Both the position numbers and the translations under genes were made by a program. A DNA stretch of 64,000 nucleotides, taken from Leucosporidium creatinivorum. Lineage: Eukaryota > Basidiomycota > Microbotryomycetes > Leucosporidiales > Leucosporidiaceae. The stretch lies in the NCBI GenBank assembly GCA_001600635.1, contig BCKL01000003.1:1530928-1594927 (forward strand), in the 5' to 3' direction. This document shows, piece after piece, positions 1 to 64,000 of this stretch. The notes under the pieces were generated by a model. It saw only the letters and a list, made by a program, of their open reading frames with translations. It ran no database searches and was not told the origin of the DNA. Numbering within the stretch: the stretch's first letter is position 1; the number at the start of each line of letters is the position of its first letter.

Positions 1-875
1 AGCGCGACAGCATGTTGAAGCACTGAGGAGGGCGACGAGGATGTGGAGTGAGAGAAGCGAGCATGGCTCATGGAGCCCAAGGCATCTCGTCGTCGAGAAA
101 GGGTTCCAGGCGGTCCATGATCACTTATCGCCTAGAACCAATGTTTGAGGTGCGAAACCAACGTCCTCCGACAGCGGTTCGTGCCGATGAAGCTGGCCAG
201 CGCCGAGCCAGCCTAGCGAGAATTCGGACGAGGTTTAGAGGGAGCGACACCGATTGCAGTACACCAAACAAGATACAGCGTTCTAGTGAGCTCCGGCCAG
301 CCACGCGCACAGCTCCCACGACAGCGAGCAGCCCTTCCTCCCGTCTCATCGGCGCCGAACCCCATCGCCGAAATCGAAGCCAACAAGCACTGCACATCGA
401 GCGAAACCAAAGAGGTCAGCTTCAAGTTCTCGACATGCGATTCGTTGGTGGCCCCAATCGTAGGATGACCGAGAAGGGGAGGTAGCGGGTGGGATTTGGA
501 TCAGAGTTGCGGTTTTGAAAAGTTGGTGCAGTTTGTGCCTCGACATGATGTATTAAGTCAGGGATAACAGGACGCTGATCCTCGATGGGACCAGCGCGTT
601 ACTCATCGTGTCCAGTGGGAGGATGTAGGGGAGAATGAGAAGGGGAGAAGAGACTCACGAGTCGGAAAGAGCAGTCGAGTGGGCCCTATAGAGCTACAGC
701 ATCGACTGAGCACAGCTGTAGCCTTGTAGTCCTGTCACCGCTGGGTCGAAAAGCCGAGAGAGACGAGTGAATGGCAGGAAGGAGAGCTGCTCAAGCCAGA
801 ACTTTTTCGACTTGGGCCGCTCAGCCGAATTCGAGGCGGAGAGGGGAGAGCGAAGGTTGGCTCGCTTCGCACTGC
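1..875. other. Left-edge region with no supported gene
   Basis: I cannot support a gene here. On the minus strand an ATG at 544-546 opens about 40 codons, and a GCTGAC motif followed by an AG acceptor lies downstream, so a spliced gene leaving the window on the left is possible. I could not find a coherent next exon or a family match. The last 200 bases act as the TRM5 leader and carry CTACAG and CTGTAG motifs near 690-730. Confidence 0.4.
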
Positions 876-2775
876 ATGCTGAGCCGCTTCTGCTTCAAAT
901 CGTTCCATTCTACCGCCACAATGACTGCTAGACACACTCCCAGCATCAACCTACAGCCTCCCGTCCACCGCGGCCTCACTGAGCTCGACCGCTCTCTCTT
1001 CGCTGTCGAGGTGCCCGTTCTCGCTGCTCGTGTGCCCGCCGCTCTCGCTGCCGAGTTCAGGAATGGAAAGGGAAAGAAGTGGGCAGTTTCTGTGGCTTTC
1101 TACCAGTGCCGAGCTCACCTACACTCCTCCACAGCCATCTCTTCTTCCTCCCTCGAACTCAAGCCGTCGTCGCCGATCCCGAGTCGCCCGAGTACCGTCG
1201 AGTACTGCTGTCGGAGCAAGATCGATGTATGATATGCCCTCTCGCCGATAGTCGACTTTTGCTGACCCTATCTCGGCCCACAGCATCGCCCTCGCTTCAG
1301 CAGCTCCTCGCAGAGACCAATTTTGAGCTCGTCGAGCACACGCTCAAGTTTGATTACGACTACTGGGGAGCAGGTGAGCTCGGTCCAACTTCCTCTCACC
1401 GCTGGCGTGCTGACCCGACCTTCCCGCAGACGAGATTCTGCAAGCCGTCCTGCCCGAGGATCTTCTCGAAGAGTCACCCACCGCCTTCACCCTCGTTGGC
1501 CATGTTGGTGAGCTCTGGATTTGCTCTTCATCCTCTGTACAGCTGCTGATGCGCTCTCACAGCCCACCTCAACCTTCGCGACGCCTACTTGCCTCACCGA
1601 CACCTGATCGGCCAGGTCATCCTCGACGTCCGGTTCCCACCTGTTACCCCCCGAGGCTCTAGCTGATCTCGCCTACGTCTACAGAAAAACAAGAAGGTCG
1701 TGCGCACCGTCGTCAACAAGCTCGACACGATCGACAACGAGTTCCGCAACTTTAGGATGGAGGTGCTCGCCGGCGACCACGATTTCAACGTGGTGACTGT
1801 GAATCTGCGACTCTTTCTTCGCTCGAATCGAAGCTTACTCACTCCCAACTCCAGAGCGAGTCCAACTGCACCTTTGCTTTTGACTTCTCGGCCGTCTACT
1901 GGAACTCTCGGCTGCAAGGCGAGCACGGCAAGCTGGTCGACTCGTTCTCGGAGCAGGACGTCGTCTGCGATGCGTTTGCTGGAGTCGGACCTTTCGCCAT
2001 TCCAGCAGGCAAGAAGGGCTGCGCTGTGGTGGCAAGCGATTTGAACCCGGCGAGTGCTTCGGCGTTGAAGGAGAATGCGAGGCTCAACAAGGTGCGCTCC
2101 TTCTGTCCTCCCAAAGAGCCGTCGCTGACATCTAGCGTCGCAGGTGGAGAGCAACGTAAGGACAGGCAACTTTGACGCCCGCGACTTTATCCGTCAATCG
2201 GTCCTCGACGTGTGGAACGAGCCCTTCCCGCCTTACTCCAAACCGCTCTCCTCCAAGGCCAGGAGCAAGCTCGTGCGTCAAGCTCAAACCACCAAGGCCG
2301 CTCAGGATCCTGCTTCAGCATCAACACCACCCTCTACCGCCGACTCGACCCCCTCCCTCCCTCCTCGGCGCCTCATCAACCATTTCGTGATGAACCTCCC
2401 GGCGCTGGCCATCGAGTTCCTCGACGCCCTCAAGGGCCTGTATCGACCACTGTACGAGCTCGAAGGCGCACGGGAAGCGGTCGAGGAGGCTGGAGAAGCA
2501 GCGCTGCCGATGGTCCATTGCTACTGCTTCACCAAGAGCCCCGAGACGGCCGAGGGGGACATTCTCGAGGTGGGCTCTTTGGTCGCTTGTTGTCCGATGG
2601 AGTTGACGCTGACCCTCCTCGTCTTTGATGCACCTCACAGCGAGCTTCCAAGGCGCTCGGTATGCCCAACACCCCGCAGGCGAAGGACTACCGCCTCCGC
2701 TTCGTGCGAGACGTTGCGCCGAGGAAGGAGATGTACTGCCTCGAGTTCAGGCTGTCGAGGGAGATGGTGGCGTAG
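876..2775 (+). CDS. TRM5: tRNA (guanine-37-N1)-methyltransferase Trm5
   Basis: This SAM-dependent enzyme makes m1G37 next to the anticodon and prevents +1 frameshifting; in yeast it works in nucleus/cytoplasm and in mitochondria. The spliced reading contains the N-terminal ELDRSLF block, a [13 protein letters not shown] region, the SAM-binding core [28 protein letters not shown], and the NPPY-like motif as [14 protein letters not shown], in family order. Several short introns interrupt it. Three in-frame ATGs lie at 771 (directly after an in-frame TGA), 876 and 921. From 876 the first 15 residues ([15 protein letters not shown]) are basic and hydroxylated like a mitochondrial presequence; the 921 start aligns with the cytosolic start of yeast Trm5. 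I chose 876 for that reason. It converges on the kinase-like gene, with about 180 bases between the stops. Family assignment is secure; the start is less so. Confidence 0.93.
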
Positions 2776-2952
2776 AGCTGATCCTGGATGACACCCCCTT
2801 CAGCACTGTGTCGCGGTCTTCTTATAAGACGAGGGAGCGGGAGAGAGCCAGCTAGCTCGCCGTTCTTTCGCCGTTCTTTCGCCGCTCACTCTCACTCTTG
2901 AGCTGTACATACGTTTACAGGCGAGTGACTAGCAAAAGGCGAATGCAGCACA

Positions 2953-4186
2953 TCATCGCTTCCGCCAGACATCCCGCCAGAGCCCCAGCAGCCCTCGCTC
3001 ACGCTCCATCTTCGCCCAGGCTTTTGTCCCCGCGAACCCGACCTGTACTTTGATAAGGCCTTGCACCCATGACTCGTCGTGAGACGTCCAGTGGTCCGGC
3101 TGCTGGGGTACACCATTGATCGGGACTGGCGGGCGTCGTTGATGGGCCTCAGCGGTAGATCGTTCGGCTTGGGCGCGAGTGCTGGTGTGGGCGAGGTCGA
3201 GGAAGACGAGGGAAAGTGGTCCATCCTTCAGATCTTGACCCTTCAAGACGAGGATGTCGTCTGCCTGGGGCTCGAGGTAGACTATCCCTCGCTCGTGGAA
3301 GCGGCGGACAGCTTGCAAGGCCGGGGTGAACTACGAGCGACGAGGCGAGCAAGCGGCGGTCAATTTCTGATATCTTGTGGCCCACAGTGGGCATCGCGAA
3401 CTCACCAAGTTGTCTATCCCGTCCTCCAAGCCGAGCTCCTCGTCCTTGGCCTTGCGTTCCCGAAGGAGAAAGTCGCCGAGGGTTCGAGCGATCGCCGAGA
3501 GGTCTTCGAGAACGATACCGACGATACGCTCGCCGTGCGGGAGGTCGAAGTGGTAGAACCCGTAGCAGATAGGGATGTCGGCGCCTTGGAAGCCATTGAG
3601 AAGGGCGTAGCTGAGAGATTGAAGAGCGAGTCAGCTTCTCCCTTCGCCGAGCGCCGAGCACGCCGTCACCTTCAACTCACTTGCTCGCCTCTTTACTCTC
3701 CAGCCACGCGGCCGACCACCATTCCCAGAGGTCCGACTCATGGCTCCCTCCACCCTTTGAAATCGGGAAGAGCGACTCGTGCAGCAGCTTCACAACAACA
3801 TCAACCGGCTGTCCACCGCCGTCGCTCTTCGAAGCCTTGCAGCGCCACACCTGCGACCAGTTATTCTCCTCGGTCGTGTTCTGAAGCGCCTCAGTGAGCT
3901 CGAGCGACCAGGGAGTGTCGGAGAAGGCGGGACCGCTGTTGGCGAGGAGCGAGCGGAGGAGCGGACGGTGAGGGCTGAGGGCTAGGGAAGATGTAGGAGG
4001 GTAGGGCAGGGGAGGAAGAGCATCTTGATACATCGCAGGTCCTGTCCATGCTAGCTGGTCGCCTCGTTCGAGCGGTGTTGCTTCGGCGATGCGCCGGCGC
4101 TCGAGCAGCGCCGCCTTCTGCTCGGGAGTAGGGGGCGAAGGGTAGTACTTGGGCAAGTGGCTGTAGTCGAGTCGAGTTGGAGCCAT
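2953..4186 (-). CDS. Protein kinase-like protein, probably a pseudokinase
   Basis: Three exons can be read. The first (from ATG 4184-4186) opens with a proline-rich segment and holds WSQVWRCKAS followed by VDVVVKLLHES, which fits the glycine-loop and VAIK-lysine region. The second carries ICYGFYHFDLPHGERIVGIVLEDL, typical of the hinge approach in fungal kinase-like proteins. The third has HERGIVYLEPQADDILV and then LVFLDLAHT where active kinases have HGDL..NIL and a metal-binding DFG/DFD. The catalytic-loop Asp is therefore absent (LE in place of GD), and the metal site is degenerate. From this I infer a catalytically impaired kinase fold; it might still bind nucleotide or act as a scaffold. 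It shares a 406-base divergent promoter with TAF11. No closer family can be named from sequence alone. Confidence 0.65.
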
Positions 4187-4592
4187 GGCTGAGCTAATAG
4201 AGATGGCGAGAAGCGAAGAGCGAAACGAGTCCGGCGAACGAAGAGCTCAGCGTCTGAGATGAGAGGTCTAAGCGCTGAGCGACGTTGTAAAGAGGTGCTG
4301 GGCGACTGTGAGCTTCATGCTGTAGCTTGTCCGAGTCGCAAGCGAGGTCGAGCTATTAGGCGAGTGGTTTGGCAGAGGCCAACCCGAATTCGAGCTCGCC
4401 CGGCTCTTCTGCTTCCTGCTATTCACCTCGATTTCTTGCCTCGCCTCCAGATAGCTACAGAAAGCTCCCAGATCCCCTACAGCCTCACATCTCGCCTTGA
4501 ACAACCACAGCAGCCTCCAGCTCACGGCACCCAGCTAGCTTCCTCTCGCCAGTCGCTCTCTCGCCTCTCCTGCACCTCATCAACACCACAGC
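4187..4592. promoter_or_regulatory. Divergent promoter, kinase-like gene / TAF11
   Basis: This short gap separates two start codons on opposite strands. It contains a pyrimidine-rich stretch and CTACAG-type hexamers (for example near 4450-4480) ahead of TAF11. I see no clear TATA box. Confidence 0.45.
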
Positions 4593-5474
4593 ATGAAGCG
4601 CAGCTTCTCACAAGGCTCCCCACCGCCCACCAAAGCCCCCAAGAAGAAGTCCAAGCTCTCCCAATCGACAGCACACACACCGCTCGCTTCCTCTCCTCCT
4701 TACAGCGGCGTCGATTCACCACAACGCGGGAGGAGTAGGAGCAGGAGTAGGAGCTTGAGTGTGGCGCCTGGAGGGGGTGGCAAGGGCAAGGGAAGGGAGA
4801 CGGAGAGGGATAGGGAGGAGATGGGCGCGCCGGCTGAGGAGGGGCAGGAGGGAGAGGGAGATGCTGAAGGGGATGCTGAGGATGAAGAGCTGGTCTTTTC
4901 GGATGATGAGGTGTGTCTTTCACTACTCTGCCGATTCGGAGCAGCTCACGCTGACCCCCGGCGCCCAAATCCAGTTCGGCATGAACCAGAAGCAGATGGC
5001 CAAGGAGAAGGAGGACCTCCGTGTACTGCTCGAGCACTTTGATTCGACTCAGATGGACCGCTACGAAGCCTACCGTCGAAGCGGTCTCACCAAAGGCAAC
5101 GTTCGCAAGGTGAGCTCTCCTTCGGCGAGAGGTCGGCCGCCTCCCGCTCGGCTCGCTAACTCGGCGCCCTTCGTTCGCAGCTCGTCAACCAGCTACTCGG
5201 ACAATCGGCTTCCCCCGCCGTCATCACCGTCGTGCGCGGTTTCTCCAAAGTCTTTGTCGGCGAGATCGTCGAGAAGGGTGCGCGCCGAGTCCATCGCTCC
5301 CCCCTCCTCCTTCCCCTTCGCTGACCTTTCTCTCACTTCGCAGCTCGCGCCGTCGCCAACCACTCTGGACCCCTCACTCCCGCCGACCTGCGCGAAGCCT
5401 ACCGACTGTACCAAGCCGAGCACGAGGGAGCCGGAGGAGGGGGAATCGCTCGCAAGAAGATGTTTGTCAAGTAG
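4593..5474 (+). CDS. TAF11: TFIID subunit TAF11 (histone-fold)
   Basis: TAF11 pairs with TAF13 through a histone fold inside the general transcription factor TFIID in the nucleus. The first exon encodes a low-complexity tail: a basic segment (PKKKSKLSQ), an RSRSRSRS stretch and an acidic run ending [11 protein letters not shown]. Later exons give the fold: [24 protein letters not shown], then [28 protein letters not shown], then [18 protein letters not shown]. These match the conserved TAFII28 domain, including the FVGEIVE helix and the PL.P..LREAYR helix. At least three short introns split the domain. The protein ends MFVK, and the stop is TAG at 5472-5474. Start choice: first ATG after a pyrimidine-rich leader. 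The family assignment is strong. Confidence 0.9.
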
Positions 5475-6146
5475 GCTCGTTAGGAAGCTGAGGGTCGCAA
5501 GTGCTGCTCCCTCGTCGTCGTAATGAACTTGAGTGGCCGTCTTCTCGCGGGTGCGTTTGTCGCGAGCGAGTAGCAGAAACATCTTCGAGCTGCTTCGCCT
5601 TCGCCGAACTCGGTCGCTCTGGCCAGCTTGCTCGTGCTCAACTGTTCGGAGAGCGCAGGCTTCGAGGCGCAGCTAACGGGGTCGAGGTGTACAAGAGCAG
5701 AGCCTCCGAGCGATGGAGGTCGTCTTAGCTTCAGCAGAGCATGGTGAGAAGAGCGAGCACGAAGCTCGGCTCAGCCTCCCTTCGCCGAGTTCGCCAATTC
5801 GCTTGCTCTCCGCCCCTTCTCTCGGTTAGAGGAGAAAGGGTAAAAACGTAAAGCACCGGTTCCGCACACAATCTAACGCGATTACAAGGGCAGGAACTCT
5901 GATGATGGGGGGGAGATGAGGCGACCAGCCCGATGATTTAGGAAGGAGAGGGTAGGTAATGTACGGGGGGTTAGGAGGGGGAGGGGAGGGGAGGGCTGGC
6001 GTCGTTATGAAGTTGAGCGTGACAAAATAAAAGGGGGGAGAACCATGATGGAGAAGAGAGAGAGAGAGAGCGCGGGAGCTCCGAACAACTCGGGCAAATG
6101 ATGGGGTGTACTAGCCTGAAGCTGCTCGGAAGAGTCTAGAGAAGAC
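5475..6146. other. Convergent 3' region, TAF11 / Cys-rich gene
   Basis: This lies between two stop codons. It holds a G-rich run near 5900-6000 on the plus strand and GA repeats near 6053-6071, which would be CT-rich in the Cys-rich gene's 3' UTR. I see no coding region. Confidence 0.5.
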
Positions 6147-7418
6147 CTAGTAGCAGGTGAGGGGGTTGGAGGTCGACTGGGCCTTGCGGAGGGAGGTGCC
6201 AGCGGGGCACGAGATGGAGCAGGCTCCGTTGTTGCAGCGGGGCTTTCCGGTTCCGTTGTCTGGTTGAGGAGAAGAAAAAGCGTCAATACATGAGGTCTGA
6301 AGACGAGCGACCACCGAGCGAAGACGAGGAAGACGGAGCCATAAACTCACAGGACTCGGGGCAAGCCTTGTTGGGGGCACCGCAGTTGTTGGCGTCGGTG
6401 GCGGTGGCGAAGCACTTGTAGGTGCTTCCAGCCTGGTAGAGGGTGGTTCCCTCGAAGCAGCCTGTGCGAGGACAAGAGGACGAGGTCAGCGAGGGCTCGA
6501 GAAGCCCGAAGGCCATCGCCGAGAGACAAAGCTTACCGGGAGCGCAAGCGCCGTTGGTGCAGACGTTGTAACCATCAGTGACGGTGGGGCAGGCCTGGAG
6601 AAGAGGGATGTAAGTCAGCGAGAGTCTACAGGACGACGAGAACACGCAAGACTCACAACTCCCGAGCAAGCGGTAGCGGCGGCCTGGCACTGAGTTCCGG
6701 AGGGGGCGAAGCCGTCGTTGCAACCTGACGAGACGCGGCGAGGTCAATGAACTGCACTAGATCTCGAAGCCGAGATCAACAACTCACGGAAGGTGCAGCG
6801 AGCCTTGAAGCAGAGGCCGGAAGCGTTCTCGGGGGGCGAGGTGAGGGATCCGCACTTGGCGTCTCCTCCGTTGTTCTTGTTGCAGCGGATGGCGGCGGCG
6901 GCGAGGGCGGCCTTGGTGCTCAGGAACGTAGATCCCTTGGCATAAGGATTCGCCACCTTCGCCTTCTTGAGTCCCGAGGAGGAGGAGGTAGACTTGCTGG
7001 TGGAAGGCTTTACGCGGGGTGCTCCACGTTTCTCCTTGTTGGCGCGCTTGGTAAGAGCAGCAGAAGCCTTGACCTGCGAGCGTCCGACGTGGTTGGCGTT
7101 GCGGGCGGCGAGGGAGCCGGCTGGGAGAGAAGGAAAGGAGCGAAAGGGGGAAAGGCGGAAAGGTAGGTTAGCTTCGTGCACTAATGTCATCGTGATGATG
7201 CACAGCCATCCAACACGCTTCAATCCACCCCATCACGCTCGCCGAACTCGAGAATGGACGCGTCGTTCAACTTTCTCCTCCCGCTGATCCCAGCGCCGAG
7301 CTGAAGGGGGAAAGGGGAGAAGGGAGAACTCACTCTTGCCAGAGGCGGCAGCGGCGATGGGGGAGAAGGCAAGGGCCATGAGGGCGACCGAGGCGAGGAT
7401 GGACTTGAAGGCAGGCAT
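6147..7418 (-). CDS. Secreted cysteine-rich protein
   Basis: The start ATG (7416-7418) opens a clear signal peptide: MPAFKSILASVALMALAFSP followed by IAAAASG, with a likely cleavage after the alanine run. After introns comes a basic linker with a KR/EKR pair (TKRANKEKRGAPR), a possible Kex2-type processing site, and a Ser/Thr-rich stretch. The remainder is a chain of small cysteine-rich blocks, each on its own exon or nearly so: AIRCNKNNGGDAKCGS, GCNDGFAPSGTQC, ACPTVTDGYNVCTNGACAPG, CFEGTTLYQAG..YKC, NNCGAPNKACPES, and RCNNGACSISCPAGTSL, ending NPLTCY. The final NCG...C...C..GAC...C..G pattern recalls the Cys-rich domain of fungal CPL1-type surface proteins, but I would not assign it firmly. 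The likely site is cell wall or secretion. Exon-per-block structure suggests growth by exon duplication. Confidence 0.75.
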
Positions 7419-9132
7419 CTTTGAGAGTTTGGGACGGAGAGGAAGGTTGAAGGGGGGGGGAGAGGGGAGGAGGGAGTTGAGGTCGAGCCGGTGGTAAGGA
7501 AGGTTAAAACGAGTGTAGGGGGGTCGACGACGGAAAGCGAGAAAGTGAGCTGGGTAGGGAAGGAGAGCAAGAGGGAGGACGGGAGCGCGCAAGCCCAAGT
7601 CCTCGACCGTTGTTTGCACGCCCATTCCTTGCTCGGCTCGATCTCGCATCCTTGCCCCAGATATCGCGTCTAAGGCACCCACTACTCACCCTCAAGCCTT
7701 GCTCGTCCGGTGGGCCGACTTTATTACATGCCAGCAGCACAACAAAGCACTCTCTGTACCGAGCTGCATCAGATCGTAATCGCCCTTTGGCTAAAGAGCT
7801 TCGGTCGAGGTTCGGCGCAAGCTTGCTCCCTTCTTCAGCACAGACATGATGATAGATCTACAGTGCACGCCCCATCTCCATCTTTCTCAACTTGCTCCGA
7901 CCAAAGCAAAGCAGCCCCGCGAGCACAAGGGACAAAGCGAGAAGACCGACGCGCCGTAATCGCCGAGAGCTGGCAACGCGCGAGAAGTTGGGCGAGAGAG
8001 AAAGTGTGGCGCCCCCCACGGCCTGCGGTTGCAGCTTGCTCTCGCCCAGAGTCGCTCTGGCCATCGCATCTTCTCACCCCTCTCCCGTCGCAGCTTGGGG
8101 GCAATTCCGAACGGGACGGAAGCTTCGGCGCCGAGGGAAACATTTCTGTAGTTCAAGCAAGTCTACGCGTCTCTACAATGTTCAAGCTACAAAACCCAAG
8201 CCTCCGATGCCGCAGTTGTTTGATACTTTGAAGCTAACAGAATCGCCCGGGGCAAGCGAAAGCCGTCACCCCCAGCCGACGGCCGTTGAGGCTCCCCTCG
8301 AGGGCCAAGGTGATGGACGATGAGCCCCAGCTTTCCTTGAGCGCGCCCGGCCAAGATTGTGGGCATTGTTAGAGTCGAAGCGTTTACGATGCTGTCACTT
8401 CGGCGTTCAGCAGTGAGTAGGAAGCGAGAGAGAAAGGGAAGGCAGACCCGGGCGCCGAGCACTCCGCCGAGGCGCGTTCCGCCGACGCGGGCGATACTGC
8501 TAGTTCTGTAAGCTTTCGAGCAATACAATCGACTATTTGTGCGTGTATGTGGCCCATCCTCAGATCCGTAAGGGCTACTTACTATATCGCCTCCGCTCGG
8601 TCGCAGGCCTCCGCGCCGAAGCCTCGAAGCGCTTTGATCGTACAGAGGCATTCCTACTGTCCCGATACTCAGTTGCGCGGGCGGCAGAGTCGGGAGATGA
8701 AATATGATGGGGTGGAAAATGCCTTCGATGGTAGAAAGTGCATTACTTGCGAGGCCAAGAGCATTCGAGGGAGCGGAAGTCCGTTCGCCGAGCATGCCTC
8801 TTCCTGACTCTGTAGCAACTCTGCAGATGCAGGTCGCGCCTCAAATACCATCTATGATAGTGCTGGTGTACATCCAATACCCTTCGCAGATCCCACGGCC
8901 TCTCCGACCTCGCTACAGACGCGCAAAGCGAGCGCGAAGTGGAAAGGGGGAGTTCGGCGATAGAGAAGCCAAGCAAGAGCTCGGCGCGGGCTGTGAGAGC
9001 AGGAGCAGTGTCATAGAGCAGACCAGAGTCGACTCAGGCCAGCCATACAAGCAGGGAACCATCAGTGAGCAACCCATCCTCAGCGCCGTCGGTCTCGCTC
9101 CCCTTGCCTCTCGCCAACCTCACGCCTCAGCC
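7419..9132. other. Long divergent intergenic region
   Basis: This 1.7-kb gap separates the starts of the secreted protein gene and RIB7. It contains open frames on both strands (for example minus 8187-8795), but they show no domain, no consistent splice pattern and no family resemblance. I see no RNA gene or repeat. A long upstream region is unusual in this compact window and may hold regulatory sites for the secreted protein gene. Confidence 0.4.
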
Positions 9133-10197
9133 ATGTCAGCTCCGACCACGCCCCAATTGCTGCCGACAGAGCTTTTATCCTCAGAAGAGCTACAAGGGTT
9201 CCTCGAATCCGTCTTTCCTCGCTCCTTCTTCCCCCACCCTCATCCTCCCACCTCGCCCAAGAAGCTCCTCGCCGCTCCTCCGACCAGGCGACGGCCCTTC
9301 GTAACGCTCACCTATGCTCAAAGTTTGGATGGAAAGATTGCTGGACCTGGTGGACAGCAGATCAGGCTGAGCGGGGACGAGAGCATGCGCTTGACACACA
9401 GGTGAGCGGTGTTGTGAGCTCGCAAGGGAAGGGCCGGCGCTGACCTCGCTGGAGGTCTGTAGGCTACGAGAGATTCATGATTCGATACTAGTAGGAGTAG
9501 GGACGATGATCTCGGATGACCCACAGCTTAATGGTGAGTTCTGTCCTCGGCGCGGCTCGACTGACAGAGCTGACCTTCGCTCTCCCCCTTCGCAGCTCGC
9601 CTGCCCGTCCTTCTGCCTTTGCCGTCGCAACCACAAGCCATCATCCTCGACACACATCTTCGTACACCAACCTCCGCCCGCCTGATGAAGAACCACCACA
9701 TGCGCATCACGCCTCGGCCCATCATCCTCTGCGAAGGAGGAGAGGGGCAGTCGGCGGAGCGGAAAGAGGCGTTGGAAGCGAGTGGAGCTACCGTGAAGGA
9801 GTTGGAGGTGGATGGTGAGCTGCGACGCTGTCTCCTACGACTGATCCGAGCGCTCATATACCTCTCCACTGCAGCACAAGGCCGACTTTCACTCGAAGCG
9901 CTGCTCAAGGAGGACTTTATCGGCCAGTCGCTCATGGTCGAAGGCGGCGCATCCGTCATCTCTTCCTTCCTCGCCTCGGGACTAGTAGACCTAGTCGTAA
10001 TGACTATCGCACCAGTCCTCATCGGCGACGGCGTGAGCATGCTCAGCGAAGGGGTGAGTCCTCTCCTCCCTCTCGGCGATGATTAGCGCTGAGCTTCTGA
10101 TCTCTCGGGACAGGCCATCCCGCCCGAATTGCGGCTGGTAGCGAGGAAAACCTTTGGCCACGATATCGTCATCGTTTGCAGGCCGCTACAGAGGTAG
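9133..10197 (+). CDS. RIB7: 2,5-diamino-6-ribosylamino-pyrimidinone 5'-phosphate reductase
   Basis: This is the fungal riboflavin-pathway reductase that turns the GTP cyclohydrolase II product into the ribitylamino form using NADPH, in the cytosol. The spliced protein shows the RibD C-terminal (DHFR-like) fold: RRPFVTLTYAQSLDGKIAG near residue 60, then GDESMRLTH, LREIHDSILVGVGTMISDDPQLN, a central AIILDTHLRTP block, and the hallmark SLMVEGGASVISSFL followed by VDLVVMTIAPVLIGDG. It ends near RKTFGHDIVIVCRPLQR. There is no deaminase domain, as expected of the fungal enzyme. Four or so short introns interrupt it, one just before the Leu-Ser-Leu-Glu-Ala helix (about 9818-9874). The start at 9133 is the first ATG of a proline-rich N-terminus; the downstream unknown gene begins only about 275 bases after the stop. 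Confidence 0.92.
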
Positions 10198-10471
10198 CGA
10201 TCGCCCTCGCGACGGAGGTCGGCGCTGGCGCAATCACGCCTTCGGGGAAATTAGAGGAAGCTTTACAGGAGCGGGAGCTGTTGTAGGGGGGTAGGAGATT
10301 AGATGTAAGGCCGATAGAGGCTTGTCGTACAGTAGAAGGTCTGGGAGCAGCGCCTGAGAGGAGCGAGCTCTTCGAACCGGCTGCGAAGCTCGAGCCTGAA
10401 ACGGGCGAACGCCCGAGCTATAAGTCTCTCTTTCCCTCTTGCCATTCGCTTCGACTCTTCGCTACACCTCG

Positions 10472-13011
10472 ATGGAATCTGCGCCCTTTGGCCAGACGAG
10501 CTTCCCACCAGACTCGAATGGCTTCACCTTACCGCCTCAGTCGGCGCCATTCAGCTTCAGCCCTCCCACGAGCCAGCAGCTCTCACTCGGCTCGCCTCCC
10601 TCGGGATTGCAAGGCTTCAATCAGCAGCCAGCGTTTGGAGGACCATTAGGCGATGGCAACTTTGCCTGGCCGCCCGGCGTCACGTTTGATGAGACTACAG
10701 CCTTCTTATTCGACCAGGCGATGAGCAATCAACACGGCGCTGGAGGGCAGGAGCAGCAGCTCCCTTCGCTCTTGTCGCCACCTCAGCCGTACCAGCCTAC
10801 AGCACATGCACCTTCTCAGCGGTTTCACCCTTATGGCGCGCCGAACGGAGGAGGACCCAGGACTCGAGGCGCGCTTGGAGCTCAGCAGCAAGCGCCGACC
10901 TCCGTCTCGCAGTCGCCAGCCGGCTCGATCCCATCACCTCTGCCCGCCTCGACTCCTCCAACTCGCCCATCACCAGCTCATTCCACTCCCAAACTACCCG
11001 TCACTTACCCCGAAGCTTCCACCCCTTTGACCGTCCTCCCTTCCCCCGCCGCGCCGGCGCCGACAAAGGACGATCCCATGCCTTCTTCCCCTCCCGCGCC
11101 GCCGAGACCGAGACCTACGACCCGTCTACGGCGTACCAACTCGTTTCCTGTCATCCCTACGACCCAGCGCGACGGACCGAGCAAGTTAGATACTCTCTTC
11201 GACTTCCTGGACCAGCAGCAATGGACCGTCGGCGAGATGCTCGTTGCTCTCTCTGAGACGCCGAAGGATGAGGACGGGAGTGATCTGAGGAGCAGGGAAC
11301 ATGTAGAGAGGATGGAATGCTTTTTGAGGAGGCAGGGGAGGGTAGGAGAGAGGGAGGAGCCCGAGGGACCGGACGAGGTGGCTAAGATGTGGAAGGAGAG
11401 TTTGGGCGAGGGTGAGGGGAGTGAGAAGGAGTTGGTGAGTTCCGAGACGCTGCATGTGATGTATGAGTGCTGAACTATTTGTGCGACTACAGGAAACGGC
11501 CGTCAACGACCTCTACCAGCGCATGGGCGAGAGTCACGGCTCGGTGCGTTTCTCGGCTCGGCTTTCTACGCTCTCTTGCTCACATTCGCACTCCAACAGG
11601 CCATTCGAAACATTCTCACCCGAGATGGAGTACCCTACGAAGAGTCACCCACCGACATTCAAGTGCGCACGCCCTGTCCCCCTCATGCATCTCGGCGCTA
11701 ATCCCCTCTGTTTTACAGATGCTCGATGCCACCCTCTCTCGCCCTCCCTCTCCGCGCTCCTTCAAGCGAGATCTACTACCAACCTCTCCTACCGCTCCCA
11801 AGACCTTCAACGGCCGTATCGTTCTCCCTACTACTCAAGCCGACATTCTCAGCTCGTGGCTGCTCGCGCCAGGGAGGCCAGCGTTGGCGGATGAGAAGGA
11901 TTCGATTACGCCGGATCGTGGGTTGGATTCAGTCGAAAGGATAGCTTGCTGCAGGCTGACCTCGCTCTCCTACAGACATGCGCATCTACTCCAGCCTCTC
12001 GCCTTTCGAGCTGCACGCCCGCGGCGCCGAGCTCTGTCGAGTGATCCTAACTCGCGACCGAGGACTCAAATCGCAGTTCGGTCATCGTGCGCTACTCTTA
12101 TCTTTCTCCTCCACTCCATATTCTGCTGACTCTACCCCTCTACAGACGTCGACCACCTCGAGCGCTTCGTCGTCGGTCCCGTCATCCCTCCGTCTAGGCG
12201 CTGCGGATTCCACGAGTACGACGACTACAGTCTGTGGCATCATAGCTTGATGACCTACCTTCAGCTCTGTACGAGGTATCCCTCATTCCGAGAGAGCAAG
12301 GTCAGTCCTCTTCGCCCGTTTCGCCGAACCGAGCTAACTTCCCGTTCCTCGAGCAGGACGCCACCATCTCCATCGCTCCCGACATCTCGACCCTCCCACC
12401 CTCACTCCTCGAATCCACTCTGATCGAACGCGCCCTTCAAACCCACTGGGATGCCTTCCGACTCTATCTCATGGAAGAAGGAGGCCTCCTTCGCTCGGCT
12501 GTTCGGAGTTTCGCCGGCGTGGGAGCAAAAATCAGGCCCATGGATCTGATGCTCATTTGTGATGATACTCAGGTGGTCTTGAGGGCGTTGAGGAAGAGTT
12601 TGAAAGAGCCGAGTGGTGAGTCGTTGCTCTTTCTCTGTTCCCCTTCTCGGCCCTCTCGCTTTCTGCCTCTCCCGCTAGTACCTCGGGCTTGACCTACGCA
12701 CGAGCAAGCGCTGACTCTTCTCCTATCCCCACGCAGAGCGCATCCTCCCCTACGATCCCCTCGTTTCGGAAGCTCGCAACGAATGGCGCCAAACGGCCTT
12801 CTGGTCCCAGAACTCGCACTTCGTAGGCTGGTCAGCCGCTACCACTCACTTCTTGGAGATCAGCGCGCTTTATCCGAGGTTCAGCGAGGGCGTGGTGAGT
12901 CCTGCTCGGGCGGTGTCGAACTTTCGGTCGAGAAGGTCGCTGACTCGGACTTGCTTGGTTTCGCAGCGCGAGTTGCCGGGGTTGGAGAAGCTGCTCGGAG
13001 GGCTCGCGTAG
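10472..13011 (+). CDS. Large fungal protein of unknown function
   Basis: I do not recognise this gene. The first exon encodes about 330 residues of low-complexity sequence rich in Pro, Ser and Gln, ending with a helical segment LDTLFDFLDQQQWTVGEMLVAL that looks folded. Further exons give DLYQRMGESHGS, RNILTRDGVPYEESP, a Pro/Ser stretch, then a folded region: MRIYSSLSPFELHARGAELC, FVVGPVIPPSRRCGFHEYDD, MTYLQLCTRYPSFRESK, and a C-terminal helical part with WDAFRLYLMEEGGLLRSAVR, MDLMLICDDTQVVLRALRKS and TAFWSQNSHFVGWSAATTHF. It ends KLLGGLA. The Gln/Pro-rich N-terminus plus folded C-terminus would suit a transcriptional or chromatin role, but that is only a guess. Many short introns are spliced to keep one frame. 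The start is the first ATG after an upstream in-frame region lacking ATG. Confidence 0.7.
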
Positions 13012-13395
13012 ACGCTCGTCTCGAGGGTGGGCGAGTTTGGGGTCTATCCGAGTGGGGAGGAGTCGCCGAGGAAGGAGAGGAAGGGACGGAGGGAGATGGG
13101 GTACTGCGTTGCGTGCCACAGCGAGACGAAGCCGTCGTGCACATGTTGCTGTACAATATAACTAGATCCTTCTGCTGATCCTCGACAGCTTGCGTTGCCC
13201 ATCGAAGTCTCTCGGGTCGCTGGCTCTCGGCTCTCGCTGGCTCTCCTTTTGCTAGCGCGACTCGGCTCGGAAAGAACAGAAGGGGGTATTGCATGAGTTC
13301 GAGGGTCGTAACGAGGCAGGTAGTGTGAAGAAGGGGTCGTCAAAGGGGGCACATAAATCGAAAGGGCGTTCAAGTCGGTCGAGGGAGGAAGGCGT
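13012..13395. other. Convergent 3' region
   Basis: This lies between the stops of the unknown gene and CDC12. I see no gene, repeat or RNA in it. Confidence 0.5.
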
Positions 13396-15548
13396 TCAGC
13401 GCCTTCCGGTCGTCTGACGACTAGCAGTCGAGCCGTAGCCGACGGCACCTCCGAGCGAGTCGAGTTCCACTTCGAGAGCCTTGATAGATCTGTCAAGCAG
13501 GGCAGGTCAGTGAGTGCTCGGCGAAGGAGAGAGACGAGGGCAAGACGAACCCGTGAGCCTGTTCGAGATCCTTGTTGAGACGGTCGCGCTCGGCGATGAG
13601 GTGCTGCTCTGTTTGTGAGGAGAGGCGAGAGTCAGCGGAGAGATGGGTGGGAGAAGCGCGGCCGACGAACCCCATTGCCTGAAACGTGCCTCCTCCATCT
13701 TGACCTGCTCGGTGAAACGCTTGCGGAGCTGTATGATGACACAGAGGTCAGCGCAGATCGAATACGATGCCAACTTGACCACTCACCGCCTCCTCCTCCT
13801 CCTTGAACTTGGGGTTCTCGACCTTCTTGACCTTGGGCTCTCTGCGAGCGCGAAATCCATCGTTAGCCAAGTCCCGAGACTCGACGAGCGAGTTGATCTT
13901 ACCCGAACTTCCTCGTCTCCATCTGCGACTGCCTGTAGTGCTCGTAGTGGCTGTCCTCCGAAGTGGCGATGAGGTCGAGCATGTGGGTACGGATGAGAAG
14001 CGAACGGAGCTTCTTGAAGTCGCAGTGCTCCTCGTTCTCGACTGTCGAGTAGCAATGAGAATCAGCTTCGTCGAACGGAGAAAGCGAGGGGAAGGACGAA
14101 CCCTCGGCGACTCCCCAGAGGTACTCGCGACCCTTGACGGTGCGGCCGTCGGCGGTGGCGACGTCCTGGGTGGAGCCGATGATGGAGAAAGGCATAGCGG
14201 CCTTTTCGTGCGAAACAGAGGTCAGCTTAGCGTCCGAAGCAGGGAAGGTCGAAGTTCGGCGCACGGTCAGGAGCCGGGCGTGATCGGCGGAAGCCTCGTC
14301 GTCAGCCTCAACGGGAGGGGTGTAGATGCGAATGTTCTGAGCGGCGATGACCTCGCGAATCTGTGCAGCGCGATTCGGTCAGCAAGAGCGAGCAAACGAA
14401 CGCCGAAGGTCGACACGAACCTTCTGCTTGAAGGCAGCGAGATCCTGAGGGGTGAGGGTGTCGGCCTTGGAGACGATGGGGATGAGGTTGACGCGGGTTC
14501 CGAGACGCTTCATGATCTCAATGTCGAGTGGCTTGAGGCTATGGGGCGCAAAGGGTCAGCTCGGGCACTAAGAAGGAAGAGCAGGCGAGGCAGGCTCACG
14601 TGTGTCCAGTCGGCCTGATGAAGTACAAGCAAGCGTGTACACGCATGTCGAGCTTCTCTCCACGTTGAGGCTGCTGCTCCTGGCGCATGAACGACTCGTG
14701 TTGATCGTCCTGGTCGCGAGCGAAGGGGGCGAGTTCAGCTCCGGCTCCTCAAGTGCGTAATAGGCAACACAAACTCACGATGAAGTCGACAATGGGAGTC
14801 CAGCTGTCCCTGTTGTTCACGTAGTCGCCGAATCCGGGGGTGTCAATGACCGTGAGCTTGACCTTGAACTGCTTCTCCTCGAGCTCGGCCTTGATGATGT
14901 CTGTTCGGGGCGTCAGCGAGGGTCAGCTTTCATGTACTAGACTCTGCTCAAGTAGCGCAGCCCGGCCTTGCCGATCTCGGTGGTCTTGTCCATCTGCTTG
15001 ATGAAGCGGCGCGAGTAGTCCTTGACCGCAGCGAGCTCCGTCGAGAACAGGGTGTTGCTGTACGATAGCACCAGCGAATAGGTCAACTTCTGCGCTCTTC
15101 AACGCCCTCCTCGCTAGAGCAAGTCCCGCCCCAGCAGTCGCGCACGGACGTCGTCGACACGTCTCGAATCGCCTGCTGCTCAGCGCCGACGGTCCTTTGG
15201 GCCACTGCAGAAGAGCGAAGAGTACTCACATGAGTGTCGTCTTTCCCAGACCACTCTCGCCTACTACCATTAGGGTGAAGTGGCCGCCGCGCTTGGCGAC
15301 TGCAGTCCCAAACAAGTGGTCAGCTCTCCGCGCTTCAAGCTGGTCCAGTACAGCTCCGAAGGGGTGCTAGAGATGGTGCAGTATCCCCTTCTGCGCGCGA
15401 GTAGCCTTACCGATCTTGTGCCGCTGTTGTCGGGACGAGGAGACGGGTCAGTTCGACTGGGCGGCGAGCAGCGAGCTGTGAAGCTTCAAGGACATGCCTG
15501 ATTTGGGAGGTTAGCGATGCCAATACCAGTTCCATTTGGTGCAGACAT
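13396..15548 (-). CDS. CDC12: Septin, Cdc12 class
   Basis: Septins polymerise into filaments at the bud neck or septum and scaffold cytokinesis. Spliced, the protein begins [43 protein letters not shown], with the P-loop GESGLGKT, then FKVKLTVIDTPGFGD (G3), RQEQQPQRGEKLDMRVHACLYFIRPTGH, the switch region, and VSKADTLT (G4), followed by MPFSIIGS and the EYLWGVAEG septin element. The C-terminus has FKEEEEALRKRFTEQVKMEEARFRQ and RLNKDLEQAH, a coiled coil typical of Cdc12/Cdc3. The short N-terminus and ANLPNQRHK fit the Cdc12 class better than Cdc3, Cdc10 or Cdc11. Nearly a dozen exons are present. The first intron, after NLPNQ, begins GCATGT, so it uses a GC-AG junction. The stop is TGA at 13396-13398. 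The first exon and promoter are repeated beyond the SDR gene. Confidence 0.92.
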
Positions 15549-15700
15549 TGCGACTAGCAGACCGGTCGAGAAAAAACGACTGTTTTGAGACGAGGTGAAG
15601 AGGAAGAGGGGAAAGAGCTGCTCGAGCTGGCGGCGGCGACAAGGGGCAAGAGGAGGAGGTCGAAGCGGGAATTGGAAGGTGGGTCTCGGTGAGCTGTAAG
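15410..15700 (-). repeat. Parent segment of the CDC12 5' duplication
   Basis: This stretch spans the first bases of CDC12 exon 2, the GC-AG intron, exon 1 and about 150 bases of leader. Much of it recurs in the same orientation at about 17442-17730. Confidence 0.85.
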
Positions 15701-16022
15701 GCGGGAAATCAGATGGGCTCGACCCTCCAAGCTGGTCTGTACCTCGACAGACCAATCTGAAAGCGAAAGGAGGTGCTCGCTGCTCCATCGCCGAACCGCT
15801 TCGGCGTCTGCTCCCAGGCTTCGCGGTGGCTTCTGGACCTCCTCAGTTAGATTCCAGACGGCTCTCAACCATCCTCCGCGAAAGCCGACCTTACTTCGGT
15901 GGATCACTGTCTCTCCGGCTGCCTTCAAGTGGGGCGATTTCACCCCCACCTCAATTTCGCCGCTCTCTCTTCTCCTCTTGCTCTGCACTCGTCGCTTCTC
16001 CAACTCGCACACCAGTAGAAAG
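15549..16022. promoter_or_regulatory. Divergent promoter, CDC12 / SDR
   Basis: The 474 bases between the two starts hold the CDC12 leader, which on the coding strand is pyrimidine-rich with CTC/TTCC runs, and then the SDR leader with a similar pyrimidine tract just before its ATG. The part near CDC12 is repeated beyond the SDR gene. Confidence 0.5.
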
Positions 16023-17323
16023 ATGTCACCCGCCGCTCCTAACGTTGTTGTAGTCACTGGTGAGCTCATTGCTGGTCCTTTCGCTCCCGAAGCCACCTCG
16101 CTGACCCACTCGTCGTCGGCAGGCGCCGCCTCTGGCATGGGTCTCGCTACGGCTCAACTACTCTTCCGCGCAGGCTACTCTATTGCTCTCGTTGACCTGA
16201 ACCAATCCGCACTGGACAAGGTCGTGAGCGAGCTGAACAGCTCGGCGCAAAGCTCGCAGAAGGCTTGGGGAAAGGCGACTGATGTAGGGAGCACGGCTGC
16301 GCTCAAGGAGCTGTTCGCTCAGGCGCAGAAAGAGCTGGGTACGATCTACGGAGTAGCACATCTCGCTGGCATACTTGGTGGCATGGGACCGGTGCATGAG
16401 CAGTCGGAGGAAGGTGAGTCGAGTGATGAGGTGGTTCAGAGCGCTTCGAGCATCGGGAGCTGACTGCTGACCCATTCTCAGATATCGACCGTGTTGGTAA
16501 GTTATCTTTCTGCTGAAGCCGAACGAGATCTCGCTGCAGCTGTCGGCCTTGACCCCGGCCCACTCGCTAACCTCACCTTTCCGACAGTTCAAGTCAACTT
16601 CCTCGGCACTGTGAAGGTCGTGCGCGAAGCCGTCAACGTTTTCCGAGCGCAAGGCAACCCACCCGAGTCAGGCTACCCCATCGTCACGTTCGTCGTGCTC
16701 CGCCCTCCAAGCTCCGCGAAAGCTGACCTCGCCTTTTGCTTCCGTTCTCTCTCCTCTCCTCCCTCCTACTTCACAGCATCGGCTCCTTCATGATTGCCAA
16801 GCCTGTCCCCGGCTCTGCCGTCTACGCTGCGACCAAGGGAGCCGTCAAGACTTTTGCTCAAGCCGTCGCGAAGGAGAACGCCGAGGTCGGCATTCGGATC
16901 AATGTGGTCAACCCTGGGTGAGGCTCAATGATTACTTCGATCTTTTGCTGTATGTTACTGACGACCCTCGACTACAGAGGCATCCGTACGGCCATGACTG
17001 AGCCGCTCATCAAAGCGGTCGGCGAGGGCATCCCTCGAGACGTTGTTGCTCAGGGTCGTTGGGGCAAGTGAGTCTTCTTTTACTACAGCTTTCTCGTTTC
17101 TTGATGCCCCTTGCTGACTTGCTCTTATCGCAATCTCTCCCACCACAGACCCGAGGAGGTCGGCAACATGATTGAGTTTCTCCTCTCGCCGAAGGCTTCC
17201 TTCATCACGGTGTGTGACTGTTCAGATTCCGACTCGTTCATCTTCGACACGTGAGAACGTATCTGAATCGCTTGAATCCTACAGGGAAGCACCTTCGACG
17301 TCGACGGCGGTCGCAACGCTTGA
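16023..17323 (+). CDS. Short-chain dehydrogenase/reductase
   Basis: This is an NAD(P)-dependent oxidoreductase of the classical SDR family; the substrate is unknown. An intron splits the cofactor motif, which reads VVVVTG-AASGMGLATAQLL when joined (TGxxxGxG). The Asp of IALVDLN after strand 2 suggests NAD(H) preference. AHLAGILGG stands for the NNAG motif, and VNFLGTVKVVREAV follows. The active-site Tyr and Lys are in GSAVYAATKGAVKTFAQAVA, followed by RINVVNPGGIRTAMTEP. The catalytic serine should lie on the short exon joined to IGSFMIAKPV. The end is GSTFDVDGGRNA, as usual for the family. Short introns separate seven or so exons. It lies between CDC12 and the CDC12 5' duplicate and is on the opposite strand to both. 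The family is certain; specificity is not. Confidence 0.88.
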
Positions 17324-17441
17324 TGAGCCGAGCTCGGCGATCGCTCGGGGGCAGCCAGCGCAGGTTGGCTGCGTGAGACGCATGTATGGAGATGTGTGGG
17401 ATCGGGAGTAGTCTCAAGGAATCAAACCAGTGTCTGTGCCA

Positions 17442-17730
17442 TTGTGGTCTTGTGCCGCTGTTGTCGAGGGGAGAAGACGGGGTCAGTTCGATTGGGAAGC
17501 GAGCAGCGAGCTGAGAAGGACATGCCTGATTTGGGAGGTTAGCAATGCCAATACCAGTTCCATTTGGTGCAGACATCCTGTCAATATTACTGAGCTTTTC
17601 GCAGCAAACTTGCAGACGACGAGGTGAAGAGGAAGAGGGGAAGGAGCGGCTCGAGCTGGCGGCGGCGACAAGGGGAAGGGGAGGAGGTCGAAGCGCGGAT
17701 TGAAGCTTGAGGGCTGGGTGGGCTGCAGAG
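17442..17730 (-). pseudogene. Duplicated CDC12 promoter and first exon
   Basis: Reading the minus strand from about 17576, the sequence repeats the CDC12 start: ATG and 17 codons giving the same peptide ([17 protein letters not shown]), the same GCATGT donor, a similar first intron and the first bases of exon 2 (CGGCACAAGA), after which similarity stops. In exon 1 I see one base change, ATC to ATT, which is silent. The upstream leader is also repeated, apart from an unrelated block of some 35-45 bases just before the ATG. It lies about 2 kb upstream of the real CDC12 start and in the same direction, with the SDR gene between. Most likely it is a leftover of a local duplication; a distal alternative first exon cannot be excluded. 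Confidence 0.85.
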
Positions 17731-18799
17731 CGGTAGATCGGAGCTGAGTTGCCCGTGAGAGAGATAATCAGCTTCAGCTAATCGAGCAGGAGCAGTGCGA
17801 AAGGTTTTTGCAGGCCTCAAGCCGAGCTCGGCGATTGGAATTTGGTGGCGACGCCTGGCCTCCACGGGAGAGGCTCGCTCATCGGCTGTGTAATGCGCTG
17901 GGTGACAATATCGTTTACTTGAACGACAACAGCGACGAGCAAGCTGCCCGAGAGCCTTCTCGACGCCGAATCAGACGCTCGGCGAAGACGTGTGCGATGT
18001 CTAGAGAGCAGGAGCGTCGTTTCGGATCCTAACAAAGCTCAGAATTCTCTTCCGAGTGTCCAACGAGGCCCACTGTCCAAGCTTGGCGCTCAGCAAAGCC
18101 TACACGAGAAGCCCCAACCCGCTCTCCGCGACTTTGACTTCTCGCGCCCGCGACGGCTTCACTCTCTCCCTTCTCCATCTCGCTCACTTTCTCGAACTCG
18201 ACTCGTCGGCGACTCGCACCCCTCGAAAAGGCTACAGGACAGTCGACTGTTCCCTCCCCTTCCCTACACCGACTCGTCTACAGCACAGCAAGCCACCTCT
18301 TGCGAGCGGTCTGATCCCCACCTCACTTTCCAAGCTCAGCGGTCACCTGCATCTCATTGCACCTGCATCTGCATAGCATCTGCGTATACTAGAGTACAAC
18401 CAGGTGAGCTCTTCTTCCTGTACAGGAGTAGCCGAGGGGAGCAGAGTGACAGGTCAAAGGGGAGGCGAGCAGGATGGTCTCGGACGGCTAGGGCGTGATG
18501 AGATGCACGGGCAGCTCGGAGAGGCGGAGTAACATACAATCAGAGGGCTAGAAGGCTACAGACGACCGCGCTACAGCCGAAACGCGTCAGGGAGCAGCAG
18601 CGGGCAGAGGTTGCTCTGGCATCACGCGTTGTGTGCCTGCTTTGTTGACGGCGGAGGGAGCGCGTATATGAGTGTGGAACAGGCTACAGCGGGCTTCACA
18701 GTGCTCGTACCGCTCTGTACTCGAGCTGACCCCGATTCAACCGCTACAGCAGACCCATCACCGCTACCTCCGAGAACCACCTGCGACTCCTCGCCCATC
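17731..18799. promoter_or_regulatory. RAD21 upstream region
   Basis: I see no gene here. From about 18220 to 18760 there is a cluster of CTACAG hexamers, at least six, in contexts such as GGCTACAGG, CGCTACAGC and GGCTACAGC, and a pyrimidine-rich strand. The same hexamer is frequent in other promoters of the window. Confidence 0.4.
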
Positions 18800-21216
18800 A
18801 TGTTCTACAACACGGAGATGCTAACGAAGCGCGGGCCTTTGGCTCGCGTCTGGATGGCCTCCCATCTCTCCACCAAGCTCACCAAGACCAACCTCCTCGC
18901 CACCTCGATCCCTTCCTCCGTCACCTCCATCCTAGGCGAAGCGCTCCTGCCCATGGCCCTCCGTCTCAGTGGACAACTCCTCCTCGGAGTCGCGCGCATC
19001 TACTCGAGGAAAGCCAAGTACCTTCTCGACGACTGTAACGAGACGTTGAGCAAGGTCAAGAAGGCGTTCCGGCCGGGGCAGGTCGATATGGAGGAGGTCG
19101 ATACGGGCGCGAGGGGTGGAGCTGGAGGTATTACGCTGGGACTGCAGGAGGGAGGATTGGAGGATATCTTGAACCAGTATGATTACGGAGGAAACCAATG
19201 GTGAGTGGCTCGGCCGAACTCGGCTTGGCTCAGCTCGTTCTCTCCTCACGCGCGCAGACGCTAACTTTCGCTCTACCTGACAACAGGGACTTTGCCAACA
19301 TCCAAGCCGCTCCCGCCGCCACCAACAAGAAGGCGGGCAAGGCCAACATCTCCAACAAAGCCGACATCACCCTCCCGGACCACTCGATGGCCTGGGACGA
19401 CAACTACGGCGCCTTTGGCGATTTCGACAACGGCATCGACGGTGGGATCGACTCCCAAGTGGACGGCTTCTTCGACGAGGAGTTTGAGCTCGGGATTCTG
19501 GATGACGAGGGAGAGGTGCTCGATTTCGATGAGGAGGGGATGCCGATTGAGTCGGGCAAGAAGAGGGGGAGGGAGGAGGATGGTGAGGAGTTGAGGAGTG
19601 AGGGCGATATGAGCGTCGAGGCGGGGAGGCATGCTAGTGTGCATGCGAGCGAGAGGGGCAGTGTTGGACCGTTTGAGCTTGCGGGGGAGTTTGGGAAGGA
19701 TGCGGAGGGGGATGTGGATATGGGGGGCATGGATCAGGAGTTTGGTGGAGATTGGAATGTGGAGTTTGATATGGGGGGAGGAGGGGAGGAGTTCCCTGAC
19801 GTCAACCCCGACCGGGAGCAGAGTGAGTCTGGTTTTCGCTTTTCGGCCTCGCTCGGCGTGGAGCTAACATTCTCATCTCTGTCCCAACAGCCCCTGCCGC
19901 TCCTTCCCTCAACGGCGATCTTGACGAGTCCCTCGGTCTGACTCCCAAGACCGCCGCCGACCTCGCCAAGAAGAAGGATCAGCCCAACCCCAGCAAGAAG
20001 CCCAAGTTGCGCAAGCAGGTCGTCGACGCTGTGACCGAGCTCGAGTGGCAGGCTGGCCGCAGCAACTCGGTTCGCTTCAAAGAGGTGCGTCGCCCGTCAT
20101 CTCGTTCGCTGCCTCGCCGAGCTGAAGGCTGACCTCGACTTCCTCTCCAACACAGCCCTCCTACCTCCCCTCTTCCCGCCTTCACCTCCGCCTCCTCGAA
20201 CTCGAGTCCGACCCCTCCAACTACCTCCCCAAAGCCTCCACCTCGGCCAACACCGAGCTCTTCGCCCCCCTCGGCCTCGCCTCCGAGCTCGAGAACCTCT
20301 ACGCCCTCCCCACTCGTCGCCAACGCATCAAGCTCGAAGGTCGTGAGCTCGCCAAGCCCGCCGTCGCCGCCGCTGCTGGACAGGACGACGTCGAGCTCGG
20401 CCGCGAGAGGCAGGAGAGCCTCGGGATGGATATGGGCGAGTTTGGCGATTTCGGGATGGAGCATGAGATGGGCGGTGGAGGAGGAGCTGAGGACCTCGGT
20501 GGATGGGATGGAGGGGATTTCGAGGCGGGAGGGGGGTTCGAGGGCGAGGGATTCCAATTCGACCTTGGTGGAGAGGGCGAGGGAGCGAGGGATAGGGAGG
20601 CAACGCCCAAGGCCTCGGCATCGCAGGCAGCGCGCAAGAAGCAGAAGATCCACGGCTCGGCAGGAGGAAGCAACTACCTCTTTGACGAGGAGGCCGTCGG
20701 AGGAGTCTCGCAGGGCCCGTTGGCCATCTTTGATGTCGCTTCGGCGGCGGCTCAGGCTAGTCAGGCGCAGCAGGCGAGTACTCAGGCGCAGAGTCTTGCG
20801 GCGCAGGAGGAGGAGGATGTTGTTGCGGGAGGAGCGCCGAGGATCAAGTGGTCTAAGAACACCAAGAAGGCCATCAAGGTGCTGCAGGACGAGTTGGCGC
20901 CTGTCGACGAGGAGGAGGTCGCCCAGGAGGAGCCAAAGAAGATGCAGTTTGAGAAGGTCGCGCAGAAGGTGAGTCCCCGAGCTTCCTCGATTGCTTCGAG
21001 CTCCCCGCTGACCCTTCTCTCCTCCCTCTCCCGCAGGCCACCCGCCGAGCCGCCTCTTCCTTCTTCTTCGAGCTGCTGGTGCTCTCCACCCGCGAGTGCG
21101 TGAGGATCGAGCAGCCCGATGCGTACGGGTCCATCGAGGTGCAGGCCAAGGAGAAGCTTTGGGATACCGTCGTCGCCGAGGAGCCCGAGACTCAGAGTCA
21201 GGCGATTGAGGCTTAG
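18800..21216 (+). CDS. RAD21: Cohesin kleisin subunit Rad21/Scc1
   Basis: Rad21 closes the cohesin ring by joining the Smc1 and Smc3 heads; its cleavage by separase releases sister chromatids. The N-terminal kleisin domain is clear: MFYNTEMLTKRGPLARVWMA, then HLSTKLTK, and VARIYSRKAKYLLDDCNETLSKVK, ending in DILNQYDYGGNQW. A long acidic Gly/Asp/Glu-rich middle follows, with LTPKTAADLAKKK and KKPKLRKQVVDAVTELEW. The C-terminal winged helix reads RRAASSFFFELLVLSTRECVRIEQ and YGSIEVQAKEKLW. Two hexapeptides fit the separase consensus (S/D)xExxR: SVEAGR at 19612-19629 and DVELGR at 20387-20404. The spacing and short WHD link favour mitotic Rad21 over meiotic Rec8, though Rec8 is not excluded. Start is ATG at 18800, exactly at the family's conserved MFY. 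Four or five short introns. Confidence 0.92.
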
Positions 21217-21570
21217 GATTCGGTCGGTCGGTTGGAGCTTGGCTTGTCATTTAGTTTTATGTAGTGTACACATCGTTGTCGTTTAGCTTGGATAGTAATA
21301 GGAATGATACCGTTTTGCTGGACTTCAAGCTTTGAGAGGCGGCCCTTCAAGCATGACGAGGTGATCGGCCACCTCCTCGCCCTTCGAACCGTTTCGCTGC
21401 TTGGACTCAAACGCTTCGCCTCAGTACACTCCTCCACCGCTTAATCGCCTACACTTTTCTCTCGGACTCTACACCAAGCCAAGCTCAGCTCTTAGCCCCA
21501 GGCCAGCTTCAACCGCTCGGCGTCTCAGGCTCCCCGCCTCGATTCGAACTCGCCTCGTCGCTGCTTCAGG
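21217..21570. promoter_or_regulatory. RAD21 3' end / Pil1-like promoter
   Basis: This is a tandem gap of 354 bases. The half nearer 21571 is pyrimidine-rich on the coding strand, as in other leaders here. No other structure seen. Confidence 0.4.
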
Positions 21571-24500
21571 ATGCCCGGCCGCTCGCTGCACGACACTAGG
21601 CTGTTGTCCAATCTCATCAAGACAGAGAAGGATGCTCAGACATCGTACGTCGCCCGCTCGCTGATCCTCTACAGCAGCAGAGACCAGCCTCTGCCGCCTC
21701 CATCTCCAATGAATCCTAACCTCGCTCGCTGTACAGGTTCAAAGCCTGGACCAAGGATGCCAATAGCGCCAGTGCTGCTTTGAGTGCTTGGAGCGTAGCC
21801 GACTCGGGAGACACGCAGGACTTGATGGTGAGTGCCGACTTCTGAGGGCGTGCGCGCTGGGCGAGGTTGAGGGGTTCAAATGAGGGCGTGCTGGAGGGTA
21901 GCAGAGGCTCGGGAACTACCTCGCGCACCTCGGGGATGTTACTGCTACTCTGTAGACGGGTCAGGTAGCCGCCTGGCTCGTCGCCGAGCGCAGGGGACCG
22001 GAGGGATTTGTTTGGCGATGCTCGAGGGTCCTGAGGCTCGGTGGTCTGCACTGAGTAGGACTCGGAAAGCGGGCGCTGCTCGGTGTTGTGTCGCTCGAGG
22101 ATCATGCGACCTTGGCAAGCGCGAGATGGGCCTCGACGGCCTGGCTCATTGGGAGCAGAGGCGTCGGCGAGGCAGGAGCCTTGTTCGTCGGGTGTGATGG
22201 CTTACAGCGCAAGAGTTCTTGCTCTACAGCTGCAGAAACTCAAAGCTGACTATCACACCTTCTGCAGGACGTTTCGGTTCGGATATCACAGCTCTTGTCC
22301 GCTTTCGCCGAGTCTCAGCGCAACTACATCCACGCCCTCACCGCCTACCGCACCTCGCTCAAGGACATCCTCGATCGCGAGAACTCTCTGCGTACCGTCG
22401 TGCGTGACCGTGAAATCCTTGTCGGCCGCCTTATCAAGCTCGGCAACAAGAAGCCTTCGGACTCGGGCATCGACAAGCACCAGCAGCAGCTCGATGAGGC
22501 GCACCGCGAGTTGGCGGGCTGTGAGAGTGAGCCCGAGTGAGCTACTCACTGCTGCAATCCGCTAACAGTCTCGCCTGTTCACAGCTTTCCTCCAGGAGGA
22601 GGAAGCCCTGCTGAACGAGGCCAAGCGCAAGTCGTTCCGCGATGCGCTGGCTATGCGGATGCAGAGCATGGGAGATCTAGGTCGCATCATGGAGGAGAGC
22701 TCGCACGAGGCCGTCGAGATCCTTTCGTCTCTCGGACAAGGCTCTTTCACTCCTCACGGTTCGTCTCGCTCTGCGCTCTCTCTCGCTCGTCGCTGACCCC
22801 ATCCGCTCGCAGACTACTCGCAAGACCGCGACGACCTCGACTCCATCGGAGGCGATTCCATGACTCCCTCGCAATCCGCCTCGCAAGCCCTCTCGCGCAC
22901 GTCTTCCTCCTCATCCCTCGCCGACCAGCTCGACTTCACCGTCAGCAAACCCACTCGCGTCGTCAACTCGAACGGATCCACTCGCTCCCCTCGCGCCACC
23001 TCGCCCGCTCGCGCAGCGTCCCCCGTTCACACCGCCGCTCCTCCCGCTCGCCAGACCAGCGGCTTCGTCCCCCGAGCGCCGACGACTCGCGCTCCTGCAC
23101 CCGCTCCCAGGCCAGTCATGGCGCCTGTACCTTCGGCTCCTCGACCCATGTCGTCTTACACTACCGCTACCGCCACTGGCATCCCCGGCTTCGAGATCCC
23201 CAAGGCGCCCACCAACGTCGCGAGTCGCCGACCGGATGAGGACTCTTCGGACGAGGAGGACGACCGAGCGTTCCATGCCGTGCAAAACGGCATCCCCTCG
23301 GCGCAGAGGAACAACTACTACCCCTACGACGCCCCAGCCTCCTCTGTAGGCCATGCGGGCAGCAGGCTGAGGAGGAGGGCCAACTCAGACACGAGCTCGA
23401 TCGCGCCGGGCGGCAGGAAGCGTCGAGGAAGCTTCTTCGGCTCGCTGGCCTCGCTCTTCAAGAAGAAGGATAGGAACGATGGCGACTCGGATGTTGGTCG
23501 AGGATTGCGCCACGCCTCGAGCTCCAACTGGCAGACGAGGACCGACAAGAACGTCTTTGTCGCGCAGAGGGGAGGCGCTACGGTCGGCGCAGATAGGCCG
23601 GTCAGCCGTGCTGCTACCAGGAGGCAGGACGACTCGAGCGACGACGACATGCCCAAGAACCTCGTCCGCGTCGTCAACGACCCCAAGATGAGGGCCAAGG
23701 CGATGAGCGACGTCGGTCGACCGACTTCGATGATGGCGGCGCCGAGGGTCAAGAAGGTCAAGCGACCCAAGAGGGCTGCTAGCGATATCGGCATCAGCAC
23801 TTCCGCATCCCTTCCCCCTCCTATCCCCACCATTACACGCAAGGAAGCCACTCCTACGCCTACCGTCATTCCCTCCATTCGCACCACGACCAACAAGACG
23901 GTTCAGGAGGACACGACTTCTGTCAAGCGCAAGAAGAAGAAGGTCAAGGAGGAGCCGGTCACCCTCGTCCTCTCCGCCGAGTCGCTGGGCATCCCCGTCG
24001 GCAATGGCTCAAACGGTCACCTCACTCCTTCCGCCGCTGCTCCCGTTCGCGCCAAGCTCTCGAGGAGTAACACCACCGCCTCCGCCGCCACCGCTGCGAC
24101 TGGAACGACCGCAGGCGGCACCATCAAGAAGCGCAAAAAGAAGGTCTTCGCCGAGCCGTCTCCCGCCCCTCCTTCTGCCGCCGACCTCTCCGCCTCGCTC
24201 CCCTCAGCTCGCAACTCTTACAACCCCATTACCGCACCTCTTCCTCTTCCTTCCGACGTTCCCGCTACTCGCGTCGCTGCAGCCCCCGTCCAGGTCGCCC
24301 CTCCCACCCCCGTCATCTCGTCCGAGGAGCCCGAGAGCAAGAACGCCGGCAAGGTGCCCAAGAGCCTCGCCGCGACGGAGAAGAGGTCCAAGAAGGACTC
24401 GGCACGCTACTCGAACGGCGACTGGGTCAACCACCCTGCTCAGCCGGCGCACAAGGCTCCCACTTCGAGGACGAAGACGGATGTCGTCGAAGGCGAGGAT

Positions 24501-24986
24501 AGCTTGATGGCGGTCGTCGGTCGCGCCGAGGGAGGAGAGGATCGCACGCCTTCGAGGAAGTATGGCCTCGCTGCTGCGCCTACCACCCCCGACGATGCAG
24601 GACTCGCCGTCCCTCGCGCCCCTGCCTCGGGCGCTTCGACACCCAACGGTCTCAGCAAGCGCAAGTCCGTTCGCCTCGCCGATGGACCCGACTCGCTCCT
24701 CCCTCCTGCCCCGTCCCTCTCGCCTTCTTCCTCCATCCGCTCCAACGCTTCCCCCCGCGCCGGCATCCTCGTCAACCACCAGCCTTCCGCGTCCGCCGAG
24801 CTGGCCGCTGCGACTGGAGCCAACAGTACTTGGTCGTCGCGCGTCAACAGCACCGCAGACGATAGCTCAGATGAGGATGAGGATTATAGGAGAGCGAGGA
24901 AGGCGTTCTCGAAGAATACGAAGGGGATGGAGGAGGCGATGGGAGGGAGGTGGACTGCGGCCGAGAAGGGCAAGGGCAGGGCGTAA
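21571..24986 (+). CDS. Eisosome Pil1/Lsp1-like BAR protein with long disordered tail
   Basis: The first exons encode a helical region resembling the Pil1/Lsp1 BAR domain: LLSNLIKTEKDAQTS, FKAWTKDANSASAALSAWSV, DVSVRISQLLSAFAESQRNYIHALTAYRTSLKDILDRENSLRTVVRDREILVGRLIKL, then LDEAHRELAGCE and EEALLNEAKRKSFRDALAMRMQSMGDL. The IK.EK..., LS.W, Y...LK.I...E and RDR... signatures sit in Pil1 order. In yeast such proteins build eisosomes, the furrow-like plasma membrane domains. The remaining 700 or so residues are low complexity (Ser, Pro, Lys, Asp), with a SSDEEDD acidic motif and basic patches such as KRKKKKVKEE. The intron at 21828-22267 is 440 bases, long for this region. Yeast Pil1 lacks so long a tail, so the protein may be a relative with extra binding partners rather than Pil1 itself. 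Confidence 0.65.
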
Positions 24987-25320
24987 GAGATACGAGATAT
25001 TGGCTTAGCAGACATGAGGCCTCTCTATATGGTGATATAGCTGGTACGGACTAATCTAATCCTTGTTGGCGATTCAACACTTCGGCCGAAGAAGAGTGGT
25101 CATGGCGAAGCGCTCTCGAGAGTCTACAAAACAGCAAGGTGCTCATCCACTCAAGAAGCTGCTTGAAAGCTCTGCGGAACTGCATCCATTCCTCTCCATC
25201 ACTTCTCGGTCGTTCGAGCACCGCCGAACCCCTTGCCAAAGCGCGAGGTCAGCCTGTGCAGCCCTTTTCCTCGCTCGACCAAGACTCACCTGTTCCCTAC
25301 TCAGCTTCCTCTTCCCTCCT
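24987..25320. other. Convergent 3' region
   Basis: This lies between the stops of the Pil1-like gene and the first membrane-protein gene. Nothing recognisable is present. Confidence 0.45.
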
Positions 25321-26526
25321 CTATCCTCTCCGCTTCGTCGAGCTCCTCGAGCTCCTCCTCGGCAGCACCAGTGCTTCCTCATCGCTCGACTCCTCCGCCG
25401 AGCTCTCAACCTCCCTCCCTCGTCCGCGCTGCCCGTGGCCTAACGAGGAGTACTTGGATGAGCGTGGTGAGCCCCATTTGACTGGTTTCCAGCTGAACCC
25501 CTTTGGGTTCTCTGCCGAGTGCCCCTCAATGTCATGACTCGCCGTCGCCGACGAGTGATGGTTTTTGTGAGAAGACCCGGAGGCTTGTTGTTCGGGGTGG
25601 GGGTTGGGTAGAATGACGTCTGGGTCGGTGCCGGATGACTCTGCGTGCTCTTGAGTGTGGGCGTGGGAGGGCGAGGTGTGAATTGTAGTAGAATGGTGTG
25701 CCGAGAATGTTCGGTGAGAAGCTCGGCGGGAGGGGATATGGTCGAGAGGAAGGCTGTCGCCGACATGAGGGTGCGCCTTGATGAAGAGCATGTAGCGTCG
25801 GTACACCCAGGTACTTTCGATGCAGCCGATGAAAGGGAAAAGCTGGACCTGGAGTGACGAGCGCTGGTCAGCGAGCGGTCAGCGCCGAGAAAGGGAAGAG
25901 GGTCGCTCACTCCGACCAGAGCCCAGATCCAGGCATGCTGGGCGTTTGGGTAAGGCTGAGTGGTGACAAAGTAGACGAAGGAAACCAACGCTGCGAGGTC
26001 GATGATGATCACGGTGACCTGTGAAAGGACGAGCCGAGTTCGGCGCTGGGCGGTCAGTGCAAGCTCGTCGGTACTTTCTGTGCTGGTACTCACGAGCGTT
26101 GCACGATAGGTCATCTTCATATCATCGAGGTGCCCCCTGCGAAGCTCATAAAAAGCTTGGAAGGCCTGCTGGCGAGGAGGCAGGTTCAGCATCGTTTCGC
26201 CTACGCTCGCAGGCTCAGTGCTTACCAGCAGGACACTATGAACGAACCAAGCGGCGACCAGGCCGATAAACCACCACGCCAACCAGAATGCCCCTGTCAA
26301 GGCGCGCCGTCAGTTCATTTCTGCGCTGGCCTGGCGCCGAGAGACGAGCCGAGCGAAAAGTGCACTTACGATCTTTCCAAGCGACGTAAGCTCCAACAGC
26401 AGCCGCAATAGTACAGAACGCCTCGATGCCTATCCCGCGCAGATTCCAGGTCTTGACGTCGGCGCCGAGCTCCCTGCGTTTGTGGCTCACTTCGAGTGGG
26501 TTGTGCTCATCGAAGTTGCGACGCAT
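25321..26526 (-). CDS. Fungal multispan membrane protein, paralogue 1
   Basis: I do not recognise a named family. Spliced from the ATG at 26524-26526 the protein starts MRRNFDEHNPLEVSHKRREL and has four hydrophobic segments: GIEAFCTIAAAVGAYVAWKD, AFWLAWWFIGLVAAWFVHSVL, TVIIIDLAALVSFVYFVTTQ, and HAWIWALVG joined to VQLFPFIGCIEST. After the last comes WVYRRYMLFIKAHP, then a cytosolic Ser/His-rich tail ending VESSAEESSDEEALVLPRRSS with basic residues. The downstream gene has the same order of segments, the same QHAWIWAL.G/LxLxPF motif, the same Y-RRY after the last span, and the same SSAEE..SDEE...RR tail. Its role is unknown; the shared acidic/basic tail suggests a trafficking or phosphorylation signal (inference). 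Confidence 0.7.
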
Positions 26527-26881
26527 TGCAGGCTGGGTCGAACGAGTTGAAGACAACAGAACAAGAGAATCAAGAGGTCAAGAAGCTCCTTCAACTTGAG
26601 GACTCCCGTTTCTTTTCATTGAAGCGGTGCCGAATGTCCGAGGGAGTCGCCGGAACATGCGATGTGTGCTCTCTTGGCGAGGTCGACGGAACGATAAGAG
26701 CTACAGATGTACAGTAATGCTGCAGATGGCTCGGAAGAGCCAGTTGCTATTGTCAAGCGATTCTCGCTCGACGGATCCCCCATCGCCGAGCCGGTCCCCA
26801 TAGAGCTGCAGACACTCCGCTCACAGCATCCGACCCCCAAAGCCACAAAGCAGTGCTTTTAATATTCCTGTCACTCCTCCA
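26527..26881. promoter_or_regulatory. Gap between tandem membrane-protein genes
   Basis: This holds the 3' end of paralogue 2 and the upstream region of paralogue 1, both read on the minus strand. No further feature seen. Confidence 0.4.
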
Positions 26882-28050
26882 TCACCTCCTCGTCGTCCTC
26901 CTAACGGGCAGCATCTCCTCATCACTCGCCTCCTCCTCCGCCGAGCTGTCGTCCTCCCTCTCTCTTCCCCGTCGACCGTGACTCAGCGAGAGATTGAGGG
27001 AGCCCCAATCACTTCCTCCTCCTCCACTATGGCCAGCTCCACCAGCCGAAGTAGGACGGGAGAAAGTGGACGAACGAGGAGGCGCCGAGGCTGAGCGAGA
27101 TTTGGAGGAAGAAGTTGGGCGACTCGGAGGATGGTGGTTGGAGTCGGAGTTGCTAGGGCTCGAGTTTGCTGGTGATGGGGAGCGAGGACGAAAGTTCAAG
27201 GGCTGGTTGCTGCTGGAAGTGCCGCGGGAGCGAGAGGTTCGGCGCGAGGACCAGGTAGGAAGGGATATGTCCTCGTCGGATGAGTGGTGATGGGTTGTGA
27301 GGGAGAGGATGTAGCGGCGGTAGTGCCATGTGCTGTTGAGGCAGGTGAAGAAGGGGAGGAGTTGGAGCTGGGAGTGGGCCGAGGTCAGCGACTCGGCGAT
27401 GGAGTCTGAGAAAGCGAGGACGAGCTCACGCCTGCTAGTGCCCAGATCCATGCGTGTTGTGGGGTTGGATAGGTGGGCTGAGTGGTCCAGAGGGCCACGA
27501 ACGAGATCAAGCCGCCGAGTTCGATCAGCCCGACCCAGACCTGCGCACAAGCGAGCGCCGAGACGAGAGGCTACGTCAGCTTCGCGCTCTTCTTCTTCTT
27601 CAATCAGACCAAGCCAAGCAACTCCTCACCAGAGTCGTCCACCAAGACCTCTTCACATCATCGAACTTGGACCAGTGCTGCTGAACCTGGGCGAGGCGGA
27701 GAAACGAGGGGTTAGTAGCCGGCTCGCTGAAGCTGATGTGACAGAGCTCACCTGGTAGATGCCATGGAATAACCAAGCAACGGCCATAGGCAAGAACCAC
27801 CACGCCCAAGTCTTTGCATCTGCAAGACGACAGGCAAGAGTGAGCGATAGACGGCGCCCGAGGCAAGCGTCGAGATCTGCTACTTACCGTCGTTGTAGGC
27901 AATGTAGGTCCCTGCCAATGCAGAAATCGCTCCGAATAGAAACTCAGCAGCGTTCGAGAGGAGGTTTGCCAGCATGGCGGTACGAGTTATCTTCTGGTGA
28001 GCAGCATTGCCGAGCCCTTGCTGCTGCTGCTCGTGCCGAGGAGATGGCAT
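26882..28050 (-). CDS. Fungal multispan membrane protein, paralogue 2
   Basis: A tandem paralogue of the neighbouring gene. Spliced from the ATG at 28048-28050 it reads MPSPRHEQQQQGLGNAAHQ, then hydrophobic spans LLSNAAEFLFGAISALAGTY, WAWWFLPMAVAWLFHGIYQ, WVGLIELGGLISFVALWTTQ, and HAWIWALAG with LQLLPFFTCLNSTWHYRRYI. The tail is rich in Ser, Pro and Arg and ends REDDSSAEEEASDEEMLPVR plus a few basic residues. An internal ATG at 27973-27975 would give a shorter N-terminus; the longer start fits the N-terminal length of paralogue 1 better. Intron positions before the third and fourth spans look shared. Same strand, 355 bases between genes: a tandem duplication followed by strong divergence. Function unknown. 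Confidence 0.68.
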
Positions 28051-28345
28051 CGGGGTGAGCGGTAGCCGTAGGGAACACAGAAGAGAGAAGAAGACAAGCC
28101 GCAAGAAGGCCAAAACGAACGAGCGATGAACTCCGAGGACGACCGAGAGCCGAAGCCGTTCGGCGCAACGCCAGCGGAGCGGGCAGCGAAAGGTGGAATT
28201 TGCTCGCCCTCAACGAGCTGTCGAAGCCTCGCCGCCTTCATTCCAAAGTCGATAAAGCAACCTCGAAGCCTCGCCCCTCAGGCCTCATCGCTGCCGTCCC
28301 GCTCCTCAATCAACGCCGAACCTCACCTCGCCCTTCCAGCTCAAG

Positions 28346-29777
28346 CTAACCAACCACCACCTCGACCATCTCATCCTCCTCCCACCTCGGCAACACCTTC
28401 ATCGTATCAAACCCCTCTTTCGCCCTCCACGCCTCGTCCCTATCCCTATATCCCACCCTCGCCTCCCTCACCTCTGTCCCCGCCCCGAGTCCCATCTCCT
28501 CCGGTCCTCCCTCCTCACGCTTCCCCACCACCTTCAACTCAACAGACAAAGGTCTCGGCGGCTTGATCACAGGAGCTTTCCTATAGTACCCGCGAGGGAG
28601 CATGGAGATCACTGCTTCGGGGCTGGGCGAGGTGGAGAATGCCCCGGCGCCGTAGGTGAGCCAGTGGGTTAGGACTTGTGTGGTGATCCAGGAGGGGAGA
28701 CGGCGGATAGTGATGTATGTCGGTGTAGAGGAGCCTGGGGGAGCGAGCGAGTGGGAGTAGGAAGAGGGCCGAGCGGAGGTGGTGGGGGTGAGGAAAGGCT
28801 TGATGTCCTCGGGAGTGGATTCCTGGAGGAGAGCGTGCGAGTCGTCGTAGTCGGTTAGAGTGGAGGCGTCGGTTTCGGAGGACAGGCGAGGTCGTTTTGA
28901 CGCGGGAGGGGGGAGGCGGGAGGTGAGGAGAGGTCGTTTGGGGGCTTCGTGCAAAATTGAGAGGGAGATCGGAGGTCAGCGTATTGCTCGTGAAGAAGAG
29001 AACGAACTGGAACGCTCACCAGCACCCTCGGGAGCGGGAGAAACGTGCGAAAGACGGCTCGGCGCCGGCGGCCTGCTGCTCGGCTCTGCAGACAAGCGGG
29101 TGGCGGTGGGCTGGGTCCTAAAGCAAGGGGTAGAGCGTCAACTTCTTTCTTCTGCGAGTAATCAAGACCAGCACTCACTTCTTCTGCGCCAGCTCTGCCG
29201 CCTTCCTCGCCCGTTCTGCTTCCTCCTTCATCTCATCCTCCTCCTGCAGCAGAACGAGGTACGTCGCATACAGCTCATCCAAATCCTGCTTCATCTCCGG
29301 CGCTGCTCGTGCATGTTCAAGCATCAGCTCGGTCCCCAGGAGAGCTCTCCTGGACTCACGCAGTTCGTATGCCCTGCCCTCCCTCTTGGCCAGTACAGCC
29401 CTCTCCCACTCCCTCCTAAACTCTCCCGGTCTCCCCTCCAACTCCCATTCGACCCTTCCCCCCTCCCCATCCCGCCCCATTGGGTCCGCCCCTCTCTCCA
29501 ACAAGCTCCCAAAGATCTGTAGCGCATCCCCTCTCCAATCACTAGCTTCCAGCGCAACAGTCAGGAGGAGTTTATCTAGTAGGTCTGGGCGGTCGAGGTG
29601 GCTTGCTGAGAGGGAAGGGTGGGAGGGAGGACGAGGAGAGGGCGAGGAGGGGAGAGCCCAGATGGGTTGTTGTAGCTCGTGTAGGATTTGGGCGAGCGAG
29701 CCGGTCGAGGAGATTAAGGTGGATAAGTGGGAGACGGCGAGCGCGTCGTCCCTTGCTGCTGCTCGGAGCGAGGTCAT
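28346..29777 (-). CDS. Unknown protein with helical N-terminus and possible RRM-like C-terminus
   Basis: No family recognised. The N-terminal 200 residues (ATG 29775-29777) form an uninterrupted exon with helical content: DDALAVSHLSTLISSTGSLAQILHELQQPIWAL, LLDKLLLTVALEASDWRGDALQIFGSLLERGADP, and a charged coiled-coil-like end QDLDELYATYLVLLQEEDEMKEEAERARKAAELAQKK. After a short exon rich in Pro/Ser comes PKRPLLTSRLPPPASKRPRL and then a folded C-terminal part, TYITIRRLPSWITTQVLTHWL and EARVGYRDRDEAWRAKEGFD. That last part has the strand-helix rhythm of an RNA-recognition motif, but the RNP consensus is not obvious, so it is only a possibility. The stop overlaps no other gene; the neighbour paralogue starts 296 bases away. 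Confidence 0.6.
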
Positions 29778-30837
29778 CTGTGAGAAGAGCGGAATTGGGA
29801 GGAGCGCAAGGAGGGCAAGCCGGCGCTCGGCTCCAGTTCGATTCGTTGGAGAGGAGCCGAGTTCGCTTCGCTGCTCTCAAGGTGAATGAGATGTGGGCTA
29901 AAATCAATGGAATGAACAGACTAGGGCGTCAAAACGAGCTATACAGACGGAGGGGAAGCAATAAACGGGCGAGAGGGAGGGGAAGCGAGTGCGAGAAGAG
30001 GGAGGGAGGAAGGGAGGGAGAGGGGGGTGTACGCCTACTAAAGGTACCGAAGAGAAGAGAAAGATGCAAAGACAAACAAGTCCACCACACCGAGATCCCT
30101 CGCCGCGCCGACTGCCCTCCCCCCCCCCCTCCCCTCTCCTCCGAGCGACGACGACGACCAAACGATGCCATTCCGAACGAGCGAGGGTCCATATCGAGTG
30201 GGTGGGTAGGTGGTTACGAGTTGGTGTGTAGGTGGATGATGCGAGCGTATCCCTTTTTTCGTGCTGAGGCGTCGGTCGTTCGTTCGGAGCTTGACGAAAG
30301 GGGGGACCGAGATCCGCCGTCTAAAGTTCGGCGGTTTTTGGGTGTAGAGTAGGGTGAGGGAAGGGGGAGGGGGAAGGGGGAAGGGGAGAACAGATTGTCG
30401 AGGCTGGGAGAGGGGAGAGGAATCCGCAGAAGGGGGGAAGCGAAGGCGATCTAAAGTATGAAAGGCGAAAGCGAAGTGGGGAGTGGGGGGGAGGGGGGGG
30501 AGTAAAGAAGTAACAGACGACGGAGAGGAGGGGGATCAAATCCCTCCGTGGTTGGCGCGACTTCCGACGACGAGCGTGTGAGGCGAGCCGAGAAGGGGAG
30601 TAGTGGGGGAGTGGGGAGAACGAGAAGGCGAAGGGGAGACGAGTAGACGGATTCCAATGAGCGAGCGAGTGGATGTTGACGAGTAGAGTAGTAGTGGAGA
30701 AGGGTGGGCCAGCGACGAAGACTTTTAATAAAGGTTGAAGGTGGAGAGGGAAGGCGAGGGTAAGGGTCGACCAAATCGGCGATAACGCTCATTCGGATCG
30801 CTCGTCGACCCCCCTCCTCCTCCCTCCTGATCACCCT
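29778..30837. other. Purine-rich intergenic region (Sfp1-like 3' side)
   Basis: This lies between the Sfp1-like stop and the next gene's start, both minus strand. From about 30330 to 30640 the plus strand is a dense G/A tract with few pyrimidines, so the Sfp1-like transcript would end in a CT-rich 3' UTR. A run of 13 C interrupted once by T lies near 30117-30132. No gene seen. Confidence 0.5.
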
Positions 30838-32942
30838 CTAAGCCATCCCCAACCCCCTATAAACACTCGGCAGTCCATTCAGATGATGGCCCCCCGGCGC
30901 GGGACTACTACTCCTCGACCCAGCGTGACTCGTCGATCCTCCAGCGGCGTGGACGGTCGAAGCGGAGGCAGAGGTGGAGGGGATGGCGCGCTTGTGGCCT
31001 GGAGGGAATTGCGGAGGAGGGTGGCAGGCTTGCGCGAGCATTTGAAGGCCGAGAGCGCCGTGAGCGCCGGAGTGCTGGTAGTGGTAGCGCAGGCCGTTCA
31101 TGCTGTTCGTAGGAGAGTCGCTATTAGCTTCCGAGGCTCAGCCCGGAGAGAGAGGCGCCGAGACTCACTTCTTGTACCTCTTGCCACAGCTAGCGACATG
31201 GCAGACATACGGCTTCCCCTCGCCTCGTTCTCCCCCATCCTTGCCCGCGGCATTCTGATTGCAATGCCCATGCAGCCGATGGTACTTGAGGCCATTCTGC
31301 TGCTTGTAGCTCTTGTCGCATCCCACGACCGAGCACTTGAACGGCTTCTCGCTCGGCGGGGTGTAAGGTCGTCCGGAAGGGGAGATCTGCACGCCCGTGC
31401 CGAGGGGATGTAAAGCCGTGGGAAGGGCGGCGAGCGAGTTGGGACCGAGCGCGGCGAGGACGGAGGCGGGGATGTTCTTGACGTCGGGGAGGTCGGCCGG
31501 GGAGCGCTCCACGACGGGCTGGTGCTGCTGCTGTTGGTGATGGTGGTGGTGGCTGTTGTGGTGGTGCTTGGGCGCGCCGGCGGAAGGGGAGCGCGACTTG
31601 ATGGTGGGAGGAGGGGGAGGTTGCTGAAGAGGCAGCGAGGGCTCGCGCTGAGGCTCCTCGTGCATCTCTTCGTGGTTCTCCGACTCGCCGTCCGAAGGAG
31701 GAGAGTCGGCCGGAGTATTGGGAAAGAGCAGCGAAGGGGCGAGAGAGACGGTTCCTCCTCCTTGAGTCGAAGCGGCGGCGGGAACGGAGAAGATGCCGTC
31801 GACGCCTCCGCCGGGGACTTCCTCCATGATGGGCGTGCCGGGGATGGACGACTCGGGGGTCGAGTAGCCCGAAGTAGCGCGAGCGGCTTGGAGGGCATCG
31901 AGCCCGAGCAGGCCTTGGCCGAACGCGCCGGTGCCCATGCCGCGGTGCAGAGGGTGGGCGTTCATGGCCGTGGCAAACTTCTTCTTGCTGGCCGAGCCTT
32001 GCAACGGGAGTTGGTTCTCGAACGCCGACATGGAGGGAGGTTGGAAGCCGGTCGAGACGGCCGAGGCGGAGGGGAGGGAAGTGGCGGGAGGGTGCTCGGC
32101 GTCGTCCATCTCCATGTCCAGCTCCATCGAGGGGTCGAGGTGCAGCGTAGCGGTAGCGGGCGAAGGAGGCGTGTCGAAGGAGGAGAGAGCCGACTTCTTG
32201 ACCTCAAAGACGCCTCTCGGTGCCGACCCCATCCTCGGGCTCGGCGGTCCCGACACGGTCGTCTCGCTCGCTCCATCGTCCATGTCCATGCCAAACTCGG
32301 GGCCATTGTCGCCGGCGCCTTCCTCGTCGAAGGCGACGTGACACTCCTCGAAGTGCTCCAGCAGGCCATGCAGGTCTTGGAGGTCCAAGCCGCAGCAGGA
32401 GAAGTTGCGGAAGAACTGGGCCTCGAGCTTTGGTCGCTCTTCGAAGGAGCGACCGAGGGACATGCCCATGGAGGAGAAGCCCGGCGAGGAGGAGAGTTGG
32501 GTCAGGGATGACGAAAGGGCCGAGAGGGAGAAGGGGGAATTGAGGCCGAAGGAGCGCGAGAGGGAGGTGGAGAGGGCAGGATGGAGCATGGGAGAACGTG
32601 TAGGGCTGTAGGATGGTACAAGAGGATGGTCAGCCCGTGCTCTGCTCTGAGATGTCGCCTGCCTGCCCGCCTTAGGATGACCCCAGGCACCGCTCTGAGA
32701 ACCTGCATCAGAGGGGAATGGCACCTGGCGCACACGAGCTGGCGCTACACCGAGCCTGTACTCCTACAGCTACAGCTGAGCGAGCCCCGGCTTCCCTCGT
32801 TGAGCTACAAGAACGGAGGCCGACTCGGACGACCTCCCATTGCGTGGCGAGAAGGGGCGGCAGGGGGGTTTGGAACAGCGAGGGAAGCAGGGACTCACTC
32901 TGTACCCGATTCACGCCTGTTGATGAGTACTGGTGCAGGCAT
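30838..32942 (-). CDS. Sfp1-like split zinc-finger transcription factor
   Basis: Sfp1 in yeast activates ribosomal protein and ribosome-biogenesis genes in response to TOR and nutrients. Here a tiny first exon (MPAPVLINRRESGT) is joined across a 293-base intron (32606-32898) to DPTRSPMLHPALS. The N-terminal part has an atypical finger, FSCCGLDLQDLHGLLEHFEECHV. A long low-complexity middle includes a His/Gln run. The C-terminus carries two fingers: CSVVGCDKSYKQQNGLKYHR followed by LHGHC, and CHVASCGKRYK-NMNGLRYHYQHSGAHG, the paired arrangement of Sfp1. An intron splits the second finger after RYK with the frame kept as AA|C. The protein ends YRGLGMA. The sibling at 36.8 kb has the same paired fingers and the same intron position but lacks the N-terminal finger. 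Splice phase of the first exon fits exactly. Confidence 0.83.
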
Positions 32943-34964
32943 CTTGGGCGAGCTGAAAGGTGTTGAGGAGACGAGCGACGAGAGACTAATGGGCGGTGGC
33001 CCGTTGTTGATGAGGTGAGAGCCGGAGCGGGTTGAGTTGTAGCGAGGTGTAGGCTGGTAGGCGGGCTGTACGCTGGGATAAAGTCCCTACGAGTCGGTAT
33101 GAAGAGGTACAGCCAAAGGGCGAATGAGTCGAGCGAGTGGGAGGAGCTAAAGAGGGAGGGGGAGGCTCGTCGAGAGAGGAGTGACTCCTTGGGGCGAGAG
33201 AGAGACAGAGGTCTGAGAGCGTAGAAGGTGGAGAGGAGGAGGGGTAGGTGCTCTCGTTAGCTTGTAGATCTCCCAGTCTGTAATGCTGTAGCTCACCAAG
33301 TTATAGCCGAGGTGTTGGTTGAAGCGAGGGGCAAGGTGGTCAACGAGCAGGAACGCCACAACTCACAAGAGAGACATGTATTCGGCTCTCGGTCCTTCTT
33401 CTTCTCTCGGCCCTCGCTCTTCTCCAACCCGTTCTCCTGGGCTGCAGCACTACAGGCCTACTCAACTACATTTCAGCTTCCCCCCTGCCCTTCCCGCTGT
33501 ACTCCAACAGCTCTCGCTCCCTCCCAAGGGCCTCACACCCCAAGACACCCGTCCGATCGCTGCCTCCGCTTCGAGTCGGCAAGGGCTACAGAATCGACTA
33601 GAAACGCGCGATACTCACTAGCGCCATACCTCTCCCCGCGCCTCTCACCTCATTTAACCCTCTCTGTATGCACTTCTCGTTCGAGCGGTGAGCTCGAACT
33701 TGGCCTTCCGCGCTTCTCCTTGCTCGCTTGGCTTCAACGCCGAGGTTCGGTGTGGCGTGGTAATCAACCTGACCAAGCTGCTCTGTCATTCAAGGCCACT
33801 CCTGTACTCGAGTGCGTGCTTCCCCACTTCGGTCCAAGGGCTGCGAGCTGCAGCCTTCGGACTTGCCAGACTACGCCTTGACGTCGTTACCTCTTCTCCC
33901 CCGTATCTCTCCACCATCCTCGCCCGCCCTACCTACCTACAACGACGTCATTTTGGTCTCTCCCCGCGGGCAAGATACCATCGTACAGCAGGACTTTCCC
34001 ACGACCCGAGCTAGCATTTGACGAGATCTCCCTCCCATGCAGCAAGAGGATGACGGAGAGGGAAATTGGCTTATCAGCTGACGAACCTTGGGGGAAGGAG
34101 GAGGAGGAGATTCGCTCATCTTGACCTTGATGGATGGATCGCCAGTGACTTCCCGCCTCGACCGACCGACCCGACCGACCGACGGCTCGGCGATGGTTCG
34201 TTTGAGATTGATGGGGAGGAGCAACCCGCCCTCGAAGGCGTCAGAGCGGTATCTGTAGACTTACAAGGGCGCCTAACATCGAACGTTGCGCAACTTGGTA
34301 ACCATCTGGTCGAGCTCGCCGCTCTCCAACGTGTTCTCCTGCGAGCAGCCACAGCTTCCTCGGCTGTGACCCTCCCTCGCGCGCTCGGCTGCTTTCGGTT
34401 CCCTCCCTCGAGGTTTCGAAACGTGTTGCACCTTCGCACCTCATCGACACCCTCTCTCCCACCGACGGCCAACCACTCCCAGCCCACCGAGCTATCCCCC
34501 TCTTGCCCTCGCCCGAGCCGAGATGAAGTCTCCGCCGATGCTTCGCGCTTCGCTAATCGCTCGGCTCGTCGTCCCGTCGTCCCGCTCCTCCCCCTCAGTC
34601 GACTTCAGCATATATCCAATTCAAGTGATGAGCAACGACTCTATCTCATTTAGCTCGGTCAAGTGCAAGTGCAAGTGCAAGTGCTGGCAACTTGGAGTCC
34701 TTGCTCTCGACCACCGAAGGGGAGGCACCCTGGGGCGAGCGACAAGTCCGGCGTTATAACCTCTTCGTTGGAGGAAAGTAAGATGGGTGTTGGGAGAGTT
34801 GGAGACGAGCTACGAGTAAAGGAGGGCGAGGCGATAGATGAAGAGGTCAGGAAACTTTGCCGAAGTTGGTCAGGCGTTGGGAGGAATTGGGTGAGAGGAT
34901 AGGGTAGGAGTGCTGTAGGTGGGCTGGAGCATATTGGATACAATGCTGTACAGCTTTCGAGCCT
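32943..34964. other. Intergenic region upstream of the Sfp1-like gene
   Basis: No gene can be supported. There are open frames on both strands with no family resemblance. On the minus strand a possible last exon, reading ENTLESGELDQMVTKLRNVR and one Cys before TAG at 34273-34275, follows a good AG acceptor. It looks protein-like, but I could not find its earlier exons, so I leave it as a hint of a small minus-strand gene around 34273-34650. Confidence 0.35.
34661..34684 (+). repeat. AAGTGC hexamer, four copies
   Basis: Four perfect tandem copies of the six-base unit. Confidence 0.9.
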
Positions 34965-35826
34965 CGCCGGGAGCGAACTAGGTAGGGGTAGAGCAAGAAG
35001 CTCGGCTGCAAATGTCGGCGCCGAGCAGTTTCGATCGCTCTTGATATCGCTGTGAGGCTGTGTAGCGACTTCTCTGGGCGTCTAAGGTGGCTAAGTGGCA
35101 GCTCTCTGGCCCTTTCTCGGTTAGGACACTCTCATGTTGAAGCGCCCCGACGGACTGGGAAGGAAAGGCTCTGCGCCGAAGGCGAGCAAGATGAGTGGTC
35201 TACGACTCTGTAGAGCTTCTTGTGGTCAAGCGGCGCTCCAAAGACAAAAAAGTTTTGACTTGAGGAGCCAGCAGTGATCTGAACTTCCTGTACGAGCTGC
35301 CTCAACCAGCGAGAGCTGAGCGGCGCAGCAATGTGCTATCGCCGAGTGATCCTGTAGGCCGACGTACGGCACTCGAGCCCTCGCCGAGGGTCATTATGCT
35401 GCGCAGACGACTTGGTTATATTCTCTTCAGTCGCTTGTGTACCCACAATCGACCTGGGAGCAGAGGAGAAGCGAGAGGCCAGCGCCGAGCATGAGAGGGG
35501 CCGGTTCTCGAAAAGCTCTGCTTCCATCTCAATCTGGCAGTTCAGCAGCCCTCGGACTGGAGTCTAACACACTACAGCTCACCTCTCAACAACTGCTGCA
35601 CTGAGCTCGGACCACCCACCAACAGGCAAAGTTGCGCTTCGACGCGCCCTCTCTCGCTCTTCTTCCTCCCTCACCTTCACCACTCGGTCAGTTTTCACCT
35701 CAAGTACCTTTCTCCAACGATGAGCTTCATTGTTGGCACCAGTCTTAATTCGCTCTTGCTTCTTCTTCCTTGACTCTCGGGTCGGAAGGAGGGGTGATTG
35801 GGGATGCTGCTGAATTCAACATTGGC
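34965..35826 (+). repeat. 0.86-kb dispersed repeat, copy 1
   Basis: This segment recurs in the same orientation at 48741-49610 with roughly 85-90% identity by eye, including long exact stretches (for example around 35259-35350). It ends in a pyrimidine-rich block followed by ATGAGCTTCATTGTTGG, which looks like a transcript leader and a start codon. The two copies lose a common frame after about 14 codons. A minus-strand frame of 63 codons is open in both, but most of its changes alter amino acids. No terminal repeats or target-site duplication are obvious. It could be a duplicated gene promoter, a non-coding gene, or an unrecognised element. Confidence 0.85.
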
Positions 35827-36832
35827 GTGGCTTTATACCCCGCGTCCTGAGGAGATACATATCTAGCAGCTCTCTCACTGTTGTGCAGAGAGCTTGCGCA
35901 GCCCCTTCACTGTAGTGCAGAGCAGTTTGAGCTGACCCAGCGCCTTTTTGCTCCGCACAGATTTACCCAGCGGTCGGAAGCTTTTCCTCCGGAGGCGAGG
36001 GAGATGGGAACGGGATGGAAAGTGCAGCGTTTAGGATGGTACTGCTGCTGCTGTAGGAGCTCAGCGTGGTCGAAAGTTGGCGCTGTAGCAGGGAGCGCCG
36101 AAGGACGCTTGAAACGAGCCGCTGTTCTTTACACACTTTATTTGAGCCCTGAGAGCAGCCACCATGTACGCGAGAATGCCTAGCAAGCCACCTGCGAACC
36201 CTCGGCGCTGTACAGCTGCAGCAGAGCCTGCTCGAGCACAAATGCAGCTTGCTCGGCGAGGAGGGGCTCCGAGCCTTGCGCCGAGCTCTCAAACTGGGGC
36301 TGGCGAGCTGCAGGGGACAGAAGAGACTCGTTCAAGCCGTCCTGTACGACTTTTGCTGTACTACAAGATTGGTGCGCCCTCAGAAAAAGCCCTTCGAAGC
36401 GAGGAGCACGAACGCGTTTGAAACGCAGCTTTTTCCCTTCTGCCTCTGCTCTCTTACAAGCTCGCCGACTATCCCTAGGCGCTCAAATCACTATCAGTAA
36501 CCCCTGCTAGCTCCTGAACCACACTCCGAAGCGTCTGCAAGCTTTTGTCGAGGTGAGACGGGGTCTCTGCTCTCTCGAGGGACAGAGGTGGACGTGCTGA
36601 CCACCTTCTACCACTTTAGGACAGCTCGAAAAGGTGGGAAAACTCGTCTGAAGCTCTCTGTACTCGCCTGGGCCAGTCTCGGCTGCAGGGGAGCACGACC
36701 GAGGCGACTTAGCCTCTCGCCTCCCTTCTGAGCTCGATGGAGAGCGTGTGAGACTTTTTCGCGCTGTGGTAAAGGGCTCAGTTAACCCCCGTGTATCCCG
36801 ACAGCTACGACAGCGTCCCCCTGGCCCGTGCG
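35827..36832. promoter_or_regulatory. Upstream region of the second Sfp1-like gene
   Basis: No gene seen. Near 35874-35930 a CACTGT-GTGCAGAG unit occurs twice in tandem with small changes. A possible extra first exon of the zinc-finger gene (ATG GAG AGC at about 36738, donor GTGTGAG, acceptor CCCGACAG) lies just upstream and would keep frame. Confidence 0.4.
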
Positions 36833-37907
36833 ATGCTCCGAGGTAGCTTCTCCGACTCTTCGCAGGCTTCAACAGCTCCCATCGTTCGTGAGTCGGCTGT
36901 TGGGCTACAATCTCGCCTCGGAGGGTCGAAGCTGACACTTCAATGCTCCATCTACCATCGACTACAGCCTCCAAGCTCTCCCACGTTCTCTCGCCTTCTT
37001 CGCCTTCCTCCGCCCGCGCTCCTTCGTCGGACCAACGCCGCCTCTCCTTCGACTCGGCTCGCTCCATCTCGCCAGAATGGGAGAACACGATCCCCTTCCC
37101 TGGGATTCCTCTCCATGAATGGATCGCTAGAGAGAACGCCAAGGAGGAAGCGGCGAGGCGACGAGCCGAGCAGGAAGGTTCGGCCGAGGAGGAAGATGAG
37201 GCTCTGGACGATGGAGGAAGCAGTTATGACCCCGACCGCCGCTCGCCTGGGACTCCGACCGTCGACGATGCTCTCATGTACTTTGCTAGGCCGGAAGCTC
37301 CTCCCTCGCGTCCACCCCTCGGCATCACCCTCTCAGCCTCCAGCGCCGCCGTCTACGGCGCCACCCACTCCGCTCATCTCGCCAAATCGCCCAGCTCTCC
37401 CTCCTCCCACTCCGCCGAAGCTTCCGCCTCCGGACGACTCTACCACCCTCCTTCGAGCAAGCCGTTCAAGTGCCCGACCGAAGGATGCGACAAGGCGTAT
37501 AAGCAGGGCAATGGGCTCAAGTACCATCTCAAACATGGGCAGTGCTCCAATGACCCCGAGCTGCTCGCCAAGGAGAAGGACCCTCTCAACGCCGAGAAGA
37601 AGAGGTTCGCCTGTCATTCGGTTGCCGAGTGTGGGAAGAAGTACAAGAAGTGAGTCGTTCGAGGCTGCTCCTTACGGTGAGCTGGAAGCTGACGCTTCCC
37701 CCTTTCCGTCGCAGCCTCAACGGCCTTCGTTACCACTACCTCCACTCGGGCGCTCACGGCGTACTCGGCCTCCAGCTCTTGAAGCAAGGACTTCACCCTG
37801 CCTTTCCCAAGGGAGGGAAGGCCAACTCAGAGGAAGCTGAATCAGTCAAGGAGAAGGAGGAGAGGGAGGGGTCGGAACTGATGAACGAGGAGGAGGGGGA
37901 GAAGTGA
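36833..37907 (+). CDS. Shorter Sfp1-like zinc-finger protein
   Basis: Spliced reading: MLRGSFSDSSQASTAPIV joined (phase 1) to PSKLSHVLSPSSPSS, then low-complexity sequence with WENTIPFPGIPLHEWIAREN and an acidic EEEDEALDD, and the paired fingers CPTEGCDKAYKQGNGLKYHL followed by KHGQC and CHSVAECGKKYK-NLNGLRYHYLHSGAHG. The second finger is split by an intron at the same codon and phase as in the gene at 30.8-32.9 kb. It ends in a Glu-rich tail. There is no counterpart of the N-terminal CCGLDLQDLH finger of the sibling, and the second finger has one extra residue between its cysteines (C-H-S-V-A-E-C), which may loosen zinc binding. The two genes point away from each other, 3.9 kb apart. The start may lie further upstream in a short extra exon. 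Confidence 0.78.
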
Positions 37908-38132
37908 GACCGAAGCTTAGGGTCTCGGGCGGGGGAAGGGGAAGGACCGGTTTCGACGTGCTTTAGTTGTTTTGTCTTACCCCGTGTTGTGCTCCTACGA
38001 GGCTCTCAAATGTACTTCGATATCTCAGTGCCCTCGTTCGGCTACCCCGCTAAGAGATCTCGAAGCCCTCGCCGAACAAATGAGCGCCGACGTGATTGCG
38101 AGTGGAGCAATAGATTAAGTCCTGTCTATACG

Positions 38133-40104
38133 CTACAGGTCCTTCCCAGCCCTCGATAAATAGTCCTTGCCGTCTACATCCTCACTGACCCGTATCCCAG
38201 TCTCAAACGACGGCGTCCGATCCGAATACGGCACCCTCGCCCGCGTCGGTGGGTAGCTTTCCTCGCCGAAACCAACCTCCGTCTCATCATCATCATCCCT
38301 CTGGCGCAAAATATACGGCCGCTGAGGATCCAGAGCACCAGGGACCTTGCCCGTGCCATCCGGGTCGAAGCTGGGGAGGGTGATAGCAGGTAGACCGCCG
38401 CGGAAGGCGGATTCAAGGTCGAGGTTGTTGCCGCCAAGAAGGCGGGTGCGGTCGTCGTAGTCGCGCCGAGCTTTGGTGTACTCCTTCCCGCGCATCGAAT
38501 CCCAGTAGAAGCGCAGGGAGTACCAGATGTCGATGGCGAAGTCGGAGTAGCTGCAGGCGGGCAAGGCGCGATGGGCGAGGTGGTGAGGGACGGTGGTAAG
38601 GCAAAGAGAGGGCGAAAAGAAGAGAAGGGGAGAAAGATGCTGTTAGCTGATGAAAGAAGCGAGAGAGGGAGAGCGGACCCACTTCTGCGAGTGGAGGAGA
38701 GAGCGCCAGAAAGGCGTCCGCCGAGCCGAGTCGTCCTGAATCTCGAGACGATACCTACGCGGAGTGAGGCGGTCAGAGACCGCTTCTCGAAGTGAATGAG
38801 TTTTGAGACTCACTCTGACACCGGGTATGCCCACAGCTGGAAGACGGCGATCAAGACCATCTCGAAAGTCGTGAGAAGCGAGTTGAGGCCGTCGCTGATG
38901 TTGTCGCTGCTCCAGTAAGTCGTGTCGTGAATGTAACCGTAGGTCTGGAGGGTCGAGAACACGAAGCCCTGCCGATGTGAAACTGGTCAGTGGCTTGCCT
39001 CCGTCTTCGGCGCAAAGAGAGCCTCAGCACTCACCTGGTAGAAGACGAGCGCTACGATGATTTTGATGGTGGTGAACTTGGCGAGTGGTTGATGGCCCTT
39101 GAGCTCTGGCGCAATGAGGACGTAGAGGATGAACTGCGGAGAGAGGACAGTCAGCTTCGGCCGAGATGTCTAGCCGAACTTCGACTGACCAATCCGTAGA
39201 GCGCAACCGACAATGAGATGAAGTCGATGATGAAGAGGTAGACGGAAGCGAAGCGGAAGGACCATGACGTGCCACAGTAGACGCCCAAAGCCTCGCAAGC
39301 CACAGCGGCGAAGGAGATTCTGCTCACAGCGAGTCAGCTCGGCGCTCACTGACCCTCGTCGAGCCTCTCCCGCGCGCAACTCACAATGGCTTGAGCAGGG
39401 CGTACTGAAGTACGCTCCATTTGACGTTGACAAGGAACTTGGGTTTCGAAGGTCGGAAGCGCCTATGAGAGGAGGAGGATTAGCTCGGTGTTTCGCCCAC
39501 GACGATTCAGACTCCGCTCAAACTCACCAGCAACATAACGGGAACACGAGCTTCCTCTTCTCTTTGGTAGCGATTACTTCTCGCTGTTCCGCCGGCGAAG
39601 TGGATAGATACAGCAGGATCCTACGGAGGAGGAAGGGTCAGCTCTGGAGCGTTCGCCGAAGATGTCGTCTTGAGCTCACAGAACCAGGAAGGCAGCAATG
39701 GCCAGGCCCTCATATGCGTCTCGAATGAGCTGGAAGTATTCTTGATGCCGAAAGTAGAGGTAGGAGAGGAAGGAGCCGAGTGCGAAGACGGCGGGCGTGA
39801 GAAGGAGGCGAACGATTTGGCGCTGCTCAAGTCTGTGAGGTCTAGGGTCAGCGAGAGTCGACTTGGGAATATACAGCAGTACTCACGGCTTCCGATAATT
39901 GGTGCAATGCCGGTAGATGTTCCACCCAGCGACGAGCCAAGTCAAGACCGTAAAGATCGCTGCTAGCCGCCAGCCGACGACCGACCAGGAGCTCCAGTCG
40001 CCCGTCCAGAAATGATCTGGTGAGATAGCCTCTGTGTTTGGCTCGGGACAGGTTCCATTGGTGAGAGCCGAGAGGATGGAGCGCGCCAGGAGCTGCCGAC
40101 TCAT
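38133..40104 (-). CDS. TMEM184/DUF300 (organic solute transporter alpha-like) membrane protein
   Basis: The spliced protein begins MSRQLLARSILSALTNGTCP, with a lumenal N-terminus carrying an N-glycosylation-type NGT, and has about seven hydrophobic spans: RLAAIFTVLTWLVAGWNIYRH, QIVRLLLTPAVFALGSFLSY, AIAAFLVL, the VQ-type loop FRPSKPKFLVNVKWSVLQYALLKPL, ISFAAVACEALGVYCG, FASVYLFIIDFISLSVALYGL, ILYVLIAPEL and FEMVLIAVFQLWAYPVSEY. The order PTL/VFALGSFLSYLYFR...Y..IRDAYEGLAIAAF..L and KF..VK..VL..F matches the DUF300 family (human TMEM184, OST-alpha). The C-terminal tail is hydrophilic, with DYDDRTRLLGGNN and an acidic DDDDETE. Family members are found at plasma, vacuolar and endosomal membranes; a substrate cannot be named. 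Many short introns. Confidence 0.88.
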
Positions 40105-41073
40105 TCTGTTGTTTCGGCGGACAGGGGAAGGGCGAGGGCCAAAATAGAAGGGTGCAGAGAGCCCTCGAGGAGGTTATCGATGCTGTAACAAACTGCTGCT
40201 GCTGAGGGGTGGCCGCTGAGCGACTCGGCGGGAAAACAGCAAGCCCTCTGTCTCCGAGGAGGCGGTGCGCTGCGAGGCTGAGAGCTGCGGTAGGCTCGGG
40301 CCTGTAGTCGACTAGCCCAGCAGTCGAAGGTCGACGGGTTGAATGCTGTGAGAGAACGAGCGAGGCGAAGGAGGGATAGAGCAGAGTCGCGCGAGCTGAG
40401 CGAGGTGGGGTGGCTTGGAAGCAACTTGGAGGCTCTCCTCGAAGCGAGCGGAGTGGCAGGTAAGTTCAAAAGTGCACAAGAAGCTGATGAGCAAGCTGAT
40501 GCCAAGCTTTCTCGAGCTCGGCGGTCGGTCATCTTCGTTACCCCTTTCTCCCTTCTTCGCCGGACTATCGCTCTGTAGCCTGCTTCGATAGATCTTTGAT
40601 CTTGAACAAGGTGCGTATATACTCAGAAGTAATGTCCCGGGGGTTCTTTCCTTTGCTGAGCGCTGCATGTAGTGCTAGCGCGGCTCGGCCATGATCAACC
40701 CCGTGCGGCGAGCGCTGTTGTGGTCTGTGAGGGCTTGTCGAAGTTTCGTCTCGCTATCAGAGTAGGTTGGGCATATCACCAATGCTTTGCGAGGTTAGTC
40801 CACAACTCAGGAGCTCATACAGCGCCAGAAAGTGCTGCTCGGCGACGTTTCGGGACGCTCGGTCCATTACTCTGAGGCGGTAGCGGGCTCTCTCTCATGA
40901 TGCTATGCGCACAAAGATACACGTTTGATTGCTTCCACACTGCAGCTTCAAGTCGTTTCGAGCAGCTGCACTCGCCTTGCGGACTGAGCTGAGCGACGAG
41001 TCAGCCAGCGAAAGCTCGCTCGCCTCTTCTCCTTCCACCACAACTTGCTCAGCTCTCTTCGACTTGAATCGCT
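40105..41073. promoter_or_regulatory. Divergent region, TMEM184 / P450
   Basis: 969 bases between two starts. No gene, RNA or clear repeat seen. GC drops somewhat near 40600-40760. Confidence 0.4.
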
Positions 41074-43307
41074 ATGATCTTGGGGATCGTGCTCTCCGTA
41101 CTGCTCGGCTGTCTCGTTCAGTACGCTATCAAGATGTACACCCTGCTCAGAAGCACCTCGTAAGTCCGAGCAAGCGAGTTGAGGGCGATGCCAAACAGCT
41201 CGAGGCAGCTGTACGAGGGTAGCAGAGCAGGGCGACAGAGACTGAGCGTGAAGTGGATAGCTGACCTTGCATCTGCACAACAGCAAGTCGCCCGGCTGGA
41301 TCGCCTTCCTCCCTCCAGGCGCCTTCACTTCAGTCGTCCTACCCGGTCACCCTCGTCTCAACTGGAGCCGTGCCATTGGATGGAAGTTCAAACACGACAT
41401 GTACTCGCGCTACAACTCCACGGTACTCGTCGTCCCCAGCCTGTTCCCGCTCCGCACCACGATCATCGTAGGCGACGCCGAGGTGAGCGAGCTCGCTTTC
41501 ACCTCATCCGCCCTCGCTGACCGTTCTCGACGCTCGGCAGGCCATCAAACGCATCAACACCGACACCCGTCACTTCACCAAGACCGCTGGAGTCAACAAC
41601 TTGTAGGTCGTGGGCCTGACGCGCCGACTTCGACTTGCTGACATCTGCTCGGCGCAGCGTGCTCAACACTTGGGGCGAAAACATCCTCACTACCGACGGC
41701 AGTAGGCCTCTCGCTACTTCCTCAGTGATTTTCAAGCTGACCTTCTGTGTCAGACGACTGGCGTCGCCACCGTAAGGTCATCGCACCTTCCTTCACCGAG
41801 TCCAACAACGCGGTGGTGTGGAGAGAGACCGTCAGGTCGACTCGCCTATGGTTCGAGCACATCGACGCCGGAATGTATAGTGAGCGCAAGTCGGTTGTGA
41901 GGAATCTCGAAGAGAGCACGGCAACCATGGCGCTGATGGTGAGTCAAGCGGGATTTCCCTCAGGCTCGGCGACGCGGAGCTGACCCTCTCATATTCCCTC
42001 CTCCGACCTCTGCACACTCGATCATGCTGCTCCCCTCTTCTTCACCCTACTTGACTATAGGTCATCTCCAAGGCGGCCTTCGGATTCGAGGTCGACTGGC
42101 CGACCGAGAAGCACGACTTGACCGAGCTCAGCTTCACCGAGTCTGCTCGCATCGTCCTCGACAATCTTCTTCCCATCGGCGTCCTCCCTCGCTGGGCCTA
42201 CCTCCTCCCCATCAAGAAGTTCCGTCGCATCGACGCTGGCAGACAGGTCTTCGAGGCGCAACTTCGCCAGCTCATCGAGGATCGTCGCGCCGACCTCGGA
42301 TGCGGGCGTCACGACCTCCTCGCCTTGCTGGTCGAGTCCAACGATCAGGAGACTGGACGCGCTTCGCTCACCATGGACGAGATCCTCTCCGACGTCGTCA
42401 TCTTCATGTTCGCCGGCCATGAGACCTCGGCCAACACCCTAGCCGCGACTCTCGTTCTCCTCGCCCTCTACCCCGAGTCGCAGGATCGCATCTACGAAGA
42501 GGCTGCCGCCGTCTTTGGTAAGGACGACAGCAACGTCACCTCCTGGAACGACTTCAGCTCGCTCCCCTTCACCTACGCCGTCCTCCAAGAAGGCCTCAGG
42601 CTCGCTGGACCCGTCACCTTCACCACTAAGACGTGCTCGCGTGATACTACGCTCTCGGCGCTCACCAAGGATGGCGAGAAGCTTGAGGTGTATGTTCCCA
42701 AGGGAGCTACCATCCGCGAGAACACCTCCGCCGTTCACTACTCGCGTGAGTTGCCCTTCCTCGTCTCTTCAGCTCGGTGCTCGCTGACCGATCGGCCCAT
42801 AGCTCACCTCTGGAGCGACCCCTTCAAGTTTGACCCCAAGCGCTTCATGAACAACACGGGCAAGGACGACGCCGACGGATGTGAGTCGCTGTTTCCCCGC
42901 CACCTCGGCGATGAGCTGCTCGTCGGCGCTCAGCTGACTCTCGACTGTCGCTGGCAGGGCTTCCCTTCTCGAGTGGACCGCGAGGATGTATCGGGAAGAG
43001 CTTTGCGATTGGTATGCGCTCTGCCCCCGCTCATGAAGATTCGAAGCTGACCGCCGGCCCCCGCAGCCGAGATTGTCTGCTGCCTCGCCATGACTCTCCT
43101 TCGCTACAAGGTTGAGATCCCCGAGCATTGCAAGGAGGAGTACAAGCTCAAGGATGACGAGACCGAGCGCGAGAGGAGGGAGAGGATCCTCAAGGTGAGT
43201 TTCCAGCTCTCGGCGTTCGCTTTCGTCGCTGACCCTCCGTCGAACAGCCTCGCTGGATCACCACGCTCTCGCCGCACGACTTGGACGTCACCTTTGTGCG
43301 TAGGTAG
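41074..43307 (+). CDS. Cytochrome P450 monooxygenase
   Basis: A microsomal P450. The N-terminus MILGIVLSVLLGCLVQYAIK is a membrane anchor. In order the spliced protein has a proline-containing hinge (FLPPGAF), the C-helix WRRHRKVIAPSF, the I-helix oxygen-binding motif AGHETSANT, the K-helix ExxR as EGLRL, and the haem-binding loop FSSGPRGCIGKSFAI with its cysteine. That loop sits on a very short exon (about 42958-43009) whose frame is fixed by the splice phases T|GG and G|CC; in the unspliced frames it is unreadable. About ten exons in all. The protein ends LSPHDLDVTFVRR. The complete set of key residues suggests an active enzyme. The clan resembles CYP3/4-like fungal families, but I would not give a CYP number. 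No biosynthetic neighbours suggest a substrate. Confidence 0.9.
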
Positions 43308-43541
43308 ATAGCGGAGCTGTAGTGCTTGTGCTTGCTGTCCTTGACATACGACGTTACGATTCCTCTATTCGCCGAACCGAGTCCGCCGAGCAGCGACCGG
43401 GGCTCGTACTCTCGCCAAGCTCACTCTCGTGGGCATGATACGGTACAACATACGTCTTGCGAGCTGCAACTGCTACGCTCCGAACGTCCTCGTCCGCCGA
43501 GTCTCGGACCACGCCGTTCCCCCTCCTCGCCGAGCTTTCTC

Positions 43542-44049
43542 TTACTCCAAATGCGCCCAAGGGTCGGCAAACCAGCTTGTCTTGAAGTAGACGGTAGGTT
43601 GGCCATCGTTTCCGGGTCCGTCAAAGCGCGGTCGCTGTGCAGAACGGAGGAGCGAGAGAAGCGAACGAAAGGTGAGCTCAGACCGTCTCCGAGAGCGCGA
43701 GGAAAGCGCTACACACCTTATTGGCCCCTCCTCCGCCACCCTGTGCACCGCCCCTCCCTCTGCCTCCTCCTCGCCCTCCGCCGCCGTTGAAGCCCTGTCC
43801 TCCTCCTCCTCCGCGTCCTCCCCGCCCACCTCTACCACCTCGTTGTCCTCCAAATCCCCCGCCCCTCGAATGGAAGTCCATCCCTGCTCCTGGTCGCCCT
43901 TGCTGCCCGCCTTGGTGTGGTGGTGCGTTGTTCGAGTGGGGCTGTTGTTGAGGGGACGAGGCGGAAGGTGCAGCGGGCTTGGGAGGATGGTTTTGCTGCT
44001 TCTTGGCTCCACTGCCGGAGCCGGAGAACGATGTTGGTAGACCGTCCAT
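43542..44049 (-). CDS. Small RGG-repeat protein
   Basis: Two exons. The first (ATG 44047-44049) encodes MDGLPTSFSGSGSGAKKQ, a Pro/Ser/Gln/His-rich stretch, and a long arginine-glycine tract (GGQRGGRGGRGGRGGGG and similar), typical of RNA-binding or phase-separating proteins and of arginine methylation substrates. The second exon reads RPRFDGPGNDGQPTVYFKTS followed by WFADPWAHLE, a compact, non-repetitive C-terminus that looks conserved (YFK.S...DPW..L). The intron uses GTGTGT and a CACAG acceptor and joins in frame. I cannot name the family. The P450 stop is 235 bases away on the converging strand. Confidence 0.75.
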
Positions 44050-44399
44050 GCTGGTAGAGGTTGTGAGGGAACGAGCTGGGTGAGGAGGAGAGGCGACGAC
44101 GGACGTCGAGCTTAGGAGGGGTCATCTCGCAGCTCGAGTCACGCTCTCATGCGGTGTGCTGGAAGTGACTCGATTTGAGCGTAGCTGAAGAGCTGACTCG
44201 CTTTCTCTCGACTGCCGACCGAGATCAGGAGTCGAACCTTTCGCCGAGCTCTCCTTCGCATGCTCTCGGCGTATCTTAGCAGAGATGGGAGAGATAGGGT
44301 CTACATTGTTCCAGTCTCTTCGAGGTCCCTGAAACCGGATTGCAGCTCTACTGCAGGCCGGCCTCGAGTCTCTGGAGGATCGGAGGCAAAGTCGACTCG
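44050..44399. other. Gap beyond the truncated YPP1 copy
   Basis: No gene seen. It is the upstream region of the RGG gene and the far side of the breakpoint of the YPP1 copy, where similarity to YPP1 exon 2 fades at about 44340-44400. Confidence 0.4.
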
Positions 44400-45385
44400 G
44401 CTTCGACGGAGTTGAGAAGCGTGGGCGGATGAAGGTAGAGGTGGGGGTACAGAGAGAGGTGAGAGAGTGGGTGCTGGTGCTGATTCGTGTAGGAGCTGGC
44501 AAAGGGTGAGGTCGAGCAAGGCGGCGGCGGATTCGACTGTTGGAGGCGAGGAAGGGGAGGTCAGCTTGCTGAGTACGAGGGTGGGGCAGGATGCGACAGT
44601 GAGGTAGGCAGCATAGCAGGGAGGAGATGGCTCGCTTCCAGCAATGTCAGATCCCGATCCCCAACGGAGATCACTCAGAAGCGAGCACACTTCGGCGCTC
44701 ACTCCCACTGCTAGGGTCGGCGAGCACAGCCCTCGACCCAACGATCACCAGCAGTGGACACTATACAGATACAGTGAGGCGAGTTCCCGCATCACTGATC
44801 CACTCGCCCCGACGCTGCCACGAGCGACGAGAGCGAAGTAGGAAGGCAGCGACTCCGTTCCGCGCACCTCTGCTCGACGCTCAAGCATCTGCCGGAGCAC
44901 TCCGAGAGTCGTGTTGCACGCTTTCCATCGCACACGATACGAACAGCTTCCCGCTGGCCACATCGCCGCGAAACGCGTCCAGCGTCGACCGTCGCTCGCT
45001 CCCGCCGCCTCAGCGTCTCTGTCAAGAACCAAGGCGTCGCCGATCGCATGTTACTCTGCGCCAGACTCCCCTCTATCGATGAGAGCTCAACCCAAAGATA
45101 CGGCCTCGACGCCCGCCCCCATCCCGAGCTCACCTTGCGAAAGCGCGAGTGAGTAGAGGTGGGAAGGCGGAAAGCGAGAAGAACCACCGAGTCAAGTAAA
45201 CGCACGACTAGCGCCAACCGCGAGCCATGTCATCGACGTCTCAGGAGCGACTCGTCACCTTCCCCTCTTGGCTAGACCAGCGAACGAAGTGTTCGACTCG
45301 TCGCTGAAGCGAGGATTGACCCGCTCAGCGCTGCGGCGTCGCTATTGGCGAGGCTCCGCTCGTACCCTCAGCTTCATTGAGCGCC

Positions 45386-45644
45386 CACAAGCCCCATCAA
45401 GGCCCACGAGCAACTCGAAGCCAGCGAGAGGAGAAGCCAGCTCGGCGCTGCTGACCCGATCGAAACGCGGTATGGGAAGGCCGGCGGCGAAGGCGTCGCC
45501 GTGAGAATTGCTGTACACAGACAGAACGCCGCATGCCCAGGTACAGCGAACCTCGGAAGTCTGCGCCTTCGCCTTGCTGTCGACCGCTTCTGAGGGTCGG
45601 CTCGGGACGAGTGCGAAGGAGTGAATAGCCACTAAGCTTGCAGG
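45386..45644. repeat. Conserved core inside the giant-intron block, copy A
   Basis: 259 bases matching 54065-54323 with no gaps and only about eight changes until its right end. The surrounding intron is far less similar. Confidence 0.85.
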
Positions 45645-46629
45645 CGTGGCCTCAAGATGGATATTCGCCTCGGCATCGCTCTTGCGCGACAGCCAGCACG
45701 AGTGTCCCAGAGTCGGCGACCTCGATTTTGACCGCCTGCTCGAACTCGCTGGGAGAGCAAAACGAGCGCTTGCAGCGAGCTGGCGCACCGACTCCTCACA
45801 CCTGGCGAAGCTCCGAGCATCACTGATACTCGAGGACCAGCCGATAATGCGAGACTGCAGCGAAGGCCCGCCTCGAAACCCAGAAGCGAGCGGCATCCCT
45901 TGCTCCTCAGCGAGGTGAAGCCATTGGCTCTAGCACTGGAGAGACCACAAGTCGCTGGTTCTCATCTCAAAAAGCCACAGCGCCCATCGAGCGCCGCAGC
46001 AGGAAAGAGGCGAACTCCAATCCCTTCCTGCGCTCGACGCCGGACAATCCGAAGCGAGAGGAGCTCAGCAGCAACGCACAGCGAGGCCCTTGAGAGCCCA
46101 CCGTACAGCAGCAGCGTTCTCCTGCTCCGCTCAATTTCATCGCCGACTTGAGACGCCAAGCCGAGCTCAATCGGGCGAAGCTCGTGCGGAAACGCTTGCT
46201 CTGCGGATCAGTGACGTTTGAGGGCACCGTCACGCGTGGTAGCTACCAAGTGAAGTCTGCCTCGCTGGGGCGGACAAGCAGCTCGGAGCTGGCGGAGCGA
46301 GGCGAGACGAGCGATGCAAGTTGAATCGAGCCGAGGCGAGGAGCGCCACCAATCCTCTCCAGCAGTGCGAACAAGAGGGGCAATGCCTACTAATCGCTAA
46401 AGCTGAGCAGGCTACACGTCCGCTCAGCCAAACCGAAGAGCAATGTCCTCCGCCTCCTGCAACAGCACCGAAGCGAGCCCCGAAAGGACACCCTGACGAG
46501 TGAGAGAAGCTCCACCAGTTCGCTCAAACGGCTAGCTACAGTCGCTCCAAGTGACCGCCGCACGTCCGTAAGCGAGCCTTGCGGTTTCCTAACCCCTCGA
46601 CTTGACTCTCCTCGACTCGAGCGCAGACA

Positions 46630-46727
46630 GGACACAACGAGCTCGACTGATCGCCGGAGGAGCTCGAGGCCAATTTCGGGACACAACGAGCTCGACTGAT
46701 CGCCGGAGGAGCTCGAGGCAAATCTCG
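46630..46727. repeat. Two tandem 49-base units
   Basis: Unit beginning GGACACAACGAGCTCGACTG occurs twice with two or three changes. Copy B of the block has a single, diverged unit near 55310-55350, so the doubling is private to copy A. Confidence 0.85.
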
Positions 46728-48740
46728 AACGAGCGCAAACAGCCTCTTCCGAGTAGATGTACTACGCACAAGTGGGCCGCTTGCGCTCGAGGCAACCTCG
46801 AGCTGCATCTGACGACGGCCGAGCTCCACGTCTCTCCAGACCTGCTGGCTCTGCCAGCTGTGGTCCGCGAATTTATCGTCAACATAGCACAAACAAGCCA
46901 CAGCTCCCCTCGAGCCGCCGCCCATCCATGAACAAGCCGCGGGCTAACCCAGCTCCTCCTTCTCGCAGCCTCGCTTTCCAGAGCGAGCCGTGCAGAGAGG
47001 AAAGCGTTCGCCTACACGGCCAAAACACGCGCAACTTCACTGCTCACACCTCTAGCCGATGGGAGATCGCGGGCCCAGCGCAGCACAAGCGAGGACCGAT
47101 GTCTGTGCCGAGCCGGGCGGACATTGATCTGCGCCGAGCCGGGCGGACCCCGAACTACAAGAGGGCGAGAAAGCAGCAGCAGATGCACCAAGCAGTAGGC
47201 ACCTATTCACCAAGCAGCTCGTCGCCCTGCGTACTCATAGCGCGTGCAAAACAACGAGAAGTGAGAGAGAAGCACTGCCGAGCTGAGCTGGGATGGCCGA
47301 GCGGGACGACGAAGCGAACCAAGGAGCGAGGCTACCTCTATTCCTCCAAATCGAGTGGGAAGCATAATCCACCAAGTACGCCACCTCACCCGGAGGAGGA
47401 GCAGACGAGCGACCGCGCTTGTCGCTCCGAGAGGGAAGGCAGATTGCGCCGAGCTGCGAAGAAACTTGCAAGACCCACATCCGTAGCGAAGCGAGCTCGA
47501 TCGAACTCACTGCACCACAGGGACTGCCCTGCGCGACCTCCACCTTCGCCCGTCGCCGCCTTGCGCGGCCAAAGCCTACTCTCGGCTCGTACGCGGCCGC
47601 GCTCGCGACAAGCGGAAGGTCGGCGCATTTCCTCCTCACCACACGCTTAACGTACTCCGCCGAGCACATTGAGCGTTCGGAGAGTTAGCGAGCGAGCGCC
47701 CTTCCCCAGTCCTTTGAACGCCGAGCCGAGTTCGAGCGGCGACGACGCCGATCAGCGAATGGGCCTGGGATTGAACAGGGTCACCATCCGCGCATAGCAG
47801 ACCCTCGGAGGTCTACTATATAACAGAAGGCTCCCTCTCGAAACCCAGCCTGTAGCCCAGCTCGAGGCCCCCGCTCCCAAGCCGCTGTGTCGCTCGCGAG
47901 CAACGAGCTCCGCCGCGATCATCGCCGGTGAGCAGCGACCAGCAGGTAGCTACACTCCGTAAGATCTCGGCTGTCCTCCCGCTCGTTCTGACTGCCTTTC
48001 AGCCCTCCTTGCTCGTGCTCGAGCGTGTCGGAGTGCACGTGCTGCGTCTGCTCACCTGCGGGGCGGGCTGGAGCGCGACAGCAGGTTAGCAGCCAACAGA
48101 TTCCTGTAGGCTACTACACCCGCACAAGACGCACTCAGCCCCACCTGAACCAGCCAAGGGCAGGGCAAACACGCCCCCCCCCTCGCTACATCTCCCGCCC
48201 AGCTCTGTAGTCTTCCAGCTCCTCCCAGCAGCCCAGCCCAGCCAGCAGCTAAAGAGGTACATGACAACTCACCTTCCCTCCCTTGATTATGCTTCCCAAA
48301 CTTCCTCAACAGCTCTTTCCAATCCATGCCCCCCTGCTGTCCTCCTGCTCCTGCTCCTGTAACGAGATGACCATCTTTTGTAGCCGGCTGCGCTGTACTC
48401 CAAAGAGCTGCACGACGGGCTGAGTCTAGTGTAGAAGAGTAGAGAGAGGATTTGGCGGGGGAGGGGGACATCGCGCTGGGACAGGGCGGGCTAAAGAGCT
48501 ACATGGCGGTCTTTGGTCGACGGTGGAGCTCAGTGTTGCCTGTGAGAGTAGGGTGAAGCCGTACAGTCGCTGTCGAGGTCCATAGCAGGCGAGTCGAGTT
48601 TGAGAAGCGGAACGAGAGGGAGAGAGATGAAGTCGGTGAGAGCGGCGAGATGGCTCGAGGCTGAGAGTTGATTGACAGGGTAGGAGTATTGGAGCTGGGC
48701 TGGAGCCTGAGTGATACTATGCCCTACAGCCGTGAGCCCT

Positions 48741-49610
48741 ACCGGGAGCGAACTTGGTAGCGGGAAAGGTTGAAGCTCGGCTGCGATGTCGGCGCCGAGC
48801 AGTCTCGGTCGCTCTTAAAGTCGCTGCGAGGCTGTGTAGCCACTTGTCTGGGCATCCAAGGTGGCTTAGTGACATGTGTGCTTGCCCCTGTCTCGATCAC
48901 GAGCCTCTCATGTCGAAGCGCCCCGACGCACCGGGAAGGAAAGGCTGAGGCTTTGCGGCGAAGGCGAGCAAGATGAGTGGTCTACGACTCTGTAGAGCTT
49001 CTTGTGATCAAGCGGCGCTCTAAAGACAACAGAGTTTTGACTTGAGGAGCCAGCAGTGATCTGAACTTCCTGTACGAGCTGCCTCAACCAGCGAGAGCTG
49101 AGCGGCGCAGCAATGTGCTATCGCCGAGTGATCCTGTAGGCCGACGTAGGGCACTCGAGCCCTCGCCTAGGGTCATTATGCTGCGCAAACGACTTGGTAT
49201 TATTCTCTTCAGTCGCTTCTGTAGCTACAATCGACCAGGGAGCAATGGAGAAACGCGAGGCCAGCGCCGAGCATGAGAGGGGCCGGTTCTCGAAAAGCTC
49301 TGCTTCCATCTCAATCTGAAAGTACAGCAACCCTCGGACTTGAGTCTGACACCCTACAGCTCACCTCTCGACACCTGCTGCGCTGAGCTCGGACCACCCT
49401 CCCGGCAGGCAAAGTTGCGCTTCGACGCGCCCCCTTCTCGCTCTTCTTCCTCCCTCACCTTCACCACTCGGTCAGTCTCTCACTTCAAGTACCTTTCTCC
49501 AACGATGAGCTTTATTGTTGGCACCAGTCTTAATTCGCTCTTGCTCCCTCTTCCTTGACTTTCGGGTCGGAAGGACGAGTGATTGGGGACGCTGCTGTTC
49601 AACATTGGCG
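48741..49610 (+). repeat. 0.86-kb dispersed repeat, copy 2
   Basis: The partner of 34965-35826, same orientation. Here it lies between the truncated YPP1 copy (exon 1 side) and a fragment of YPP1 exons 2-3, so it sits at a rearrangement junction. The pyrimidine-rich leader-like end and ATGAGCTTTATTGTTGG are at about 49430-49520. Confidence 0.85.
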
Positions 49611-49648
49611 CAGTGGCTTCTTACTCTGGCAGCTCGACTTCTCCTCTT

Positions 49649-49905
49649 GTTCTGCAGGATATCGACCACCTCATCGTAAACTTTCGCTGCGCGAGTGTAG
49701 GCCGTTGAAGCCTCGAGCGGGTCACCGAGATGTGTCAGAGAATGGCGTGCTCGGCGGGGAGGCAGAGGTCGGCGAGCGGCTCGACTAGAAGCTCGGAAGC
49801 AGGAGCGAGGAGCTAGAAGCTGAGACTCACCTTCTACAGCGCTACCACCACCCCCGACACCAGATCATACCCTTCCTGAGCCCCATCGACCAGGAACTCC
49901 GACCT
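49649..49905 (-). pseudogene. Fragment of YPP1 exon 2 end, intron and exon 3
   Basis: About 257 bases match 52691-52966, in the same orientation: the 3' part of exon 2, the following intron and the first part of exon 3 (reading LEASTAYTRAAKVYDEVVDI in the fragment). It begins 78 bases beyond the real YPP1 stop. Identity is about 75-85%. It carries the part of the gene missing from the truncated copy at 44400-48471. Confidence 0.75.
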
Positions 49906-49982
49906 TCGCCGAGCTCTCCCTTTCGCGCTATCTCAAGCCACGAGATCATAAGCTCATATACTTCCCGCTTTGGCCTCAAATA

Positions 49983-52900
49983 CTACAGCACCCTCGGCAC
50001 GACCTTCCACTCCCTCACCGCCCTCGTCTCCTCCAACTGCAACGCCCATACCAGACACTCCCTCTCCCTCTCCTTCCTCCTCCCCTCCACTCCCGGCACT
50101 AACTGAAAGCACCTGCTCAACTCGAACCACGCTTCCGGTGAATCCCACCCCTGTCGCTTGGTGAGCGTCTCGAGGATCCCTTCGGCGAAGGGGAGCTTTT
50201 TGGTGAGCCCCGAGGCGGTGGTCGTCGCTTCGGTGAGGTAGAGGCGGGAGAGGAGGATGAGAGCGGGAGAGTGGTCGGGCACGAAGGAGAGGGATTTAGC
50301 GAGGCAGGTTCGTGCGAGCGAGAGGTCGGAGCGAGCGGTGTGGTAGAGGGCGAGCTATCGGCGAGGAGAGAGAGGTCAGTTCGGGAGCCGAACGAGGGAA
50401 GCGAGAGCCAAAACTCACCTGCACCCAAACGTCAGGATCATCCGCATCCAACGCCTCCGCCTCTGCAATCGCTCCCTTGGCATCCTCCAACCTCCCCGCC
50501 CTCCTATACGAAGCAGCACTCAGCAGCCACAAGTCGACGAGCAACTTGGTCGCCCGAGGGTTAGTCTCGACTGATGGAATGGCGTTGCCAAAGCTCAGCC
50601 GAGTTGCTGTAGCATCGTCGGACGAAGGTGTGCTTGGCGAGTTGTCGAGCGAGACCACGGAGGGATTGTTGGCCTCTATGGCGAGGGCGCGCCGAGAGCC
50701 AGCGGGATTGGTCGAGGAGAGGTTGTTGGGAGTGCGAAGGCCTGTTGTACAGCAGGGAAGTTCAGCGAAAGCGGATCGACTCGGGAGCAGACCAGCTCAC
50801 CAGGAGTGTGCGAAGCGATGCTGTGTCGAATGCTCCGTGGCCGACTGAGGATCGAGTGAGCCTTCTTGGTCGAAGCAGCCGGCTCGTTGATCGAAGGAAC
50901 GTTGAGCGTCGGTGGTGCCGTCTTGGTCATTTCTGCAAGTATAAGAAGTCTGATCAGCCTCTGAGAGAGAGAGAACAGCAAGAAGAAGCTCACCTGGAAC
51001 GTCCTTGATGTTGCCGAAAGCGGCCGAGAAGTAGGCCAACAAGCTCTGCTGATCGAGTAGGGCCGCCTCGGGACCCTCCATGACCTCGATGACAACATTC
51101 TTGGTAATCCTCAGCTGGACCTCAGCCTCGAGCTGCTCCGTCTCGTCGCGGAAGTAGTCGAACGGCGAGAGTCCCGATATGGTGGAGGCGGGATCGTCGA
51201 GATGGGAGAGTCGAGCGTCGATGCCGTTGAGGTCGATGCCGTTTCCCTTAGTCTGAGGCTTGAGCGACTCCTCGCCGTCCTCCTCCTCCTCGACATCATC
51301 GTCCAACGCCGTCTCCAACACCAACAAGCCGTTCCCCCAGTCCTTGCCCTTGGCTCCCGCGAGCAGACCGAGCAAATGCCATGCCTCTCGACTCTTCTTG
51401 CCGCCAGGTAGGGAGACGGCCATTCGAGCCTTCTCGAGGGCGGGCTCGATCTGACGAAGTTCGGCGAGTTGGTAGGAGAGGTGGTAGAGTGTTGGCCAGG
51501 AGGTGGGGTCGAGGACGTGGGCCTTTTGGAGGTGAGTGAGGGCTTGCGAGTGTGAAGTCGGTCGGGACGAGGGGTTGGCGTCTGTGGAAGAGAGGCAAGG
51601 TCAGCTGTAGCTCGGCGCTCGACAAAAGCCAACGCGGACTCACCTTTAGCAGCCACCGCTCCAATCGCCAACCCCAGGGCCTCTTCAATCCTACTCTCCA
51701 ACCTCTTATCCTCCTTCAATCGGACCTCCTGACTCCCATCGAACACCTCCCTCGCCTTCCTCGCAAAGTCCAATCCCCTCTCCGGCTGTCCCAGATTCCT
51801 AATAAACACCCTCGTGCCCCAAACAGCCGTCCTCACAAAGATCTGATCCGAATCAAAGTCACTCTCCACTTGCTCGTCCTCCTCATCGCCCTGCTTCTCT
51901 CCCGCAAGATCAGCAGTCGGATCCAACTTCTCGCCCGAGGCCTCGGCTTTCCTGAACCTCCGTAGCTCGCGAGCGACCTTTTTCGGATCCGTCTCCTTGG
52001 ATTTGGAGAAAAGGTCGAAGTAGAGGGAGAGGGATTTGGCCGCTTCGGCGTGAGAGCCGAGGGCCACGAGAGCGCGGGAGAGGTGGCGGAGGAGGCGGTG
52101 GGTCGCAAAGGTGTGGGTGAGGGCGCGGTACATGATCTGTTTGTTGGCGTAGGCAAGCATCAGCGATCAAGCTCCTCGAAAGAGAGAAGCTGAGAGACGA
52201 CAGCTCACATCGACCATCTCCTGCGCTCCTTCTCTCCCCGCTCCACTCCTCCTCCACCCATCCTCCACCTGATCCAAGAACACCAGATACCGCTCATTAC
52301 TCTCCCCCGCCGCAGGAAGCTTGGTCTCCCTCTGCAGGATCGCCTCCTGCGCTCGGTTTGAGAGGGAGAGATCAGACCATGAGTGCGTGGCGTAGAGAAG
52401 GTGGCGGAAAGAGGTGTGGATGGTGAGGAGGTGGGAAGGGGTGTAAGGGGTGAGGGAGGAGGAAAGGGAGGCGCGAGAGGAGAGGTAGATGTAGAGCTTG
52501 TGGTGAGGGTACGAGGTGCTCGGCGGGCTGTGATCGAGCGTAACGAGGATCAGCTGCCGCCTCTGCGCCCCTCTCCCATCCGCCTCGAGTCCCCGAACTC
52601 ACCTGTTCTCCCTCCCCCAAGCGCACAGCCTGAACAAGACGTCCTCTCCCACTCGATGCAGCTCGACATCACCGCCGCTCTTCGACCCACTGTTCTGCAG
52701 GATATCGACCGCTTCGTCGTAGACTCTTGCTGCACGAGTATAGGCCGTTGAAGCTTCGAGCGGGCGACCGAGATGCGTGAGAGAATGGCCTGTTCGGCGA
52801 AAGCGGCGAGTGTGAGGTCAGCTCGACGTTCGAAGGGGAGCTCGGAAGCCAAAATGCGAAGCAGTGAGCTCGAACTCACCCTCTACAGCGCTCCCCACCA

Positions 52901-55900
52901 CCCTCAACACCAAATCGTACCCCTCCCAAGCTCCATCAACCGGACACTCCAACTCGACTCCCATCAACCCCTCGAGACATTTCTCCCATCCTCCCAGCGC
53001 AAACAGTGCGTGTGAGCGAACGATCCGAGCCGAGTTCTTCTCAAAGGGAGTGCCCGAGCCGGAAGCGAGGGCGGCGTCGAGGGAAGAGAGGGCGGTTTGA
53101 AGTGGAGCGTGGGTGGAGGATGGGAGAGGTGGGGGTACGGAGAGCGGTGAGAGAGTGGGAGCTGATGGTGATTTGTGTAGGAGCTGGTGTAGGGTGAGGT
53201 CAAGCGAGGCGGCCGCGGAGACGACTGTGGGAGGCGAGCAGGGTTAGGTCAGCTTGCAAAATCCGAGGAGGGAAGGTGACGCGTCATTGAGCTAGAAAAC
53301 ACAGCGCGGCGTGGCTTGCTCGTCTCCAGTGGCGCATCCTGGACAACGACAGCAATCACGCAGAAGCAAGCCCAGCTCGGCGCTCACTCCGACCGCGGAG
53401 GTCGGCGAGCACAGTCGTCGATGCGAGCGTTTCCCGAGAAGGTTCCAGCCACAGTCAGATAGATATGAGGGAACCTCTCGTCGCCAGAACGCATCGACTC
53501 CTCCCGACGCTGCCACGAGCGCCGAGGCGAAGGAGGAAGGCAGCGAGTCGCTCCCGCCAGCCCAGTGCTTACTCCTCGTGTGTACAATCAGCCGAGACAG
53601 CCACCACCAGTGACCTCTATCATGTACAACGTAGCCAGCTTCTCGCCAGCACAGCGCCACGAAAGCCTCCAGCGCGACCGTCGTTCGTGCCTCAAGCTGG
53701 CCGACGACGAAGGCAAAGGTCAATAGTCGTAGCACTCAGCCCCAAAAGCGCGGCTGCAGCTGAACGCTGGACGTAAAGAGCCGGTCACGACGCCCTACCC
53801 CGTCTCGAGCTAGCCTTGCGAAAGCGCGAGTGAGTAGAGCTGGGAAGGCCGAAAGCGACAAGAAGCGCCGGGATCAGTGAACGTACGACCAGCGATAAAC
53901 GCTAGCCATGTCGTCGACGTGTCCGGAGCTACTCATCGCCTTCTTCTCTCGGCTCTACGAGCGCACGAACCCAGCGCTTGACTGATTGCCGAAGCGAAGG
54001 CGACAGCTCGGCATGCTCTTGCATGTCATCTCCGTTCGTCTCTCGAGGAGCTCACAAAGTCACCCACAAGCCCCATCAAGGCCCACGAGCAACTCGGAGC
54101 CAGCGAGAGATGAAGCCAGCTCGGCGCTGCTGACCCGATCGAAACGCGGTATGGGAAGGCCGGCGGCGAAGGCGTCGCCGTGAGAATCGCTGTACACAGA
54201 CAGAACGCCGCATGCCCAGCTACAGCGAACCTCGGAAGTCTGCGCCATCGCCTTGCTGTCGACCGCTTCTGAGGGTCGGCTCGGGACGAGTGCGAAGGAG
54301 TGAATAGCCGCTAAGCTTGCAGGTGTAACCTCAGGAAGAACACCTGTCTCGCCATCGCTCTTGCGCGACAGCAAACACGAGTGTCTCCGAGCCGACCACC
54401 TCGACCTTCAAAGCCTGCTCAAACTCGCCGAGCGAGGGGAACGAGCTCCTGAAGCTTACTGCCTCCTCGAAGCCGCTAACGACGGCCACAAACAGCACTG
54501 CTGTACACAGGGTAGCCGATGGCGCGAGACGGCAGCAACGCCCACTTGAGATCCGATATGAGCCATTAGGCGTCCCTTCAGCAAATTCAGGCCATCGGCG
54601 CTAGCAGAGGAGGGTTACAAGAACCTGATCATCTTGCCAGTCCACCGTGCCCATTGAGCACCGCCGACTGTAAGAAAGACCGGCAAAATCCCTCTCTTCC
54701 CACGCTTCGAGCGGGAGCGGAGCCGAGAGCCTCGAAGGACATCTAGCAGCGCACAGCGAGCTCCTTCAGAGCCCACCGTACAGCAGCAGCGTCTCCTCAG
54801 CCTCTCGGCTTACTCTCGTCCTTCGTCCCCAACTCGGCGACCGAGAGCCGAGCTCAAAAGCTCGACAAAGCTCGTGCGCGCGATGCAGAACCTGCAGATC
54901 GGGGCTATTGAGACCACTTACTTTCGACACGCAGCTCACCAAGTGCAGCCCACCTCAATGAGGCAAACGACCAGCTCGGAGCTAGCGAGGCGAGACGAGC
55001 GAGGCGGCAGGGGTCAACCAGGGCAATCAGCACGGTCGCTCCTCCACAGCAATGCGGAAGACAGGTGCTGATGATGCTCTCCATCGCTCAAGCTGAGCAG
55101 GCTAACTACCTGCTCGACCTCCGCGAAAGGCCACGTCCTCTGCCTCCCGCAACAGCGCCGAGCTGAGCGCCAAGAATGCCTGCAGATGCTCCGGGCGTGG
55201 AGCCGGAAGTACGTCGCTAACACAGCAGGCCAAAGTCGCTGTAGGACTGCCGCCTGTGCGTAAGCGAGTTCTGAAGCTCCCAGCCCAGCGCTCGGCTCTA
55301 CTCTGGCCTTGAGAACGGGCCGAGCCTGACTGATCGCCGGCGGAACTCGGGGTTGAAATCGCAGAGAAGCAGTTCCGACGAGTAGCGTTACTACTCGAGA
55401 AAGAGCTGACTGAGTCGACTCGACAAAAGCTCGAGTCCCCTTCATCATCCGCGACACCAGAGCCCGCTAATTCTCCCGCGGCGACAAGTCTGCAGGTCTT
55501 TGGGCTACCATTGTGCAGCTCGACGATCACTTCAACGCAAACAAGCCACAGCCCCCACAGAGCCCCAGCCTACCCATGAGCGAGCCTTCGAGCACCCTAG
55601 CTCCTTCTGCCTCGCAGGATCACGCCGAAAGCGAGATGTGCAAGGGCCGACGCCACGGTCTTCACGACTACAGCACAGGTAGCTTTATTACCCATGTCTC
55701 GAGCCGATGGCAGATGTCGCGAGCCCTGCACTGCCCTGCACCGTGAGAACGAGCGAGCGAGGAGCTTGGGTCGGCCCTCGACCCTTCAGAGGCGGATAAC
55801 AGGACATTGGCACATGCACTGCGCGCGAGTTAATCCTCTACCACAGGTCGTTGCCCTGCGCACTTCACGAGTACGCGAAACGACAAGAAGTGAGAGAAAA

Positions 55901-57124
55901 GCCCTACCGCCGAGCTGAGCTGCGAACGCCAAGCGAGACGCTGGACAGAGACAGAGTAAGGTGATTGCATCATGCACTCCTACCGAGGGCGCAGCGCACT
56001 CATTCGAGTACGCCACCTCACTCGGAAAAGGAGCAGACGAGTGACCCCTCGCTGGTCGCTCCGAGAAGGAGGGCCGATGGCGCCGAGCCGCAACGTGCGA
56101 ATCGAGGATCAACTCGACCTACCGAGAAGCAAGCTCGTTCGCTCGCCAGACGCAGGACAGGTCTCCTCACGTTCCTCTGCAGCAGCCAGGCTGGAGAGTG
56201 AGAGCTTCGGCCCCCGAAGCGAGCCCGACCTGGCAGCGCGGCGTGCGAGAAACGGTGTGCGAGAAGGGAGTGGATACGTTCCAGCTCCATCGAGCGTTGA
56301 GCATACCCATCTGAGCATCCCAAGCGCTCGAGAAGCCGGAGACTGCCCTTCGTGCGCTTTGGAACGCCGAGTCCGAGCGCCGACGACGCCGAGCTGCGAC
56401 CGCGCTGGACCAGCTGCACCTGCAGCACAGCAGGCCTCCCAGAGTCTACCATACTACAGAAGGCTTCCTTCTCGCGCCCCTGCTTGCTCCCTCCGAGCCT
56501 GTAGCCCATCTAGAGGCCCCCGCTCCGAAGCCAGCCCGCGCCCGCGACGAGCGGATGTGCAACCACAAAAATCGCCGGAGAGCAACCGCCGAGCAGGCAG
56601 CTACCCTCCTTACGATCTGGGCTGCCCCGTCGCTCGTGATGACTGTCCTACAGCCCTCCTTGCTCGTGCTCGAGCGAGCGCCGGAGTGCACGTGCTGCGC
56701 TTGCTCACCTACGGGGTGGGCTGGAGGGCGACAGCAGGGTAGCAGCCAACAGATTCCTGTAGGCTACTACACCCGCAGACGACCCACTCAGCCCCACCTG
56801 AACCAGCCAAGGGCAGGGCAAACACGCCCCCCCCCTCGCTACATCTCCCGCCCAGCTCTGTAGTCTTCCAGCTCCTCCCAGCAGCCCAGCCCAGCCAGCA
56901 GCTAAAGAGGTACACGACAACTCACCTTCCCTCCCTTGATTATGCTTCCCAAACTTCCTCAACAGCTCTTTCCAATCCATGCCCCCCTGCTGTCCTCCTG
57001 CTCCTGCTCCTGTAACGAGATGACCATCTTTTGTAGCCGGCTGCGCTGTACTCCAAAGAGCTGCACGACGGGCTGAGTCTAGTGTAGAAGAGTAGAGAGA
57101 GGATTTGGCGGGGGAGGGGGACAT
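49983..57124 (-). CDS. YPP1: TPR protein Ypp1 (PI4-kinase complex subunit)
   Basis: In yeast Ypp1 (TTC7 in animals) links the PI 4-kinase Stt4 to Efr3 at the plasma membrane. Exon 1 (56926-57124) gives MSPSPAKSSLYSS, WKELLRKFGKHNQGRE and ends in phase 1; the next exon (from 53224) continues as VVSAAASLDLTLHQLLHKSP in the matching phase. The LRKF.KHN..R.VV junction is what the fungal family shows. Later exons hold helical repeats: RIVRSHALFALGGWEKCLEG, EASTAYTRAARVYDEAVDIL, HTFATHRLLRHLSRALVALG, QALTHLQKAHVLDPTSWPTL, AWHLLGLLAGAKGKDWGNGL, and C-terminal TPRs LWLLSAASYRRAGRLEDAKG and SLARTCLAKSLSFVPDHSPA. It ends VREWKVVPRVL. The 3.7-kb first intron is extraordinary for this genome. If that intron is wrong, the gene would start near 53.3 kb without a recognisable N-terminus. 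Confidence 0.8.
53225..56925 (-). other. Candidate 3.7-kb first intron of YPP1
   Basis: Donor GTGAGTTGTC follows exon 1, and the 3' end has the GCTGACC branch-like motif and CCCACAG typical of introns here, so both ends look like a normal short intron with about 3.6 kb inside. The interior shows no domain that I recognise. Open frames occur on both strands, but the corresponding frames in the second copy are broken or unrelated. It contains the 259-base core at 54065-54323 and a block next to exon 1 (from about 56651) that is nearly identical in the second copy. Confidence 0.65.
54065..54323. repeat. Conserved core inside the giant intron, copy B
   Basis: The gap-free partner of 45386-45644. 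A minus-strand frame of about 105 codons is open through both, but nearly every base change between the copies would alter an amino acid, which argues against selection on a protein. Confidence 0.85.
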
Positions 57125-57565
57125 TGCTGTCGTCGGGGAGGTGGGAGGTGGGAGAGGCGGAAGCTGTAGGTCGACAGAGGGGTGGGAGAGCTGTAGGACG
57201 GTAGATCGCCGGCGAGACGAGAAGACGAGATGACGACCAAGTGAGATGTAGGAAGGAGTGCTGGACTTAGCGACTCTGAGCTCGGGGTCACCGAACTCGC
57301 CGACTTGGCCGCTGGAGCTTTAACTCTGCCCAATTCGTTTCAATTCCAACGGCAACCAATTCTACCGTCTTACAGCTCCCCAAACAGCCTCTGCACCAGC
57401 CTATCGCCCTACAGCTCTCCCCTCCCTCCGCGACTCCATCTCAGAAGCAGCGTCATCGAACCCTGAGCCCTCCCGTGCGTCTGTCTGCTCTCGCTCGCTC
57501 ATCCTGTAGGGCTACAGCTGACCTACACTCCTACAGCAGTACCGAAGAGGCTAAAGCACACCATC
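57125..57565. promoter_or_regulatory. Divergent promoter, YPP1 / Rab18-like
   Basis: 441 bases between two starts with at least six CTACAG/CTGTAG hexamers (for example near 57164, 57191, 57371, 57411 and three within 57500-57540). The YPP1-side boundary, right at its ATG, is where similarity to the second copy ends. Confidence 0.5.
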
Positions 57566-59341
57566 ATGTCCTCCGCGGCGTACAGCACCACCTCGCCTAC
57601 TTCGACCCCCTCGTTCGGAACGCTGAGCGAACCGCCTACCACTTTGAAGCTGTTGGTCATTGGTGCGTTTGGGGATTCTCTCGGGAGGTGCCGGTGCTAC
57701 AGGATGGAAAGCTAGCCAGGAGAATGGGAGATTGGAAGGCGGGGCAAGGGTACAGACCTGGGGAATGCGAGGTGGTGGCGGAGGTCGCTGGCATCGTGCA
57801 AGACGAAGGGGGACCAGAGTGGTGCAGAAGGAAGGATCTGTAGCCCTTATCCTTATCCCTCCGCTTCCCTGCTGCTACTCTCGCCCTCCGACCTCCCCGC
57901 CAACCCTTCGCCGTCACGCGCTTCCTCCTCCTCCTCCTGCTCCAGTACCAAATCGCTCATCTTTCAACCTCGCTGACCCTCTCTCCTCTCCCTCCCTTGC
58001 GCTTCGCTTCGCTCGCTCCAACAGGCGCCTCCTCCGTCGGGAAATCCTCCCTCCTCCTCCGCTTCACCGACGAGCTCTTCCTCTCGCCCGACGAGACGTC
58101 CGGTGCGCTGCGCTGCGCTGCTCTTTCTCTCCCTTCTACTGCCCTCTTGCCTCTCGCGCTGACGCTTTCTTTCCCTCTCCCCTCTCCCTCCGCCCCCACC
58201 TGCGCCGAACCCAATCCCGAACTGAACCCGAACCCGAATCGCTCGCCTCGCTCGGACATGGGAAACCAGCCACCATCGGCGTCGATTTCAAAGTCAAAGT
58301 CATCGACCGGAGGGGTAGGCGCTGGAAGTTGTCCATCTGGGTGCGTCTCTCTCTTCCCTCTCTCTCTCTCGCTTCTCTGCTCCCGAGCGAGCCGTCACAA
58401 GAGGATAGCTAACGCCGAGCCAACTGAACAGGACACGGCCGGCCAGGAACGTTTTAGGACGTTGACTTCGAGTTACTATCGTGGTGCGCAAGGGGTGATC
58501 CTCGGTGCGTTGCGTGGTGTTTCTCTCATCTCGTCTCGTCTCGTCCTTGCTGGGCTGGGCTCGGCGCTGACCTTCTCTCTCCCTCTTCTCCCTCACTCGG
58601 AACCCTCGCTCGCCGACTCTCACTCGATGGCTCGCCCTCCCAACAAATAGTCTATGACATCACCGCCCGCGACACTTTTGACTCCCTCACCTCGTGGATC
58701 GCCGAGCTCGACACGTTCGCTGGGTCAGGCCAAGGAGCAAAGGATGTGGTGAGGATGATTGTGGGGAATAAGGTGGATAAGGTGTGTGTTCTCTCGCTCT
58801 CTTTCAGCTTGCTGGCTTTCCTCCTCTCTCTCGCCTTCCGTCCCCCGACACGCCGAGCCTCTCCCGACCCCGACGCCGTCCTGGCACTTGAAACGAAGGA
58901 TAGCCACTGACACGAACATCATAACAGGAATTCTCCCGCACCGTCCCCACCTCGGAGGGAGCCGCCTTTGCCGCCGCTCAAAACCCCCCATGGTTATTCA
59001 TGGAGTGTTCGGCGAAGAAGGGGGGCGAGGAGGTCGTTGGCGGGGAGGGGTTGTTTGGGAGGGTGGTGGATCAGGTGCGTTACTCGTTTTCGTTTCTCGT
59101 CGCTATCGTTCTTTCAGAGGGGAGCGCCGAGCAGCAAGGAAGCTGATCAAAGTTGGAGGGGAGAAAACAGATCATCGACACCCCCTCCCTCTACGCCAAG
59201 CCTTCTGTCCTCAACCCCAACTCCTCCTCCTCGGGCGCCGCTGGTGGACGCAGGCCGCCGGGCACTTACCCAGCGGGAGGGCAAGGGACTGTGAGCTTGG
59301 ATCAAGAGATGGAAGGTGGGGGAGGGTGGTGCGCTTGCTGA
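57566..59341 (+). CDS. Rab family GTPase, Rab18-like
   Basis: A small GTPase of vesicle traffic, probably at ER or lipid droplets if the Rab18 assignment holds. The spliced protein starts MSSAAYSTTSPTSTPSFGTL and has G1 GASSVGKSSLLLRF (split by a 362-base intron, 57663-58024), effector region ATIGVDFKVKVI, G3 WDTAGQERFRTLTSSYYRGA, G4 VGNKVDK and G5 ECSAKKG. YDITARDTFDSLTSWIAELD fits the Rab18/Rab1 branch. The C-terminus, GGGGWCAC, has two cysteines for geranylgeranylation. A Gly/Glu-rich insert (KKGGEEVVGGEGLFGRVVDQ) follows G5. The N-terminal extension is longer than in animal Rab18. All nucleotide-binding residues are present. Several introns are 80-160 bases, longer than the window average. 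Confidence 0.87.
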
Positions 59342-59990
59342 TTCTGCGGGTTGGAGGAGAGAGGGAGGGGGTTTAGGAGGGTGGCGGTGTAGTGTATTCA
59401 GTTTGCCCGCTCGAAGTCGTTTTCATGTAGATTCCTTTTCTCGCTCTTTTTCCCCTCTCGACAGATGTGCCCATTCCTCTCACGCCCAGACACACTCCAC
59501 GATTAAATAGCTCACTCACTAATCAGCCTCGTCTTTCTTGTACATCATCCTTTTCTTTGCCTTGAGCGATTGGGATGGAGAGTCTGCGAGTTAGTTGGGC
59601 GATTCGGCGCTGCGCTCGATGAGGCAGGACATCAAAGTCATGCTGGGGCAGTGAAGCTGAAGGCTTGGGCGGGCGGTAGCGACGACCTCGCTTGCTCTCC
59701 GGGTGTGGTGTGCTGCACGTTGCGTTGCGGGAGGCCGCTTGTAAGCTTTGGGGGGACGCTCAAGCTCGACCTCGGCGCAAAGAACTCGCTCGTCGGTCAG
59801 GCCTCCTCCCTCCCTCCGTGCTGCTCGACTTATCACGCGGACGTTGCTCAGAATATTTGACAACAAACATCTATATATTCATGCTCCCCTCCCCGCTTCT
59901 ACGCCTCTACTACTCTACAGCCCCTCCCTCCAACCTCTTTGCCCCCTCGCCCTCGCCCTCACCCGCTCTCCCCGCCTTCCTCCCTCCCCT
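59342..59990. other. Convergent 3' region, Rab18-like / EEP
   Basis: 649 bases between stops. Pyrimidine-rich on the plus strand near 59880-59990. No gene or repeat recognised. Confidence 0.45.
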
Positions 59991-61430
59991 CTAATCCCAC
60001 CCCAGGACGACCCTCACCCCCGCATGATCGCTCGCCCTCATCCACCCATCCACCGCTTCCCTATCCTTCACCCTCTGTCCCTGTCCCTGCGCCTGCGCCT
60101 TATTCTTGCCGCCTTGCGCCTGGGGAGTTTGTTGCCGAAGGGGCTGATCGCCGAGGTGCGAGTAATGCACGACTTTGACCCCTCCCCCTCCCGCGTCCTC
60201 CTCCTCGTCCGATTCACCGCCGCCCACTCCCACAGCTCCCGAGGAGAAATAAACCCTATCCACCCTCCTCCCCTTCCTCATCTTGCCCCTCGGCGCCCCT
60301 TGTACCCAAGGATAGAGATGCCCGAACGTCGGTGGCGCTCGAAAGGCCCTCTCTTCTTCTTCCTCGACATCGTCCTCCTCGGGGTGAGTGGCGGAGGGGC
60401 AGGCGTCGGTGAGTTTGTAGGGAGGGCTGTGGAGGAGGGAGAGCTCGAAAGGGGAGGTGAGGTTGAAATCTGCTAGGAGGATGCGGAGGGGTGGTGCATA
60501 TGGAGAGGCGGAGGGGGAGGGGGAGGGGGAGAAGAGAGAGGAGAGGACGGTGCGGTATTGGGAGTGCCGGATGGGCGCGTTCTGAGGGAGGGAGGAAAAG
60601 TGTGAGGTGGCGAGGTGGATCTTTGGTTGTTGAATGCGAGTTAAAGTGGTCAGATCGGATGCGAGGGAGGGAGGGGAGAAGCCAAAAAGAGTCAGCGCCG
60701 AACCTCGGTCCTGAGCTCCCTGGGCCATCATTCCAGCTCTGTGCTCAGCTGTAGACAGCACAGTAGAATAACTCACCTCCCTCTCCCCCACCCCTCTCAA
60801 CCTAAGCTCAATCCACCCCCTCCCGCCCTCCCCCTTCGCCCTCTCCATCGTCCCAACCCTGCACTCACTCCCCTTGCCGACCCACTTCCTCTTGACCAAC
60901 AGCACGACCGCCTCTCTCGCACCCTCCTTGCCATACCCCCCTCTTCCTCCCGCCGGTTTACTCTCAGTGACGCCCCACCATCCTTGCGTTCCCCCTCCCG
61001 CTACGAGGTGATCGCGGCGCACCCAGTCTAACCGGAGAAGGGAGTTGAAGAAGGGGTTGCTAGTTTCTTGAAGGGCTATTACGTCTGCTCCTGAGCTTCT
61101 GATCAAAGAGTGGAGGGCATGGGATTGGTGAGAGGAGTGAGAGGGGGAGGAGGACCAGGTGTTTAGGGTGAGGAGGGTGAGCTTCTTCTGCTGTGGTGCA
61201 GAGGTGGAAGGGGGGATATAGGTCGTCCATGAGTTGCTAGAGGGGTTGTAAGAAGTAAAGTGGGAGCGGTGAGGTTTGGGAGCTGAGGGTCCTGGCGCTG
61301 GGGGGAGAGGAGCAGCGAGTGGTGCTGTAGCTTTCCGTCGCTTGCGCCGTCGTTTCGGGTTGCTTGAAGCTTCTGCTACAGGCTGAGCTGAGGTGGAGGC
61401 GTGTGATGATTTGGAGCGAGAACGAGGCAT
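59991..61430 (-). CDS. Endonuclease/exonuclease/phosphatase-domain protein, TDP2-like
   Basis: The EEP fold is a metal-dependent phosphodiesterase. After a basic N-terminus (NPKRRRKRRKA, a likely nuclear signal) come LTLLTLNTW (strand 1 Asn), GADVIALQETSN (metal-binding Glu), WWGVTESKP, REAVVLLVKRKW, IHLATSHFSSLPQNAPIRHSQY (catalytic His), LLADFNL (D-x-N), RVDRVYFS and the final SDHAGVRVVL (Asp-His). These are the six EEP motifs in order. The LN-W, LQET and T-H....R..Q spacing resembles TDP2 and related tyrosyl-DNA phosphodiesterases, but other EEP families are possible. A 156-base intron (60621-60776) is a multiple of three and has no stop, so both spliced and unspliced forms are open. An acidic stretch lies before the RVDRVYF motif. 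Confidence 0.78.
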   Translation of the reverse strand: MPRSRSKSSHASTSAQPVAEASSNPKRRRKRRKATAPLAAPLPPAPGPSAPKPHRSHFTSYNPSSNSWTTYIPPSTSAPQQKKLTLLTLNTWSSSPSHSSHQSHALHSLIRSSGADVIALQETSNPFFNSLLRLDWVRRDHLVAGGGTQGWWGVTESKPAGGRGGYGKEGAREAVVLLVKRKWVGKGSECRVGTMERAKGEGGRGWIELRLRGVGEREVSYSTVLSTAEHRAGMMAQGAQDRGSALTLFGFSPPSLASDLTTLTRIQQPKIHLATSHFSSLPQNAPIRHSQYRTVLSSLFSPSPSPSASPYAPPLRILLADFNLTSPFELSLLHSPPYKLTDACPSATHPEEDDVEEEEERAFRAPPTFGHLYPWVQGAPRGKMRKGRRVDRVYFSSGAVGVGGGESDEEEDAGGGGVKVVHYSHLGDQPLRQQTPQAQGGKNKAQAQGQGQRVKDREAVDGWMRASDHAGVRVVLGWD

Positions 61431-61659
61431 GAGAAGAAGGCAGAGAGAGAGAGCGGGACGCGGTTCGAGCTCGCTTGAGGTAGGTGAAAGAGGGGTCAGG
61501 TAGCCGAAAGTGGTACATGAGGCCAGAATATGATCAATGTGAACATCCTTGAGCTCCGGGAAGGTCCGCTACAGCATTTTCTGCTCCGCTCGGCGATAGC
61601 TTGCGCGCAGTGAGGACGCTGCATTCCGCTCTCCTTACATACGGTAGACAGATGCAGCA
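61431..61659. other. EEP-gene upstream gap
   Basis: Short upstream region bordering the eIF1 3' duplicate. No other feature. Confidence 0.35.
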
Positions 61660-61985
61660 AGCACGCACAAGATGGAAGGGGTGGGCGAAATATTGTAGAG
61701 AGGTAGAAGGGCGGAGGCGGGCGAGAAAGGCGAGAGAAAAGGAAAGGGCAGGGGTGTTCGGCGAAGCTTGCGGGAGGTCGTAAATCAAACCGAGGGTACA
61801 GAGTTCGGGGCCACTAGAATCCGTGGAGCTCGATACTTGCTTCTCTGCTCGATTGGAGGCTAACAGCGTAAAGCGCGACCTCTAGAAAGCTCCAACCGAG
61901 CTCGGGGAACGTACTGATCAGAAAGCTCGGCAATCTTGCTTCTGTGATCTTGTGGCAGCCGGTCATGAGTGAGTACCGCCACTAG
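61660..61985 (-). pseudogene. Broken copy of the eIF1 3' end
   Basis: Matches about 62760-63090 in the same orientation. It includes eIF1 3' UTR, last exon, last intron and part of the exon before it. In the last exon the copy reads AGAAGCAAGTATCGAGCTCC where the gene has AGAAGCAAGATATCAAGCTC, so one base is missing and the frame is lost; the preceding exon piece is also altered and shortened. No promoter or start is present, so it is a dead duplicate. Confidence 0.85.
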
Positions 61986-62928
61986 CTTACCTGGCTATCT
62001 ACCAGCGGCTGTCAGAAGCGGTGTGAGGTCCATTGCTCGACGTCGGCGGTCTGTCGGCGCTCGACGGGCGCGGAGCTCGCTTTGGCCGCTGGAGACGGCG
62101 TTTTGGGGTCTGCTTTTTAAGCTGTAGGGGTAGATCTACTCCCAATTGCTTGAGAACGGCGAGGGGCGAGAGCAGCACCACGGGTAGTAAGGCCCTCGTC
62201 TTCCGAGTCATCGCCGCACTCGACCTGGTGTCCCCCTTCTCGTGATCTGGGCCGCGCTGGACAAGCTGTATAGTCCACTGCTCGTGCAGACCAGCTGCCA
62301 TGGCTGCTGGGTGAGGAGAGAAAGGCCTTCTTGGGGCGTACCCTCGAGCGGCTCGGATGGCCGGAGCAAAGCAGCTCCCGCGGTTGGTGGTTCGGCGCTC
62401 GCTCGCTCGTTCACCACACCGCCTCTCCAAGATTCGTCTCTTAGCTGTGTAGAAGGGCGACAGCATACAGCGAAAGTCGGGTAGTCGTGCGTGGCTGAAG
62501 GTGAAGCGAAGGGGTGAAGACTGCCCTTACAGCTGCCTCTCGACGCTGCATTGCTTCGGGCTTGCTCTTTTCTCTCCACGCCGTGCCTTCTCCTGTCCCT
62601 GCCAGCAGCGACATCGAAAGAGCATGACATTCCTCGATATTAACACGTCGGTTCCATCCACCCGTTCCACTCCAGCACTGCTTCAGCTCCCTCAAACTCC
62701 AGCTCCGAGCACCGACAAACGAGAAGAACAGCGATTCAAGAGAGTGAGAGGGTCCAGTGGAGATGCACCGGTGTGTGCAAGAAGACGGAAGGGGTGGGCG
62801 AATATTGTAGAGAGGTAGAAGGGCGGAGGCGGGCGAGAAAGGCGAGAGAACAGGATGAGGGGGGGGGGTGTTCGGCGAAGCTTGCGGGAGGTCGTAAAGT
62901 CACGCCGAGGGTACAGAATTCGGGGCCA
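61986..62928. other. Region between the eIF1 duplicate and eIF1
   Basis: No gene supported between about 61986 and 62750. From about 62755 on, the sequence is the eIF1 3' UTR that was duplicated. A run of 10 G lies near 62858-62868. Confidence 0.45.
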
Positions 62929-63599
62929 CTAGAATCCGTGGAGCTTGATATCTTGCTTCTCTGCTCGATTGGAGGTTGTTAGCATGCAGCACGACCTTCG
63001 GCGAGCTCTGAGCGAGCTCGGGGGGGACGTACTGATGCCCTCCTCGATCAAGATCTCGGCAATCTTGGTCCTCTGATCTCCCTGCAGCTGGATAACCTGT
63101 CCCATCTCATCGTCCTCGACAATCGAGCCGTTGCAGGCGAACTCCTCTGCGATAGGAAAGGCGGGTTAACGCTCAGCTCGACGGGATGCGGGCTTGTCTC
63201 GCCGAGGGCCAGGAAATTGTCAAAAGATGGAGAACTATAGCTCACTCTTGAACGCCTTGAGCAACTTCTTGGGGTCGTAGGCCTTGGGCACTCCCTGGAG
63301 GGTGGTGATGGTCTTGCGACCGTTGCGCTGTTGGATGCGAATGTGGATGTGCTCGGCTATGTAGCGGAGCAAGCGGGGTGTCAGCGGGCGCCTGAAATCT
63401 GTACTTACAGCAGGACGACTACTCACCCTGAGTCTGAACCTTCTTGGTCACCTCGGCCTGAACATCCTCATCCGCTCCCTCGTCGGCAAAAGCGTCGTAA
63501 GGCTTGTTGAGGAGGGTTGAGCTCCTACAAGGGTGTAGATGGTGGTGTGAGCAGTCTCTTTTAGCTCTTTGAAGTGTCCACGAAGTGCAGAACATACAT
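62929..63599 (-). CDS. SUI1: Translation initiation factor eIF1
   Basis: eIF1 binds the 40S subunit near the P site and guards start-codon choice. The spliced protein is MSSTLLNKPYDAFADEGADE followed by DVQAEVTKKVQTQ, EHIHIRIQQRNGRKTITTLQ, GVPKAYDPKKLLKAFKSE, EFACNGSIVEDDEMGQVIQL, QGDQRTKIAEILIEEGI and KKQDIKLHGF, full length for the family and ending in its conserved HGF. All exon joins keep frame. The initiator ATG is itself split: exon 1 ends AT (63598-63599), the intron starts GTATGT (from 63597) and ends TGTAG, and exon 2 starts with G (63524). The unspliced RNA also has an ATG there, leading to a 10-codon frame (MYVLHFVDTS...). Stop is TAG at 62929-62931. Its 3' end is duplicated at 61660-61985. 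Confidence 0.93.
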
Positions 63600-63859
63600 A
63601 AGAGGTGGAAAGAGGTGGGAAAGAAGTGGAAAGAGAAGGGAGAGGGCTGTGGCGAGTCAAGGTTGAGCAGCAGGGTTAGCGATGAGCTACAGGCAGCGAG
63701 AGGAGAGTGATTTGAACGTACAAAGCTGCAAGAAGAGAGATGTACAGAAAGCTGCGGGATGCGGAGGAAGCCAAAGCCGTGAGCGCGTCGCTCTCTCGTT
63801 GCATCTCGACCTCCGCCCCAATTCGAGCAGCTTTCAGCCGACTCTGCTCGACTACAGAA
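63600..63859. promoter_or_regulatory. Divergent promoter, eIF1 / monooxygenase
   Basis: 260 bases between two starts. On the eIF1 strand it ends in a pyrimidine-rich leader (CTCTTTCCACTTC-type repeats) directly before the split start codon. Confidence 0.5.
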
Positions 63860-64000
63860 ATGCCTACTCGTCGCTCGTTAATTATCGGCGCTGGTCCCGC
63901 TGGCTTAACCTCGCTCAAGACTCTACTACACTTCCCTCGCTCGGACGACGACGACGAGCCCCAGTTCGACCCGCTCATCATCGAAGCAGCAGAAGCTATT
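63860..64000 (+). CDS. FAD-dependent monooxygenase, N-terminal fragment
   Basis: The frame runs off the right edge after 47 codons. It reads MPTRRSLIIGAGPAGLTSLK, then TLLHFPRSDDDDEPQF and DPLIIEAAEAI. LIIGAGPAGLTSLKTLL is a Rossmann FAD-binding motif GxGxxG at the N-terminus, followed by the strand ending in Glu that binds the FAD ribose. This is typical of flavin-containing (FMO-like) monooxygenases in fungi. Nothing more can be said from the visible part. The ATG is the first after the upstream region. Confidence 0.75.
   Translation, partial: MPTRRSLIIGAGPAGLTSLKTLLHFPRSDDDDEPQFDPLIIEAAEAI

Follow-up and report, generated by a model that had tools for sequence, protein, structure and literature searches.

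In this study, we asked whether the 3.7 kb that separate the first two exons of the probable YPP1 gene of Leucosporidium creatinivorum can be a genuine spliceosomal intron, in a genome whose predicted introns have a median length of 68 nt. The gene lies on the minus strand of the window, by which we mean the whole stretch of 64,000 nt that was analysed, at 57124–49980, and its nine exons, once joined, form an open frame of 985 aa with the C-terminus ...KVVPRVL; this frame is open only with 56925–53225 (3701 nt) spliced out. Exon 1 (56926–57124, minus strand, 199 nt) encodes the first 66 residues and ends in phase 1 after ...KFGKHNQGRE, and it is followed by the donor GTGAGT at 56925. Intron 1 (53225–56925, minus strand, 3701 nt) reads GTGAGT...CTGACCTAACC...CCCACAG, with the acceptor region ...GCTGACC...CCTCCCACAG closing at its last base, 53225, and exon 2 then starts at 53224 in the phase that matches exon 1 (V/VSAAASLDL). 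The remainder of the gene, exons 2–9 (49980–53224, minus strand), encodes a TPR protein, probably of the TTC7 type, and is interrupted by introns 2–8, which are 90, 75, 72, 62, 61, 59 and 64 nt long. The donor of intron 1 scores 9.6, where the 95% point of 183 predicted short introns is 9.2, and its acceptor together with the branch site scores 12.4, where the corresponding point is 12.2. With splice-site and branch scores that match those of the genome's introns and a frame that is kept across the junction, the interval has the sequence attributes of a spliceosomal GT-AG intron. The 985-aa frame, the scores at the top of the short-intron range and a length of 3701 nt as compared with 59–90 nt in the rest of YPP1 all agree with the preliminary description, in which a phase-matched junction, ordinary intron ends and an exceptional size had been claimed. 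Taken together, the sequence supports the view that intron 1 is extreme in length but otherwise behaves as GT-AG introns ordinarily do. We consider it probable that this unusually large first intron is genuine and spliceosomal; the gene that carries it is the one intact YPP1 that we found in this genome.

Exon 2 by itself provides no translation start before residue 153. Reading backwards in frame from 53224 into the intron, a TAA precedes any ATG, and the first ATG of exon 2 is located at 52964, 86 full codons in. Since no usable ATG is present in frame early in exon 2, a protein that includes this early part needs a 5' exon.

The assignment of the gene as a TTC7-type YPP1 is probable and is based on similarity. 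When the protein was searched against PDB sequences, engineered TPR chains gave the best matches (E 1.6e-8 and 1.2e-6), and the best natural matches, which score below these chains, were three TTC7B sequences (E about 2e-5, residues 503–609). The match of a C-terminal TTC7B piece that reaches the shared C-terminal end was insignificant at 0.3 bits. Among Pfam models, TPR_14 exceeded the cut-off and no TTC7-specific model matched the protein. Exon 1 gave no significant match in Pfam and no significant homologue among PDB sequences, where a single chance-level match had an E value of 1.7. It contains a KF.KHN..R-type motif, which may resemble the N-terminal motif of fungal Ypp1/TTC7 relatives. 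A protein search of the organism's own genome that scored the best candidates only gave 12 matches, all within the YPP1 locus, and no relative was confirmed in a collection of bacterial and archaeal genomes with a query of 466 of the 985 residues. The yeast counterpart of YPP1 is essential.

To place the intron among others of the same genome, we used a home-made ab initio gene finder that combines codon log-odds with donor, branch, acceptor and length terms, and whose first training set was YPP1's own short introns; it was trained and run on 264 kb of this genome, made up of the window and a further 200 kb. With introns of up to 5000 nt allowed, it chose exactly 56925–53225, and with the limit lowered to 3000 or 1000 nt it dropped exon 1 and picked no nearer 5' exon. 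The margin for the model with exon 1 was small (104.0 vs 101.6 without exon 1, i.e. 2.4 units), and the start was placed at the internal ATG at 56980, not at 57124. By its codon score, exon 1 does not look coding (−0.10 per codon in its own frame and −0.05 in another), and exon 2 scores just +0.02. Across the 264 kb, 256 introns were predicted in genes scoring at least 30, of which 183 are at most 120 nt long, 48 are 121–500 nt, 12 are 501–1000 nt and 13, including YPP1 intron 1, exceed 1000 nt. One of the other 12 introns above 1000 nt was checked, a predicted intron of 1648 nt on the control stretch C1, and it appears to be a fusion, as the prediction resolved into two genes once long introns were disallowed. 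The pooled T−A skew of the 15 other predicted introns above 800 nt is −0.009, close to the intergenic value of −0.003, and this intergenic-like composition is an indirect indication that most of them are probably gene fusions. It is likely that introns as long as intron 1 of YPP1 are rare in this genome.

A comparison of the window with itself, followed by alignment, uncovered a truncated paralogue, copy B (44418–48471, minus strand), 8.65 kb from the intact gene, copy A. It consists of exon 1, a 3736-nt intron (44537–48272, minus strand) and approximately the first 119 nt of exon 2; beyond that point the sequence is unrelated. Both splice sites of the copy B intron are retained, with the same donor as in YPP1 and a good acceptor (score 11.6), and the two introns agree in length to within 1%. 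In addition, a relic just downstream of copy A (49648–49903, minus strand) matches YPP1 at 75% from the final part of exon 2 through intron 2 into exon 3. Besides the paralogue, no further copy of the intron was found by a DNA search of the organism's own genome that scored the best candidates only. A 49-base unit occurs twice in tandem in copy B only. Clusters of CTACAG motifs are present in the 5' region of each copy, and also elsewhere.

The divergence between the two copies is uneven. All 199 bases of exon 1 are identical, and the near-identical tract (56706–57124, minus strand) continues into the intron, with 212 identities in its first 220 nt; from the start of exon 1 to about 140 nt into the intron, a single base differs. 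The 5' homology begins no more than about 3 nt from the ATG, and identity declines gradually away from it. From 56705 to 54330, 1422 of 2291 aligned bases of the intron are identical (62%), with some blocks near the level of unrelated sequence. A second near-identical island follows at 54061–54329 (minus strand), with 258 of 269 bases identical (96%) and flanks at 62–65%, and from 54060 to 53225 the identity is again low (528/818, 64.5%). The shared part of exon 2 is 85% identical (101/119), and its differences number 5 at first, 3 at second and 10 at third codon positions. Because the bulk of the two introns is just 62–65% alike and their lengths are nonetheless similar, the intron was already long when the locus was duplicated; the earlier proposal that the long intron predates the duplication is upheld by the same figures together with the lengths of 3701 and 3736 nt. 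The near-identical tracts look like the product of later gene conversion. The simplest history that would fit the two sequences is an old duplication of a locus with a 3.7-kb intron, a temporary constraint on exon 2 of copy B, its truncation and gene conversion. As to how the intron arose in the first place, the insertion of about 3.6 kb into a short intron, as proposed in the preliminary description, is one candidate among three, the others being gradual growth and a rearrangement upstream of exon 2.

The base composition of the intron bears on its transcription. On the YPP1 strand, T exceeds A in both copies (23.0% vs 15.6% in copy A and 22.8% vs 15.4% in copy B), and when the introns are cut into 200-nt chunks, all 18 in copy A and 16 of the 18 in copy B show this excess. 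The resulting skew of 0.19 lies above the maximum of 0.177 reached among 386 overlapping control windows of 3.7 kb, and it is absent from the three flanks measured. Long runs of chunks with the same sign are not unique to the intron, as the longest on the control stretches C1 and C2 comprise 15 and 9 chunks. Predicted introns have T−A skews of 0.24 (42–120 nt), 0.19 (121–300 nt) and 0.05 (301–800 nt). In YPP1 intron 1, G exceeds C (skew 0.08), whereas the predicted short introns show the opposite, C over G, and in the strand asymmetry of 4-mers the intron does not stand out as similar to short introns (r 0.23 in copy A and 0.27 in copy B; 240 of 386 controls equal or exceed the copy A value). 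According to the available text of PMC10946897, transcription-coupled repair would give a constant asymmetry along a transcribed region, and in light of this expectation we take the steady T/A skew as a sign of long transcription of the YPP1 strand. The skew is thus consistent with such transcription; the k-mer comparison gave no support for it.

It is conceivable that the intron is long because it carries a cargo, be it a noncoding RNA, a regulatory element or an undetected nested gene. The length kept within 1% between copies that are deeply diverged, the 269-nt island at 96% identity and the steady strand skew could all be read in this way. However, no match to Rfam was obtained at gathering scores in the whole window or at E values up to 1 in 53100–57200, and no tRNA was found, which rules out a known RNA family or tRNA within the intron as far as these searches reach. 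Eleven open reading frames of at least 80 aa are present; five of them were scanned against Pfam and none matched, nor did the read-through of exon 1. Ten of the eleven are disrupted by frameshifting gaps and stops when compared with copy B. The eleventh (54060–54374) lies mostly within the near-identical island, and its differences (6, 10 and 6 by codon position) follow no codon pattern. On these grounds, from the reading frames, the Pfam scan of five of them and the comparison with copy B, a nested protein gene was rejected. As for the island, the copies resemble each other there no more closely than over the opening 220 nt of the intron, so that gene conversion explains it without invoking a function, and the length was kept even in copy B, which is truncated. 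We consider a cargo to be rather unlikely.

Several other accounts of the interior were also tried. A dispersed repeat or mobile element was rejected, as the paralogue is the sole match among the best candidates scored in the genome search. The intron does not have the hallmarks of a transposable element, as neither further copies (among the best candidates scored) nor terminal repeats nor element proteins (in the five open reading frames compared with Pfam) were found; the direct and inverted repeats inside it are short and weak. A tiling of small introns was likewise rejected, with 0 units on the sense strand of either copy, where about 0.6 would be expected in each. Internal pairs of branch site and acceptor on the sense strand number 3 in copy A and 2 in copy B, as compared with 7.8 and 7.2 expected from dinucleotide shuffles, a depletion that was equalled in 11 of 200 (copy A) and 5 of 200 (copy B) shuffles. 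The idea of selection against internal splice signals was dropped, since the counts are ordinary when set against 420 genomic windows: strong internal acceptors number 1 in copy A and 2 in copy B, and at most 1 is seen in 14% and at most 2 in 26% of these windows. We infer that the interior of the intron is largely unconstrained noncoding DNA.

A second alternative is that the main YPP1 mRNA starts from a nearer first exon or from a promoter inside the 3.7 kb, and that exon 1 at 57124 is alternative or unused. This would agree with the lack of detectable homology of exon 1 and with the small gain that it brings in the gene finder, and a precedent exists in Yarrowia lipolytica, whose gene YALI0D18403g has an intron of 3,478 nt with two start sites around it, as given in the available text of PMC2911113. 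However, when the three sense frames of 57124–53100 were searched for the KH-type motif, a pattern that we chose ourselves, it was found in exon 1 only. Furthermore, the gene finder did not choose a closer exon with introns of up to 3000 nt, and copy B retains exon 1, donor and acceptor together. A nearer start therefore appears unlikely to us.

It is quite improbable, although worth describing, that the intron is now, or was recently, removed stepwise, with a first step of 217 nt to a zero-length ratchet point and a second of 3.5 kb. The candidate recursive splice point is found in copy B (48055–48056, minus strand; CTAAC...GCAG/GTGAGC), 217 nt into the intron, with an acceptor of 10.3 and a donor of 8.1, both typical of short introns; the motif was noticed before it was tested. 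In 400 kb of control sequence, counted as strand-bases, ratchet-like sites numbered 0 at strict thresholds, 1 at thresholds of 7 and 5, and 10 at 5 and 5. The counterpart in copy A (56709/56708) has a weak acceptor of 4.2 and fails all three pairs of thresholds, and the copies differ at the branch base (56739) and at the −3 base (56711). A first step of 217 nt would shorten the intron by merely 6%. The likeness to the ratchet points of Drosophila, as presented in the available text of PMC8605326, is a strong acceptor that abuts a strong donor inside a long intron in copy B; the difference is that the acceptor of copy A is weak and that fly ratchet points need a following cryptic exon, whereas within about 250 nt downstream no RS-exon donor above 2 is present in copy B and one of 2.7 in copy A. 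The fungal stwintrons described in the accessible part of PMC5639578, which measure 99 and 109 nt and belong to the [D1,2] type, are unlike the candidate site. If stepwise removal were true, it would amount to recursive splicing in a fungus with short introns, with the site kept in one paralogue and lost in the other.

Lastly, the near identity of exon 1 and the adjacent intron in copies 8.65 kb apart, ending at the ATG, might suggest that these tracts and the long gap are an assembly fault at a tandem repeat, but this is highly improbable, as the stretches inspected contain no N and the two introns must be separate loci because about 35–38% of their aligned bases differ along the greater part of the sequence.

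If, as we favour, the 3701 nt are a genuine first intron of YPP1, the transcript would start upstream of 57124 and RNA polymerase would traverse the full 3.7 kb. The spliceosome, aided by the very strong donor and acceptor, would then join 56926 to 53224, and would most likely do so in a single step. The interior would be old, with about 35–38% of its aligned bases differing between the copies, and later gene conversion would have homogenized exon 1 and one island.

Fungi mostly recognize introns as units (intron definition), which limits intron length (PMC2397502, available text), and the mean intron lengths of the fungal genomes surveyed in PMC8476143 (available text) fall short of the vertebrate extremes of >1 kb. 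First introns tend to be the longest, according to the available text of PMC2518113; however, this trend is a modest effect on the mean, of about 40%, as compared with 50-fold in YPP1. In Y. lipolytica, introns range from 41 to 3,478 nt and 16 exceed 1 kb, and the longest, in YALI0D18403g, is backed by cDNA, encloses a CDS and goes with an alternative start (PMC2911113, available text). As set out there, it resembles intron 1 of YPP1 in that it is a spliceosomal intron of a fungus, is longer than 3 kb, lies early in its gene and sets an N-terminal exon apart from the rest. It differs in that it overlaps a CDS of 353 aa, whereas no nested CDS was found in the YPP1 intron, and in having cDNA support and a second start; moreover, the YPP1 intron is duplicated. 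Titles and abstracts on long introns, TTC7/YPP1, stwintrons or recursive splicing, strand asymmetry and red yeasts contained no earlier description of the long YPP1 intron. Long fungal introns are thus already known, and that of YPP1 is an extreme and duplicated case. An intron of 3.7 kb in a gene of which one intact copy was found, its length held in a diverged paralogue, would provide a natural test of how a spliceosome that works by intron definition handles distance, and the strand-composition signal might help to find long fungal introns that gene finders have missed.

The homology between the two copies of the YPP1 locus, copy A (the probable YPP1 gene) and copy B (its truncated paralogue), begins in the alignment no more than about 3 bases from the start codon, at position 57124 in copy A and 48471 in copy B, and upstream of the start codons the two sequences do not align with each other. 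If intron 1 of copy A is retained, the interval 56705-57124 reads through 139 codons without a stop and then ends at a TGA, which overlaps the putative ratchet donor, a candidate recursive-splice point within this intron. The repeat search identified a 49-base unit present twice in tandem within the copy B intron (46630-46727) and reported no such array in copy A.

Self-comparison of the window also revealed a direct repeat, roughly 940 bases long and with 88% identity (48674-49619 and 34898-35833), and a search of the organism's own genome matched these two places only. As the differences are evenly spread over the three codon positions, the repeat does not look coding. Three further, diverged repeat pairs, with approximately 300-365 aligned bases and 69-83% identity, were found by the same comparison at 15414-15713/17448-17742, 61669-61950/62782-63079 and, in inverted orientation, 31043-31383/37423-37774.

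Lastly, the self-comparison uncovered a relic of YPP1 exons 2-3 between the two copies (49648-49903). Since this relic lies upstream of exon 1 of copy B, the arrangement points either to a past rearrangement of the duplicated locus or else to a third copy that was once present.
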